Source of the DNA: Aurantiochytrium sp. KH105 | Lineage: Eukaryota > Sar > Bigyra > Thraustochytrida > Thraustochytriidae | Length of the DNA: 64,000 nt | Assembly (NCBI GenBank): GCA_003116975.1 | Contig: BGKB01000044.1 | Span: 942,940-1,006,939, forward strand | Direction: 5' to 3' | Shown: piece after piece, positions 1 to 64,000 of the stretch | Layout: every line of letters starts with the position of its first letter | How positions within the stretch are numbered: position 1 is the stretch's first letter | The notes under the pieces: generated by a model | Databases searched by the model: none | What the model saw: the letters and a program-made list of their open reading frames with translations, nothing else | Told to the model about the DNA's origin: nothing | Translations under genes and position numbers: made by a program

Positions 1-1
1 T

Positions 2-322
2 CGAAGTCCGAGCTCGCAAGACCAAGCGTACCGATCGTGGAGCGCGAATCGAAGGAGTTTGAATTCTGAAGAGTACGGAAGCGATGACGAAGATGAAGTC
101 GATGACGAAGACTCGAGCGGGGCAAGCAAGTGGGTCCTGCTCAAGGGTCGCTGGCAGCGTGTGACCGTGCTCATGCAGGAAGATATTGCGCTAAAAGTGT
201 TTCGCAAGAGTGACTGGGTTGAGGCGTTCACCGAGGGCGGTGAGCGGTTCTGGCACAATCTCAAGTCTGGCGAATCTACCTGGGAGCAACCTCCACGCAC
301 AGTGTCGACGATTGTAGCTTGA
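2..322 (+). CDS. WW-domain protein, C-terminal part (5' truncated by window edge)
   Basis: The frame is open from the window edge with no ATG, so this is the 3' end of a longer gene; 106 residues are visible. An acidic Glu/Asp-rich stretch is followed by a WW-type module near the C-terminus. The pattern is W-x-E-A-F-T-E-G-G-E-R-F-W-H-N, then a T-W-E-Q-P-P ending with the binding Trp and the closing Pro. WW domains bind Pro-rich ligands in signalling or RNA-processing proteins. The second aromatic is FW instead of the more usual YY/YF, which is still compatible with the fold. The gene converges on the peroxidase gene, with a short microsatellite between them. The identity of the full protein cannot be told from this fragment. 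Confidence 0.7.
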   Translation, partial: RSPSSQDQAYRSWSANRRSLNSEEYGSDDEDEVDDEDSSGASKWVLLKGRWQRVTVLMQEDIALKVFRKSDWVEAFTEGGERFWHNLKSGESTWEQPPRTVSTIVA

Positions 323-346
323 TCGGGTCAACAAAGGACATTTACA

Positions 347-348
<2 letters not shown>

Positions 349-377
<29 letters not shown>

Positions 378-391
378 CATACATACATACA
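349..391. repeat. (ATAC)n microsatellite
   Basis: About ten uninterrupted copies of a 4-base unit lie between the convergent 3' ends of the WW-domain gene and the peroxidase gene. Confidence 0.95.
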
Positions 392-432
392 AGGACAACA
401 TTTTCACTTCTTTTGCTTTTGCTTTCCTTTTT

Positions 433-1470
433 TCAACTATGGGAGGTAAGTTCCGGCGTAAGGTTCTTGCAGCCAAGCTCAGTCAACTTTGTCCACGCAA
501 GAGCGGCATCTTGGCGGAAGATGCGTCGGTTGCGGTTGTAGTAAACGACATGGCGATAGTAATCTTGATCCCAGTAAAGGACCATGTCGGCGATGAGAAG
601 CATCCAGCGACGGCCGGCAAAGAACATCTCGTACTGGCGCTTCCCCGAGGCCTTGTGCACCTCGCGATAGTTGCGAATCCCTTGCTCGTAGAGCGAAATG
701 TACCCAAGTCCCGTCTCGTAGGCGTTCCACTCTGTGGGATCGAAAGCATACCATGCGTGCTCATAGCCGCTGTTTTCAGGATGGCAACGGCCGAACTGGT
801 GGCCCAAAAGAATTAAACACACGGTTTCTTTGTCTGTGAGACCCAAGCGCTGAAAGGTTGCGCGGACTGCGTTGATTGTCGGCGCCTCGCGAATGTGTGC
901 AGGCGCATCAGGAGGGGCATCTGGGTCGGGACCAAGGTCCGCCGCAGGGAGTCGCGACGTGTTCGGATTGACGGTTCCAAAGCCAAAGGGGCACTTGCCC
1001 TCGCCAAAGATGGCCGTGGCCTCGGCGTCGTCAAAGTCTGGACGACCGGTCTTGACGGGAATGTGTGGCCCGCCGGTGGACTCGATCGCAACGGCGCCGG
1101 CGAGGATGTACAGGTCCGCGTAGGAGATTGCGGGAAAGCGCGCCTTGACGGACTCCAAGAGCTCCTTGGCCTTGCTCAGGCCAGCATTCTCCGGGTCGGC
1201 CGCCTCGTTCTCGAAGCGAAAGGTTGATCCCCAGCTGCCCCCGTTGCCGGACTCCTTGCAGTACGTCCCCGAGCAGTGCCAGGCGAAGCGGATGAAGAGC
1301 GGCGCGTACGAGCCGTCGTCGTGGCCAGGCGCGTACATGAGTCGCTTGATGGCCCTCCGCACCTCGCGCAGGTCCATGCCGGCCTCGCTCCCGCTTGCGG
1401 AGGCGCTCGCGCTCCCCGCGCTGCTCGCCATTCTGCGCAAGGTGTTCGCAAGTCGCTTCGGCGTCTGCAT
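433..1470 (-). CDS. Class I haem peroxidase, cytochrome c peroxidase-like
   Basis: The 345-aa product is a catalase/CcP/APX-superfamily (class I) peroxidase that reduces H2O2. The distal haem residues Arg, Trp and His appear in the FIRFAWHCSG block. The proximal His is in GHQFGRCH. The proximal Trp is in the SGYEHAW block, and the hydrogen-bonding Asp is in the LIADM block near the C-terminus. The position equal to the ascorbate-binding Arg172 of plant APX is Asn, as in yeast CcP, which argues for cytochrome c or another one-electron donor over ascorbate. The start chosen here (M-Q-T-P-K-R-L-A-N) gives an Arg- and Ser-rich, acid-poor N-terminus like a mitochondrial presequence. In-frame ATGs also exist at 1518 and 1599, so the start is uncertain. 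It is divergent from POLA1. The class is secure; the electron donor is an inference. Confidence 0.88.
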   Translation of the reverse strand: MQTPKRLANTLRRMASSAGSASASASGSEAGMDLREVRRAIKRLMYAPGHDDGSYAPLFIRFAWHCSGTYCKESGNGGSWGSTFRFENEAADPENAGLSKAKELLESVKARFPAISYADLYILAGAVAIESTGGPHIPVKTGRPDFDDAEATAIFGEGKCPFGFGTVNPNTSRLPAADLGPDPDAPPDAPAHIREAPTINAVRATFQRLGLTDKETVCLILLGHQFGRCHPENSGYEHAWYAFDPTEWNAYETGLGYISLYEQGIRNYREVHKASGKRQYEMFFAGRRWMLLIADMVLYWDQDYYRHVVYYNRNRRIFRQDAALAWTKLTELGCKNLTPELTSHS

Positions 1471-2008
1471 CGCCTTGCCCTTTTCTTCGTTTGACCATCC
1501 TTGCTTGCTTGCTTGCATGGTCTGTCGGGTTTTAGAACGCGACTTCCGACACCCAAACGAACAAGGAAAACCAATAGTCGTACGGAGACATTCGCGCATG
1601 GACCGCGCGCGCAGCCAGAAGAGCAGCAACGACAGCCACCAGCGCGTCAAGATTGCTGCTACCGTACTGCCCGCTGCTGCTGCTGCTGCTGCTGTTGATC
1701 AGACCCAATGCTGGCTGCGCACATTTCCGCGGCCAACCAGAGGTCCTCACGGGGACTGAAAGACCATGGTGTGTAGTAATAAATAATAAGCAGCGGCCAA
1801 ACATGGGCAAACATGGGCCCACAAACAAGCGACCGGCCGGCGCGCAGCAGCAGCAGCGCTCGGGCCAGTACGCATCGTGTCTGTGTGCATCTATCTGCTC
1901 TACGCCTCTCTCCCCCCCCCCCCCGACGTGCGCACGTAGACCCCATCACTTCGCAGAGGCCATGTCTCGTTCGAGTCGCGACCACAACAAGGCGCCGGTG
2001 ACGGTTAA

Positions 2009-2042
<34 letters not shown>

Positions 2043-2244
2043 GATGTGCAGTGCGGTGGTTAGGCGAAAGACGGTGGTTAGGTTGGAGAAGATGAGCGAG
2101 ACGAGCAGATCAAGAACAAGCAAGCACGCGTGCGCTCGGCGGCGGAGCTTGCGCGAGTTGGCGCAGCGCGCGAGCGCGCTTGGCGGCGGGCAGACAGAGC
2201 GGTAGCAGCGAGCAGCGAGCAGCAGCGAGCAGCAGCAGCGAGCG
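1471..2244. promoter_or_regulatory. Divergent intergenic region between peroxidase and POLA1
   Basis: About 770 bases separate the two start codons. The stretch holds two CTG/CAG tracts (about 1673-1695 and 2009-2041), a run of 13 C at about 1912-1924 and a GAGCAGC-rich tract just before the POLA1 ATG. Open frames here on both strands are low-complexity products of these repeats. It should contain both promoters, but I see no clear TATA box or other motif. Confidence 0.5.
2009..2041. repeat. (GCT)11 trinucleotide repeat
   Basis: Eleven perfect GCT units lie in the shared upstream region of the peroxidase and POLA1 genes, outside any accepted CDS. Confidence 0.95.
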
Positions 2245-5200
2245 ATGCAGCGGCCCAGCCGCTCGCACGAGTCGAAGGGCGCTCGCGCGAGACGCGAGGC
2301 CCTCGACCGGCAACGGCGACAGCGCGAACTGGGCCTGAGAAACGCGGACCTGGACGCGAGCAGCGACGAGGACGAGGGCGATAGCGAGGACGAAGGCGCT
2401 GCAAGGGCCGCGCTTCGCAAGGCGAACGAGGATCTCGGCGACTTTGTTGTTGACGATGACGGAACCGGGTACAAGGACTATGGAGACGACGACGAGGACG
2501 ACGTCGACTTGGGCGACGCGAAGGAGAGCGCGAGCGGCGCCAAGACGCACAAGAGCGCAAGAGCCCGTCGAAAAGACGAGCTTGACGCGCAGGAGGTCCA
2601 AGGTACGACGCATAAGCTGACGAGCATGTTTACAAAGATGGGTAAGCGTGCCAATGTTGTGGGTCCGAAAGCCACGGCATCGGCGCCGTCTGCGAGCGAA
2701 GAGGCCGCAGAGCGCGCTGTTCGCGGGGGAGATTCGCTCATGAGCTCCATCGTAAACGATCTCATGCAGTCGACTTCATCTGCCAAGAAGCGGAAGAAGG
2801 GGCGTGACAAGAAACTCAAGCGCAGCAGCAAGAAGAAGCGCCGGCACCAGCTTGAGGAGGAACAGGAACGACTTCGCCAGCGGGACGCACGCAGCGCCGA
2901 CGAGGACAGTGGACCGGATGATAACATGTACTTGGATCGGGACGACGACGATGGTGCCGACGAAGCGATCGCTGCGGTGCAGGACCCGTCGCACGAAGGC
3001 AAGGCGAAGCAAAATGTTTCTGAAGAGGAGGAAGAAGAAGAAGAAGAAGAAGAGACCCTCGTTGGCTCGGCTGGTGCGCACAAGAGCAAGGTGAAGAAGG
3101 AGGAGTCCTCTGGCGCGACACACATGGAAGTGTCGGAAGAGGTGGATACCGTTGCCGTCAAGAAAGAAGACAAGCCCAAAGGCAAAGCAGCACTCCTTGC
3201 GGCAGCTCGCAAGAAACCAGTCCGCAGTGCACCCAAGCGCGTTGCGCCATCGACGCCGCCTCCCGCCGCGGACCGTGGCGTGACGTTCATGAGCACGCCT
3301 CCTGCCATGATGGGCAAGGACGACGATGGCTCTGGCGGATGGTCGTCTAGCAAGGCAGTCGCACTCGGAGAGAACGAGAATACCGCCAGCACAACAACTG
3401 GGCCCGCAGCGGCAATGGATGCCCAGACCATCATGGACAACTTGCCAGAACAGGATGGACGCAAATACATTGATGTGTTTTGGCTTGACATTTACGAGAA
3501 TTACTATACGATGAAGGGCCGTCTTCACGTGTTTGGCAAGATGTGGTGCGAGCGGACCAAGCAGTTTGTTAGCTGCTACGTCGAGGTCAAAAATCTCGAT
3601 CGCGTGCTGTACGTGCTCCCGCGCGAGACATGCACTGACGAGGACGGCACAAACAAGGAGGTTGAATTTCCGGACGTCTTTGCCGAGATGGAAAAGGTCG
3701 TGGCCAAGGTTCTGCCTGTAGACCGGGATGCCGGGCGCTCGTTCAAGGTACGCAAGACGGAGCTCAAGTACGCCTTTGAGCTTCCCGGCGTCCCGCGCGA
3801 GGCCACCGAGTACCTCGAGGTGCGGTACCCCATGTGCGCGGAGAAGGACCGTTTGCCCTTTGACATCGAGGGCAAGACATTTTCGCACATTTTCGGCACG
3901 CACCAGACGGCCGTCGAGCAGCTTTTGCTGGCACGCGATCTGATGGGCCCGTGCTGGATCCGAATTTACGATGTCGAGTGTCCGAGGGACCGCGTGGCCT
4001 CGTGGTGCAAGTACAACTTTTTCGTCGAGGAAGCCAAGGCGATCCACCCTCTAAAGGACGTTCTCGTCCGCGAGGCCGAGGAAGCTGCAAAAGCAAGGAC
4101 TCAGGACGAGGACGGAGACTCTGCCGACACTAAAGTGGCCCGAGAAGCCATCAAATTGCCTCCACCGCCACCTCTTCGTGTGCTGTCACTCTCGCTCAAA
4201 ACACGGGTGGATCCCAAGTCGCACGAGCACCAGATTATGGTGGTGAGCGGTCTGCTTCGCGATAATGTCGACGTGGTGAGCGAGACAGCCGCGCACGGAG
4301 ATCCGCGTCTTGCCAGCGCGTTCACGATTGTGCGAGGCGAGAATGGCGGCGCGGCTTTTCCCGCTGGGTTCAAGGACGCGGCCAAGTCTCGCAAGCAGAT
4401 TTCTGTGCAGGCGAGCGAGCGAGCTTTGCTGAGCTTTCTTATGGTTCAAATGCACCGACACGACCCGGACATGATCATTGGCCACAACATTCGCAACTTT
4501 GAAATGGATGTCCTGCTGTCGCGCATGTCCAAGCTGAATGTAGGACTCATGTGGTCCAAGATGGGCCGGCTCAAGATGTCGCGCATGCCGGGGCGTCGTG
4601 CAGGGGGCGGTTTTTATTCGAGCGCCAACTTGACGCCTGGACGCTTGATGCTCGATACGTACACAACCGCTCGCGAACTCTTGCTCGGGCAGCGTAGCTA
4701 CACGCTGCAAGAGCTGTGCCGTACGCAGCTCAATGTAGAGCGGCACGAGGTGACGCCACTGCAAGTCCCACAGTACTACCAGGACAAGGATTGGCTGCTG
4801 AAGCTTGTGCAACGCAACGAGAAGGATGCTTGGCTAGCGCTCTCTCTCATGTTCAAGCTTGAGGCTGTCCCGCTGACGCTACAGCTGAGCAACCTTGGTG
4901 GCAATCTGTGGTCGCGGACGTTGTCGGGCGGTCGCGCCGAGCGCATCGAACACCTGCTCTTGCACGAATTTTCGCGACAGGGCTATGTCTTGCCCGACAA
5001 GGTGTACGCCGACAGTGGAGACGGCAAGAGCGGGGCCAAGAAGGGAGCCTCGAATGGAAACAGCAAAAAGGGCGGCGCGGTCTCGCGTTCAGCGATGCGC
5101 AAGCCCAAGTACGATGGTGGTCTCGTCTTGGACCCCAAGACGGGCTTGTACGACAAGTTCATTTTGCTGCTGGACTTTAACTCGCTGTACCCTTCGATCA

Positions 5201-7242
5201 TTCAAGAGTATAACATTTGCTACACCACCGTGGAGCGGGTGCGCAGTGGCGGCCTCGAAGATTTGGAGGTCGCGGCTGCTGCAGTGGAGACTGGCGCCGG
5301 CGACGACGACATGGAGATGGACGAAGGTGGGGCTGCGGACGTGGACGTGGACGCCGAGGACCCGGACGCAATTCCGGGCCTGCCCGACCGCGCCAAGTTT
5401 CCGGACCTTGCAATTCTGCCTTCGCTCATCAAGACGCTGGTGGACCGGCGTCGTCTGGTGAAGCAGGCGCTCAAGTCGGAGCGCGATCCAAGCAAGCGCA
5501 AGCAGCTCGACGTTCGGCAAAAGGCTCTCAAGTTGACTGCCAACTCAATGTATGGATGCCTCGGCTTTAAGGGCTTTCGATTCTTTGCGCGGCCCGTCGC
5601 AGCGCTGGTGACGTCGCAGGGCCGCTCGATTCTGCAGAATACCGTGAATATTGCGCAGGACAAGCTGGGCCTCGATGTCGTGTATGGTGACACGGATTCG
5701 ATCATGATCAACACGGGTACCACGAATCTCGCAGAGGTGAACCGAATCGGGCAGCGCGTCAAGGCAGAGATTAACAAGCTGTACAACCTGCTCGAGATCG
5801 AGCAGGACGGCGTATTCAAGACAATGCTGTTGTTGAAAAAGAAAAAGTACGCAGCGCTGGCCATCAAGGAGGTCAAGAGACCGAATGGGGAAAAGCAGAT
5901 TGTGGAAGAAAAGGAGACCAAGGGTCTCGATCTCGTGCGTCGTGACTGGTGCCAGCTGTCCAAGGACATTGGTCATGGCGTATTGGACCATGTTCTTTCG
6001 GGCAAACCGTACGATGAGGTGGTGGAAGGCATTCTCAAATGTCTCGATGACGTGCACGAGCAGATCAAGGCGCGTTCTGTGGCTCTTGAGAAGTTTGTCA
6101 TTACCAAGGGATTGAACAAGAATCCTCGCGATTATCCTGATGTCAAGAGCCAACCGCACCTGCAGGTGGCGCTTGCCATGATCGCGAGAAACAAACCCGT
6201 GAGTGTGGGCGATCACATCCCGTACGTCATTTGCACAATGACCCGGCAGGACTACGAAAGCAAAGCGCGCGAACTCAAGGAGAAGCAGGCCCTTAAGACA
6301 GAAGACGGCCAAACGAGTGGCGGAAAGGCGGATGATCCGGAGAATGAGGAACCGATGCCACGTACACCGCCTCCGTCGAATGCCTCCTATGCGCAACGCG
6401 CATTTCATCCGGAGGAGGTCACAAACGATCCGTGGAAGCTCCTGGAACTTGATGTGGACTGGTATTTGAAGCAGCAGGTCGTACCACCGACGCGGCGTCT
6501 GTGCGAGCCGATTGAAGGACTTTCGCCAGGCCAGATTGCCGAGCATCTTGGTCTAGATCCCTCTTCGGTACAGGGCGGTGCGCAACACGGCGACGCGCAT
6601 GGCGACGAGGACTTGCTAAACATTGTGGATATGCCAGACATTGACAGGTTCAAGGCGTGTGACCGCGTCACGCTGACGTGCGAAAGTTGCGATCTGGAAC
6701 ACCCTTTTCTGGGCGTTGTTGCTCTTCCACAGGAACTTGCCAAGATCGTGCCCGAGAAGCAGCAGCAGAGCAACGCAGCGAAGTCAGGCCTTCAGTGCCC
6801 GCGCTGCGACGAGCCTGTGGACTTGACATACCTGACGAACCAGCTTCACTTGGCGGCACGCCGTGCGGTGAAAAAGTACTATGAAGGATGGCTCTTGGCC
6901 GATGACCCTTCGGCGGACCTGCGCACGCGCCAGCAGTCTGTCGTGGGGCGTTCTTTCACCTTGCACGGCCGTCGATTGCAGCTGGTGCCCGAGTACCGTC
7001 CATCAACCCTGTACACGCAACTGCGCTACCTCGAGTCGCTGGTAAACGCCCCCCATGCGCTCGAGCAGCTCAAGAAGCATTATAGCTCGGGCCATAGCAA
7101 GGTAGATCCGCCAAAACCGCTCAATGCGCAGGATGCCGAAGCGCTTGCTCATGTGCAGACAAGTCTTGCTGCCAAGTATCTGAACCGCAGCGCGTACAAC
7201 TGGGTTCAGCCGGATCTTTTCCAGCGCGCCTTCCGAATGTAA
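2245..7242 (+). CDS. POLA1: DNA polymerase alpha catalytic subunit
   Basis: The 1665-aa, single-exon product is the family-B polymerase that extends primase RNA primers at origins and on the lagging strand. The N-terminal about 330 residues are charged and disordered, with Lys/Arg-rich and poly-Glu runs. Motif A (DFNSLYPSII) is near residue 977, motif B (KLTANSMYG) near 1096 and the catalytic YGDTDS of motif C near 1147. The exonuclease-like domain precedes them. The C-terminal domain keeps the first zinc motif (CESC near 1479 and CPRC near 1519). The four Cys expected for the second zinc motif, after the conserved KKYYxGWL block, are absent. The start is the first ATG, placed directly after the CAG-rich leader. 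The length is slightly above the roughly 1460 residues of animal and yeast homologues, mainly through N-terminal low complexity. Confidence 0.97.
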   Translation: MQRPSRSHESKGARARREALDRQRRQRELGLRNADLDASSDEDEGDSEDEGAARAALRKANEDLGDFVVDDDGTGYKDYGDDDEDDVDLGDAKESASGAKTHKSARARRKDELDAQEVQGTTHKLTSMFTKMGKRANVVGPKATASAPSASEEAAERAVRGGDSLMSSIVNDLMQSTSSAKKRKKGRDKKLKRSSKKKRRHQLEEEQERLRQRDARSADEDSGPDDNMYLDRDDDDGADEAIAAVQDPSHEGKAKQNVSEEEEEEEEEEETLVGSAGAHKSKVKKEESSGATHMEVSEEVDTVAVKKEDKPKGKAALLAAARKKPVRSAPKRVAPSTPPPAADRGVTFMSTPPAMMGKDDDGSGGWSSSKAVALGENENTASTTTGPAAAMDAQTIMDNLPEQDGRKYIDVFWLDIYENYYTMKGRLHVFGKMWCERTKQFVSCYVEVKNLDRVLYVLPRETCTDEDGTNKEVEFPDVFAEMEKVVAKVLPVDRDAGRSFKVRKTELKYAFELPGVPREATEYLEVRYPMCAEKDRLPFDIEGKTFSHIFGTHQTAVEQLLLARDLMGPCWIRIYDVECPRDRVASWCKYNFFVEEAKAIHPLKDVLVREAEEAAKARTQDEDGDSADTKVAREAIKLPPPPPLRVLSLSLKTRVDPKSHEHQIMVVSGLLRDNVDVVSETAAHGDPRLASAFTIVRGENGGAAFPAGFKDAAKSRKQISVQASERALLSFLMVQMHRHDPDMIIGHNIRNFEMDVLLSRMSKLNVGLMWSKMGRLKMSRMPGRRAGGGFYSSANLTPGRLMLDTYTTARELLLGQRSYTLQELCRTQLNVERHEVTPLQVPQYYQDKDWLLKLVQRNEKDAWLALSLMFKLEAVPLTLQLSNLGGNLWSRTLSGGRAERIEHLLLHEFSRQGYVLPDKVYADSGDGKSGAKKGASNGNSKKGGAVSRSAMRKPKYDGGLVLDPKTGLYDKFILLLDFNSLYPSIIQEYNICYTTVERVRSGGLEDLEVAAAAVETGAGDDDMEMDEGGAADVDVDAEDPDAIPGLPDRAKFPDLAILPSLIKTLVDRRRLVKQALKSERDPSKRKQLDVRQKALKLTANSMYGCLGFKGFRFFARPVAALVTSQGRSILQNTVNIAQDKLGLDVVYGDTDSIMINTGTTNLAEVNRIGQRVKAEINKLYNLLEIEQDGVFKTMLLLKKKKYAALAIKEVKRPNGEKQIVEEKETKGLDLVRRDWCQLSKDIGHGVLDHVLSGKPYDEVVEGILKCLDDVHEQIKARSVALEKFVITKGLNKNPRDYPDVKSQPHLQVALAMIARNKPVSVGDHIPYVICTMTRQDYESKARELKEKQALKTEDGQTSGGKADDPENEEPMPRTPPPSNASYAQRAFHPEEVTNDPWKLLELDVDWYLKQQVVPPTRRLCEPIEGLSPGQIAEHLGLDPSSVQGGAQHGDAHGDEDLLNIVDMPDIDRFKACDRVTLTCESCDLEHPFLGVVALPQELAKIVPEKQQQSNAAKSGLQCPRCDEPVDLTYLTNQLHLAARRAVKKYYEGWLLADDPSADLRTRQQSVVGRSFTLHGRRLQLVPEYRPSTLYTQLRYLESLVNAPHALEQLKKHYSSGHSKVDPPKPLNAQDAEALAHVQTSLAAKYLNRSAYNWVQPDLFQRAFRM

Positions 7243-9340
7243 ATGGCGACCCTCTAGCTACAACAATGCAACATTCTTAACTCGATAAAGCATTCCATCA
7301 TGATGAGACTGACAATCAAAAGTGCTCCTCTTGTTGTGTGGGTGGGGCGCCTGAGCAAAGCTGCTGCTTTCATTGTAGCGCGTCGTCCACGCTTTGCTTG
7401 TTCACTCCAACACGTACCTGGACAGCAATTCGTCTGCGTTACGTGGGAGCCAGATGTTTCATGCTGCTGGCATTGTACAGAAACGAATCGCACGTCTTGC
7501 AATCGCAGGCATGCGCTCTGTTGCGTGCGCGCCACTCATGGAGCCGTCGCGTATGTTGTCCCACCAGCAAACCGGCCTCCAGTGTGGTGTTATAGCTGAG
7601 CAGAGACAGATGTAGATGCTGCCACCAGTGAAACGAACAGGAACGACAGAGCCTCAGAGCAAACAGTGAGATGAGGTGACGGTAGCCACACATTCCGTTG
7701 GACTTGGCGTTGTGTTCAGTCTGTTTCCTGATGGTGCCCTGAGCACCACCCATGCACCAACCATGCATGCATTGGGGGTCGTCGGGTCCGATGTCGTTCA
7801 CGCCAGGTCGCTGGAGGAAAGACGGAAGGAGGAACAGACAAGCGAAGTGGAGTGTTCAGCGAGACCGCGCCAAGAAGCGGCATTTCAGGGCGCCCGCGGC
7901 GCGGAGCATGGCGTTTGATTTATCTGTTTCACCGGGTAACGGATTGCTCTAGCGCAAAAGGATGTGAGCATTTCAAGGAAGCCTTGACCAGGCTCCTTCT
8001 TATCCAACGGTATCCACTTTGAATGCATGTTACGTCTGGTTGTGCCAATCGTGCTCGATCGCGCCAGCTCGGAGGATTTGACACGGCACTACGAGGTCAG
8101 GTTCTGGAAGAAGCAAGCACGGATGTGGTCATGCCTGGAATCCAATTTTTGATTTATTTTATGTATACCAGTATACTAGTATGATACTATGCCATCGTTT
8201 GAGTACACCGCCTGCGTTTCTGCCAGCGAAGGGGCGAAAAAGTGTCCGAATACTTTTGAATTCTCCGGGGTGGGAGGCACCGCAACTGCAGATAGCTTTG
8301 CCTGGGGAGCAAGCTGCTTGTGCTGTGGAGCGGGGACAAGCAATCTGCGAAAGCAAACCCCCAACCCATTTCCCCAAGCAAAGCAAGCAGAAAGCGAGAA
8401 GCAAAAGCAAAGCAAAGGAGAGGAAAGCAAAGAAAAGCAAAGCAACGCAAAGCAAGGCTAGACAACGCAAAGAAATTTAAGTGAGAGAGCAGTCGTCCTT
8501 TTCCCTTTCAAATTTTTTTTTTTTAGAATGCCTCCTTCAAGCAGACCTGAGCACAAGCTTGTGCGGTCGGATGAATCAGCCCGCTGCAACGACCCACGAC
8601 CCGAGCGACATGAGAGAGCTCAGCAACCTCGACCTCGCGCGCGCGCACGGCTTATGACAGTTGACGTGCTTCCCGTCTTTACAACGACGACTCGATGACA
8701 GAATGGTCAACGTGTTATTTCATTTTGCGCGCCCATTGCAACGAAACGACTCCCAAGTTGCCTACTTATTTGGCGTTTTATACTTTTTATTTACTCCCAG
8801 CGCCGATCATTGCGATCAATAGCAATCAAAGGCTGCTACATATTTCCACGTTCACAGTCAGTACACTCTAATTTCATGTGCGAGTAATTTATGTTGACGA
8901 TTCTTTGCTCGGCTCGAGCCGGAAGTTTGACTTTATGTGGTCTGCTTTGCTGGCTTGACGTGATCGATAGAGCCTCTCAGAGAATGCTCCAGCATTGCAA
9001 CTTTAAAAATCGAACAAAGCATCACGTGGACATAGGCCTAATCGAGGCTTGCGCATGATCCAAATAACAGTGAGTTCTCGTCAATGGTGTTCCTTTCGAT
9101 TTTTTTGAGGGCGTTTTATATTTTGCAAATGCGACGTATCCGGCTGTTTGAGGGACTTTCTAACCCATGAAATGCGAAGCTTTGCGCGGCACGTGATGCG
9201 TGGCTTTCTTTACATCTATGTTTCGGGACTTTGGTTTGGATTGCACCTGCTCAACTTGAAGCTCGAATTGAAGGACAAGTTTATGTTCAAGATCAAGTTG
9301 GCCCAAAACTCACCGGACAAGGCGAGACAAGGGCGAACGA
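7243..9340. other. Intergenic region without a recognisable gene
   Basis: About 2.1 kb lies between POLA1 and the SLP phosphatase gene. No frame has a convincing domain or codon pattern, and no tRNA or snRNA was seen. It includes an AAGCAAAGC-type tract (about 8376-8473), a T-run at about 8512-8524, and a clearly AT-richer block at about 8690-9160, just upstream of the phosphatase gene, probably its promoter side. Confidence 0.5.
8376..8473. repeat. Degenerate AAGCA/AAAGC tandem tract
   Basis: Roughly 100 bases are made almost entirely of imperfect AAGCA and AAAGC units. All three frames stay open across it, which explains the spurious Lys/Ser- and Ala/Phe-rich open frames here. Confidence 0.85.
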
Positions 9341-10543
9341 ATGCAAAGCCGAATGGAAAGGTATCGGAAGCTTCGCGAGCGCGCGGGGCGGCGTGGAGAG
9401 GGCAAGGTCGCGGCAGGCGCGGCAATGGCGGCGATGATGTCGTTTGTGGTCGTGCTGAGCGTTGTGGTGCTGGGTCTGCAAGCGTATCTTGCGTCGGCCA
9501 GTCTGGAGGAATGCGAAGCCGGTGCCGCCGCGGGGTCGCGCGCTTGCGTGCAGCGCGAGGAGGTCGCAACGGGAGGCAGAGGCGTCGTAGTGTGCGAGGC
9601 AGACCGCGTGATAACGTCCTCGCGCGTGGTGGCGGTCGCAGATGTCCATGGGGACCTCGAGCGGCTCGAGCAGGCCTTGGAGCTGGCGGGCCTCGTGACG
9701 CCGGGCCCACGTGCCGAGGAGCGGCACTGGGCGGGCGGCGACGCGGTGCTGGTGCAGACGGGGGACATTATTGACCGCGGGCCGGACACGGTGCGCATTT
9801 TCGATTGGCTTTCTCGATTGCGGTCCGAGGCGGTCGAAGCCGGGGGCTGTGTGGTGCAGCTTTTGGGGAATCATGAGCTCATGAACCTCGCCGGAGATTT
9901 GAGGTACGCGGACGCGCAGGAGACGGCGCAATTTGGCGGGATTGCGGCGCGACGACGCGAGCTAGGTGCCGGATCTAGGCTCGGAGACTTTTTGCGTGCG
10001 CTTCCCGTGGCGGCCCGTGTGACGCAGCTTGACGTGGAGGCCGATCCTGCTGCAGACGATTACTCTTACAAACATGGCCCTGGTGCTGGTGCTGTTGCTG
10101 CTGGTTCTCCGGAGGAAGAGAATGATGAGGAGAGTTACAAAGGCACTGCGTTTACGACGATTTTTGCGCACGCGGGGGTGCCCGCGTGGTTGGCCTCCAC
10201 GCACTCTGTGAGTGACATCAACGAGGATGTGCGTCGGCTGTTGATGGGCTCGAGCGAGCGTCAGGTGCAGCGGCATAGTGTGACAAATAAGCTGTTTCTT
10301 GGGCAGGGTTTGCTCTGGACGCGGCGATACGCTGAGCCGAATGAGGGGGAAGTGTGTGCCGAGTTGAACCAGATGCTTTCTTCTTTGAACGCGCATCGTA
10401 TGCTCGTTGGACATACGGTGCAGCAAACGGGCCGGCCGACGATTCGTTGCGGAGGGAGACTGGTGCTCGCCGATACGGGTATGAGTCGCGCTTACGGTGG
10501 CGGCTTATCGGTGGTGGAGCTGCAGCCTTGGCTTACTTCTTGA
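9341..10543 (+). CDS. Shewanella-like (SLP) protein phosphatase, membrane-anchored
   Basis: The 400-aa product is a metallophosphoesterase of the PPP superfamily. The metal-binding motifs appear in order: DVHG near residue 101, GDIIDRG near 141, GNHE near 175, the His of FAHAG near 275 and VGHT near 355. The layout, including the short GNHE spacing and the C-terminal LVLADTGMSRAYGG block, matches the bacterial-type SLP group found in plants and protists, not PP1/PP2A. A basic N-terminus (residues 1-25) followed by a hydrophobic stretch at about 28-48 predicts a type II signal anchor or cleaved signal peptide, so the catalytic domain is probably luminal or extracytoplasmic. The ATG is the first in frame. 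Its 3' end converges on the Gln/Asn-rich gene 203 bases away. SLP substrates are probably phosphoproteins; none can be named here. Confidence 0.9.
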   Translation: MQSRMERYRKLRERAGRRGEGKVAAGAAMAAMMSFVVVLSVVVLGLQAYLASASLEECEAGAAAGSRACVQREEVATGGRGVVVCEADRVITSSRVVAVADVHGDLERLEQALELAGLVTPGPRAEERHWAGGDAVLVQTGDIIDRGPDTVRIFDWLSRLRSEAVEAGGCVVQLLGNHELMNLAGDLRYADAQETAQFGGIAARRRELGAGSRLGDFLRALPVAARVTQLDVEADPAADDYSYKHGPGAGAVAAGSPEEENDEESYKGTAFTTIFAHAGVPAWLASTHSVSDINEDVRRLLMGSSERQVQRHSVTNKLFLGQGLLWTRRYAEPNEGEVCAELNQMLSSLNAHRMLVGHTVQQTGRPTIRCGGRLVLADTGMSRAYGGGLSVVELQPWLTS

Positions 10544-10746
10544 AAAGCGACTGGAGTTGTGTTCCAGTCAGTAGAAAATGAAACAAAAAGATGACTTTGA
10601 CCCTGCGAAAGATTTGTTTTTTTTTTTGGAGGGGGGGGGAGGGGAATTGGGAAGCTCGATACACGCGCGCGCGATTCGGTCAAGAAGGAAAGGTGGGGTT
10701 AATTTTTTTGGAAAACATCAAAATTGTTGCGCTTATAGGTACATGC

Positions 10747-11829
10747 TCATGCGTAGGTGACAGATTTGCGAGAAGAGTGTTCTTCCGTGTTGCTCCGGCC
10801 GGCCGTGGACAAGACAACCGTCGCGAGAAGCTTGATGAAGAGAATGGTGGCGAGAAACATGTCCCAGTACGAGACGTCGGAGGCGGCGCGCTTGCGCTTG
10901 GCAAGCGAGTGGTTGTTGACGCGTGTGACATTTGTGGCCCTCCTGATTTGCGGGTAGTGCTGATGGCGGCGCGAATGGCCCTGCATCGTTGCGCGCGCTC
11001 GCTGCGAGGAGGTGGCATTGTGGGATTGTGCGCCATTGAGAAAGAGCGGCGAGTTTGGCGAGTTCGAGGACGAGGGTGGGGAAATGCGGGATGCTGAGGA
11101 CACGCCGGACGCGTATTGTACGTTGATGGGCGTGGGCGGCGTTTCGGAGTGTGCAGGTTTATCGCAGCGCCACGAGTTGCTCGCGAACATCATTTCGCCG
11201 AACTCGTCGTTGGGCATGTCCTTAAAGTCGGGGCGCAGGCGCTTCATGTGCCTGCGTCTGCCGATGGCGCGGAACGCTTGGCGTTTGTCCATGCGCTCCT
11301 CGTCGCTGAGGTCATACTCGATGACGGTGACGTCCTCGACAAAGACGGTGCGTCGCGGGCTTTTCTGTGCGTGTTTTGTTGCGTTGGCGTTGCGCTGTGC
11401 GTGTTTCCGGGTGGGCTTTGGTGTACTTGCGACGGGGCGTTGCAGCTGCTGCTGTTGCTGCATGTGCTGAACGTTTTTGTTGTTTTCATTTTGCTCGTCT
11501 TCGTCGTCGCTGCTGGATTTTGTTTCTGTTGCTGGCGGGAGTGCCTGTGATGGTGATGGTGGTCGCGACGGCTCTTCTAGCCTTCGCGTCCGCCGCGCGA
11601 GGCGCGTTGTGTTGTTGTTGTTGTTGTTGTTTTGGTTATTGTTGTTGTTGGCGCTCATTTCCTGCGCGAGCGCTGCGAGTCTGTGAATCTGCGCGGGCCC
11701 GAGCTTTTGCAGGAGGATCTGCTGCTGCTGGCTGCGCACGTGCATCTTGGCCTCTTGCTGCTGCTGCTGCTTCTTGCCGAGCGTGACGCAAAGAACTTCG
11801 TGTCTCATCTCGCGCGCGGCCTTGCACAT
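10747..11829 (-). CDS. Uncharacterised Gln/Asn-rich protein with C-terminal membrane segment
   Basis: The 360-aa product matches no family I recognise. From the N-terminus it shows a Gln-rich stretch, an Asn run (about residues 66-80), a Ser/Asp/Glu-rich acidic patch and then a more conserved-looking block. That block reads FVEDVTVIEYDLSDEERMDKR, split here as FVEDVTVIEYD and LSDEERMDKR, followed by QAFRAIGRRRHMKRLRPDFKDMPNDEF in pieces around residues 170-220. A single hydrophobic segment (DMFLATILFIKLLATVVLS) lies about 20 residues from the C-terminus, which suggests tail anchoring in a membrane. The ATG at 11829 is the first Met: the open frame extends 154 codons further upstream without any ATG and is Arg/Ala low-complexity. 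The gene has an unusually long, gene-free upstream region of about 12.9 kb. Confidence 0.6.
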   Translation of the reverse strand: MCKAAREMRHEVLCVTLGKKQQQQQEAKMHVRSQQQQILLQKLGPAQIHRLAALAQEMSANNNNNQNNNNNNNTTRLARRTRRLEEPSRPPSPSQALPPATETKSSSDDEDEQNENNKNVQHMQQQQQLQRPVASTPKPTRKHAQRNANATKHAQKSPRRTVFVEDVTVIEYDLSDEERMDKRQAFRAIGRRRHMKRLRPDFKDMPNDEFGEMMFASNSWRCDKPAHSETPPTPINVQYASGVSSASRISPPSSSNSPNSPLFLNGAQSHNATSSQRARATMQGHSRRHQHYPQIRRATNVTRVNNHSLAKRKRAASDVSYWDMFLATILFIKLLATVVLSTAGRSNTEEHSSRKSVTYA

Positions 11830-12281
11830 CTTCCGCTGCGCGCGCGCCTCTCTCCTCCTTCGCCTGCGTGCCTCCGCGCCGCGCTCCCTCGCCGACCTGC
11901 CTCGGCTCGGCCTGACGCGGCTTGGCTTGGCTGGCTTGGCTTGCTTTCGGCGTCTGCTGGGCTCGAGCGATCGCCGCTCCGCCGCTCTGCTCTCTCTCGC
12001 TCTCTCCGCGTCCGTGCGCCGAGTCCCTGAGCGCCGGCCCCCCAGTCCCTCTCTCTCTCTCTGACCTCCTTCCTTCCTTCCTTCTTCCTCCCCGCCGCGG
12101 CAGCCGAGTGTCCTGAGCCTGCGCGGTGAAAGACAGGCGGGGTGCGGGCGCCCCACTCGCTCGCTCGCTCTTCGCGCTCTCTCGCGCGGGAGGCGAGCGA
12201 TGGACGCGGGCGCAGGCTGCGCGAGAACGCGCGAGCGACCGCCGGATCGAGCGAGCGACCGGCCAGCGACCGAAGGAAAGA

Positions 12282-12340
12282 AAGCAAGCAAGCAAGCAAG
12301 CGAGCGGAGCGAGGCTGGCTGGCTGGCTGGCTGGCTGGCT
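12282..12340. repeat. (AAGC)5 and (GGCT)7 microsatellites
   Basis: Perfect AAGC units at 12282-12301 are followed by perfect GGCT units at 12313-12340. Confidence 0.95.
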
Positions 12341-12920
12341 GTGCAAGCCTGCTCGCCTTGCTTCCAGGTGCCTCTGCCTGCTTGCCTGCTTGCCTCAGCC
12401 GCGTCGCGTCGAGGCCTCGCCTGCCCTCTGCTCCGCTCTGCGTGCGTGCGTCGCCCGCGGGGCTGGATTGGATGGATCGGATGGACAGACAGATGGATTG
12501 GCCTGCGCGCACTCTCGAGGCTGCGCTGTGTCGACCGAACGAAGTGGACTTGCCGCGGTCAGGCAGTCTGTCTATCGGGGGATGGGATGCGCTGGGGAGT
12601 GCGCACGAGGATCGAACGAGTGACCGAGTCAACCGACCGACCGCCCGCCCGCCCGCCCGCCTCGCCTCGCCTCGCCGGCTGCGGCTGTGCGGCTCCCGCC
12701 TCCCTCGCCTCGCCCCGCAGATCGGGATCGCGATTTGCCTGCTGCGCGGCGCGGCTCGCGTCGGTTCGGCTCGCCCAAGCAGTTGCTTACTTAGCAGCTA
12801 CTAGGCCCGGCGCGAACGCGGCCGAGAAGAACTGACAGACAGACGGACGGGGCGCCGCTCGACCGAAGGGAAACAAGGCGGCGGCAAAGATACCGCTGCT
12901 GCTCCGCCCTGCGCCTTGCC

Positions 12921-12946
12921 TTCTTTCTTTCTTTCTTTCTTTCTTT
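12921..12946. repeat. (CTTT)n microsatellite
   Basis: About six perfect TTCT/CTTT units in the gene desert. Confidence 0.95.
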
Positions 12947-13225
12947 CCCGCGCCTCTTGCGCCACAGTGGACTGCGACAGAGAGGGAGCGTGGGTCGCGG
13001 CTGCTCTGCTCTGCCTGGGGCGCCGCCCTGGCTTGCTCTGCTCTGCTCTGCTTTGCCCTCTCTCTGCTCTGGCGAAAGGGGGGGAAGCCAGGCAGGATGG
13101 ATGGGTGTATGGATGGATGGATGAATGGATGGGTATCGCGGATGCGGCTTGCCCGCCCTCGCCTTCTTTCCAACAGCAGCGGCGCCGGAGACCTCGAGAC
13201 CGGCCGCGGTGTCTGCGCGTGTGTG

Positions 13226-13308
13226 CTACTAGCTAGCTAGCTAACTAGCTAGCTAGCGCTGGCCGGCCAGGTAGTTAGCTAGCTAGCTCGTTGGTTAGTA
13301 GCTAGCTG
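13226..13308. repeat. (TAGC)n imperfect array
   Basis: Two blocks of the self-complementary-rich unit TAGC/CTAG (13226-13257 and 13271-13308) flank a GGCCGGCC palindrome. Because CTAG is palindromic, the whole stretch can fold on itself. Confidence 0.9.
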
Positions 13309-13394
13309 GCCACGGCGAAGAGGAAGACGCGCACCAGAGCCGAGGAAACCCGGACCGGTCGAGACGCTGCGCCTGTGCTCCGATCTGCCTTGCC

Positions 13395-13424
13395 TTGGCT
13401 TGGCTTGGCTTGGCTTGGCTTGGC
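13395..13424. repeat. (TTGGC)6 microsatellite
   Basis: Six perfect pentanucleotide units. Confidence 0.95.
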
Positions 13425-14981
13425 TGCCTTGGCTTGCCTTGCTGTGCTGCTCTGGGCTCGGGTTGGTTGGTTTGTTTGAATATGTCGAATTTGGTTTTGC
13501 AGATGCTGCCTGCGTGGGTTGGCTCGGAATGAACGAATGAACGAATGAACGAGCGCGCGCAGGGCTCTGGAAAGCGAGGCGATCGATCGCGCTCGATGCG
13601 CGGGCTTGGCCTGCTCGCTCGCTCGCCTGCGTGCGTGCGTGCTTGCGAGGCTGCCCCGTCGGCGCTGCGTCAGCACGCGGAAGCGGGGGGCGAGACTCTT
13701 TGCGCTGGTGGCGCTTGCTCGCGACAACCGCTCTGCGTGACGCCGCCGCGGCTCTCTCTCGCGCTGCACGCGTACGTGCGTGCTCGCTCGCTCGCTGGCC
13801 AGCCAGCCTGCCCGCCTGCACGCGCCGCGCCTCCGCTCGCGCGCGCGCGCTCGTCAGCCCGCGCCGCGCCTCGCGCCGCGCTTCTTGGCTTTCTCTCGCG
13901 CCGCTCGCCTGCCTTGCCTGGCCTCGCGTTGCTCGCCGAGGTTTCTTTCTCCCGCCTTTCGCGCTCGCTGTTCGCGTCGATGCCGCAAGGCCTTCGCCGC
14001 CGCCGCGCGACTGCGCTCGCCTCGCTCTGCGCCGGCTTCGGACCTCGCCGCGCGCGCTGCGCGTGGCCTCTGCTCGCTCGCCGCTCGCTCGCCGCTCGCT
14101 CGCTGCCTGCCTGCCTGCCTGGCCGCGCTCCGTGCCGCGGGCGCGCTGCTGCTCTCGGTTTGCTTTGCCTTGCCTCGCCTCGCTTTCTCGCTTTCTCGCC
14201 TCCTTTCTTCTTTCTTGCCTTCTTTCCTTCCTGCCTGCTTTCCTCGCCTTTCCGCAGCCGGCGGGAAATGCGAAAGAGGTTACCGGGCCTCTCTGGCGCG
14301 TCACCCCTTCCAGGAGCGAGCCGAGCCGGAGGAGGGAGGGGGAGGAGGAAGGAGGCGCCGCCGCCGCAAGTGCGGAATGGACGCCCGCCAGTCGGATTCC
14401 CGCCGCCGCAAGTGCAGAATCAAGCGGCCGGCCGGCCGGCCGACCGGAGGAGGCGGGCGATCGGCAGGTCGGCCAGGGCGGGAGGGAGGGAGGGGGGAAG
14501 AGTTGGACGCAGAGAGAAACAGGAAAGGCTCGCAGCAGCCAGGTGCGCGAGACCGCGGCGCGAGACCGCAGCGCTTTCGTGCTTGCTGTCTTGGTTTCTT
14601 TTCTGTTTCCTGGTGGGTTAGATGGTTGGTTGAATGGTTGGTTGGTTGGTTGGTACTAGGTGGGTTGGTTGGTGGCGGCTCGGTCTCGCTCGGCCTTGGC
14701 ATTACGATAGTATACAATGCTTCATGCGGTTGGTTGATTGAAAGAATATAACAATAATAAGACGGATGGGCGGGCACCCACCGAGTGACCTTGAGAAAAA
14801 GGAAAGGCGACGAAAGGAAATGAGACGAGGGCTTAACAATGATCACTCACAATCCATCGATCGATCCGATTCGATTGTTTGGTTGGCTTGCTGACTTGCT
14901 GGCTGGCTGGCTGGCTGGTTACTTGATCCATTGGAATCCGAACCGCAGCCGCGCCACCCGATCTAATGCATATCGACAAGC

Positions 14982-15005
14982 GCAGTGCAGTGCAGTGCAG
15001 TGCAG
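14982..15005. repeat. (GCAGT)n microsatellite
   Basis: Almost five perfect GCAGT units. Confidence 0.95.
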
Positions 15006-15967
15006 CAGCAAAAAAATTGCAAGTATGAAACGCAAGGAAAGAGTGCGCTGTAGAGCAAGGACAAGGAAACGCCACGCACGCGAAGCAACAAAAGAAAAAA
15101 GAAAAGAAAAGAAAACAACGTAAAACAAAGAATGCTCAGCCAGAAAAAGAAATCGCCAACCTCGCCTGAACTCGAAAGCAAAACTTGCAACCAACTAAAA
15201 AATCAACAAACGAAAAGCCAACAGCGAAAACGAAAGAAAAAAGAAAGGCCTCGAATTCCACCCCGCGACAAGGCCTCTCTCCTCTCTTCCTCGGTCCTCG
15301 CTTGCTTGATTTTGGCCAGTCAGCCAGGCAGCCAGCCGGCCGCGCCGTGAGCGAGCGCGCCAGATTCCTCTGGCTAGTGAGGATGCTGATGCAAGCCTTT
15401 CTTTCTCCGCCTCTGCGATCGATCGATCAGCCAGCACCACTTGAAACGCAGCGCCTGATCAGAGCTTGCCCGAGTGCCTCTTTCTCCTTTTTCTCGCCCT
15501 GCCTCCCTCCTTGCCAGCCAGCCAGCCAGCTAGCCACTGCCAGATCTGGCGTGCGCCATCGGCGGCAAAAGGGCGCGCGCCGTGGAGCCGCGCGGCGGCG
15601 GCGGGAGCAGGCCGGCGGCGGAGAGAGGAGGAAGCCCGCCGCGCGGACTCGGGACGACCGGGCGAGACGAGTGGACGCGAGCCCGAACGAAGTGAAAGAG
15701 AGAGCCGAAGGCGAGGAAGGAAAGGAAAGAATGAATGGAAAAGGAAAGAATGAGAGAGAAGAATTTTGAAAAAAAGAAAAGAAAGAAAGAAAGAAAGAAA
15801 GACCGGCGGTACGCGGGCGCATTTGGAACGGTTTCGCGGCGCCAGTCTCGCGCAGCGCGGGAACGCGAGGGCGCGCCCGGCCAGGCCATTTCACGGCGCC
15901 GCTCCGAGGCCGCACGGCCGCCGTTCCGGGGCCGAGAAAGCGGTAGCGGGCGGCCAGGCGACAGACT

Positions 15968-16004
15968 AACAAACAAACAAACAAACAAACAAACAAACAA
16001 ACAA
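15968..16004. repeat. (AAAC)9 microsatellite
   Basis: About nine perfect AAAC units. Confidence 0.95.
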
Positions 16005-16224
16005 TCAGACAGAAGGCGCGAGCGACACCATGCTGGCCGTCTGATGACCGAGATGGGCGCTACGCCGCTGTGGGGAGAGCGTGTCTGCAGAAGCTGCGCG
16101 GCGGGCCACAGTGCCGTTCTGGGCGCTGTGGGGAGCGAAAGACTAAAGCAACGGAGCGTCCCCCCAGCCGTGGCCGCAGCCAAGCGAGCTCACTAGGCTG
16201 ATTGATTTCCTGGACGACTGCCTA

Positions 16225-16257
16225 CCTGCCTGCCTGCCTGCCTGCCTGCTTGCCTGC
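16225..16257. repeat. (CCTG)n microsatellite
   Basis: About eight CCTG units with one CTTG variant near the end. Confidence 0.93.
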
Positions 16258-16404
16258 ATGCCATCTTGCCTGCATTCTTGCCCGCCCGCCTGCCCGGCCG
16301 ACCGACCGACCTACAGCGACGCTTGCCCGTGATCCGCGATGTGCGCTCTGGAGGCTCCGCGCCGCTCCGGCCAACTGGCTAGGCAGGTCGCACGCACCCC
16401 GAAC

Positions 16405-16428
16405 GAAGGAAGGAAGGAAGGAAGGAAG
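16405..16428. repeat. (GAAG)6 microsatellite
   Basis: Six perfect GAAG units. Confidence 0.95.
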
Positions 16429-17934
16429 AAATGAGGGAGCGAACGGACGAGCTGCGCGGGTGCTCGCTCCACCCGCCCGCCTGCCTGCAAGCCAGCCTGC
16501 CGGTTCTATCCTTTACTAGCCGTCCAATCGATCATTCGATCACTCGAACTTCCATACTTGAATCGATCAAAACACCAGTCAGGCAATCAACAATCCAACC
16601 ATCCAGTGCATCAAACGATCATTCCCACTCTGCACCGCCGAGCCAGGCGCTGCGGGTGTAGTGTGGGATCGGGATCCGCAACGGTCAAGTTGGCAATGCG
16701 TCCGCCTGTGAACGAGTGAGTAAGTGACCAAGAAAGAAAAAGGAAAGTAAGAAACAAAGCAAAGCAGGAAACACGGGCAGCGGCCACGCACCCGACCACC
16801 CGGCCACCCAGCCGCCCGGCCTTCTCGTCAGGTCGCTGCCGCCGACCCAGCCAGGTAGCTCCCCCTCGCTTCATTCATCGCGACGGCGGCCGCACGTCAA
16901 GCCCTCCGCGCGGAAGACGGCCGCCACGGACAGCAAGCAGCGCCAACCGTCGCCGCACTCGAGCCGACCGGCCGCGGCGAGGGCGGGACGCGAGAAGAAA
17001 CAAGACGCAGCATCTATACCGCAGCTCCTGCAGGCAGCTCCTGCAGCTTCGCGGCAGTGCTCTCGCTGTCTGGAAAACAAAAGCCGCGGCCAGTTGGCAG
17101 CCAACCTGGCTGCATAATTGAGTTTTGTGGCCGCGAGGAGGAGGACGAGCGACGCTCGACGCAAGAATCCGTAGCAGGGACCGCGAGGCCTTGCGGCACG
17201 AGACAGAAAAGGGCACAAGGACGGCCGCGGGGAGGAGAGCCGAAGAATAAGCGCGGTGCCGAGACGCGCGTCGGGGACGAGGCCTCCGGTGCCGGCCCAC
17301 AGTACGGTGGTGTGGGCCGTTTGCGCTACCATCGACGCGTCCGAGGCCTTGAGCTGCGGGGCCCGGGAGACGCCAGCAAAGAAACGAACCGATGACGCGC
17401 TGGCGCGAAGTAAGCTCTGCAGGCCAGGCAGGCGCAAACCGCGTCCGTCGACTCGAGTCAGAGTGTCGACGTCCCATGCCTCGGTGAATCCGGCGGGCGC
17501 CTCTCTCCCTTTCCCCCACTCCCCCCTCACGGGCGCCCCGCACGCGTCCCCTCCGTCCCTTCCCCCCGCAAACCCCTCTGCCCGCAGCCGCCGCTCCCCG
17601 CAGCCAAGAGCCCCCCATCTCCGTCCAGGGGGGACGCGGTGCGGCGCGGCCAGCGCAACGGCACCCTGCCAACGCCTTTCTTTCTTTCTTTCTGTGCGGC
17701 AAGGCGAGGCGAGACAAGAGGCCTCTGCGACCTTTCCTTTTCCTTCTCTTGCGCTTCGGCCAGGCGGGTGGGCAGCTGCATCTGCAGCTGGAGTTGCCGC
17801 CAGTCCCTCGCCCGACGCTGAAGTGAAGCCCGCGCTCGCTGGTCGCCGGCGGGGCAGACAGTGACCATAAGTGCAGCGCTTGCTGCCACCGTAATGGTAC
17901 CGTCCGCGCCTTTCCACGCAGCGCTGGTGCAGGT

Positions 17935-17965
<31 letters not shown>
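17935..17965. repeat. (AGGC)n microsatellite
   Basis: Nearly eight perfect AGGC units. Confidence 0.95.
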
Positions 17966-19695
17966 TTCTCTCTGGAGCTGCCTCCGCGTCGCTCGCGGCG
18001 CGCCTGGGCAGCCCAAGCAGGTAGTAGCATCGCAAGTAGCAGCCCGGCAACTAACTCGCTGCCTGTCGCAGTCGCCAGCTAGGTCGCTGTCGCCGGTGCT
18101 CTCGAGGGCACGCGCGTGGGGAAGGAAGGAAAGAGTAGGAAGGAACGAGGCGTGAAGGCAGCAACCATGGCAACTGCAACTCGAAAGGGACAGGAAGGCA
18201 AGAATGACGCGGAAAAGAGGAAGGAATGGAAGGAAGAAAGGCGCAGGAGCGCTCTTTCTCCCTCCTTCCATCCCTCCCTTCGTGGCGAAAGACCTGCTGC
18301 CGGCCGCCACCGCTGTCGGTCGCCTCGCTGGCCGGTCGGCCGGTCGCCATGGTCGGTCGGTCGGTCACTAGCCACGTGGATGGACGGATGGACGGCGATC
18401 ACTTTATCGCCCGCGTCGACCCGCATCGATCTGGCTGGCTGGCGGGCCGCTGGAAACCTTCTTTCTTTACTCCATCGCCTCGTCCCTTCGATCAGGAACG
18501 CCGCGGCGCAAGGGAGGAAGGGAGGGAGGGAGCGAGGGAGGGAGGCGAAACGAGCGGGGAAGAATGAAAGCATGAAGGAAGGCATGGCGCGCGCACTCCG
18601 TATCCTTGAGCAGCGTCGATCCGGGAGGGAGCCAAGGCGCGGCCGCTTCCGGTTCAACAACCCGCGCGGCGTCGCTCGGCTACCAGGACGAAGCAAGGAA
18701 GGAAGCTGCAGTCGGGAGGCAGAAGATCGCGTCGCGTACCGCAGGCGTCAGCTGCAGCGTCCCGCACGCGCCGCAGCCGCTGCCGCCAACCAACTCTCCC
18801 ACGCCGGCCAGAGGTGGCGCGAGCTCCTTTGATCCCTGTCCTCTCCTCCCGCCGGCGCTAGCGAGCCGTAGCGCGCGCCGTAGCGAGCGCAGCAGTGCGG
18901 AGGGACGCGAATAGAAGCAGCCGCGTCGATCCGCCCGCCACGACGTCCTTCTTTCTTTCTTCCCCGCCCGCCCGGGCACGCGCTCCCGCGGGGCTGCTAC
19001 GGCGCGGCCTTCGCTGAGCACTCGCCGGTGCCTCTCCGAGCTTCCCGTACCGCCGCGCCGCCCGCGACAGCGAGGACGCGGCCGCGCAGGAGGTGCGCCG
19101 GGAAGCGACGCGAAAGCGGCCTCGCCTCGCGGGGACTGGCTGGCCGACCGGCGATGGCGGTGGATCGACCGGCGATGGATTGGATCGACCGGCACGCGGG
19201 GGCGGGTCGAGCCGGTCCAGGCGCGCGAGGAGAAGGGAGGAGGCGAAGGGAAGAAACGAAGCGAGAGGCTGGAGACGGTCGCGATCCTGGCGGCCAGGGA
19301 GCGGCGGTATGGCGCGACGGCGAGGAGGCGGGAAGAGGCGAGGCGGCAGGATCGATCGCGCAAAGTGCAGCTGCCTGCAGCAGAGCGGCGGCCGTGGCGT
19401 GGTTGGACGGGCGGTGGTGACGAGGGAGGAGAAGAGGCTGGGAAGTGAAACGGGGCGAGGCGCAACGAGCAGCGCACCGCAGAAAGCGACGCGGAGAGAA
19501 GAGGAGAGGAGATCGTTCCGTGGGGAGTAGGTCGGTCGGTCGGTCGGCCAGACTCTGCCAGCCAGCCAGGGCGTGACGGCGGCGCAACGTAGACCAGCAC
19601 GGCAGCTTGGCTCGCTTTACATTGATAATAAAAGGAGGCCGCGTCCAACCTCTTTGGTCCGCACGCACGCTTGTGGTCGCAAGTCGCCTCTGGGT

Positions 19696-19718
19696 GCTAG
19701 CTAGCTAGCTAGCTAGCT
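19696..19718. repeat. (GCTA)n microsatellite
   Basis: Almost six GCTA units; the same self-complementary unit as at 13226-13308. Confidence 0.95.
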
Positions 19719-22557
19719 TCACTTGGCTTGCTGCAGGCAGGGCGTTGCACGAGATCCAGCGGCACGGAGCGAGACGGAGCGCAGGCAGCCGGGCCACGTG
19801 GTTGTCTGCCGGGAGAGGGGGATTGGAATCACGCGCCACGACGCACGCGCGGGGACGGAGGCAAGCAAGGGTCCACTCGAGCGATGAAATAAGGAAGGGA
19901 CAAAAGAAGGACGGCTGCGGAACGCGCAGCTACGGCGGCGGCGGTACGCGCGGAAGGGCGCAAGGAATGACAGGAACGTCAGGTTGTGAACGCGCTATCC
20001 GCCATCGCTGCGTCACTTCTTCCTGGTGGCGCCCAGAATTGAACCCGACCCACAGTAGTCGCCACAGCACACACACACACGGAGCGCAGTGGCCGCAGGC
20101 TACGTTCCGTTTTGTTTCGCGGCACTTGCCACGCCAAGGAGCGATGGCGACTCGGCTAGTCGATGGCTCGGTGGCCGCCAGTGATCGCTTGATTGAGGAA
20201 TCGGGCCGGAGAGAATCTGTCGCAGGCCGCTGCCGCTGTCGGCCGCCGACCGGTGCGCGATCGGCTTCCCGCCGCGGTGAACGCGAGAAGCCGTGAGCGA
20301 TGGGAGTGGCTAGCCAGGGTAAAGAGGAATAGAGGGAGGGAGGCTTCACGTCGCATCGCATCGCGACGCGTAAAAATGTGTGGGAGGTTTTATCTCCACC
20401 AATGACCAGAGAAGTGACCCCGCAGTGTGAAGGGAGAGAGAGGTCAGGTCCCTTTGCAGAGGAGAATGGCCTCGAGCTAGGCGGGGGCGAGGCGAGGCGA
20501 CCGACACACAAGACAAGCGCGGCTGCGGCTGTATTGTGCCTCACGCTGCCGCGACTCCACCCTCTGGCGCCTTCCTTGCCTCCGCCCCCGACCCCACTCC
20601 AGCCATCGGCCTTGGCTCGACCGGCAGCGGACCGCGGGCGCAGTGCAGTGCGGTGCAGTGTTGTGCCGTGGAGCAGCCGGACGGAGCCGCGAAGAGGCGT
20701 GAAGGCCGATTAGCCGCCAGTGGTGGCGGAAGCGCAGCGAGAAAAGCAGGAAGGGGCCTCGCTGCGGCGGCACGGGAGGCTAGGTAGTAAATGAGTCGTG
20801 GGTGGCGCGGCGCGTCTCCTTCCTTCTTTCCTCCCTTCTTCGCAGAGAGCCAAGTGACCTTTAGACCGGCGGCGGCCAGGCGGCTGCGGTGCGTCGGCCT
20901 CCGTCTCGCTGGCGGCAGCAGCAGCAGCAGTGCAGCAGCAGCAGCAGGCTGGCCGTGGCCGCCGCTCAGCTCGGCGGTCGCCAGAGCGACACGGCGACTC
21001 ACAATCCACTTCGTACTTGCGACGACCGCATCACTGCCAGAGAGGCTCGCAGAAGTGCCCGGTCGAGGGAGCGATCGATCGATCGAGCGAGCGAGCGAGC
21101 GAGCGAGAGAGCCAACGCCGATCAAGCTCTTTGGCGCGTCATGAGAAAACAAGCAAGCCAGGGCGACCGACCGGCCGAGCGTGGATGATTGATGGATGGG
21201 TGGATCGATGGATTCGACGCATCTAATCTCGAAGTCGACGCTGCGAAGCAGACCAGCGACGCGCAGCGACCGGCCAGGCGTTGCAGTGGCGAGCCGTGGA
21301 GACTGTATAGCCGCAGCCGCACGCCGCGCCGAAACGAAACGAAGAGCAGAATCTTTCTCCGCCTTCCACCACACAGAAGAACTCCGCAAGCAATCGCTGC
21401 AGCAGCTGCAGCTGCAAAATGTTTACTGATCAAATCGTAGTCGGCGCGATGCGGGCCGTCCGTGTTCAGCCAAAGCTATTTCTAACGTAAGTCAGATGAA
21501 AAGATTCGAATGACGCATGCATGAAATAAATCACAAGCCACCGCAAGACGGGCAGCGGGCGTCTCCGCTGCACCCGCGCGGCGAGTGCGTGTCACGCCCG
21601 CTCCGCGCCGCGTTCCGCGCCGAGGAAGAGGGGGAAAAGGGGACAATTTTCGAGTGGCTGGGACGGGACGGAGGGAGGGAGGGGGAGAGAGAGAGAGAAA
21701 GTTCGGGCGGGAGGCGAGACGTCCGTCGCATCGCGAGTGGAACTATTTATTTATACCCAGGCAAACAAGTAAGAAAGCCGCCCGCCAAGGGCCGACTCGG
21801 AAACCCGCCGCAAGAGGGGGGCGGTGGGGCGCGCGACTGCCCACACGGCCCCCACGCGGCCCTCCGTGTGTGGGCGGCGCGCCTTGGCTTTTGCCGAATC
21901 TTGAGTTGCTCTCTCGCCTCCGAGGTGCACAAACAGACACGGCCCGTCGCCAACTTTTCACGGCAACGCCAAGCAACCATGGCAAGTGGCCGCAGCTGCA
22001 ACCAACGCGCGGATGCTGCATGCTGCAGCTGGCTGGCCGAACTGCGGCAGGTGCGTGGCTGCGGCATGCTGCTGCCTGTAATGGATTTCGAGGCCGAAAG
22101 TCGAGCCTGCAAAATGAAGATCTTGGTGCGGTATACGCGCTTCGCGCCGCGGCCCTCGCTCCGTGACCGATCATGCACGCGGCGGCGCGGCATCGTGCAG
22201 CAGCAGCGGCAGCGGCCGCGCCAGGCGCCGCACCGCAGGTCCTGCGCGTTCGGGCGCCGAGAGAACACCGGCTGCGGATCGAGCGATTTGGATGCTATAC
22301 TGCAGCCGCAGAGAGGTCTCGCCGTCGCGGTCTTCTTGCCTCGCGGTCTTCTTGCCCTCGCTCGCTCGCTCGGAGGGCTGAACGCGAGCTCCCAAGATCG
22401 CGCGGCGGCGCCTCGCCGCGCGTTCGGACCCTCGCTCGCGCGCGTCCCGCGGCCGCGGCGCGCGGAGGGACGGGCTCGAGGCCGCCGCCCACTGCCACTG
22501 CACGGACGGAGCGACGTTTTGCAAGAAGATGATGATGGCCAGGCCATGAAGATGCCT

Positions 22558-22710
22558 GCCGCGTCATCCATCCCTTTCCTGCCCGCGACCCGCGCTCTCT
22601 CTCACCTCCTCGCCCCGGCGGACGCCGCGCTGGCTGGCTCGTCCGCGAGCGCGAGCGCAGAGGCGACAGCGGGCGCGGGTCGCGGGCAGGAAAGGGATGG
22701 ATGACGCGGC
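22558..22710. repeat. Perfect 38-bp inverted repeat with 77-bp spacer
   Basis: The left arm at 22558-22595 and the right arm at 22673-22710 are exact reverse complements over 38 bases, so both strands read the same IPFLPATRA-like and GRGQERDG-like peptides. The GC-rich spacer is partly self-complementary as well. No flanking target-site duplication or transposase is evident. Confidence 0.95.
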
Positions 22711-23700
22711 GGCAGCGGCGTCATCGTCCCGGACCTCGAGGCTGACCCAGAGCGAGCCCCGGGTCTCCACGGCTCACGGTCGCGCTCTCGGCTCTCGCGG
22801 TCGCGGTCGCTGCATGTGGAGCGGCCGCCGTTGCTGGGTCCCACGGCAGCGGGCGGCAAGATGACAGACGCTCCGCAAGGCGACAAGCTCCGCTCTCTCT
22901 CCGAGAATGAGCTCGAAGGAGCAGGAGCTCTCGCGGTCGACCTTCGTTCTGCGTCATCATCGTCGCGGTCCCCGCCTTCTTCTCCGCCTCCCGCCTTGAG
23001 ATCGCCCGGGCGCAGCCCGCGAAACGAGCGCGGGCGCGCGGACAGGGACGGCTCGGCCCGGCGCGTCGGAATCGAAGGCCAGCCGCGAAACGCGGATGCA
23101 GGTCGATCGCGTGGTCGCGGGCGGCGCAGGTGCGGGATCCAGGGCACCAACTCGGCGGTGGAGTGGACCGGGGCCGACGCTTCGCGGGGGCGGAAACCGT
23201 GGCGCAGCGCCGCGTGCGTAGGGTGGCCGCGTGCGACCGCCTCCCGGACGCGTGCACCGGCGTAAAGTCTCTTGGCGTCTTCGCGCGAATGAGTTGCACA
23301 CCATATGCACACACAGAACTGGGCGAAAGCGGGCCGGACGCGCGCGCTGCTGCTGCTGGCCATGGTGGCTGAAGCAGAAGCGAGTTGCAGCTACAGCTGG
23401 CTGGCGGATCGGCCACCGCCGCCAGCAGCAGTAGCAGCAGCAGCAGCAGATTGGTCTAAAGGGAGAACGAAAACTTGTGAGATGTGAGCCTGGGTGGGCG
23501 TCTCGTGTCCGTCGTGTCTGTGATGGAAATCATTTCGTGCGTCGAGGCTCCTCGCGCGCGCAATGGGACAAAGAAAAACAAGGTGTGTGCGTCCATGTGC
23601 CCGGATGTGTGCATTGTGGAACGCCATGGTGTATCTTGTGGACACCTAACGGCTACTTGCGCAAAGACTTCCACCTTGCAAGTGACGTCCTGCGTTAAAA

Positions 23701-24323
23701 GTAGATGACTGGGTTTGGATCGTCCATCAAGGGAGAATCATGGCCTATGCAGCCCATTTTATTGTATACCTGAGCAAACAGGTTCACGTAATACACTTGC
23801 AACCGTTTTTCTATTCCTTGTAGCGCTCTCACGTTGACCGTCCTTATACACTGAGAGTAGCTGTAGATGACTGGGTTTGGATCGTCCATCAAGGGATAAT
23901 CAAGGCCTATGCAGCCCATTTTGTTGTATACTTGAGCAAACAGATTCACGTAATACACTTGCAACCGTTTTCCTATTCCTTGTAGCGCTCTCACGTTGAC
24001 CGTCCTTATTCACTGATAGTAGCTGTAGATGACTGGGTTTGAATCGCCATCAAGGGCGAATGAAGGCCTATGCAGCCCATTTTGTTGTATACTTGAACAA
24101 ACAGGTTCGCGTAATACACTTGCAACCGTTTTTCTATTCCGTGTAGCGCTCTCACGTTGACCGTCCTTATACACTGAGAGTAGCTGTAGATGACTGGGTT
24201 TGAATCGTCCATCAGGGAGAATCAAGGCCTATGCAGCCCATTTTGTTGTATACTTGAGCAAACAGATTCACGTAATACACTTGCAACCGTTTTTCTATCC
24301 CTTGTAGCGCTCTCACGTTGACC
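23701..24323. repeat. 162-bp tandem repeat, four copies
   Basis: Units start at 23701, 23863, 24025 and 24186. The first two are 162 bases (54 codons) and are joined in one open minus-strand frame. The third carries a one-base deletion, and the fourth lacks one base and ends at 24323 after 138 bases. Copies differ at only a few positions. The composition is much less GC-rich than the adjacent desert. On the minus strand each intact unit reads a 54-residue peptide containing KRLQVYYVNLFAQVYNKMGC. It may be a young satellite or a decayed repeat gene. Confidence 0.92.
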
Positions 24324-24747
24324 ATTGATTCGTATGCAAGGTTGAACTGGCATTGCCAAAGTCATTCGTAGCTGCACAAGCTACGACGCATAGTCAAACA
24401 CAAATGAAACACAGCTTGTTTATTTGAGGACATTTCTTTTCATAAGTGCCAACTTGAAGCAAACGCAAGGCCAGCGAATCTGATATGCTTGTTCAAAAAA
24501 AGTGCATTCTTCAAATTTGAAGAAAGGACATCGCGGCCTGCTGAAAATAGATTCTCCACGAAGGCTGTTGCATCTTTGCTCGCGTTTTCGCCTGCTTCCA
24601 GACTCGTATTGTCGTGCTTAAAGGAAAGAAAACTGACTCAGGATCTGATCCGGATGAAGGACCCAAAGTACACGCGCCTGAAGCCGCTTCCATTTCCAGA
24701 CTTTAAAGCGGCCACAGCATCAGTCAGTCAGTCAATCAATCAACCAA
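24324..24747. other. Intergenic region downstream of the channel gene
   Basis: About 420 bases lie between the tandem repeat and the channel stop codon. A small hairpin (CGTAGC, 7-base loop, GCTACG at about 24368-24386) and short CAGT/CAAT repeats near 24720-24745 are present. No gene was seen. Confidence 0.5.
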
Positions 24748-26250
24748 TCAGTTGATAGCCTGCTTGGGTGCGGTGACATCCACTAAATCGTCCAAAAGAC
24801 GCTGCTGCTCAAAGAGCACATGGTGGTTGTGGTCCAAAGAAGCAAGCAAGGCAAGAACCTCGGGTTGCAGTTCACGCTGCCAATAAGGAACTGCCCCATT
24901 CTTGAGAAAAGCTTGCGCAGGCGTCTTGAGACGGTTCATGTCCGCCTCGTCTCCCGAACCCTCTGAATCGCTACCCTGAGACTCCTCCTCATTCACGGCA
25001 GTCTTGTTCTCCCCCAAAGCAAAGGGCAACGATGATTTACGTGATCCGCGATGCGAAGCATTCTTTGGGCTCGTCCCTTCTTTAAAGGATGACGCACCCT
25101 TTGGGTCGCTCGTTCTTCGACGCTGCCGGTCCCGCTTGGACGGTTTACGCTTTCGCTTTCGCTTCCGCTTGCGACCGGAGTCCTGGCTCATCGAGTCAGA
25201 GACATCCTCGGCATTCCTCGACGACTTGGCGCGCTGCTCCTGCTGCCGCAACTTTCGCTGCCGCTTCCGCTCGTTCGCACGCTCCAGCGAGTTTACGATC
25301 ACCGCAATCATCAGATTGAGCACAATAAAGGTCTCAAGCACAATAAAGAGAGACATGAGAATCATCAGCTGCGGCGCTCCGTCCGGATCCTTCTCCAGCA
25401 CCGTCATATAGTACCACGACCAGTCGTCCAGCGTAATGAGCTGGAACAGGGAAAACATCGCCGTCCACAAATTGTCGAAACGGTCCGGAAACAAATCCTG
25501 ATATAGCGTCACAAAGATAATGGCGAAAATGTACAGCAGCAACATCAGCAAGAGAATAATCGAACCCATGGCTGGAATCGAGCGAAACAACGTCGAAATA
25601 ATGAGCTGCAAATTTTGCAAAAAGCTGATGGCCCGAAGCGCGCGCATGGCTCGCAGCGCCTTGAACACACGAAACAGACGGAAAATCGACGGCGAGAGAC
25701 TCGATGAGTCGTTCAGCACAGTGTACATGGCCGTCTCCACAACGCTGATCGAGACAATAAAAGCGTCAAAGATGTTCCACCCAGAGTCTAGAAATCGCTC
25801 TCGCTGCGCATACAGCTTGAGCGCGAGTTCAAAAATGTAAATGCCCATCAAGATCTTGTCAAACACATCAAACCAGTACATGGCCGCCAACATAGTCGAT
25901 TCCACATTCTGGAGCGTGATGAGCACGCTATTGAGAAAGATTGCACCGAGAATAAAGTTGGAAAAACGAGAACTCTTCACCACTCGATGTACAAAGATAC
26001 GAAAGGGGCTCCAATGTCGCTTTGAGCTCTCGCGCCGTCGTCGCCGTCGCCGTTTGCCGCAACATAACATGCGACGCCAACCCCTAACACGTTCTGAGGC
26101 CGCGCCAAGAGACAGCACGGTACTAGAGGACAGTCGCGAGGCGCTTGGCAAGCGTGAACCCATGAGCACGGGTCCGCCGCCATGCATTTCTTCATCTTCT
26201 TTGATTGAATTGGGCAGCGGTGCGATTGTTGCGCTTCCACGAAGCGGCAT
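24748..26250 (-). CDS. One-domain voltage-gated cation channel, CatSper-like
   Basis: The 500-aa product has a single 6-TM ion-channel domain (about residues 95-320). S4 (about 188-205) carries six Arg/Lys at every third position, so voltage sensing is expected. The pore filter reads ITLDDWSWYY (near 270-280), an acidic T-x-D-x-W filter. It matches the CatSper family, above all CatSper1, in place of the usual single filter acidic of four-domain Cav or the neutral bacterial Nav forms, so Ca2+ permeation by a homo- or heterotetramer is likely. After S6 come a basic helical stretch and a disordered Lys/Arg/Ser-rich tail with a final short amphipathic segment. The ATG at 26250 is the first Met; a cluster of eight Arg/Lys (around residue 70) precedes S1. 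It is divergent from the TBC gene. A role in flagellar signalling is inference; a EukCat-type channel is the alternative. Confidence 0.88.
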   Translation of the reverse strand: MPLRGSATIAPLPNSIKEDEEMHGGGPVLMGSRLPSASRLSSSTVLSLGAASERVRGWRRMLCCGKRRRRRRRESSKRHWSPFRIFVHRVVKSSRFSNFILGAIFLNSVLITLQNVESTMLAAMYWFDVFDKILMGIYIFELALKLYAQRERFLDSGWNIFDAFIVSISVVETAMYTVLNDSSSLSPSIFRLFRVFKALRAMRALRAISFLQNLQLIISTLFRSIPAMGSIILLLMLLLYIFAIIFVTLYQDLFPDRFDNLWTAMFSLFQLITLDDWSWYYMTVLEKDPDGAPQLMILMSLFIVLETFIVLNLMIAVIVNSLERANERKRQRKLRQQEQRAKSSRNAEDVSDSMSQDSGRKRKRKRKRKPSKRDRQRRRTSDPKGASSFKEGTSPKNASHRGSRKSSLPFALGENKTAVNEEESQGSDSEGSGDEADMNRLKTPAQAFLKNGAVPYWQRELQPEVLALLASLDHNHHVLFEQQRLLDDLVDVTAPKQAIN

Positions 26251-27391
26251 CCTTATTTGCGCGCGCAAGCGGCGTTACCCACGTCTGTCTTGTACTGCCC
26301 TTTCTTTGAGTTCCGCCCTCAAGTGCTCTTTCTTGACGCGGGCGGTGTTTGGGCGACGCGCGCTCGTTCGAGGCGTCTCGTTTGAACCCTGACAAGGAAA
26401 AGGTCAATGATATTATCGTTCCTCGAGAAGAGGTCTTCGTCGCTGCCAGAGAGAACGTCCTTTTCGGTCTTTGTGCCTTTTCTCTGAGGCCGCGTTGCCA
26501 CTGCTCCACTGCGACGTGTCCCAAGCACCAATCGCACACCGACCTTGCACACGGCGAGCGGCACCTCACGACCAACCAAGCACGGGCAGCTCAGGCAGCA
26601 CAGTCAGGGCTCCCGCTTTCATCGACGCCGCTCCCGCCGCTGCCAACCAGCTAGCCCGAGCCCCAGTCGGCTCTGCACGCCTTCGAGCAAAGCAAGGCAA
26701 TGATGCAATGCAAGGCAATGCAACGCAATGCAACGTAGCCGTTGAACGGTCACCGAGCCTCGCCCGGGACACGCGGTCCCAGTCCCCCTCTCTCCTGGTC
26801 GCCTCCCAGCGAGCGGTAAACAGTCGCTCGGCGGCCGGAAAATGACTGTCCGTGACCATCAGCCGGGGCGAGAGAATCAACTCAGCCAGAGCAAAGCCAA
26901 AGCGGATTCTCGAGCGCCTGCCGCGGCCGCCAGGAGGCCGCGCTCGGCTGCGCCCGGCTGCGCCCGCTGCCAGGCAGCCGCGCGGCAGGGAAGCAGGAAG
27001 GCATCTGCCGCGCGAGCAGCTTGGTCCACGTTTTTCGCGCGAGAAAACGGGCGACAAGGAGGGGGAGGACCACCGCGCGCCCGTGAGCCTGCGCGCGAGC
27101 TTGGGCAGGCAGATCCCGCGCACTACGCTGCTCGGCAGCAAGCAGAGACGCGCGCGAGGCAAGGGCGTCTTTCGGCCATTTCCGGAAATAAAGGTTGCTT
27201 TCCTGCCGCTCCAGCCGCTCGAATCTGCGACAGCCACGGGACGGCACGTTGAAGAAAGCAAGCGCGCAGGCGCTGTCGAGGCTGACGAAGGAAACACAGA
27301 GAGAACCAAGTCTAGCCGCGAAAGGGAAAGCTCATTCGTCCAATCGTATACGAGAGCGACGTAAGAGAGCTCGCGAAGCGCTTTCGCAGCC
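26251..27391. promoter_or_regulatory. Divergent intergenic region between channel and TBC genes
   Basis: About 1.1 kb contains the promoters of both genes. Degenerate ATGCAA/GGCAATGCAA repeats lie at about 26700-26736. Open frames on both strands are Arg- and Ala-rich without domains. Confidence 0.5.
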
Positions 27392-30259
27392 ATGTACGAA
27401 ACGCACTGGCGAGACCTCGTGCGGTGCTGGCACAAAGCTCCCGCGTCATGCCGCGAGCGCGTCCTTGATGAAATTCTCGACGGCAAAGGCGTCCCAACTT
27501 ATATTCGTAGCCAATTATGGATGGTAGCCTGCGGTGCAGAAAAGAAAATCAAAGCCTTCCCCGACGTCTACGAGGGATACCTGGCCGAGGTGACGCAGCG
27601 CCTCGGATCCCGCGATCCCACTGATTTTACTCAGGTAGAGCTGCAAATTCGCAAAGACATCAAACGCACATATCCTCTTTTTCTGCGAAATGCCCACGTT
27701 CGGGCTAATCGCGCCGCCGCTGCCGCATCGAGTCGATCAGACGAGGCCACGTCCCTAACGCCAAACGCCAATGCAGATGCTGCTGCCGCTGCTGACGAAC
27801 AACATTGGCAACATCATGAACGGGCACTCTATAATGTTCTCTGCGCGTGCGCTTTAGCTTCGGGCTCCAAAGAATCATCCTATCATCAAGGACTCAACTA
27901 TATGGCTGCTCTACTCCTCATTCTTATGCACGAACGCACCGATGACACACCATCATCAGGCACTACGGACAGTGACGACGGGTCTTCGCAAGCACAACAC
28001 GAGCACGAAGATAAAGACGATTCAGACAGCCAACACGAGGCTCACGCCCACGCGAACAGAGACCGCTCCTCTTCGAGTCACAAGGCCACTGTCTCCAACA
28101 ACAATAATACGACAGGGTCTGCAGCAACAACAGACGACCACGGTGTGGCCGCTGCGTGGCGTCTCGCCGAACAAAAGGCATTTTGGGTGCTTCAATCTCT
28201 TCTGCAAGACTACAACCTCGCAGGCATCTATGACTGCCAGACTTCATTCTTGCAGCAGTTTCTCGATCAATTCGACTTACTGGTGCGCCGCTTTCTGCCG
28301 CGCCTTCACCGTCATCTCGAGCACGGGCTCCAAGGCGGCTACCCCGTTGTCCTCTTTGCCATGGACTGGTTCACCACCATGTTTAGCTACAGCATGCGAG
28401 TCGACGCTGTCTACCTCATTTGGGACCTTTTTATTGTCGCTCGTCTTGATGAGACTCTTTTTGTGGCTGGATTAGCCATTCTGCTTCATCTTCGGGATCG
28501 CCTCATGGCCATTACGTCTTTTGAAGACATGGCAGAACAATTCAAAGTCCTCGTGCGTACCATATCAGCACGGGATCTCCTCGCCTCCATTTGTATTGTC
28601 GTTCAGCGCATCGTGCCCTCAGAACTTATACCGCCGGGTCGCTCCACCCTGGCAAATATTGATCGCGCCATGCATGATGCCTCCAATGAGCTCACAACTA
28701 CCGATTTTGATGCAACTCAGCTCGTTCGCGCCGTACAGCTTGGCGATGCACCCGCTGTAGAGACGGAGATTGCAAAGTACCACTTCCCCATAAAGCTCCT
28801 CGAACGCATGCTCTTACGCGCCACAATGCTTGGTCACGCGGCCGTCATCACCAGGTTGCTCGTGGTCTGCGACCCATCTTGCCGCAGCACGCTCGCAGCT
28901 CTCGAAGGCCTCACGCCACTCCACATTTGCGCACTCATGGGCCATCCCACGGCTGCTCGTGTACTTCTCAGCGCAGGCGCGGACCGCGGCCTTCGATCCC
29001 GAGCACCTGTACTGCGCAGCCTTTTCCCTTCCTCATGGGATGACTTTGACGAGGGAGTCACCGCGCAGGACATTGTCGAGGCCTTGCGCGAGGCCATGAC
29101 TTCCGCCTCTCCATCATCTGCTTCGTCGTCGTCGTCGTCGTCGTCTTCTTCTTCTTCCGCCAAACAGTCCGCCAATGCAAACGCTCAGACACCCTCTGCT
29201 CTCGAACGCGTGCTCCAAGGGGATGTTTGTCTTGCTTGCGGTCGCCTGCTTCACCGCCTTGCGCCGCAAGGCAAAGTGTCTTTCATGGCATCCATCATCG
29301 ACAGCATCACGCCCGATTGGGAGGAGGCCGTGCCTCGTGCCAGCGACAAGCGTAACCCCTGGGACGGCGATCTCTGTGCTCAATGCGCCGCACTTCCAGC
29401 TCCACGTCAAGTGGTTCTCGACGTTCCCCTTGGGTCCAACACCTGGCACTGCATCAACTGCAAAAGTATGTTGCTTGGAGTACGCAAGCTACAATGTCGC
29501 AGATGCAACTTTATGTGCTGCTCTGCATGCACTTTTACACGCAGGCAGCTCCTCCCAGAGTTTAAACATGCAGTACCCGTGTGTGGCAATTGTCACCACG
29601 TTCTACGCTCCTGTCCCTGTGACGATAGCAGCTGGCGAAGCTACCAAGTCAAATGCGACCATCACCCTTTCGATAACGTCGCACCCCCCGAGACCACCTG
29701 CGCATGCGAGCAGTGTCTCCAGCGTCGCTTCACGCTCAGAGACCCTGCACAGGCACCGCGCGAGGCACGCTACGATGCCGTCAGACCCCTTTTCAATGCC
29801 AAAGAGGCCTCTCTACACGGGTTTTGGGCACCGCGCTCATCGCGCTCCGTTCTCGACCAGCCCACCGCATCTGCGGAAGCCGTGGCTTCCGAAGATGGAA
29901 TTTTGCGCATTATCTGCGACGTTGAGGCCTTTGTTGCCGCTCGCACGCAATCGAGGCCAGCCGCTCGCCCGCCGTCGTCGGCCAAACCTTTTCCAGGACC
30001 TTCTACGCCCAGTTCAAATCAAACAAACACCCCTGCAGCTATTGCCGACGGCGATGCGGCAGCCAATGCTGATAGTGACCCCCCGTCTGACACGCCCTCG
30101 CGGCCTCACTTGTTCAGAGACTTCCGTGCCGAGCTTGTTGAATTCTACACAGTTTGGAATCCCTCGCAGCTCGGACAAGTGGACGCCCTCTTAGCGAAAT
30201 ACAAGGGCCGCGAGGACAAGCTTTTGAGCTCCTTGCACTCCATGTATGCCAAGCGCTAG
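27392..30259 (+). CDS. TBC-domain RabGAP with ankyrin repeats and FYVE-like zinc finger
   Basis: The 955-aa product opens with a TBC domain (about residues 33-390). The Arg-finger motif is IRKDIKR and the Gln-finger motif YHQGLNYMAALL, so GTPase-activating activity on a Rab is expected. A Ser/Asp/Asn-rich insertion of roughly 60 residues sits inside the TBC fold. Two to three ankyrin repeats follow (about 450-560, TPLHICALMGH). Then comes a poly-Ser run and a Cys-rich finger (about 683-735, WHCINC, CRRCNFMCCSAC, CGNC) spaced like FYVE or FYVE-related zinc fingers but without the basic RRHHCR signature. An extra CLAC pair precedes it. The start ATG has a good context (GCC before it). The combination suggests Rab inactivation on an endosomal or phosphoinositide membrane; the Rab target is unknown. 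Confidence 0.88.
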   Translation: MYETHWRDLVRCWHKAPASCRERVLDEILDGKGVPTYIRSQLWMVACGAEKKIKAFPDVYEGYLAEVTQRLGSRDPTDFTQVELQIRKDIKRTYPLFLRNAHVRANRAAAAASSRSDEATSLTPNANADAAAAADEQHWQHHERALYNVLCACALASGSKESSYHQGLNYMAALLLILMHERTDDTPSSGTTDSDDGSSQAQHEHEDKDDSDSQHEAHAHANRDRSSSSHKATVSNNNNTTGSAATTDDHGVAAAWRLAEQKAFWVLQSLLQDYNLAGIYDCQTSFLQQFLDQFDLLVRRFLPRLHRHLEHGLQGGYPVVLFAMDWFTTMFSYSMRVDAVYLIWDLFIVARLDETLFVAGLAILLHLRDRLMAITSFEDMAEQFKVLVRTISARDLLASICIVVQRIVPSELIPPGRSTLANIDRAMHDASNELTTTDFDATQLVRAVQLGDAPAVETEIAKYHFPIKLLERMLLRATMLGHAAVITRLLVVCDPSCRSTLAALEGLTPLHICALMGHPTAARVLLSAGADRGLRSRAPVLRSLFPSSWDDFDEGVTAQDIVEALREAMTSASPSSASSSSSSSSSSSSAKQSANANAQTPSALERVLQGDVCLACGRLLHRLAPQGKVSFMASIIDSITPDWEEAVPRASDKRNPWDGDLCAQCAALPAPRQVVLDVPLGSNTWHCINCKSMLLGVRKLQCRRCNFMCCSACTFTRRQLLPEFKHAVPVCGNCHHVLRSCPCDDSSWRSYQVKCDHHPFDNVAPPETTCACEQCLQRRFTLRDPAQAPREARYDAVRPLFNAKEASLHGFWAPRSSRSVLDQPTASAEAVASEDGILRIICDVEAFVAARTQSRPAARPPSSAKPFPGPSTPSSNQTNTPAAIADGDAAANADSDPPSDTPSRPHLFRDFRAELVEFYTVWNPSQLGQVDALLAKYKGREDKLLSSLHSMYAKR

Positions 30260-30655
30260 CTCTCTTTGCCAACAAGCGAGACAACAGACGACTTTCTCCC
30301 TTCGTGTAACCAAGCCAATCAATTTTATTTATACTGTCCCCTGTGTTCTCGCAACATTCTTTTTCACTGCCTTACGCTTCTTTTCGCATCCCGTGCTGTA
30401 AGAAGTCACAAGCAGGAACGCTCTCGACCAACCTTGGGACGGAAAAAAAATCATTGGGCTCTTTGATGAAGGAAGATAAGAGCCCAAGGACTCGACACTC
30501 GAGGCTAGCTGACGTGGTCGTCTCGTCTCTCGGCGGTAAGCCCAAGTTTGGTTTGTTCGTCTTTTTGCCGTAAGCCAGTCAGTCCATTGCACGCGGACCG
30601 CAAACAGAAAAAGGGAGAGAATCAATAATATGATGCAGAATGAATAGAAACTCGA
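30260..30655. other. Convergent 3' intergenic region
   Basis: About 400 bases separate the stop codons of the TBC and CCT genes. It is comparatively AT-rich and would carry both polyadenylation regions. No gene was seen. Confidence 0.5.
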
Positions 30656-33600
30656 TTAATTCTTCTTCGGAGTAGATGTCGAGGTGCTCAAAGGACCTGT
30701 AGCCTTTCCATTGCCCAAAGTACCATTTCGAGCCACAGACTGTGAAGGGACTCGCGATCCATTTGGAGGAGCCGGTGCAGGTACAGAGGAAGTTGCCGGT
30801 GCATTCGAACGGACTTGGGCAGGAGGAACCACTGATGATGACGAAGAAGAAGAAGAAGAAGAAGTAACAACAGCAGTAGCGGCTGAGGAAGAAGTATGCT
30901 GAGGCGGAGGTGCATTAGATGATGCTACAGGCCGTCCATTCGTAACAGTGCGCGCCATAGCAAGAGGAGCATTCAAACGCTGGCGTGGAGGTGCCGATCC
31001 TGGCGCGCCGACCGAGACTCCGGGCTTTACAGGCCGGGGTGCCGAAGCAGCAACCACGCGACGAACCTCCGACTTTACGGGTGTAACATAGCCCGCTCCA
31101 CCCGTAACCGATGCGGACGAACTAGTCTTGGAAGGCGTCGTGGCAGTTCCAGCAGGAACACGGGTCGTCGTCACCTTCGTAGCAGATCCCGGAGCACCTC
31201 CAGTCTTGCTCACGCGGGGAGCTGGCATCATCTTGACGGTCTTACGATTTCCATATTTATCAATGCTGGTAATCGTACGCGCACCACTTGACGCAGTCGT
31301 TGTAATGCGCCGCTCACCGTTCGGGCAAATCATCGTCGTCGTACGCGTTCCGCTCGGTGTTACTGTCGTAATGTACCTGGTTCCATCCCGGTCTTGCGAC
31401 GTGAACGTCCTGGCGCCATTGTTGTTCACAACGCATCCCGGTCTGAGCCCAGAGGTGGGACGAGTGGGACCTCCGTTGCTGCCAGCTCCGCCACCATTGC
31501 TACGATTACCACCGTTGCTACTAGCACCTGCGGCGCCATTGACGGCACCTGCGGCGCTTCGGACATTGCCATTTGAGCCTGGAACGGCTCCCCGAGAAGA
31601 GGAAGTCGTGCCAGAGGGCGTCGACGACCGCGCATTGCTCGACGGCGCTGGGCGGTTCTGCGAAGCTTGAGGAGCACGCGACATGATTCCCGTGGCTGCA
31701 CGCAAAGGCGCATTCAACTTGCCCGTGCGAGGGTTCACGGTCGTCCCATTGCCAGACGGCGCAGTTGCTTCTTGCTTGGCACTTGCACTCTTGTTCGTCG
31801 CCACGGCTGCCGCCGGCGCCGAGGAAACCATTCCTGGTTTGACACCATTTTGTGCGCCAAGAGCGGCCGGCTGCGTCGCCCTTGCAACACCGTTTGTATT
31901 CCGGTTGAACGCAGCATTTGGTGCTCCCGCCATCTTTGCGCCATTTTGCACAGAGGCAGGACCCACGCTCTTGCGCGCGACTGCAAAGGAGGGAGACGCT
32001 TTAGTAGTGCTTGCAGGCGCGCTGCCCACGCGCGAAGCCATGGGTGCGGAACCAGGACGAGCACCGTTCATTGCACCCGGTCCTGTGCTGCGTTGTTGCT
32101 GCTGTTGTGATTGAAGAGAGGAATGCTGCAACTGTGACATTTTCGAAGACGTGGCGGCAGGGACAGCCTTGGGAGCAACACCACCCGTTTGGTAGGGCGC
32201 AGGGCTTGATTTTGCTCCAGAGGCATAGCGCTGATGCTGGTGTTGTTGACTCTGAGACTGCTGATGCTGTACTTTATAACGCTGCTGCTGTTGCTGCTGC
32301 TGCTGCTGTTGCTGCAAGTGCGACACGCCTTGGGGAACCGACTGACGCACGCGCCCGCCCGCCTGCGCCTGCGCCTGCGCAGGAACAGACATTCGCGACG
32401 AGTTCTGCTGCGGTGCAACCGGGTGACGGTAACGCACTGCAGGAGGCGCAACGCCTCCAGCACCGTGGTGCATGGCACCGACACGATGTCCTTGTACCGA
32501 GCCCGGAACACCGACGCCAGGACGCATAACACCAGCAGACTTGACGCCTCCCATCATTGGACGACCTGCACCCATGCTCGAGGCCGGGCCGACGCCGCCG
32601 TGCTTTGCATGCATCGAACCAGGCATTGTCTTGAGACCCTTGCTTCCAGCACCTTTCATCATTGACGCAGCAGCACTTCCCACAGCAGACTGCGGTTGCA
32701 TCTGTTGCTGCATTGGACTTGCCGCACCAGTCCTGGGACTCTGATCCGCCAACACTTGATTCTGCACATGGCGCGGGACGAAGCGACCCTTGACACGTGG
32801 ACGCGAGTCGGCCAACGCCTTGCGACATCCATACTTGACACGCTTGAGCCACACGCGGCGCTTGCGCTTTTCAAGAAACTTTTCGATTCGACGACGGCGC
32901 TGTTCCATGGTCAACGAGCCGATCGTAGCATTGCGGTTCGCCATGCGCGCAGCGAGCGAAAAGCTTGGCGGGGAGCACATTGGCCGATGCGACGGAGGTG
33001 CCGCTACAACAGGCTTGGCCATTGCAGGCTGTTGCGGGGAAGGCTGTTTCGGCTGGGGGTGCTGTTTCTTGACAATGGGAATAGGGTGCCCCACAGATTC
33101 GCTCGACGCCTTGCGCAAGGGATTTGCAGCACCAGGGGGCGCTGCCGCAGATTTGAGAGCATGAACAGGAGATGCTGAGGCAGCCGTCGTGCCGTTTCTT
33201 CCATTCGAAGCAGCAGCCGCAGCTGCCGCGTACGGATCGCTGACCTTGCTCTTTGCTTTGAAGGAAGATGCGGCAGAGGATGATGAAGAAGCGGATGCCA
33301 TCGAGGCCTTGGACGAGGTAGAAGCCAATGAACCCACGGCATTCGTCTTGGACTTGCCAGACTTGCTCTTCGAGGTCTTAAGCTTGCTACCCTTTATTGC
33401 CTTGCCCTTTGGCTTCGAGGTCACACGCGGAATTGAAGTCGTCATCAGCACCTCCGAATCCGATTCCGAGTCAGACGAGGACTCTGACTCATCGGGGTAG
33501 GCATCCGTGGCCACACGAAGATACACGAGCATCTGCTTGTTCCGCGTCGGCATCGTGGCACGGGCCGGCACTGTCTTGTACAGAGGAGGTACTCGTTGTG

Positions 33601-34882
33601 TCATGGTCGGGATGGATCGTGGTCTTTTGCCTCGTGCAAAGGCAGCCGACGACATGCGCGATTTATAAATGGCAGTCTCACGCTCCGCGAGCGCACCACT
33701 ATGCTGGGAAAAGCGTAGCTTGACACGTTTCGGGTTTCCGTTCGCAGCAGCGTTTGCCAGCGAGGACGAGGAGGACGACGACGAAGACGAGGAAGATGCA
33801 GGTTTCCCATCCGTGAGGTTTTCGATCTCCTCCTCTTCGAGAATGTCCCAGTCGTCCTCGACGCGCTGATTCGGCTGCGTTAATTCAATCAAGGATGTGG
33901 GTAACATCGAGAACTCAAGGCTGTAACCGCGTGGGCGCGTCCGCGTCGAGGGCGATGGAGGCGAGCACTCAAAGTCCGTCTCTTGTACCCAGTCAAAAGA
34001 CCTGCCTCGCGAACGAAGTGAGGCAAAGGAGAAGACACTACTTGAGCGATCCCGAGGCATGGAAGCTGCGACATCGGCCACTGTTTCATCCGGAAAATCC
34101 AAGAGGACGGAAGGCGGCTTGGGCATCATTGAAAAACGTGAGCCGGTAAGCGTGGGCGTTCCGAGACTCAGCAGGCTGCCATTCATCGAGTCGAGACTCA
34201 ACAACGAGCAGGAACTGCTGCTTGATCCGCTTCGCGCCTTGGTCGTGAGAGCATTGTCACCACTGTCCGCTGACTGTGGTGGCAATGCGAGGGAGGTATG
34301 TAACGACATCTCGGGAGACTTGTCATCCGCCAGATCGTCACGAAAATCGCTCAGTCTAGCCTTGATCGGACTCGTCTTGGGCAGCAAGTCCGAAGCTCGG
34401 GATCTTCGCCGGTCTAGCGGTTGCAAGGGCACAGGGAAGGCAGAGAACGCCGACGAGATGCTCGATAGAGAGCACAACGAAGATGCCCGTTGCCGTGCGG
34501 CTTCTCGCGCCCGCAAAGCGATCTCGCTACTCAAGGCGGTCGAGGTTGACGATGCGTTCGTGCCGGAAGTCCCGTTTGATGTCGACGAGGTCCCGCTCGC
34601 CGCAGAAGAGGTTGCTTGGTCGAGATTGAGATTTCCCGACCCATTCGCCTCGAGGGGGACATCGAGCATGGACTCGTCGCCCTCCTCAACAAAGTTAAGT
34701 ACGCCACCCTGCGCGAGGATCATTTCAATCGTGTCCACGGCGGATAGACGAGGTGACGTGGCTGGACCCATGTTATCCTCTTCTTCTTCATCAGACGAGA
34801 GATTTTCGAGATTGGTGAGCGAACTTCGCAGACCTGTGCTGTAGGCGCCGTTGAAGTCGCCCACCTCTAGCAAGCTAGACAT
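30656..34882 (-). CDS. CCT-motif (CONSTANS/TOC1-type) regulatory protein
   Basis: The 1408-aa (or longer) product is mostly disordered and Ser/Ala/Gly-rich. One clear domain is present at about residues 659-703: a CCT motif with RIEKFLEKRKRR, then RVKYGCRKALADSRPRVKGRF, the arrangement of CONSTANS, CO-like and TOC1 proteins. In those it gives nuclear import and NF-Y/DNA interaction. A poly-Gln stretch lies near residue 856. A curious Thr/Gly/Arg-rich block (about 1165-1218) repeats short G-x-R-x-x-T strands. The C-terminus ends in Ser-rich runs. The CDS is given from the first ATG. The frame stays open 87 codons upstream to about 35143 and contains a 45-bp in-frame duplication there, so an upstream coding exon may be missing. 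Confidence 0.82.
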   Translation of the reverse strand: MSSLLEVGDFNGAYSTGLRSSLTNLENLSSDEEEEDNMGPATSPRLSAVDTIEMILAQGGVLNFVEEGDESMLDVPLEANGSGNLNLDQATSSAASGTSSTSNGTSGTNASSTSTALSSEIALRAREAARQRASSLCSLSSISSAFSAFPVPLQPLDRRRSRASDLLPKTSPIKARLSDFRDDLADDKSPEMSLHTSLALPPQSADSGDNALTTKARSGSSSSSCSLLSLDSMNGSLLSLGTPTLTGSRFSMMPKPPSVLLDFPDETVADVAASMPRDRSSSVFSFASLRSRGRSFDWVQETDFECSPPSPSTRTRPRGYSLEFSMLPTSLIELTQPNQRVEDDWDILEEEEIENLTDGKPASSSSSSSSSSSSLANAAANGNPKRVKLRFSQHSGALAERETAIYKSRMSSAAFARGKRPRSIPTMTQRVPPLYKTVPARATMPTRNKQMLVYLRVATDAYPDESESSSDSESDSEVLMTTSIPRVTSKPKGKAIKGSKLKTSKSKSGKSKTNAVGSLASTSSKASMASASSSSSAASSFKAKSKVSDPYAAAAAAASNGRNGTTAASASPVHALKSAAAPPGAANPLRKASSESVGHPIPIVKKQHPQPKQPSPQQPAMAKPVVAAPPSHRPMCSPPSFSLAARMANRNATIGSLTMEQRRRRIEKFLEKRKRRVWLKRVKYGCRKALADSRPRVKGRFVPRHVQNQVLADQSPRTGAASPMQQQMQPQSAVGSAAASMMKGAGSKGLKTMPGSMHAKHGGVGPASSMGAGRPMMGGVKSAGVMRPGVGVPGSVQGHRVGAMHHGAGGVAPPAVRYRHPVAPQQNSSRMSVPAQAQAQAGGRVRQSVPQGVSHLQQQQQQQQQQQRYKVQHQQSQSQQHQHQRYASGAKSSPAPYQTGGVAPKAVPAATSSKMSQLQHSSLQSQQQQQRSTGPGAMNGARPGSAPMASRVGSAPASTTKASPSFAVARKSVGPASVQNGAKMAGAPNAAFNRNTNGVARATQPAALGAQNGVKPGMVSSAPAAAVATNKSASAKQEATAPSGNGTTVNPRTGKLNAPLRAATGIMSRAPQASQNRPAPSSNARSSTPSGTTSSSRGAVPGSNGNVRSAAGAVNGAAGASSNGGNRSNGGGAGSNGGPTRPTSGLRPGCVVNNNGARTFTSQDRDGTRYITTVTPSGTRTTTMICPNGERRITTTASSGARTITSIDKYGNRKTVKMMPAPRVSKTGGAPGSATKVTTTRVPAGTATTPSKTSSSASVTGGAGYVTPVKSEVRRVVAASAPRPVKPGVSVGAPGSAPPRQRLNAPLAMARTVTNGRPVASSNAPPPQHTSSSAATAVVTSSSSSSSSSSVVPPAQVRSNAPATSSVPAPAPPNGSRVPSQSVARNGTLGNGKATGPLSTSTSTPKKN

Positions 34883-37169
34883 GTGAACTGCGCTCGTGCG
34901 CGGACTTGCGCCGGGACCTCCCGGCGTGTTTGCCTCGAAAGAGGTGCCAAGTGCGGCCTGCTGTGGGTGGCGCCTTGCGAGGCTCTGCGTACAAGTGCTA
35001 GTCTCTGGTTCGAGCGTTTCGGGGTCTTGCCGCCGCGCTTCGTGTTTTGTTTTTGACACCTTGTTATCTAGCGGGGCCTCGCCGCTGCTCTTCTTCTTTG
35101 ACACCTTGTTCTTCGACGGGGTCTCGCCGTTGCCTGGCTGCGTTCGTTACGGGAGCGAGAGGTTTTTCTTCGACATGAGTTTTCAAGATCATACATTTTT
35201 TCCATTTCCATCTTCCCGCGCGGTCGCGATCCGTTCGCCGCCCCCAGCTCCCCCGCCGTGGCCGCGTCGAGGACGAGGCCCGCGGGTTCGTCTCGCTGGC
35301 TGGCTGGCTGGCTGGCTGGCCGGGTCTCGCTCGACCTCCATTCCATCCCCTGCATGCCCATCTCCACTCGCCGCGCGCCCGCCGCGGCGAGCCAGGCTCT
35401 CCGGGGCGCGCTGCCCTGCGCCCGCGTCCGCGCCGCCCGCGCGCCCGCCCGCGCCTCCACTCACCCGTGCCGCCGCGCGCGAGGCCGGCGCCGCGCTGCG
35501 CCGCCACCACCCGCTTCTGCCGCGCTCCCTCTTCTGGCTAGCTGGCCTCGCCGCCTCCGACACAAGGAGAGGCCGCTGCACTATGGAACCAGCCTGCCCC
35601 GCCCCAAGTCCCACTTACGGCCGCCGCTTTCTCCACTTGCGCGCGCGCTTTGTTCCACTTGCCTGCTGGCGCGCCTTGTTCCTTTTGCTGCGTCCCGGCG
35701 GACGAGCCGCTTCGCCGGCCTTCCTTCCTCGCCCGCCTGTCTGCGCGCGCCGAGGCCGAGGCGCTCGCCCGCGCGCGCCCGGCCTGCGCCGCCGCGCCCG
35801 CGCGCGCGCGCGCGGAGGAGGGTCGCCGCCGCCGCGGGGCGAGGGCGAGGGAGATGCGCGATGGGTTTCGCCGCCCTGCTTGTAATGCGAGGGATCAATC
35901 AACGGAGCGCGCCAGCCAGGATTCAAAACGCCGCCGCCGCTCCTGCCCGCCTGCGCCGCCGCGGGGCCGGGCCCGTCCGGCCGGGCGCGAGCGCACGCGA
36001 CCGCGCGGCCGCCCGCGACCGCGCGCGCCGGCCAAGCTCGCAAGACTCGCGAGACTCGCGAGACACGCAAGCACGCCGACTGCGAGCGAGCGCCCCGTTG
36101 GCGAGAGCGCGAGAATCGATTTGTAGTCTCTCTCTCTCCCTCCTTTTTGCCTCGCCGCGCGCCCTGCTTCGCTCGTATTGACTCTAGTCTTTCTTTTCTT
36201 TTATCTTTGGGTTTTTCTTTTTTGGCCTCTCTCTCGCCGTGTCTGCGGCGCGCGCGCTTCTTACCTGCGCGCCAGACGCGAACGCCGCCCGCAACACGAG
36301 TATACCGCGCCGCCAAGGGCCTTATCCGCGCGGGCAAGTGGCGCGAAGGCGATCGCAATAGCGAGGTGCCGCCGGGTCCGCCACGAGCCGCCCGGGTCGG
36401 GTGCGATAGGCACAGGTGCTAGTGTTTTTACTAGTGCATGTCTAGTACCTAGGCACAAATGAGTGGTTCCGCGCGAGGCGCGGATATCCTACGATACGCA
36501 CCACCAGTGATCGTCGCGGGGACACGGATATCCTCGAAAAGGGACGCGCGCAGGTCGAGGATATTCGTCCCGCCCAGCAGGACCTCGGGGGACCGCGACA
36601 CAATCATGGCCGACGCGCCTCCTATGCGTGCACGCACAGCATGCGGGGCGGGCGCGCATCATGCACCAACCGTCGCTCGCTCACTCGCTTGCTTGCTTGC
36701 TTGCTTAGAAATGTTGTCTCGTTGCTGCTTGATGAGGCTGACATGGCCTCCAGAACGAGGACCCCCAGCCGACTGGTTGGCTGCACTGGCTGGATGCAGC
36801 CGTGGAGAACTGGCTGGTCGATTGACTGGCGCATGGCATCGGGCAGAGACACTGCGCGAGAGTTCCCTCTTACTTTGTTTGCCGTGGGATTAGAGAAAGG
36901 GAAGGAAAAGTCTTCTTGACATTGGCCCGGCGCTCGGAGAGAGAGTGTGTGCGTAGGTAGTGGAATACGCAGCATTCCAAAAAAAGTAAAGAGCAGGAGC
37001 CCCCCTTGTTAAGAGGGCAAGACAGACCTGTCTTCCCCAACTAAAGATACGGAGTTCTGGTGGACGACATCTCGGAAGGGAAGGGAATTGCAACGAGCTC
37101 CTTCATTCCCGATGCTCTTTTCCGCATTTTTTTTTCGTTTCTTTATTTGGAAATTTCCACAACAACGAC
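34883..37169. other. GC-rich intergenic region upstream of the CCT gene
   Basis: About 2.3 kb contains long low-complexity frames on both strands, GGCT and GCTT microsatellites, and no recognised domain. A possible canonical donor (GCAG/GTAAG, minus strand) occurs at about 36260-36268, which could belong to a 5' exon of the CCT gene. A short compositionally ordinary segment (36449-36637, minus, 62 codons) stands out from the surrounding low complexity, but I cannot assign it. Confidence 0.45.
35054..35140. repeat. 45-bp imperfect tandem duplication
   Basis: Two copies offset by exactly 45 bases begin at 35054 and 35099. On the minus strand they read GETPSKNKVSKKKSS and GEAPLDNKVSKTKHE, in the frame of the CCT-motif gene. 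Confidence 0.8.
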
Positions 37170-38180
37170 TCATACCAAAGCCACAGAGCCTTGGCGCACA
37201 AAGTCTCGAATGGGCCAGTAGCGAATCGCAACAAGTTCGCCCGCATTCATCGAGACGATGTTGTTTTCCTCCAACTCGATATCCCCAATGTCGTCGAGCA
37301 CTTGACAAATCACAAAGCTGTCCAGATCCGGCTCAGGAACTGCGTAGCGTTGGTTGGTTATGGTGGCAGTCAGTCAGTCAGTCAGTCAGTCATACATGGA
37401 AAAGTTCCATTTCCCCTCCTTTACGCCTTTCCGCCGGCTTGTTTTTATGGCACAAACATCCCAAGAGAAACAAACAAACGTACTCATGTTGACCTGGTTG
37501 TTCTGGTCATCAAGCTTCTGATGAACCTCAGGCATCTTGGAAAGGGCTAGCTTGCGCAGATGCGACGCCTGCAAGTCAGCGAAACGCTGAGCAAAGCGAA
37601 GCTCGGCCTCGCTCAAGCGATCGCGCATCTCCTCGTGCTTGATGATGAAAAATGCATGCCTTTCGATTTTGCGCAATCTCGTGCGCAAGTACTCGACAAT
37701 AAGGTAGTTCACGCGGTCCAATTCCATCTGATACATCATCGATCGCATCATGTTGCTCACGTTCGACTGCAGCTCGTCCACGACCTCTTGCTGCCGATCT
37801 ACGGCCTCCTTGAGGTGCTTCACGAGGAGGGCTTCGTAATGCAAGAGCTCAGGGGCTCCCTGTCACGAACATCACATAGTCCCAAACAGGAAACCTTGGT
37901 CAGTTTTACTCATAAACATTGACAAAAAGGTATAAAGAGCGCGCTCACGCCCATTGCTTGAGCGAGATGCACTGCTGAGATTCGGTGCCATACGTACCTT
38001 TTCATTGAGAAGAGCGCGACGCAGAAGATCAACGTCGACGTTCTTGGCGCGCGCACCGAAGGCGTCAAAGTCCGCAAACTCTTCCTGAAAGTCGCGTTCC
38101 ACTTGGCCTTCATCCACGTCCTCGTCGTCAGGACGCCGCCCGCCCTGACCGCCCACAAGGTCGTCCTCGACGCCCGCCAT
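37170..38180 (-). CDS. SLD5: GINS complex subunit SLD5 (three exons)
   Basis: Exons are 37998-38180, 37484-37859 and 37170-37339, giving 242 aa; human SLD5/GINS4 is of similar size. SLD5 is one of four GINS subunits, which with CDC45 and MCM2-7 form the replicative helicase. The helical A-domain runs from the ALLNEK/GAPELL junction (exon 1/2), closely matching the W-M-N-E-K-F-A-P-E-L-L of the animal protein, through the YQMELDRVNYLIVEYLRTRLRKIE core. The small beta-rich B-domain is in exon 3, starting PEPDLDSFV and ending RQGSVALV. Both introns have GTACGT donors and AG acceptors, and the joins restore the frame and the family alignment. The divergent partner is the CXC-domain gene. The exon joins were made by eye but match the family at both junctions. 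Confidence 0.93.
37340..37483 (-). other. SLD5 intron 2
   Basis: 144 bases, donor GTACGT, acceptor CAG, phase 1. It contains a CTGA tandem array (37367-37391) that supplies several CTGAC branch-point-like sites. Confidence 0.85.
37860..37997 (-). other. SLD5 intron 1
   Basis: 138 bases, donor GTACGT, acceptor ACAG, phase 0, with an ACTGAC branch-point-like site about 40 bases before the acceptor. Confidence 0.88.
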
Positions 38181-38877
38181 CGCGCGCTGCGCTGCGCTGT
38201 GCTGTGCTGCTCTTCTTGCCTCGCAAGTCACCTAACTGTCGCGATGGCTGACGTGCTGGGCGCCCAACCACCACGCTAAAAAACGCGGCAAAGCCAACCC
38301 CTCGCACCGCTTCGCCGTTCGACGTAGCCGTGCTCTTTCCTGCCTCGTGCCCCCGTGCACCGCGCACCCCACGTGCAGATCGTGCGCGGCTCGCGTGCGG
38401 CTCGCGCGTGCCTTACGTCTCTCGCGCTGCGCTCGTCCTGCCTGTGAAAGATGGTTTGCTTTTTGCTCTTCCCTTTCTCCAAGGCCGAGACCGCGCTCCA
38501 AAATGGGTTGCGCACAAGGCGTGAAGGTCGCCGTTTGAATCCTGCGAGAACTGCGAACAAACGCAAAATTTGAAACACGCAACTGCGAGTCCACTTGGGT
38601 CGGCTTGTCGGAGATCACGCTCGCTCGTGCGCGGGGCGAAGAAACAAGACGTTACCTTCGCGGGAGTCATCGCAAACCGGGCAAGACCGATTGTCGGAAT
38701 CCCGCCAGCGAGCAAGCCAGCAAGCAAAGAGGACCAGAGAAGACAAGACAGAACTTCAAATTCCACGCGCAAGACTTAACCGCGAGTCCAGCCAAGGTTG
38801 AGATTCTCAAAGTCCAAAGGACGAGTTTTCACCGCCGTCGCCGCCACCACTACCACCACTGGCTACCAAGAAAGAAC
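38181..38877. promoter_or_regulatory. Divergent intergenic region between SLD5 and the CXC gene
   Basis: About 700 bases carry both promoters. Short GTGCT repeats lie just upstream of the SLD5 start. No gene was seen; open frames here are shadows. Confidence 0.5.
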
Positions 38878-40278
38878 ATGGCGCTCTGGAAGTCCTTGCA
38901 GGACCCCTCCGTGCCCGTGGACGCCAAACTCATTATGCAGCGCAAGCGGAATCAGGAGCGCTTCGTGAAAAGTCTATCGGAAGGTGGTGGACCGGAAGCA
39001 CTCAGCCGAGCCGAAGCTGTACGTCTGGAACTCGACATCTTTTTGGATGCAGACTCTGTCGAAGAGTACAACCTTTCCTGCCAGGTCATGCAGGAACACA
39101 TTGCAAATCTCTACATCGACCACTTGGTTGAGACCAAGTCATTCTCGACTCCCCATCGACCTTCTTCGCCAGAATCAGACGCACTGCGTAATCTTGAAGA
39201 CGTCTTGGACAAGAAACTACCCGCATCCGACTCATCGCCAGCCTCTGTCAACGATTTGCCGCTTTTTCAATTGGAGTCCCCGCAAACGCTGGCCCTTCCA
39301 GCATTACCAGGATCGCCGATCGCAAGCATGTCCTCAACAGCGTCACACTTGTCAGAGACACTGGATCACATTGTGGCCACAGATGGCGACAACAACCACG
39401 GCGGCGACGACGACAAAGACGCGGCTCGGTCTGACTTGTTCTCAACACCTCCACGTCGGGTCAGCGTTCGACTCTTGTCGCTGCGCGAGCAGACACAGGC
39501 CTGCAAAGCTTTTTTTCACCGTCGAGTGCCGCAGACGAATTTACAAGGACAGCCTTCTGAGAGCAGCAAAGGCAAGGATCAAAGGTTGCAAGCTCGCGAA
39601 AAGCCGACTCGCATTGGCATTCCCCGTGCGGATCCACAGGCTTTGGCAAATGGTCGCGATTCCCCAGGCGGAGCTGCTATCGGCGGTCAGGTCACCGCCG
39701 GTGACGTCAACGACGACAACATTAATTCCGACGAAGACCTTGACGGCGGCGGCGACGACGACGATGATGAAGATTTTGATGAGGCCGACTTGAGCGAATC
39801 AGTCGACTGTGACGATGACGAAAGCGACTTTGCGCTGCCACCACCGCCGCCACCACCGTCGACCTCAGTGACCAAATCTCGTAGCCAAAAGCCAAGGATG
39901 AAAAGGTCCAAACGCGAGGGCAAGGGTTCCGCCACGGCCCAGAAGCGACGCAGAGGCGTCTGCCACTGCAAAAATACGCATTGTCTAAAGATGTATTGCG
40001 TTTGCTTTGCCAAAGGCGCCATGTGCACGCCTGGGATCTGCACTTGCATTGGATGCGAAAACGATGCAGAACACGCGGACAAACGCAAAGAGGAAATGGA
40101 CAAAAGACTTGCACTTGATGCGCACGCCTTCGTCCCAAAGCAAGAGCGCAAGTCGGGAATTTGCAAATGCAAACAATCCCGCTGTCTTAAAATGTATTGC
40201 GAGTGCTTCGCAGCCAACCGCCGCTGCACGCAAGACTGCCGCTGCAAGAGCTGTGAAAATCAAGACGCTCACCTCTGA
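38878..40278 (+). CDS. LIN54/TSO1-like CXC (CRC) domain protein
   Basis: The 466-aa product carries the tandem Cys-rich CRC domain at its C-terminus. CXC1 begins CHCKNTHCLKMYC near residue 362 and CXC2 begins CKCKQSRCLKMYC near 428. The conserved linker with the R-x3-M, LALDAHAFVPK element lies between them. In LIN54, Tombola and plant TSO1/CPP proteins each CXC inserts a Tyr into the minor groove of the CHR element (TTYGAA), and both Tyr (KMYC) are present. LIN54 is the DNA-binding subunit of the DREAM/MuvB cell-cycle complex. The upstream part is helical (residues 1-90), then disordered with acidic runs and a poly-Pro stretch. The ATG is the first to follow the stop-free leader. The nuclear DNA-binding role is well supported; membership in a MuvB complex is inferred. 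Confidence 0.92.
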   Translation: MALWKSLQDPSVPVDAKLIMQRKRNQERFVKSLSEGGGPEALSRAEAVRLELDIFLDADSVEEYNLSCQVMQEHIANLYIDHLVETKSFSTPHRPSSPESDALRNLEDVLDKKLPASDSSPASVNDLPLFQLESPQTLALPALPGSPIASMSSTASHLSETLDHIVATDGDNNHGGDDDKDAARSDLFSTPPRRVSVRLLSLREQTQACKAFFHRRVPQTNLQGQPSESSKGKDQRLQAREKPTRIGIPRADPQALANGRDSPGGAAIGGQVTAGDVNDDNINSDEDLDGGGDDDDDEDFDEADLSESVDCDDDESDFALPPPPPPPSTSVTKSRSQKPRMKRSKREGKGSATAQKRRRGVCHCKNTHCLKMYCVCFAKGAMCTPGICTCIGCENDAEHADKRKEEMDKRLALDAHAFVPKQERKSGICKCKQSRCLKMYCECFAANRRCTQDCRCKSCENQDAHL

Positions 40279-40409
40279 GATTTCTTGATCGGATTGTTAC
40301 GTGCAACGCAAGGAACAAGGAAAGAAAAGCAAAAAAACAAACAAAACAAAACAAAACAAACGCGCAAACAGGGGTTGCGCGTAGCCACAAAATGTAGTAT
40401 TCTATCAAA

Positions 40410-43400
40410 TCAACCCACGAGAGCGGTGCTCGGAAGCACTTCACCTTCGTCGGCTAGGGCTGCGTCCATCTCCGCATCGACTGGCGACATTGGCATGGTC
40501 AAGACCGACCAGCAATGGTCACACACCGTTACACTTGACTCTGCGTTAAACTTGGCAATTGGGTACTTGTGAGACGTGCACTTGGTGCAGCACACGCGAC
40601 CGCAGTGTCTGCAGTGATGCTGATCACGGAAGAAGCTAAATGTGTTGCGACACGTCATGCACTTTTTGATGTCGCGATGAAATTTTCGCATCAGCTCTTC
40701 CTCGGGTGGGTACTTGATTGCACGCAGGAGTTGCACAGCAAAGCCTTGGGGAACGAGATCCATTGGCGTCTCTTTATGATCGTTCGGAATAAAGAGTGGG
40801 GCACCCATCCTGACAAGGCGACACGCAATTTCGCGACTGTCCAGGTGGCACGCAATGTGCAGCGCAGTGTTGCCCAAGCGGTCTTGCTCGTGAAAACGCA
40901 CATTGGGACGCTTGAACATTTTCAGCGCCTTCTTGGTCGAGCTCTTATTCGAGCACAGAATGCACAACGGAGTCTGCCCCGCGCGATTCTTTAGGTTCGG
41001 GTCAAATTCGTTCTCTAAGAGCACAAAGATGGCCTTCCACATTTCAGAAGAAGACGTGCTCGAGCACACCAGATGCAACGCCGTGTTCCCATTATTGTCG
41101 GTCAGATTACGAAGTCCCTTGCCGCCCTTGGCTTCGCGATCTACTCCATTCGCCCCATTTGCGGTCCGCTCTTTGTTCGCCTCGATTTGCAGCTCTCCAG
41201 CTCGCGTCTCGCTGTAGCCAAGTAGATTGTGAATCATGCTAACGTTGCAAATGCGTGCCGCGTGATGAAGCGCCGTCTGACCTTGGCTATCGCCCCGCGT
41301 CAAATTTGCCCCGTTGTTGAGAAGCTCGTACATTGTCTTTGTCGCGCCCAGCCGCACGGCCGCGTGCAGAGGAGTCTGCCCGAACTCGTTCGCACCCTCG
41401 GTGCTATCGCCATCCTTCGCATTTGTGCCTCGAATTGCACCGTGCCGAATCAGTGCCTTAGTCAGGGAAAGTGCTTCATCGCCCTTGAGAACGGCTTCCA
41501 TCAACGGGGTGTTTCCATGGCTATTCTTTGCGTGCACGTTGGCACCGTGCTCTAGCAGAAGATCGACCATGCGCTCGACTCCACTTTCGCTCCATTTGAA
41601 CGACTGGATGGCCGCGTGCAGTGCCGTGCGATGTTTTCCGCTGTAATCTACGTTCGGGTCCGTGCCTTCCTTCAAGAGACGCTCTACAACGTCAAGATTT
41701 CCGTGTAGAGCTGCAAGTATGAGCGGCGGCATGTTGAGTTGTCGCGCAGTTTGCATCACTGTGTCAATGCTTGCAACAGGTGATGCTCCATCCTCAAACT
41801 CAAGTGTGCCATCTTCCTTGACGCGACGCACGCCCACCATGTCCAGCGTCAGCGCCGATGCCATCTCCTTGCCCTTGCCCTCACCGGCGTGCTCATCCCC
41901 AATCAGCAAGGGCGAGCTCGACGAACGGAACAAATGAACAGAATTCTCACCGTCGATGTCTGCACTTCGACGCGACGGGCTCGATGCATCATCACCCTCA
42001 AGGACATTTTTCCCGTCATTTCCAGGAGCAAACGGTCTACTGTCCTCGCCCTCTCTCACGAGCCTGGGTCCGCGCATTGACTGCGTCTTGCGATCCATCG
42101 TGCCCGCGCTATCACGGCGAGACCGCCCGGCTCCTTCCAAGTACTCATTGGTGCGAAATACGTCCGAGGTCCCATTCAGCTTTCTTTGGCTCGAACGTCG
42201 AGACTTGTACGAGCCTCGTCGCCCCCGCGCACGCGACTTGCTATGAAAGCTGTCAGACGCCATGGCGTCCTCCGACTCATTATCGTCGTCATCATAATCA
42301 TCCTCGTCCTCATCGTCAGACTGCAGTTGCTCGATCTGCGGTGACCGAGGCAGGTACCCGCCGAGCACATCGTCATCAAGCAAATCCTCGCCACTTGAGC
42401 TTCGATACTGCATACGGTCTGCTGCGCGCGCAAGGACCGGTGTGAGTCGCGAAAACGTCTCGTCGTCCTTGACTAAACGACCCATGAGACGTAGCAGGTC
42501 GGCATCGCCGTGCTCCTTGCGCATAGGCGATCCATCTTCCGCCTCTCGAGCAGTCACCATACGCGACATTTCCGGACGGTACGCTGTCGCAGCCCGTGTG
42601 GCGCGACTCCACGCGTGTAGAATATTCCGAAGCTTGAGCTCTTTCATGTGGCGCTTGTAAAGGTCTTCAAGCTTGGCCAAGCGCCGCTCGTGCACGTGCG
42701 CTTCGCGCCACGCCACAAAGTGTCGCCTCAGTCGATGCCCATGAAAAACTTCTGTCAAGCGATTGAACTGCACCTCTTCTTCCAGCCGCAACGTTGCCCA
42801 CGTATGCCAAGCGCGGAAAACGCGCATGCATAAAAGCTGCGCGTCCCGACCTGCCAGCGCGGCGTCCACGCGCTCGGCATGCACCCCGCGACGCGTCTCA
42901 TCGGCCCATCCTTGGAAGCTTTTGTAAAGTAGTCGATGTTCCCGTCGCGCGAGTGCCTTTCTCACCACTGTCTCTTCAAATTGTTCCTGTGATCCAGCGG
43001 CTGCGAGCTTGTCGAACGCGCGCTGCAACCGACGTCGCTCGAGAAGGCGCTGCGCAAATGCGGCGCGCATGCGGAGCGACTTGGACTCGCGCACCGCCGC
43101 AGCCCAAACGCTAATGACGTGCTGCGCAGTACGCCGCGACCTTCTGTCGATGAGAATGCGAGCTTGAAGCATGCTCGTCGTCTTGGCCTTGCTTCTCTTC
43201 ACTTCACTGAGCTGGGTCTCCAAAAGCTTCATTTTCGCCGCCGACGAGGAGCGATAGTCATCGAGAGACATGGCCTTGAGTTCTCCCTCCCGGATAAGAC
43301 GCTCTGTTTCTTGCTTGGCTTGGGCCAGTTCTTCGCGGAGGCCATCCGCATCTTGATGCGCACTTCGAAGTTCTGTTTCCAGGTCAATAACCGCAGCGGA

Positions 43401-46400
43401 TCGCGCCACCTCCCGATTGGCGTCGCGCTCTCGCTCGAGCTCAGCCACGCGGGCCTCGAGATCTTCCCGTGTCTTGGCCGCGGCGACAAGATCAGCCTCG
43501 AGCTTGACTCGACCTTCTTTAGTGGCGTTCAGCTCGAGCTCCAGCTCACTTTGCCTGATTTCGGCCTTGTTCTTTAAGCTTGTCTGCTGGGCCAAAAAGT
43601 TTTTCACCTCAATCACCTCGTTCTCCTTCGTGTGCAAGGTTTCGACAAGCTCCGCAAGACGCTCTTCAAAGTCGCCGAGCTTTGCGTCTGGAGATTCGCT
43701 GCCGCCTGTTTCGGCCTCGGTTGCTGTTGCGTGCGACGGCGCTTCGCTTTCCAGTTTCGCTCGTTTCGCTTCGATCGACAATCGTTTCTGTTTCAGCTCC
43801 TCTTCGATGCGACGCAACTCATCGCTTGAAGTCGTGCCGTCCGCGTTGTCAATGGCATCCTTTGCATTGCTCGCGGAACCTTTAGCTCCTACGCCTTCCG
43901 CGCCATCACCCACGTCGTCTGCAGCAACAACGCCCTGGTTCGCACGGCCGAGCTCCTCTAACTCTTCGCCAAAGGTACGAGCATACCAGTCAGCGTCAGA
44001 CACACTGCCAGGACCGAGACCGGCAAGAAGATGTTGTGGTGGTGGTGGTGGTGGTGATGTCTCCAGACCTAGCGCCTCGCTCGACTTGCGTGGAGAGCCA
44101 TCAGCAAGAGCCGAAGGCGCGCTTTGCAATGGCAGAGAAGGGGCGGACGCGTTTGTGTCGACAACAGGCTGCTGAACTACTGCTTGCTGAGCCAAGTCGA
44201 GACGCTTACGTTCGACCGTCTTCATTACATCTTTCATGTAGAACCACATTCGCACGGTTACCGACGCCGCGGCAAGAACGGCTACAGCGCGAGCCTGGCG
44301 TTCGGGAGATTGTCCTTCCACCACGCCCCGTATATCCCCAGTCGTTGCTTCACTGGCACGAGTTTCCCTGTCACGTCCTCCTTCAGCCAGTTGCTGTTTC
44401 AAGGCTTGCACTTGCGCACGAAGAGCGTCGCGCTCCTTGAGAACGTTTCCGAGATCCTTTGCGCCTCGGCGCGCGGCGCGAACTGCGTCGCGCGCTTGAC
44501 GACCGCGCACAGCGCACTGTAGTGTGATCGCGGCCCGGCGCTTCCTACGGAGAAGGCGCAGATACTTGACCCCTCGCGCCCAACTCTGCAACCGAAGTCG
44601 AGCGCGCTCTACACGCAACACATGCGCCTCGGCTCTGCCCTTGCGACCTCGAGAGGCCGCCTGAATGGCAATCGTCGCATTCCGGATCTGGCTATATGCC
44701 ATGCGATAGAACTTCATACGCATCCACGCCTGTATTTTGAGACTTGCGCGCTCGCGACGCAGATGCTGCAGCTTATTACGAGCAAGTTTCATCCGCACAA
44801 TCGATTGGATGCGAAGCGCAGAAGCACGTTGTCGTTGATACTTTTGTCGGCCTGCACGAGCGCGAATAGCGGCCACAACAAGAGCCATGGCTCGCTTATG
44901 CCAACGCGCCCACCACCGCTCAAGCACATCGTGGCCTTGCTTGCGCATAAAGACCTTGGTCTTGCCAATTTGCGTCAAAGCCTCGACGTCATCACTACCG
45001 TCACTGCCTTTGGTGTTGGACTGTCCGTCTTCTTCTTCATCGCAGCCCTCCTGTGGCTGTTGTTGCTGTTGCGCCTGGAGCAAAGAGACAATGTCCTTGC
45101 CGAGCTGACGGGACGCGCTCCGGTCCAAATCGCCTACTTTGGGGATTTCCTCGAGAATTTTGCGGCTGCGAGTCGCGTTCACGGGAGAAGTGTGGAAAAG
45201 CACTTTGAGCGCCGCGGGACCAACGAGGCGACCGTAGCGTTCAACAAAGGTGCGGTGCGGCATTCGTATCGGAAAGCCTGCACGCGCCACGCGAACGGCC
45301 TCTAAAACACCGCCACACCGAAGTTGACCAACAACGCGACCTCGATGCATGAGCTTGGCTTTGGCGGCGTCGTTGGGTTTGATGCATCGGATATAGTGCG
45401 GGGCGGTAGCTTCAATCGTCTCAATAAGAGAGTTAAGCTGTCGCTTGAATTCAGCGCTGACTGACGCCAAAGAGAGAGCAGAGCGACGTTGCGATGCCGA
45501 TGCCGAACTCGAAGAAGAAGAAGAAGAAGAGGACCCATTACCCCGTTTGCCTTTCGACGGTGACCCCCCTTCATTTGCCGAGACACTGAAACGAGCGCTC
45601 ACAAAGCCAAACGCAGACCCCTTCAAAAGGTCCACCACTTCCTGGCGCAAGGCGTCTCTGTTCTTGTCGCAGAACCCTGCAGAGTCGTACGTGACTGCGC
45701 CCGCGTAGTGATGCACGACAAATTCTCCACGCACTTGCTGTGGCTTGGACGCATCAAATTGCTCTCGGGAAGCGCACTTGTCGTAGAGCTTGCGCACAAA
45801 ACTCTGATCGTTGCCCTTGGGAAGGCGGCACTCGTCGTCGAGAACAGCAAGGATGCCCATGCTCCCGGCGTCTTCCTTGCCGCTCGACGCTCCAATACCA
45901 CCGTCGATGAGTTCTACCGTAGCAGCATTTGAGGGAAAATCGATGAAACTCCAGTTGATCTTCTCCTTGGCATAAATCGACTGCTCATGTTTGAAGACGA
46001 AGTCGTTGAATTGTTGCTGCAGACGTTCATTCGCGTAATTGATGCAGAGCTGCTCAAAAGAGTTGTGCTTGAAAATCTCAAAGCCAAAGATGTCCAAAAC
46101 ACCAACAAATCGCTTCACCTTGGTTCGATGTCGGATGCACTCGTTGACCCGGCCCACGATCCAGTCAAAGGTACGACTGTAAAGCGATTTTGCCAGGGCG
46201 TCGCGACTGTCAATCGCGTCGCTTGGCTTGAGAGGGACCTCAAAGGTCTCCCCGCCCGCATTTACATTGCGCATACACAGCGCTTTGATGATAACCTCGC
46301 GATCGAGCCCGAGCAGCGCGACAAGCGCCTCGAGAGCCTTTTCGGACTGCTCATCAGAAGAGTCGACGGTGGAACCGGGGCCATCCTGGTCCCCGCCCTT

Positions 46401-47762
46401 TGCATCGACGAAAATGATGTTACCCAGATGCAGAACAATGGCAACCACTTTGAGGACGTCGATGCGCTCCTCATCGCGCAGTCCCATGATTGCCATGGAG
46501 CGCTTGGTCACAGCCAGCTGTTCGGCGTCGGACACCCCGTCGCGACGATCGTAGCAGCCTCCTGCATTCAGGAACGTGAAATCTTCGGGCTCGTCACTAG
46601 CGCTTAGATGCCAGCTGGCCTTTTCCTCTCCTGAACCACCGTACAACATTTGGTAAAACACATGGTACCCTCGCTCCCCTTCTCCTTGCTGCGTGATGCG
46701 CACCTTTTCTAAAAGATAAGTGGCGATCGAGGCGCCTACCAAAAATCCCTCGGCATCGAATTGGATCTGGATGAATTTGCCGAATCGTGAACTATTGTCG
46801 TTACGAATAGTGCGCGCATTGCCAAAGGCTTCCAGAATTGGATTGCTCTCGAGCACCTGCTGCTCGATAGAGTAGTGCTCGGTGGTGGCGGTTTCTGATT
46901 CTACATGCGAAGCCTTTGGTGATGAATTTCCTTCCGTGCCGCCAAGGTATTCGGAAACATGGAGCTCCTCGACCGAAACGCCGTCCTCACGAGGGCGGCG
47001 AGCCACTGTTGCAAGGTATTGCATGACAATCTTTGTGGACTCGGTTTTGCCTGCTCCACTTTCTCCGCTAATGAGAATTGACTGATCTTGATCACCGCCT
47101 TCACGACCGCTCTTGTCCACGAGACAAGCGTATGCATCGGCAGCTACGGCGTAGACATGCGGCTGGTTTCCGCCGTCTTCGGCTTCTGCAGAGGATGGCA
47201 AAGCACTCGCCTTTCGGTAGCTCTCAAGCACGCTCGGCTGATACAGGGGAAGCCGCTCAAAAGGATTGAGCGCCAGCAGAATCGGTCCGCACCAAGTGTA
47301 AATCATCGATGTCCAAAATCGTTCGCAAAGTGCCTGAAGAATTGCGGGCTCGTGCAAGTGCACAAGTTGCACGAGGTCGGCCGGAGGCTCATCCCATGCA
47401 TTGCGCTCCACCACGTCTGCTGCTGCTACGTGCAACACGGCATCCTCGTCAATGGCACCGTCGTCTTGGTCATTACCAAAGTCGCTATCACTGTCATCAC
47501 TGTCGTCGGCGCCAGCGTTGGCGCCGGGTCTTTTCTTGTTCAATGCTTCCCACGTTTCAAGATGTACACTTAGTTGATCCGCGGAACTATCTTCGTCCCT
47601 GCCGCTCGTGACGACGACCGCCGGTACCCATCCGACCTGTTCGTTGTCGTCGTTGTTGGCGTTTGTCGCCGAGGTCGAAACGGCTTGGGTTCCTCCGCCG
47701 CCAGCGGCGGCGGCGGCGGTGGCGGCCGCGTTCGACCTTACCCAGACCTTGCGAGTGCTCAT
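40410..47762 (-). CDS. Myosin with IQ motifs, coiled coil, ankyrin repeats and C-terminal FYVE finger
   Basis: The 2450-aa single-exon product begins with an Ala/Gly-rich extension and an SH3-like start (GWVPAVVV). The motor runs to about residue 955, with the P-loop GESGAGKT near 232-239, switch I NNSSRFGKF and the relay DIFGFEIF. About five IQ motifs (about 960-1100) bind calmodulin-like light chains. A Pro/Ser-rich linker, coiled-coil segments (about 1290-1530) and Trp-rich IQ-like helices follow. Acidic disordered sequence leads to roughly eight ankyrin repeats (about 2020-2340) and a canonical FYVE finger (about 2363-2425) with RDQHHCRHCG, predicting PtdIns3P binding on endosomes. It is therefore likely a processive or tethering endosomal motor. 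Stramenopile genomes contain such tail combinations; the class needs a motor phylogeny. It is divergent from the PH-ankyrin gene. Confidence 0.95.
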   Translation of the reverse strand: MSTRKVWVRSNAAATAAAAAGGGGTQAVSTSATNANNDDNEQVGWVPAVVVTSGRDEDSSADQLSVHLETWEALNKKRPGANAGADDSDDSDSDFGNDQDDGAIDEDAVLHVAAADVVERNAWDEPPADLVQLVHLHEPAILQALCERFWTSMIYTWCGPILLALNPFERLPLYQPSVLESYRKASALPSSAEAEDGGNQPHVYAVAADAYACLVDKSGREGGDQDQSILISGESGAGKTESTKIVMQYLATVARRPREDGVSVEELHVSEYLGGTEGNSSPKASHVESETATTEHYSIEQQVLESNPILEAFGNARTIRNDNSSRFGKFIQIQFDAEGFLVGASIATYLLEKVRITQQGEGERGYHVFYQMLYGGSGEEKASWHLSASDEPEDFTFLNAGGCYDRRDGVSDAEQLAVTKRSMAIMGLRDEERIDVLKVVAIVLHLGNIIFVDAKGGDQDGPGSTVDSSDEQSEKALEALVALLGLDREVIIKALCMRNVNAGGETFEVPLKPSDAIDSRDALAKSLYSRTFDWIVGRVNECIRHRTKVKRFVGVLDIFGFEIFKHNSFEQLCINYANERLQQQFNDFVFKHEQSIYAKEKINWSFIDFPSNAATVELIDGGIGASSGKEDAGSMGILAVLDDECRLPKGNDQSFVRKLYDKCASREQFDASKPQQVRGEFVVHHYAGAVTYDSAGFCDKNRDALRQEVVDLLKGSAFGFVSARFSVSANEGGSPSKGKRGNGSSSSSSSSSSASASQRRSALSLASVSAEFKRQLNSLIETIEATAPHYIRCIKPNDAAKAKLMHRGRVVGQLRCGGVLEAVRVARAGFPIRMPHRTFVERYGRLVGPAALKVLFHTSPVNATRSRKILEEIPKVGDLDRSASRQLGKDIVSLLQAQQQQQPQEGCDEEEDGQSNTKGSDGSDDVEALTQIGKTKVFMRKQGHDVLERWWARWHKRAMALVVAAIRARAGRQKYQRQRASALRIQSIVRMKLARNKLQHLRRERASLKIQAWMRMKFYRMAYSQIRNATIAIQAASRGRKGRAEAHVLRVERARLRLQSWARGVKYLRLLRRKRRAAITLQCAVRGRQARDAVRAARRGAKDLGNVLKERDALRAQVQALKQQLAEGGRDRETRASEATTGDIRGVVEGQSPERQARAVAVLAAASVTVRMWFYMKDVMKTVERKRLDLAQQAVVQQPVVDTNASAPSLPLQSAPSALADGSPRKSSEALGLETSPPPPPPQHLLAGLGPGSVSDADWYARTFGEELEELGRANQGVVAADDVGDGAEGVGAKGSASNAKDAIDNADGTTSSDELRRIEEELKQKRLSIEAKRAKLESEAPSHATATEAETGGSESPDAKLGDFEERLAELVETLHTKENEVIEVKNFLAQQTSLKNKAEIRQSELELELNATKEGRVKLEADLVAAAKTREDLEARVAELERERDANREVARSAAVIDLETELRSAHQDADGLREELAQAKQETERLIREGELKAMSLDDYRSSSAAKMKLLETQLSEVKRSKAKTTSMLQARILIDRRSRRTAQHVISVWAAAVRESKSLRMRAAFAQRLLERRRLQRAFDKLAAAGSQEQFEETVVRKALARREHRLLYKSFQGWADETRRGVHAERVDAALAGRDAQLLCMRVFRAWHTWATLRLEEEVQFNRLTEVFHGHRLRRHFVAWREAHVHERRLAKLEDLYKRHMKELKLRNILHAWSRATRAATAYRPEMSRMVTAREAEDGSPMRKEHGDADLLRLMGRLVKDDETFSRLTPVLARAADRMQYRSSSGEDLLDDDVLGGYLPRSPQIEQLQSDDEDEDDYDDDDNESEDAMASDSFHSKSRARGRRGSYKSRRSSQRKLNGTSDVFRTNEYLEGAGRSRRDSAGTMDRKTQSMRGPRLVREGEDSRPFAPGNDGKNVLEGDDASSPSRRSADIDGENSVHLFRSSSSPLLIGDEHAGEGKGKEMASALTLDMVGVRRVKEDGTLEFEDGASPVASIDTVMQTARQLNMPPLILAALHGNLDVVERLLKEGTDPNVDYSGKHRTALHAAIQSFKWSESGVERMVDLLLEHGANVHAKNSHGNTPLMEAVLKGDEALSLTKALIRHGAIRGTNAKDGDSTEGANEFGQTPLHAAVRLGATKTMYELLNNGANLTRGDSQGQTALHHAARICNVSMIHNLLGYSETRAGELQIEANKERTANGANGVDREAKGGKGLRNLTDNNGNTALHLVCSSTSSSEMWKAIFVLLENEFDPNLKNRAGQTPLCILCSNKSSTKKALKMFKRPNVRFHEQDRLGNTALHIACHLDSREIACRLVRMGAPLFIPNDHKETPMDLVPQGFAVQLLRAIKYPPEEELMRKFHRDIKKCMTCRNTFSFFRDQHHCRHCGRVCCTKCTSHKYPIAKFNAESSVTVCDHCWSVLTMPMSPVDAEMDAALADEGEVLPSTALVG

Positions 47763-48569
47763 CGCAGCGGCCTGCGCTTGGGTTCCCGACGGCGCTGCTG
47801 CCGCCGGTCCCGCGCGTACCTGCGCAGAGCCCTGACGAGCAGCTGTTCGTTGTGTACTAGTGCTCGCCTAGTTCGTGCCGCGCAGTGCAGAGCAGTGCAG
47901 AGCAGAGCAGAGAGCAGAGCAGAGCAGCGTCTTTCTCGCTGCCTGCGTCGCGAACTCGCCTGCGCTGGCTGCTGCTCGGGGCGACGCTGCGCTTTGCGTG
48001 GCGAAGCGGCGTCGCTGGCCGGCCGACCCGCCCGCGCGCGCCCGGCCTCGCGCGCAGCCGGCCCTGCGCTGGCGAGTCTCTGACTGCGAGTTGTGCTGTG
48101 TTGCGGATGCGAAGGAATGCAGGTTTGAATTCGAATTCGGGGCGTTTGAAACAGTTTCTTCTCCGATCGCGCGAGAGCGACTCCCGCGCGCCCCTCGAGA
48201 GGCCTCGGCGCCCGCGAGCAGTCTCCGCGCGGGCCCGTCTGCGCGCTCTGCACCGCGTCGCGACGTTTGCGACGACGGTCCTGCGTGGGCGGGCAGGACT
48301 GTGCTGTGCTGTGCTGTGCTGAGCGCGAGTTTTCGGATTTTCGCATTTGGGCGAGAACAGGACAGGAAGAGGGAAAGAGACCCAATTGCGCTTTTCAGCG
48401 CAATTGGGTCTCTTTCTCGTTCGACGGCGCGGCATCGGTATCCTTTTCCGCCCAAAACTCTTGCGCGCGAGCGCGCGCCTCTGGCCGTGCAGACGTGCGA
48501 GACGCTCGTGCGAAGGCGGGCGGGGGAGGAGGGCGCGCAGAGCTTGGCAGCGAGCCGGAAAAGACGGCG
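47763..48569. promoter_or_regulatory. Divergent intergenic region between myosin and PH-ankyrin genes
   Basis: About 800 bases contain GCAGA and GTGCT short repeats near both ends and the 20-bp hairpin at 48373-48416. It should hold both promoters. Confidence 0.5.
48373..48416. repeat. Perfect 20-bp inverted repeat with 4-base loop
   Basis: The arms 48373-48392 and 48397-48416 are exact reverse complements around the loop TTTC. The structure can extrude as a cruciform or form an RNA hairpin in the 5' leader of the PH-ankyrin transcript, about 155 bases upstream of its ATG. Confidence 0.95.
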
Positions 48570-49994
48570 ATGCAGGGCTTCCCTAGCAGCGACGGGGCCT
48601 TTGGCCAGGAGGCGCAGCAACGGGGCCTCGGTGGCGCCGGTGCACAAGCCTTTGTCCAAGGGGCCAGTAGCCAGCAGCAGCAGGAGCAGCAGCAGCAACA
48701 ACAACAGGCGCAACGAAGAGTTCCGATCGGCGTGCGGGCACCGTGGGAAAAGGCGTGCACGTTTGAAGGCCCGATGCTCAAGAAATCAGAATGGCTCAAA
48801 AATTGGAACTCGCGGTATTTCCGGATCCGAGGTCGAACGCTGTGCTATTACGAGAGCCAAACGAGCAAGATTGCGCGCGGAGAGATTCCCCTCATTGGCG
48901 CTCAAGTTGCATCAGTGAGTGTTCCAGACCAAAGCAAGAGATTTACGCTTCAAATTAGGACCGCCAAAAATCAGGACTTGATCTTTTGCGCTCTCAGCGA
49001 AGAGGATCGCCAGAACTGGATCTCGCAAATCCAGACGGCCATTCGATCGCCCCCGCGTCTTCAAGCAAGCAAAAGGAACAATGCGACAGGGGGCACTGCC
49101 GCGCTCGCCAGCTCCGCCCAAGGTGGTGCTGGTGCCACATCAGCAACAGCAACTACGCCACCTAGTGCAGGACCCGGGGGCGCACCAGATGCCGAGGCGT
49201 GTTCGACTGCAACCATCGAAGAAGACGAGGTTGACTTCGAAACGGAGCAGGGCGAAAGAACGGATGCCGCGAGAAGCAGCCAAGACAATAATGACGTTGT
49301 TGACGACGACGAAAGCCTCGACGGAACGCGCTTGTCGCATCGGTATCCAGAAAATTTTGTGCCGCCTCCTCCACCCCCCGATGCCGATGACCCGCTTTCC
49401 TATTTGCTAGACGTGCCAGCACCAGCGCTTACGTCAAGCCGTGCTGGCTCTCCTCGCGCACGAGGAGGCCGACATGCTGCAGGCAAAGCAGGCAAGGCCA
49501 AACCTCGCGTTCCAGCTCGCCAGCCCGTTCAGCGGACTTCGTCTGGGGAAGCCATGCAGCGGATGAATAACCTTTCCATCGCCGCGGACGCCAACGAGAG
49601 TGGGGCCATGGACAGCGATGCAGCAGCACTGCGCAACGCTGTTAAAGCTGGAGATCTGAGCCTTGTGGAAAGGATTTTGTCTTCGAACCCAACGCTCGCT
49701 ACCGCCAAGGACGGTCAGAATGTTTCTGTCTTACATTTGGCGGCTATGTTCAAGCGCGAAGATATCTGCATGCGTCTTTTGGCCGCAGGGGCGGACCCGA
49801 GACTCGAAGACGCCTCCGGAGAAACACCGCTTTCGATGGCACCCATTTCGACGGCGAATCGCATGCGTCAATATCAGCAAGAGCACTCATCGAATCGGGT
49901 CGTCGAAAACGTAGCGACAACTCGTTTGAGTGCAGCCACAAATGCTGCGTCATATGCACCTGACAGTTACGACGAGACCACAGACGTCGTCTAA
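48570..49994 (+). CDS. PH-domain protein with C-terminal ankyrin repeats
   Basis: The 474-aa product starts with a Gln-rich stretch, then a pleckstrin-homology domain at about residues 64-155 (GPMLKKSEWLKNWNSRYFRI at its start and the invariant Trp of DRQNWISQI at its last helix). PH domains bind phosphoinositides or proteins. A long disordered, acidic and Pro-rich middle with a PPPPPPD run follows. Two ankyrin repeats lie at about 352-430 (VLHLAAMFKRED and ETPLSMA). The C-terminus is short and Ser/Thr-rich. The open frame runs upstream of the chosen ATG but is Arg-rich low complexity, so the ATG preceding the Gln-rich start is preferred. Because it faces the FYVE myosin gene, a shared membrane-adaptor role is possible but only inferred. 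Confidence 0.87.
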   Translation: MQGFPSSDGAFGQEAQQRGLGGAGAQAFVQGASSQQQQEQQQQQQQAQRRVPIGVRAPWEKACTFEGPMLKKSEWLKNWNSRYFRIRGRTLCYYESQTSKIARGEIPLIGAQVASVSVPDQSKRFTLQIRTAKNQDLIFCALSEEDRQNWISQIQTAIRSPPRLQASKRNNATGGTAALASSAQGGAGATSATATTPPSAGPGGAPDAEACSTATIEEDEVDFETEQGERTDAARSSQDNNDVVDDDESLDGTRLSHRYPENFVPPPPPPDADDPLSYLLDVPAPALTSSRAGSPRARGGRHAAGKAGKAKPRVPARQPVQRTSSGEAMQRMNNLSIAADANESGAMDSDAAALRNAVKAGDLSLVERILSSNPTLATAKDGQNVSVLHLAAMFKREDICMRLLAAGADPRLEDASGETPLSMAPISTANRMRQYQQEHSSNRVVENVATTRLSAATNAASYAPDSYDETTDVV

Positions 49995-50244
49995 GTTTGT
50001 ATACCCACCAACTAGAAGAGAAAAGAATGCCGAAAGCGCCATGCACATGGATGGATTCGCACGAGTCAAGAGTGAGACAAGGTATCAAGAAAATAAGAGA
50101 GGCGCTAACAGTTACGAGATTCTTCCTACTTGCCCATACGTGTTGATTTTGATGTGGTCTTTCTTCGAAAAAAGAAGAAGAGGTTCGATTGAGCCAGTCA
50201 ATCGATCGTTCGCGTTTTTATTTCCCGCTAAAAAATTGGTTCAC

Positions 50245-51852
50245 TTAGTACGCGCCAACAACGCGCATAAAGGGAGTTGCAGCGTCAAGCTTTTCAAGGG
50301 CCGTGCGCAACGCAGCATTGTCCAGCTGCTTGCTCTCGATCTCGCAAAAGAATGCATACTCGGACGAGGCGCCTGCAGGCTGCGGCATGCTCTCCAGACA
50401 GGAGAGATTGACCGCATCGAGAGCCCGAAGCGACTCAATAAGAGCTCCTGGCTTGTGTGCCACGCCAAAAAAGGCAACGACGTGGGACTTGCCCTCACCC
50501 AGGGTGGACTCGGTAGGACTAATGACATAGAAACGCTCCCACCTCGTTGAATCCTCCGGATCTACATAGTGAACGAGGTCACACACCTTGAGGTTCGAGG
50601 CAAGAAGCGCGCGCTGGGTCTCCTTGCAAAATCCGGTTGACGCGCGCTGGATCGGGACCAGACCAAAGCCGACCTGGTTGCGTGCCACAGCAAGAAAAGC
50701 CTCTTCGACCGTGCCGCAGCTGAGAAAGTTGCTGTCCTTAACATCCACAAAGCGCGTTTGCGCTGCCGCGGATGCCATCGAGTCACTGCCGTCGCTAACG
50801 ATGGCCACTGCCGGGCGATCGAGGCGCTGCAAAAGGTACGCGACCTGGACGTCCTTATTGAGTGGGATCAGGTAGTTGCGATAGAGACGAGCAATCACGT
50901 CCGGATTCACCTTATACGCGTTCGTCTGGTCACCCTCGGCGCCATCCGTACCGTAGCGGGACGCCTTTGTGCGCACACGCTCCACCACGGCATCCTCGAC
51001 GGTAATGTTGGTGAGAGCGTCCATGATGCCCTCCGAGTCGTTTTCGGCAATCATTTTGCTGAAGCGCTCGCGTTCCGCCTGGAACTTGGCCTCGGCCACA
51101 AATTTGCCGTAGTGAATGCGCTTTGAGAGCGCTTGCAAAACAGCAATATCGCACGAGCACGTCGAGCCGTATTCGCCGTCATCTTCACTGTCGTTGGAAG
51201 CACACAGTTCGTCGAGAATCTTGGACACGTACACGTTGCTCACCTCGCGATTGATGTTGATAAGGTTGGGCTTGAGAGGGCTCTTGCTCGAGTTTGCGCT
51301 CACGATGCTGTTCGGGAGAAGGCCCCCAAAAAAGGGGTTCTCGTCAGGGCTGTTGTAGCGGCCCAGCTTGGCGTGCAGCGTTTCGGTCTCTACAAGGAAA
51401 TGCTCCATAAAGGAGAGGTCCGGGTCCAGCATGGAGGCGCCCTGGGTGCTCACGCGGGCGCGCAGCACTTCGGACTCGCCCTTTTCATAGCACACCTTGT
51501 TACGAGCAAACTGCGAGCGCTCGATTAGCGCAAAGATAATGGTCTCCTCTTGCCGGATCAGGGCGCCGCGAATGTCGGCGAGCTGTGCATCCACACCCAG
51601 TCAGTCCACTGAAGGAAGCGATCGCCCGAACGTGGCGCCGGCGCGTCTACACGCACACACCTGCGCGCGTGCGTGCATGCGTGCGTGTCCGCAACCATAC
51701 TTTCTCCACATGCCGCAATGTCTCCAAGCAAGTCATCCCCCCTCCATCCTCCGCGCCTTCGTTCACCACCGTCCCGAGAGGCTGCGCAAAGACGTGAAGA
51801 ACGTCGCGCGCGCTTTCGGCTGTTCACGTACCTTGAGCGGAAGCGTCTCCAT
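50245..51852 (-). CDS. Yeast-type chorismate mutase fused to a reduced prephenate-dehydratase/ACT tail (two exons)
   Basis: Exons are 51832-51852 and 50245-51582, giving 452 aa. Residues 1-260 are an all-helical AroQ chorismate mutase of the yeast ARO7 type (chorismate to prephenate, Phe/Tyr branch). IRGALIRQEETIIFALIERS holds the first active-site Arg, and RIHYGKFVAEAKF holds the second Arg and the Lys. The residue equal to yeast Glu246 is Gln. Residues about 280-345 resemble the first lobe of prephenate dehydratase (VEEAFLAVARNQVGFGLVPI). The second lobe is missing. Residues about 370-450 form an ACT domain with GALIE and ESMP, the PDT-type Phe-binding positions. The first exon is only 7 codons (METLPLK). 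Without it the large exon has no ATG, and an in-frame stop lies just upstream of its acceptor. The mutase role is secure; dehydratase activity is doubtful. Confidence 0.9.
51583..51831 (-). other. Intron in the chorismate mutase gene
   Basis: 249 bases, donor GTACGT, acceptor CACAG, phase 0, with a GACTGACTG branch-point-like stretch about 20-30 bases before the acceptor. It joins codon 7 to the LADIR start of the mutase fold. Confidence 0.85.
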
Positions 51853-51899
51853 CGTGCCAGGGTGGGGGCTCTCTCGCTCCGCGCAAACCTGTCTTGCTT

Positions 51900-51963
51900 T
51901 TGCCTTGCCTTGCCTTGCCTTGCCTTGCCTTGCCTTGCCTTGCCTTGCCTTGCCTTGCCTTGC
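51900..51963. repeat. (TTGCC)n microsatellite
   Basis: More than twelve perfect 5-base units lie immediately upstream of the chorismate mutase start, in its promoter or leader. Confidence 0.97.
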
Positions 51964-52127
51964 TTTCTTTCTTTTCTCATGCTTGCTCCGCCGCTGGGTG
52001 CGGAGAAATTCCGACCACCAGTGGACGCGGTAGGCTATTTATTTCGCGTGAACAACTTTTCCTTCGACAGCTTCTTCACTCACTCTGGACTTGTTTTTTG
52101 CTTCTTTCTAGGCCTAAGTTATTTCTC

Positions 52128-55100
52128 TCATCGCTTCGACTCCTGGTATGCATTTGCCGTGCTTGACGCGATTTCGATTTCCTCGTCTTCGATATCGAGC
52201 TTGCCAAAAAGATCCTCGTCGAGGTCGAAACCGTCGCCTTCCGTACTTCGCGATCTCACGACTGGTTCTTCTCCCTTTATCTCGACCGTGTCGTCCCGGA
52301 TAGTCACCGCACTCCGCGTAGCGTCGGAAAAAGTGTCACCCAAACCACTCTGCGGGGACGAATGCAACGCTGTACCGAGATCGCTGACGTCCCGCGAACC
52401 TTTGCTGGCCAAATGCTTTTGGCTGGGCGAGCCTAATGCACCTCGCACATCGTGACGGCTTGCGAGCGGCGTCGGCGTGGAAATGCCAAAATCCATAATC
52501 GCATCGACGTCTGCTTCCTCATCTATTTCCAGTGTACCAAGCAAGCTCGAACCTGTAGGAGTGGCCAGAAGCGTTCGTTTGCTGCTACGGCCAAGCGGAG
52601 TTGGTGTCGTGATACCAAAGTCGATGTCATTCATGATGGCGTCCACGTCTTCAGCGCCACAATCGGTGCCTGTGTCCAGAGAAATGGGCAAAGTGTCCCT
52701 CGTCGACGTCGCATGAATCGTCTCCTTGCTGTCACGACGGGCCGACATTGACAAGCTGACACCACAATCGAGTCCCTCCATGACGACATCCACGTCGCTT
52801 TGCTCTTCGTAATTGAGTGCGCTTCGCAAACTCCTTCCTGTGGGTGTTGTCATAAGATTTTTCTTACTTGCGCGAGCAAGCGGCGTGGGAGTTGTGATGC
52901 CAAAATCGATGGCATCCATAATAGCCTCCACTTCCTCTTCCTCCTTTCCCTCTACCTTGTTTGCATCATTGAGAACAACAGGCAGGCTAGATCTGGTTGC
53001 AGTCGTCAAAAGAGACTTCTTGCTCATGTAGTTAACCGGAGTTGACGTGCTGATCCCAAAGTCAAGACCATCCATTATAGCATCCACGTCTTTCTGCTCG
53101 TTAGCTTCGAGTGTAATAGACAAACTATTCGCTGTAGCCGCTGTCGGTGTGGACAGAAGATGCCTCTTGCTGGCGCGAGCGAGTGGTGTTGGTGTCGTGA
53201 CGTCAAAATCGATCCGGTCCATGATCGCATCCACATTTTCACTTTCATCAGACGCAGACTCTCTAGGCGAATATTCCCCTGTACCCGTCGAGCGAGAAGA
53301 CCTTTGACAAGTTCTTTGGCGAGCACTGACGCCTCTTTCGGAGTCAGCCTCGGTGGTCGTAGCGTTTTCGTTTTCAGTTTCAATCGCCAGAGACAAACTA
53401 TACGATCGTGTTTGCGCGCCCTGACCACGATCACCGACGGAAGCTGCTGCGTGTTCGTGAGCACTTTCTCTTGCGGAAAATATCTCGTTGTCTTCCTCGA
53501 TCCGCCGCTCAAGAGTAGAAACCTTCAGCACCGCTCGGTCGCTCAATTGCGCGCCTTGTACAGGTGAATGGACATTAGCGTCTTTTGTTCTGTTTGCCTC
53601 CTGGATAACCCTTTCAAGGCCTGGTCCAAGAGCTCTGTTTCCGGCGGAGCTATTCATGTCATGTGACTGTGTAAGACCCGTGGCAAAGGTTGAGAATTCC
53701 ATCCCACTCGTAGCTACAGTGGACATCGTTTTCGAGCTCTTGCCAAGGTCGAGCTCATCCATGATCGCATCTACTTGAGCAAGAGCAGCAGGCAGACTTG
53801 CTTGAGTCAATGTTGCAGACAAGTTCCTTCTGCTGACCATCGAAGAAAAGTCTTGCAAAGGTCGCGTTTCTTCCGAGAACTTCTTCGTCTCCGTGTAATT
53901 TTCTATCCTTGGTGAGTCTATCGGCAGGACCTCAAGGTGCTTCTCATCTCGCGAGGACAACTCAGTATGCGCACGAGAAAGACTTTGGTTGTTTGCTGAT
54001 TCGACGTCGACCAAGCTCGGAATTGTAGAGGAAGCTAACCTACCTGATGTGGCTTGTCCTTCGATTACCTCTGGCCGCCCATCTTGCAATCCAGAGTCTT
54101 CGTGCGACAACTGACGTTCGGATCTGGACTTTTTCTCGGTCCGCCCATCTTGCAAATCAAAGTCGCCGTTCGACAAATGGCGTTCGGGTTCGGGTTCAGA
54201 TCTACGCTTTGTCTTTTCCTGCTGCACTTTTTGGTGAAGAAAATCCTCTTTTTCGCGGTCTTTGGCTCTCTGCACACGCTCGTTGAGAATATCGATATTG
54301 CGATTGAAAGATTTGTGCGAGCGCGTCAAAAACGACACACGAAAGTCCTGAGAGCGTCGAATCTTTTCTTTCCGGAGAGCATTAGGACTAAGCCGGCTGT
54401 CTTTTCGTGCACGGTCGCCCGCTGAGGTAATCGTACGCGCAATGGCTCGCTGCTTTGGGGTTGTGGGACGCGATCGAGGAGCAGATTTAGGCCTCAAGTT
54501 GACGGCTGGGTCGCCCGGTGATCCAGTGGCCCGTCTCGGAGCCGCAGATCGCGGGCGACAATGCGGCGAGACGTTAACCTCGATCACAAACTCTGGCTTC
54601 TTCGGGAGCGCGCGATTCGCACGTTTCGTTTGCAAATCGCGCAAAGCTTCCAATAATGTCGCATCATTTCCCCAACATTCTAAGCGACGAAGTCTTGCGC
54701 CATGGGCTGAAGCAGATTGCTCTGGCTGCTTCTTTTTGCTATGCTGATGCTTGGGGAACTTCAAGGCGTCAAGAGAGTATAGCAGCGCCATTGTTTCATC
54801 AAAAATGTCCTCGAGGTCGCAACTCTCGAATGCCTTCCTCGACTTGGCGTACGCTGTCGGATTAATACCTGGACTCAAGATTGGCACCTTCGAAAGGATA
54901 GTGGTGTCGGTCTTCTTGTTCTTGTTCTTGTTTAGTTGCGGCGTTGCTCTCCTTGTTGCTTGACCAGTTATTGCGACACCTTGTTGAGCGTCCACCTGCT
55001 CGCCCAACGGATTGGTGGCATCCTTTTTCTTCTTCTTCTTCTTCTTCACTTTGCACTTTACCCTTTTCGCATTCTGTAGCGAATTTGTCGGCCCTAGGCC

Positions 55101-55244
55101 CCGATTCGCAAGCATGAGCTCTGGCCGACATTTGTCCCCGTTCGCAGCAGGAGGTGAAGACCCCCCCGAGCCTTGGTATTCCTCGAGCCACGCTTTCGCC
55201 CGGAGTAAAGACATGGGATGTCCGACCGCAGGCGCTGGCGACAT
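52128..55244 (-). CDS. Uncharacterised protein with VDAIMD repeats
   Basis: The 1038-aa product matches no family I know. The N-terminal 110 residues include a helix (MSLLRAKAWLEEYQ) and a poly-Lys run. A stretch with DIFDETMALLYSLDALKF follows, then Arg/Ser/Pro-rich basic sequence (RPKSAPRSRPTTPKQRA) and a charged helix (about 300-340). The C-terminal half carries seven imperfect units of 45-52 residues, each opening VDAIMDxIDFG and continuing TPTPLARASKKxLL, T-P-T-G-x-S-L. The last 40 residues are acidic. No membrane segment or signal peptide is seen. The ATG at 55244 is the first Met, with a stop a few codons upstream of the open frame. Repeated Thr-Pro sites next to Lys/Arg suggest proline-directed kinase targets; this is inference only. 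Confidence 0.75.
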   Translation of the reverse strand: MSPAPAVGHPMSLLRAKAWLEEYQGSGGSSPPAANGDKCRPELMLANRGLGPTNSLQNAKRVKCKVKKKKKKKKDATNPLGEQVDAQQGVAITGQATRRATPQLNKNKNKKTDTTILSKVPILSPGINPTAYAKSRKAFESCDLEDIFDETMALLYSLDALKFPKHQHSKKKQPEQSASAHGARLRRLECWGNDATLLEALRDLQTKRANRALPKKPEFVIEVNVSPHCRPRSAAPRRATGSPGDPAVNLRPKSAPRSRPTTPKQRAIARTITSAGDRARKDSRLSPNALRKEKIRRSQDFRVSFLTRSHKSFNRNIDILNERVQRAKDREKEDFLHQKVQQEKTKRRSEPEPERHLSNGDFDLQDGRTEKKSRSERQLSHEDSGLQDGRPEVIEGQATSGRLASSTIPSLVDVESANNQSLSRAHTELSSRDEKHLEVLPIDSPRIENYTETKKFSEETRPLQDFSSMVSRRNLSATLTQASLPAALAQVDAIMDELDLGKSSKTMSTVATSGMEFSTFATGLTQSHDMNSSAGNRALGPGLERVIQEANRTKDANVHSPVQGAQLSDRAVLKVSTLERRIEEDNEIFSARESAHEHAAASVGDRGQGAQTRSYSLSLAIETENENATTTEADSERGVSARQRTCQRSSRSTGTGEYSPRESASDESENVDAIMDRIDFDVTTPTPLARASKRHLLSTPTAATANSLSITLEANEQKDVDAIMDGLDFGISTSTPVNYMSKKSLLTTATRSSLPVVLNDANKVEGKEEEEVEAIMDAIDFGITTPTPLARASKKNLMTTPTGRSLRSALNYEEQSDVDVVMEGLDCGVSLSMSARRDSKETIHATSTRDTLPISLDTGTDCGAEDVDAIMNDIDFGITTPTPLGRSSKRTLLATPTGSSLLGTLEIDEEADVDAIMDFGISTPTPLASRHDVRGALGSPSQKHLASKGSRDVSDLGTALHSSPQSGLGDTFSDATRSAVTIRDDTVEIKGEEPVVRSRSTEGDGFDLDEDLFGKLDIEDEEIEIASSTANAYQESKR
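52480..53790 (-). repeat. Coding VDAIMD repeat array
   Basis: Unit starts fall near 53778, 53235, 53090, 52935, 52795, 52650 and 52515. Six are spaced 135-155 bases apart; the most upstream one is separated and divergent. Shared features are Val-Asp-Ala-Ile-Met-Asp, Asp-Phe-Gly-Ile, Thr-Pro-Thr-Pro-Leu and Ser-Lys-(Lys/Arg). Unit 5 is the most degenerate. Confidence 0.85.
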
Positions 55245-55799
55245 GATGGCCCGTGGTCGCTCCCCTGGGCGTCTCGGAGCGCTTTGCCTTCGCTTCGCGC
55301 GCACGCATTACAGCTCCAAGGGAGACATGTCGCGCCTTTTGCAAGAAGGAAAGAAAGCGCGGACCAGCGTTCTCAGTTCTCAAAAAAGAATGTTTTTTTG
55401 CCAAACAGTGTGTACCATCATCCCCGAAAACCCAAAAGTCCTGATTACGCATGGCAAAGATTTCGAAGTGCAGAGGAAGACCTTATCGGATACGGGGCTA
55501 AGAGCTACACCCAAGGAGCATCTTCAAGCCAGGGAAAACTTTGGAAAACAAAATTATCGTCGAAACGAAAGAATAATTTACACAAAAATCAGTTTGGCAG
55601 TGTCAGTCAGTCTTGAGCGCAACGCGTGTTGCACTGCTGCAATGATAAAAAAAAAATAGAGTCTAGGCCTAGAAGATGATGAATCGGTCTTCGGCACCAC
55701 CAGTGTGGATGACTTTCTTTCCTAGTGCCCACAGAACACAATAGGATCCATAGAGCCTGGCAGAACAGAAAATGCAGAGAGTTGCTTTGCTCCTAACAT
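55245..55799. other. Intergenic region between the VDAIMD gene and the NRPS
   Basis: About 555 bases contain the upstream region of the VDAIMD gene and the NRPS 3' flank. It is relatively AT-rich in its right half, with an A-run at about 55649-55658. No gene was seen. Confidence 0.5.
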
Positions 55800-58700
55800 T
55801 CACTCAAATGTAAAGAAAGCATCAGCATCGCGAGCGGGAGGAGGAATAAATCCACAGCGTATCATGCAATCCATGCTGGTCTGGTTCAACGTCGCTTGTG
55901 GAGGGTAATTAACGTCTATGAGGGAGCTTACCTCAAACTTGAGCTTGCAGGGGGGCTCCATGTCTTCAACGTTTGGCTTGAAGACAACCAGCAGAGGATG
56001 CAATGCGTTCGCGGGCTCCTCGTGTTCCACTTTAGCCAATTGTCTTCGTGTCGGAGGCGCAGCAGAAGATGTCTTGGACGCAATCTCTGGACGCCGAGGA
56101 CTTGCGCCTTGTTGCGCCGACGTGTGCGAGCCTTGCTGCGAGGGAAGCATGGACATTGGCTTGGAAGATATCGATTCCGAGCGACTTCCCGAATGCAATG
56201 ATGGCTGCACAGACATTGGTTTCGATGGAACCGAGTCTTGACGACTTGCTGGCCGATACCGTTCCGGAAACCCAGCGCCATTCTGCGAGGACGATGGCAA
56301 CGCAGGCGCGCCAGAAGGAGACCTTGCCGCGCCCCCTGCCATCAGCGAGGCGGCAGTTGACGAGGACGAAGAGGAAGAGGAGGATGAGGAGGAAGTTGAG
56401 ATCGCGCGAGTGAAGGGATCACTGCCATCTCCGAAAGCACCCGAACCACCACCATCACGACTCGACGACCCTTGCCCGGATGACGATGCGGATGCGGTGT
56501 GATTGACCGCGCGATTGAGGCGGACAAGCCACTCCGCATAAGGGACGAGTTCACACGCATACCCTGTCGAGGCAACCCAATCAAAGTATTCGGGCAGAAA
56601 CCAGGGATCGGGATGGCACATGTTGAACGCGCGGCCGAGCACTCGGGCGGGCGCGACGGGCGAGGTCAGCAACTGCAGCATTGCGCGACAGACAAAGTCG
56701 ACGGGATTCATGTCCATTACCCAGTTCAGCCTTGGCGCGGCCTGAAGCTGAAGACATCCCTTGAGAAAGAGACACATAAAATCTCCAAAGCTCGCCATTC
56801 CCGTGACCGAGTGACCCGTGATGCGCCCCGGTCGAAAGATACACGCAGGTACGCCGCGCGAATGCGCTTCCCGCACCAAGTGCTCCGCGACCCACTTTGT
56901 CTGTGCGTAACCTGATTCAAGGTGGTGCAGGTCACTGCCGTCTGGAAGGGGGGCGTCTTCGCCAAACCAGCACGTTTCATCGCCATCATCGACGGTCTCT
57001 GCGGCACCTCGCTCGTCCATTCTGGCTTCGTGGGTCGGTGGAATGAAGACGGAAAGTGTGGACACATGCAGAAGCCAGACGCGCTTGTCCTTGCGTGCAC
57101 AAGCAAGACGAATGACCTCCTGCGTGCCATCAACATTGACTGCGCGGAGTCGCTTGTATGGATACCACGCGTGGACGTAGGCTCCCGCGTGAGCGATCAC
57201 GTCCAGCTCCTGCGCAAAGCGTACAAAGTCGCTCTCGGGCATGCCAAAGCGTGCTTGGCCCAAGTCGCCACGCACAACGAGAATATGATGCCGCGGCGAC
57301 ATTCCTCCTGAGCCATTCGAGTCAGTCCAGTCCAAATGAGAATCCTCAAAGCTCCCCATGCTTGGCATTGTCTCCTCGTTATAAAGATTGAACTGGAGAA
57401 GTGCCTCGCGCAGGCGTGCGATCGCGATCGCGTCGCTGTCAGCTCGAATGAGACAGAGAATCGTCAGTTCCGGTTTTGACTCTGCAAGAGTCTCAAGGAT
57501 TTGGTGGACAAAGAAGGCCCCCAAGAATCCTGTCGCTCCTGTGACGAAAATGCGCGACCATGTCTGGGCCATGTCCGGGTCGAAGACACTCGTTGCTGAG
57601 GGGACAACGTCTTCGTCGAGGGTACACTCGACCTCCGGGTCGAAGCCGAGTAAGGCGTCTGCGGTCTCTGGTGTGGGCGTCGCGCCGTCGCGAAGACCAT
57701 CCCCTGAAGATCCATTACGCGCAGCCACGGCTGCCGCCATGCCCTCGATAGATGGGTCGGCAAAAAACACCGATATTGGCAAGTCTACCTTGAGATTCTC
57801 TTGAACCATGGCAAGAAGCTGTGTTGCAGCAAGTGAGTGTCCTCCAAGGTCGAAAAAGTTGTCGTGGATGCTGATCGACTGCAGGCCTAGAGTCTCCTTC
57901 CAAAGCGCGGCGATCATGACCTCTTCTTTGGACCGCGGCGGAACAACCGCTTGAAGGGCTTGACCATGCACATCATGCTCGCTTTCCGTGGGCGCAGGCA
58001 GAGCGCGCCGGTCAATTTTCCCGTTGGCAGTGACAGGCAGTTTATTCATAAAAACCCAGGCAACTGGAACCATGTGGGCAGGCAACTTGTCCTTGACAAG
58101 GCTCTGCAGCGAGTGAATACGCTCTACCTCCCCGTAGGAGGAGCCCTCCTCGCCATCAGAAGACGAGGCGGCTACCACATAAGCACAAAGCCTTTGCTGA
58201 CCAGGGACGTCCTCGCGTGCGAGAACGCATGCTTCGAGAACTGCGTCGTGCTGCTTGAGCACCGACTCGATCTCTCCGAGCTCTACACGCATGCCGCGAA
58301 TCTTCACTTGAAAGTCGACCCGGCCGATGAACTCAATGTTGCCATCGCGCTGAAAACGCACCCGGTCCCCGGTACGGTACAGTTTCGAACCTTTGAGATA
58401 CGAGAGCGTTGGAGATTGCTCAATACTTTCCAAAAGTGTTGGTGGCATATCTACAAAGCGCTCGCGCGTCAAATCAGGACGGCCATAGTAACCTTGCGCG
58501 AGACCTGGCCCGGCAATGCAAAGTTCTCCAGCGACCAACGCAGGCACAGGCTCGAGAAAATCATCCAGAACAAAGGCAGCAAAGTTGTCGAGAGGTTTTC
58601 CAATTGAAGGCGAGAGCACAGCTTTGCTTCGACCGGCTGGTATCAAAGAAGAAGAGGAGGTAGACGACGACGAGGAGGAGGAAGACGTTGAATCAGCTCT

Positions 58701-61700
58701 TTTTCGAAGCAGCGAATTGGTGACAAAGTAGGTGCACATGACAGTGCCTTCCGATGGGCCATAGTGGTTGTCAAGACGGAATGGGACCCGCGCTAAGACC
58801 TCGCGAGGCACGTGGAGCTTATCGCCGCCGCCATAGACGACGCGAAGACTTGAAGGCCAGACAGGGTGATGCATAGCTGACGATGCCTTGGTTCGCAGGA
58901 ATACTTCGAGAAGTGGCGTGGGGAGTAGCGACACCGTGATGCGGTTATCGTGCAAAGCGGCGCGTAAATCGTTGAGGGATTTCTTCTCCTCGTCCTCCAC
59001 AAAGTGAACCGAGGCTCCAGCCGAAAGAAAGGGCCATATTTCCAGGCCTACAGGGTCAAAGGCTGAGCCCACGAGCTGCGAGGCGCGATCCCGGGCCGAT
59101 ATGCTGTACTCGCGAATGTGCCAGCTGACGAGATTGACCATGGAACGATGCTCCACGAGTACACCTTTCGGATTACCTGTGCTCCCCGAAGTGTAGATCA
59201 TGTACAATGTGCTGCGCGAGCCACGCCACTGCTGCGCATTAGAACCCCACGACAAGGATGCTGGAGGTGGAAGATTCGTCATGCTCCGCCCGCCGAACGC
59301 GCGCTCTACCTTGCCCGCAATGCGCTCCCACCGAATGTCAAGAGGTACCACAAGAGGCAACGAAGATGCAGTTCCAGCATCAAGCTTTTCCAAAAGCCCT
59401 AACGAAGACCGGTCACAGAGAAGCACACGCATGTGGGAGTCCTTGAAAACATAAGCGAGACGGTCCTGCGGCCAGGAAACATCCATGGGGACGTAGGCGC
59501 CCCCCGCCTTGGCAACTGCCATCATCGCCAAAATCATGTTGGGCGATCTCTCCAAAAAGAGGCCGACATTGCATGAGGGCTCAACGTGGCATTTGTATCG
59601 AAGGTATCGTGCCAGGACATTTGCCCGCGCATTGAGCTCGCCATACGTCCAAATCCTGCCGCGCCAACTCAGCGCGGTCGCCAGCGGGCTCTTCTCGGCG
59701 CATGTCTCGAAAAGGACGTGCACGCACGTGGACTCGTCAAACTTTTGGCCCGTGCGATTCCAGTCAGCAAGAATTACCTCTTTCTCGTGAGCCGTGAGGA
59801 GAGGTAGGCTGCAATACAGACGCGTCGGGTTCTCAGCACTGCCGCGCACAAGAGCTTGAAAGTGAGCTGCAAGATTGCGAATGCTTTCCTCGGCAAAGAG
59901 GGCCGTTTTATATTGGAGGCCCGCTCGAAGGGCATCTCCGTTCGAGTTGCCCTTTGTCACAATAAGCTGCAAATCGTAAGGCGAGGCCTCTTGCACAACG
60001 TCTTTGCGAAGCCGCATGCGCATTCGAGATCCGACGAGGACGCTTTCACCCGCCTCGAGACGGGCCAGCGATGGCAAATCCTTGTCCTCGCTCGAAAAAG
60101 ATTGATTCAGGGAAAGAAGGACCTGGAAGACCGGACTGCGCCCTGCGCTGCGATGGCTTCCCATCTTTTCCACCAATACCGCAAAAGGGAGCTCCTGATG
60201 CTCTAATGCGGCCAGCACGACGGTCCGCGCCTGACGCAAGAGACTGCGAAAGTGGTCCTCCTTGCTTACATGCATGCGAAGAACCACAATGTTGGTAATA
60301 TTGCCGACGGTCCGGTCCATTTCCGGCACCATACGACAAGCCATGGGCGTGCCAATCAGAATGTCTTCTTTGCCAGTATAGCGGTACAATAACCCAGCGT
60401 AAAAGGCCACGAGCGCCATGAATTCCGTCGCACGCTCTAAACGTATCGTCTCTTGCAGCTTTGCAAAAAAATCCGCCTCGAGATCGAAAAAATACCATGC
60501 GCCATCACGGGTCGCCTCCGTGCTGTCAGATGCGGACTGTGACGGCGACGGGACACTTTCGGCAGGATCCGACTCCGTTGGCAAGTCCAAGGAGGCCTCA
60601 TGTCCCGCCAGCTGTCGCTGCCAAAAACTCCACAGCCGCGTGCCGGTCGCCGAATTCATTTCCTCTTTTTGCATCTTGGCAAACTGGGCGACGGTAAGGG
60701 TTGACTCTGGTGGTATTTCATAGATCGTCGCCTCGAGAATGCCCCCGCTCTTTGTCACTGCATCGTACATTTCGCCAAGATCCTTGAGGACAACATCGAG
60801 AGACCAGCCATCCATGGCAATGTGATGCGCAGTCAGCAAGAGCACCGGATTCTTGTCGCTATCTGCATAAAGACGCGCGCGAAATGGAGTACCTCCCTGA
60901 AGGTCCCAAGGTGTGTGCAGGTCAGCCTGAAGCACCTTGTGAAGGTCCTCCTGCGATGTCGCGGGCGAAAGGTCTACCTTGAAGTCCACTTTGCTCGGGT
61001 TTGCAGCTTGCTCTGTTTTGGATTGCGCCAAAGTATTATTGGCGGTCAAAGTACTCTTCGCTTGGTGGATAGGGTAGATGATTTGATACGGCAGACCGTT
61101 CTCCTCGCCATACAAGGTCCGCAAAGATTGATGGCGATTGACGAGGCCTTGAAGAGCAAGTCGAAGATAATCGACATTGAGACCCTCGCTTGCGCTCGAA
61201 TCGCTCGTCTCTGCGAAACCTTCAATCGTGCAGCACAAATGGACGACATAGTCGACGCGCTTCGGGTCCATCTTGTGCATGAACCATAGCGACTGCTGGT
61301 TGTAAGAAAGTACACAGACTTCAGGTGTTTCGTCGCGGGCCTTGACTCGGGAGCCTGCTTCACTGGCCTGAGCAGCTTTTCGCAAACGATCTTGAAGGGC
61401 CTGTTGGCTTTGCATACTCCCTGACCACATTGATGCGTGTGCCATTGAAAGTGGGACAGCCGGAGCGTTGTCTCGAGAGGTTTGCAATTTAGCAGCCTCT
61501 GAATACCCACCGGATGTGAATTGCGAGAGCAAAGATTGATGCCCATGCGGGTCGGAAGTGGGTGTCTGCTGCTCTCGCACGCGACGTAGCACTGACGATG
61601 TTTGCGATCCAGAAGTAAGGCTATCGCTCGTCCCTCCCTCTTCCCGCTCCCGATGTGTCTCGCTGCGAAGAGGGGGCGCACGACGCTCCTGAAGCCACTC

Positions 61701-64000
61701 GCTAATACCACTGTCACGGTAGCTTGACGAAACGAACGAGCTAGGCATAAGTTTTGTTGTGCTTGAGGCGCCCATTAGCTGACCCGCGAGCGAGCCCTGA
61801 GGACGCGCCGAGGCCTGTTGCTTCTGTTGCAAGGAGATGAGCGAAGGGCGCGAATCTTGCTGGGTTTGCTTCATGGAAAAGACACCTGACGAGAAAGACT
61901 GCGAGTCCCCTTGCGACGCTTTCCCCAACGATCGTGTACCACCGGGTGCGCTCGACCCACCCGCCCCGCTCACGGATCCTGAGGATCTAGCCGATTTTCC
62001 CTTGGCAGACTCGACAAAGATAATGACGCTTCGAGGTGTAGGTGACTGCAGAAATTTGGACAGAGGCATGTCGACGCCAAAGTCAGCGCGAAGTCTGCTC
62101 ATCATGCGCGCCGCAGAGAGCGAGTGTCCACCTTCCTCGAAAAAATCCATCGTGTCCTCGAGGTCTTCCGGACGACGACCAAGACTCTCTGCAAAAATTT
62201 TGCGAACGCTCTGAGCAAGCTCTGAGCTCTGCTCACTAGGTCCGCGACGAGTTCGTGAGCCTGTGGTCGAGTTTGAGTCGAAGCGTCGTGGCCGTGAGCT
62301 CCGCGAGACTCCCTCGGCGTTCTTATCTCGACGAGCGGTCGCACCTGGCGCCGGAAGCGCGTGTTTATCGACCTTGTGATTTTGCGTAAGAGGAAACGAC
62401 TTCATGGAAATGAGCGCGCTTGGCACCATAAAGGCCGGGAGCGACGCGCTAAGAAATTTGCGCAGCGCAGACGAGGATACTTCTGCTCCTTCACGCGGCA
62501 CAACATAGCCAACGAGGAACTTGTCCCGGTCGCGCTCGCTGACAACTACAACAGCTTCTCGGACAGCGGGGTGTTGCAAGAGAACAGACTCGATGGCCAC
62601 GAGCTCGATGCGGTTGCCTCGAATCTTCACTTGCGTGTCTCGTCGACCAAGGAACTCGATATGGCCGTTTTCGCGCCAGCGTACAAGGTCTCCTGTGCGG
62701 TACATACGCGGATGGTCGCCCAGAAATGATGGACAGTCAATGGCGAGGTCGGCCGGGACCGGTAGAAAACGCTCCTTTGTGAGCTTGGGAAGGTTGAAAT
62801 ATCCCCGACCGACCTGCTCACCAGCAATAAATAACTCGCCATACACTCCTACTGGCAGCGGCGTAAGGTGTTCTTGATCAAGCACGAGGCAAACTACCCC
62901 AGAAGCAGGCTTTCCAATGCTTGGAGGCTCGCGCATCCCTGGCGGGACCGTCGTCATTGTGGCATTGATGGTCGTCTCTGTCGGTCCATAGATGTTGACA
63001 AGACGATACGGCGCATCCTTGCGGGCACCAAAGTGAAGCCGATCTCCACCTGTATAGAGGAGGCGAAGTGACCCAAGATTATCGCGAGGATTCTCCGTGT
63101 CTTCCTCCAGGACCATTTCGCAGAGCTGGGTTGTTAGAAAACCCATCGTCACCTTTTTCTCAGCAATCCAGTCCAAGAGTCGTGGTGCAACGACGCTAAT
63201 ATCGGAGTCGGTGACAGGTACCAGACAGGCGCCCACGGCAAGCGTGGGCCAAGTATCCGCCATGGCCGCGTCGAAGGCAAGACCAGCGCAGGCGAAGACG
63301 CGATCATCGGGCGTCATTTGGTAGTACTCGAGATGCCAGCGAATATAGTTCAAAAGGCCCGCATGTTCGAGGAGGACTCCTTTGGGCTTTCCTGTGGAAC
63401 CCGAGGTAAAAATAGCGTACGCGAGTTGCTTGCTTGTGTGATCCGAGGTGCTAACTTTGGCATCGCTCGCCAGAGAGATGACTTCGTCCCAGTCGCGATC
63501 GATGACGACTCTCCTTCCCGAAAAACTCGAAGGAATGCCGCCAAGGAGAGCCTCCTCGGTGATAACGAGAGACGAGTCGGCGTCCTCGAGCATGCCGCGC
63601 ACACGCTCGGCAGGGTACTTGGGATCAAGGGGCATGACAGCACCGCCAGCTTTGAGGATAGCTAGCCAGACCACGATGAGATGGGCACTGCGAGAGAGAA
63701 AGACAGGGACAAGGCTCTCTCGTCGGACACCTGCAAAGCGCAAAAAGTTAGCGAGGCGATTCGACCTTCGATTGAGCTCTTGATATGTCAGCGAAAGTGT
63801 CGGGGTCTCAATGCAAATTTTATCCGGTGTGCGTGCTGCCTGTGCTTCGACAAGAGCATGGACCGTTGCCGTCGCCCCCGCAGGTGGGCCACTGGTTCTC
63901 GCTGAGTTGAACTCGGTCAAAACCCGCGCGCGCTCTTCGTCAGCGAGCAAACGGATGTCAGAGATGTGAGTACGCTCTGGGTCTGCGGCGGCAACATGCG
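55800..64000 (-). CDS. Nonribosomal peptide synthetase, A-T-C-A-T-R (5' part beyond window)
   Basis: At least 2732 residues in one exon; the frame is open through the right edge and begins inside a typical inter-domain linker before A1. Numbering is from the first full codon. A1 has FTSGSTGKPKG near 197, IYGPTET near 336 and YRTGD near 434. T1 has EEGGHSLSA near 621. A Ser/Gln-rich linker of about 220 residues follows. C has HHIAMDG near 1058. A2 has YTSGSTGNPKG near 1602 and HYGPSEG. T2 has DLGGHSLAA near 2050. R, a short-chain-reductase-type thioester reductase, has VTGATGFLG near 2151 and YxxxK near 2364. A poly-Ser insertion lies in the R domain. R domains release the bound chain with NAD(P)H as an aldehyde or alcohol. 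Substrates are unknown. The active-site motifs look intact, so the enzyme is probably functional. Confidence 0.95.
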   Translation of the reverse strand, partial: HVAAADPERTHISDIRLLADEERARVLTEFNSARTSGPPAGATATVHALVEAQAARTPDKICIETPTLSLTYQELNRRSNRLANFLRFAGVRRESLVPVFLSRSAHLIVVWLAILKAGGAVMPLDPKYPAERVRGMLEDADSSLVITEEALLGGIPSSFSGRRVVIDRDWDEVISLASDAKVSTSDHTSKQLAYAIFTSGSTGKPKGVLLEHAGLLNYIRWHLEYYQMTPDDRVFACAGLAFDAAMADTWPTLAVGACLVPVTDSDISVVAPRLLDWIAEKKVTMGFLTTQLCEMVLEEDTENPRDNLGSLRLLYTGGDRLHFGARKDAPYRLVNIYGPTETTINATMTTVPPGMREPPSIGKPASGVVCLVLDQEHLTPLPVGVYGELFIAGEQVGRGYFNLPKLTKERFLPVPADLAIDCPSFLGDHPRMYRTGDLVRWRENGHIEFLGRRDTQVKIRGNRIELVAIESVLLQHPAVREAVVVVSERDRDKFLVGYVVPREGAEVSSSALRKFLSASLPAFMVPSALISMKSFPLTQNHKVDKHALPAPGATARRDKNAEGVSRSSRPRRFDSNSTTGSRTRRGPSEQSSELAQSVRKIFAESLGRRPEDLEDTMDFFEEGGHSLSAARMMSRLRADFGVDMPLSKFLQSPTPRSVIIFVESAKGKSARSSGSVSGAGGSSAPGGTRSLGKASQGDSQSFSSGVFSMKQTQQDSRPSLISLQQKQQASARPQGSLAGQLMGASSTTKLMPSSFVSSSYRDSGISEWLQERRAPPLRSETHREREEGGTSDSLTSGSQTSSVLRRVREQQTPTSDPHGHQSLLSQFTSGGYSEAAKLQTSRDNAPAVPLSMAHASMWSGSMQSQQALQDRLRKAAQASEAGSRVKARDETPEVCVLSYNQQSLWFMHKMDPKRVDYVVHLCCTIEGFAETSDSSASEGLNVDYLRLALQGLVNRHQSLRTLYGEENGLPYQIIYPIHQAKSTLTANNTLAQSKTEQAANPSKVDFKVDLSPATSQEDLHKVLQADLHTPWDLQGGTPFRARLYADSDKNPVLLLTAHHIAMDGWSLDVVLKDLGEMYDAVTKSGGILEATIYEIPPESTLTVAQFAKMQKEEMNSATGTRLWSFWQRQLAGHEASLDLPTESDPAESVPSPSQSASDSTEATRDGAWYFFDLEADFFAKLQETIRLERATEFMALVAFYAGLLYRYTGKEDILIGTPMACRMVPEMDRTVGNITNIVVLRMHVSKEDHFRSLLRQARTVVLAALEHQELPFAVLVEKMGSHRSAGRSPVFQVLLSLNQSFSSEDKDLPSLARLEAGESVLVGSRMRMRLRKDVVQEASPYDLQLIVTKGNSNGDALRAGLQYKTALFAEESIRNLAAHFQALVRGSAENPTRLYCSLPLLTAHEKEVILADWNRTGQKFDESTCVHVLFETCAEKSPLATALSWRGRIWTYGELNARANVLARYLRYKCHVEPSCNVGLFLERSPNMILAMMAVAKAGGAYVPMDVSWPQDRLAYVFKDSHMRVLLCDRSSLGLLEKLDAGTASSLPLVVPLDIRWERIAGKVERAFGGRSMTNLPPPASLSWGSNAQQWRGSRSTLYMIYTSGSTGNPKGVLVEHRSMVNLVSWHIREYSISARDRASQLVGSAFDPVGLEIWPFLSAGASVHFVEDEEKKSLNDLRAALHDNRITVSLLPTPLLEVFLRTKASSAMHHPVWPSSLRVVYGGGDKLHVPREVLARVPFRLDNHYGPSEGTVMCTYFVTNSLLRKRADSTSSSSSSSSTSSSSLIPAGRSKAVLSPSIGKPLDNFAAFVLDDFLEPVPALVAGELCIAGPGLAQGYYGRPDLTRERFVDMPPTLLESIEQSPTLSYLKGSKLYRTGDRVRFQRDGNIEFIGRVDFQVKIRGMRVELGEIESVLKQHDAVLEACVLAREDVPGQQRLCAYVVAASSSDGEEGSSYGEVERIHSLQSLVKDKLPAHMVPVAWVFMNKLPVTANGKIDRRALPAPTESEHDVHGQALQAVVPPRSKEEVMIAALWKETLGLQSISIHDNFFDLGGHSLAATQLLAMVQENLKVDLPISVFFADPSIEGMAAAVAARNGSSGDGLRDGATPTPETADALLGFDPEVECTLDEDVVPSATSVFDPDMAQTWSRIFVTGATGFLGAFFVHQILETLAESKPELTILCLIRADSDAIAIARLREALLQFNLYNEETMPSMGSFEDSHLDWTDSNGSGGMSPRHHILVVRGDLGQARFGMPESDFVRFAQELDVIAHAGAYVHAWYPYKRLRAVNVDGTQEVIRLACARKDKRVWLLHVSTLSVFIPPTHEARMDERGAAETVDDGDETCWFGEDAPLPDGSDLHHLESGYAQTKWVAEHLVREAHSRGVPACIFRPGRITGHSVTGMASFGDFMCLFLKGCLQLQAAPRLNWVMDMNPVDFVCRAMLQLLTSPVAPARVLGRAFNMCHPDPWFLPEYFDWVASTGYACELVPYAEWLVRLNRAVNHTASASSSGQGSSSRDGGGSGAFGDGSDPFTRAISTSSSSSSSSSSSSTAASLMAGGAARSPSGAPALPSSSQNGAGFPERYRPASRQDSVPSKPMSVQPSLHSGSRSESISSKPMSMLPSQQGSHTSAQQGASPRRPEIASKTSSAAPPTRRQLAKVEHEEPANALHPLLVVFKPNVEDMEPPCKLKFEVSSLIDVNYPPQATLNQTSMDCMIRCGFIPPPARDADAFFTFE

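Follow-up and report, generated by a model that had tools for sequence, protein, structure and literature searches.

The locus of Aurantiochytrium sp. KH105 analyzed here raised the question of whether a thraustochytrid carries a resident, working NRPS that ends in a reductase, and what such an enzyme might make. The window, a stretch of 64,000 nucleotides belonging to a genome of 76.03 Mb in 367 contigs, contained an NRPS frame on the reverse strand that was uninterrupted and open to the right edge. The reading that we regard as likely is a resident and apparently intact three-module thraustochytrid NRPS, with a relic first condensation domain (C1), loading by A1-T1 and reductive release of a tripeptide.

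Extent and domain order of the NRPS gene

The whole frame comprised 4,476 codons (C44:998739-1012169 of the assembly, G000), with the first ATG at codon 28 (C44:1012088), giving a protein of 4,449 aa. The domain order in this one frame was C1(degenerate)-A1-T1-C2-A2-T2-C3-A3-T3-R. Since the window cuts the gene, the domains that an earlier sequence-only reading had called A1, T1, C, A2 and T2 correspond to A2, T2, C3, A3 and T3 of the whole protein. That reading had left the module count to the upstream sequence, which, once searched, brought the total to three modules, the first without a working C domain.

In the protein encoded within the window, Pfam detected two stretches of AMP-binding (whole-protein E 3.4e-148), two AMP-binding_C, two PP-binding, one Condensation (E 3.1e-67) and one NAD_binding_4 (E 4.1e-58), and the NCBIfam thioester reductase model TIGR01746 was matched with 248.7 bits against a cut-off of 213.35. 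The Pfam and NCBIfam matches are beyond chance. Together with the motifs, they confirmed the claim that the core motifs of an A-T-C-A-T-reductase series are complete in a single frame (Table 1).

Table 1. Features of the NRPS gene inside the window, in order of translation (positions of the window).
Feature	Positions	Strand	Basis
NRPS part in the window	55800..63998	-	Residues 1745-4476 of the whole frame plus stop
A2, pocket code DAAFYGIINK	62343..63869	-	Pfam AMP-binding 51-401 and AMP-binding_C of the window protein; code from alignment
T2 with GGHSL (first base 62132)	62022..62210	-	Pfam PP-binding 597-659
C3 with HHIAMDGWS (first base 60827)	59772..61316	-	Pfam Condensation 895-1409, profile 5-455/456
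A3, pocket code DPLLYGHVMK	57996..59753	-	Second AMP-binding stretch and alignment; limits set by hand
T3 with GGHSL (first base 57845)	57741..57938	-	Second PP-binding stretch; limits set by hand
R, Rossmann part: GATGFLG (57539), VST (57065), GYAQTK (56912)	56679..57545	-	Pfam NAD_binding_4 2152-2440, TIGR01746, alignment with MxaA 4u7w
Ser-rich low-complexity insert, about 150 codons, interrupting R	56046..56495	-	Sequence; alignment with cyanobacterial R
End of R (probable)	55803..56045	-	NALHPLL versus NALYPLL of Leptolyngbya, 6/7 identical, E 0.085, weak

Intact C-A-T modules, as in a modular NRPS, were present twice (C2-A2-T2 and C3-A3-T3), and HHxxxD was kept in both of these elongating modules (HHIVTDL in C2 and HHIAMDG in C3). 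The core A motifs were found in A1, A2 and A3; in A3, a Ser-rich insertion separates motif A5 from A7. GGxSL was present in T1, T2 and T3, the Pfam match of T1 being weak (26.6 bits versus a cut-off of 20.8). As each gap between A-T units holds one condensation-family domain, no epimerase was seen; L/D typing of the C domains by gene context gave one epimerase-like neighbour only.

The Pfam match of C1, the first domain of the protein, spanned only 142-349 of the 456 profile positions, and R188-R189, placed by spacing and lying immediately before the start of that match, stood where C2 and C3 have HH. In the proposed model C1 would be a relic, and A1-T1 would consequently be the loading module. 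A C1 still active at the start of the chain, condensing an acyl group or the product of a partner, would lead to an N-acyl or longer peptide aldehyde or alcohol. Known systems do include N-acylated peptide aldehydes, and C1 is free of stops in both copies of the gene, but the short profile coverage and the arginine pair make an active domain unlikely.

The specificity of the three A domains was examined by matching the pocket positions to GrsA numbering by eye on motifs. The code of A1 was DAAFYGIVNK. A1 and A2 were 57% identical, and A3 was 34-37% identical to either of them. A tree of 250 A domains was built with FastTree and rooted at the midpoint; the bacterial loci were picked by likeness to the query and eukaryotes were left out. 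The input was drawn from 302 hits, those of at least 350 aa and at least 30 bits, of which 255 rows were aligned and 5 were dropped for gaps. A1 and A2 were sisters in this tree (support 1.0), and all three domains grouped with eight bacterial domains (support 0.957), whereas the node joining A1/A2 to these eight, with A3 outside, had a support of 0.468. Six of the eight had the code DAWFLG[NH]VVK, which we take to be a leucine pocket code, and the remaining two had DAWTGGLVLK and DVAYLIAVAK. None of the codes of A1, A2 and A3 equalled a code from the bacterial set, the best agreement being 6/10, 5/10 and 5/10 positions, respectively. Given their sister position and almost identical pockets, A1 and A2 most likely share one hydrophobic substrate; that this residue is leucine-like is a weak guess.

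The terminal reductase and other reductases of the genome

The C-terminal reductase domain carried an NAD(P)-binding motif (GATGFLG) and the Thr/Ser-Tyr-Lys set (in VST and GYAQTK), which is the catalytic triad in thioester reductases. Its best PDB match was the R structure of MxaA (4u7w), and the stretches VST and GYAQ.K were common to both.

An alpha-aminoadipate reductase of the Lys2 type with extra modules, or another reductase of primary metabolism, would be a very improbable identity for this protein and was rejected. The last module and R did match TIGR03443 (alpha-aminoadipate reductase) with 718.1 bits, but the cut-off of 1030.1 was not reached, and the model of MxcG, which acts in the myxochelin system and whose last module is C-A-T-R as in the present gene, scored higher. 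Among the NCBIfam models, that of MxcG ranked second for the window protein, with 819.4 bits against a cut-off of 2300, which was not reached either. Moreover, a make-up with three A domains and two canonical C domains is not that of Lys2.

Several other genes with reductase or polyketide-type domains were observed in the genome. An NRPS-like A-T-R-SDR protein was encoded at two places (L111:1364-5275, reverse strand, 1,304 codons; L114:1595-5743, forward strand, 1,383 codons; contigs C70 and C274 of G000). It matched TIGR01746 with 290.5 bits, followed by a short-chain dehydrogenase; its A model score of 314.1 was just below the cut-off of 317.4, and the A pocket lacked its usual Asp, with alignment gaps there and NVFFVWEM read by eye. 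This layout matches that of ATRR, an enzyme of nematodes and fungi that PMC11050029 links to glycine betaine; by analogy, the protein is a possible choline-forming reductase in a protist. An origin of R from this A-T-R protein (L111) was also considered and set aside, the identity being 31.6% versus 35.9% for the R of Leptolyngbya, a small gap.

Further NAD_binding_4 matches were located at G000:C35:439638-440495 (L110, 1,270 codons) and C9:306461-307318 (L113, 1,267 codons). Since L110 also matched PlsB-type acyltransferase models, below their cut-offs, it was read as a fatty acyl reductase-acyltransferase fusion. PS-DH (polyketide-type dehydratase) matches at G000:C56:296566-297003 and C27:304890-305327 sat in frames of 5,831 and 5,708 codons, and because of this size both frames probably encode giant polyketide synthases.

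Copies, neighbours and relatives of the gene

A second copy of the NRPS gene, with the same frame length and collinear surroundings, was found on contig C141 (37522-50952), where an amino-acid transporter precedes its 5' end. The collinear block of C44 and C141 measured 15.9 kb with 96.3% DNA identity. In the codon alignment, 4,397 of 4,475 residues were shared (98.3%), with two one-residue indels and no frameshift. Simple pairwise counting yielded dS 0.084, dN 0.0084 and dN/dS 0.10, a ratio between the copies that indicates purifying selection on the gene. Two haplotypes are the simplest reading of the copies, because the PPTase matches (6 places) and the FabA matches (4 places) also pair up across contigs; an older duplication is possible. 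An artefactual contig join, named beforehand as a finding that would overturn the sequence-only reading, is very unlikely given the full-length frame on two contigs. No N runs were present inside the gene, the sole run in 30 kb of C44 being 25 N at 1014412, outside it, and no N occurred in 30 kb of C141. Pfam Condensation matches were found in at least six places across the genome, three per NRPS copy and none elsewhere.

The neighbours recognized by Pfam in the window were DNA polymerase alpha, a metallophosphatase, an ion channel, TBC and CCT proteins, a Tesmin/TSO1-like CXC protein, myosin-ankyrin-FYVE and PH-ankyrin proteins and a chorismate mutase. Their description as ordinary housekeeping genes was slightly too strong, 5 of the 14 window frames given to Pfam having no match. 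The chorismate mutase frame (50248-51594, reverse strand, 41.3 bits) lay about 4 kb from the NRPS and had a prephenate-dehydratase part of 24.5 bits, just below the cut-off of 25.2; it probably serves phenylalanine synthesis, unrelated to the NRPS. Adjoining the NRPS, a frame of 1,059 codons (52131-55307, reverse strand) gave no Pfam match and contained VDAIMDxxDFGIxTPTPL-like repeated segments in its second half. Neither a tRNA nor, at the gathering score, an Rfam match was detected in the window.

The codon usage of the NRPS correlated at 0.71-0.85 with four window genes and at 0.69-0.81 with three genes from elsewhere in the genome. When 125 bacterial NRPS frames were compared with the host in the same way, the median was 0.41 and the maximum, 0.713, touched the host range. 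The genome also encodes a fused fatty acid synthase of 4,171 codons that carries two ACP stretches and, at its C terminus, a PPTase. Another protein combined a pair of FabA stretches with a FabD helical insert and, below the cut-off of 28, a weak match to NMO at 21.6 bits; it presumably resembles PUFA synthase subunit C. This gene content, together with a separate AASDHPPT/ACPS protein, suggests a thraustochytrid-like protist.

In the plasmid collection, the best-ranked match of A2 was 42.9% identical (2,739 records matched, all below 60%) and the best match of R 35.9% (108 records, all below 60%), the first five rows being cyanobacterial. Among GTDB contigs, the A-domain alignment query gave identities of up to 42% at 77 loci (best 80 of 578 relatives), while the query with the whole window protein gave 23 pattern stretches, none of them confirmed, from patterns poor in conserved motifs. 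The highest identity of a bacterial A domain to A1 in our alignment was 46.6%. No recent bacterial donor was seen in the plasmid collection or the GTDB contigs.

That the locus is a bacterial contaminant, a join artefact or a decaying gene is hardly credible, and the first two were rejected. NRPS genes are commonest in bacteria, and the bacterial frame at 0.713, which exceeds one host gene (0.691), slightly weakens the codon argument, but the two collinear full-length copies, the dN/dS without frameshifts, the eukaryotic neighbours and the best bacterial A identities (42-43% by tblastn) argue against these readings. The view of the gene as a resident eukaryotic one was upheld by its two collinear copies, its neighbours and a codon usage near that of the neighbouring genes.

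Proposed assembly line and its relation to known systems

In the assembly line proposed for this resident NRPS, A1 and A2 would load like hydrophobic amino acids, A3 would add a different residue, and C2 and C3 would form two peptide bonds. R, with NAD(P)H, would then reduce the T3 thioester to a linear tripeptide aldehyde of the layout X-X-Z, and a second reduction would give the alcohol. The domain anatomy is consistent with the earlier expectation of a short peptide or amino-acid conjugate whose release yields an aldehyde or alcohol. The T domains could be charged by a PPTase that is encoded on two contigs (331-332 codons) and matches AASDHPPT_N and ACPS. No tailoring, export or other biosynthetic cluster was apparent around the NRPS gene.

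In leupeptin-type protease inhibitors, a pair of like aliphatic residues precedes a different residue that ends the chain as the aldehyde. A more specific proposal, that this NRPS, long resident in the lineage, makes a tripeptide aldehyde of that layout with two like branched aliphatic residues, is speculative and we hold it to be doubtful; the synthetases of peptide-aldehyde protease inhibitors resemble the present NRPS in architecture only. Release of peptides as aldehydes by terminal reductases is described in PMC7586950.

Among characterized systems, linear gramicidin synthase LgrA supplied the top PDB chains for the window protein as well as for A1 and A3, a likeness restricted to the A domains, since LgrA has other substrates and no such host. 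The plasmid-encoded NRPS BAU16060.1 of Leptolyngbya sp. NIES-3755, the source of the best plasmid-collection R match, showed the order C-A-T-R by its matches to C3, A3, T3 and R; however, its identity to the present protein was about 20-37% across C, A and R, and its NRPS was split over at least two frames. Bacterial reductase-terminated NRPSs differ from the present gene, which has three modules in one eukaryotic frame, Ser-rich insertions and a degenerate first C domain.

With regard to protists, PMC7073580 refers to very few NRPSs described in algae, to several in Euglena, and to a two-domain NRPS with a reductive end in Bigelowiella natans, for which a cyclized product was suggested. The latter, compared by description only, shares with the present gene a protist host and reductive termination. 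In thraustochytrids, antiSMASH was applied in PMC6050695, which mentions NRPS clusters as sought or found. No paper on a thraustochytrid NRPS gene was noticed among the matches listed in the literature, as judged by titles and the beginnings of abstracts.

A reductase-terminated NRPS is of a known kind, protists included, and what is of interest here is the host, the self-contained gene and its apparent intactness. Such enzymes are familiar in bacteria and fungi but have rarely been described in protists. Since this is the sole Condensation gene found in the genome and is apparently intact, one knockout or expression experiment could reveal the product of a protist NRPS.
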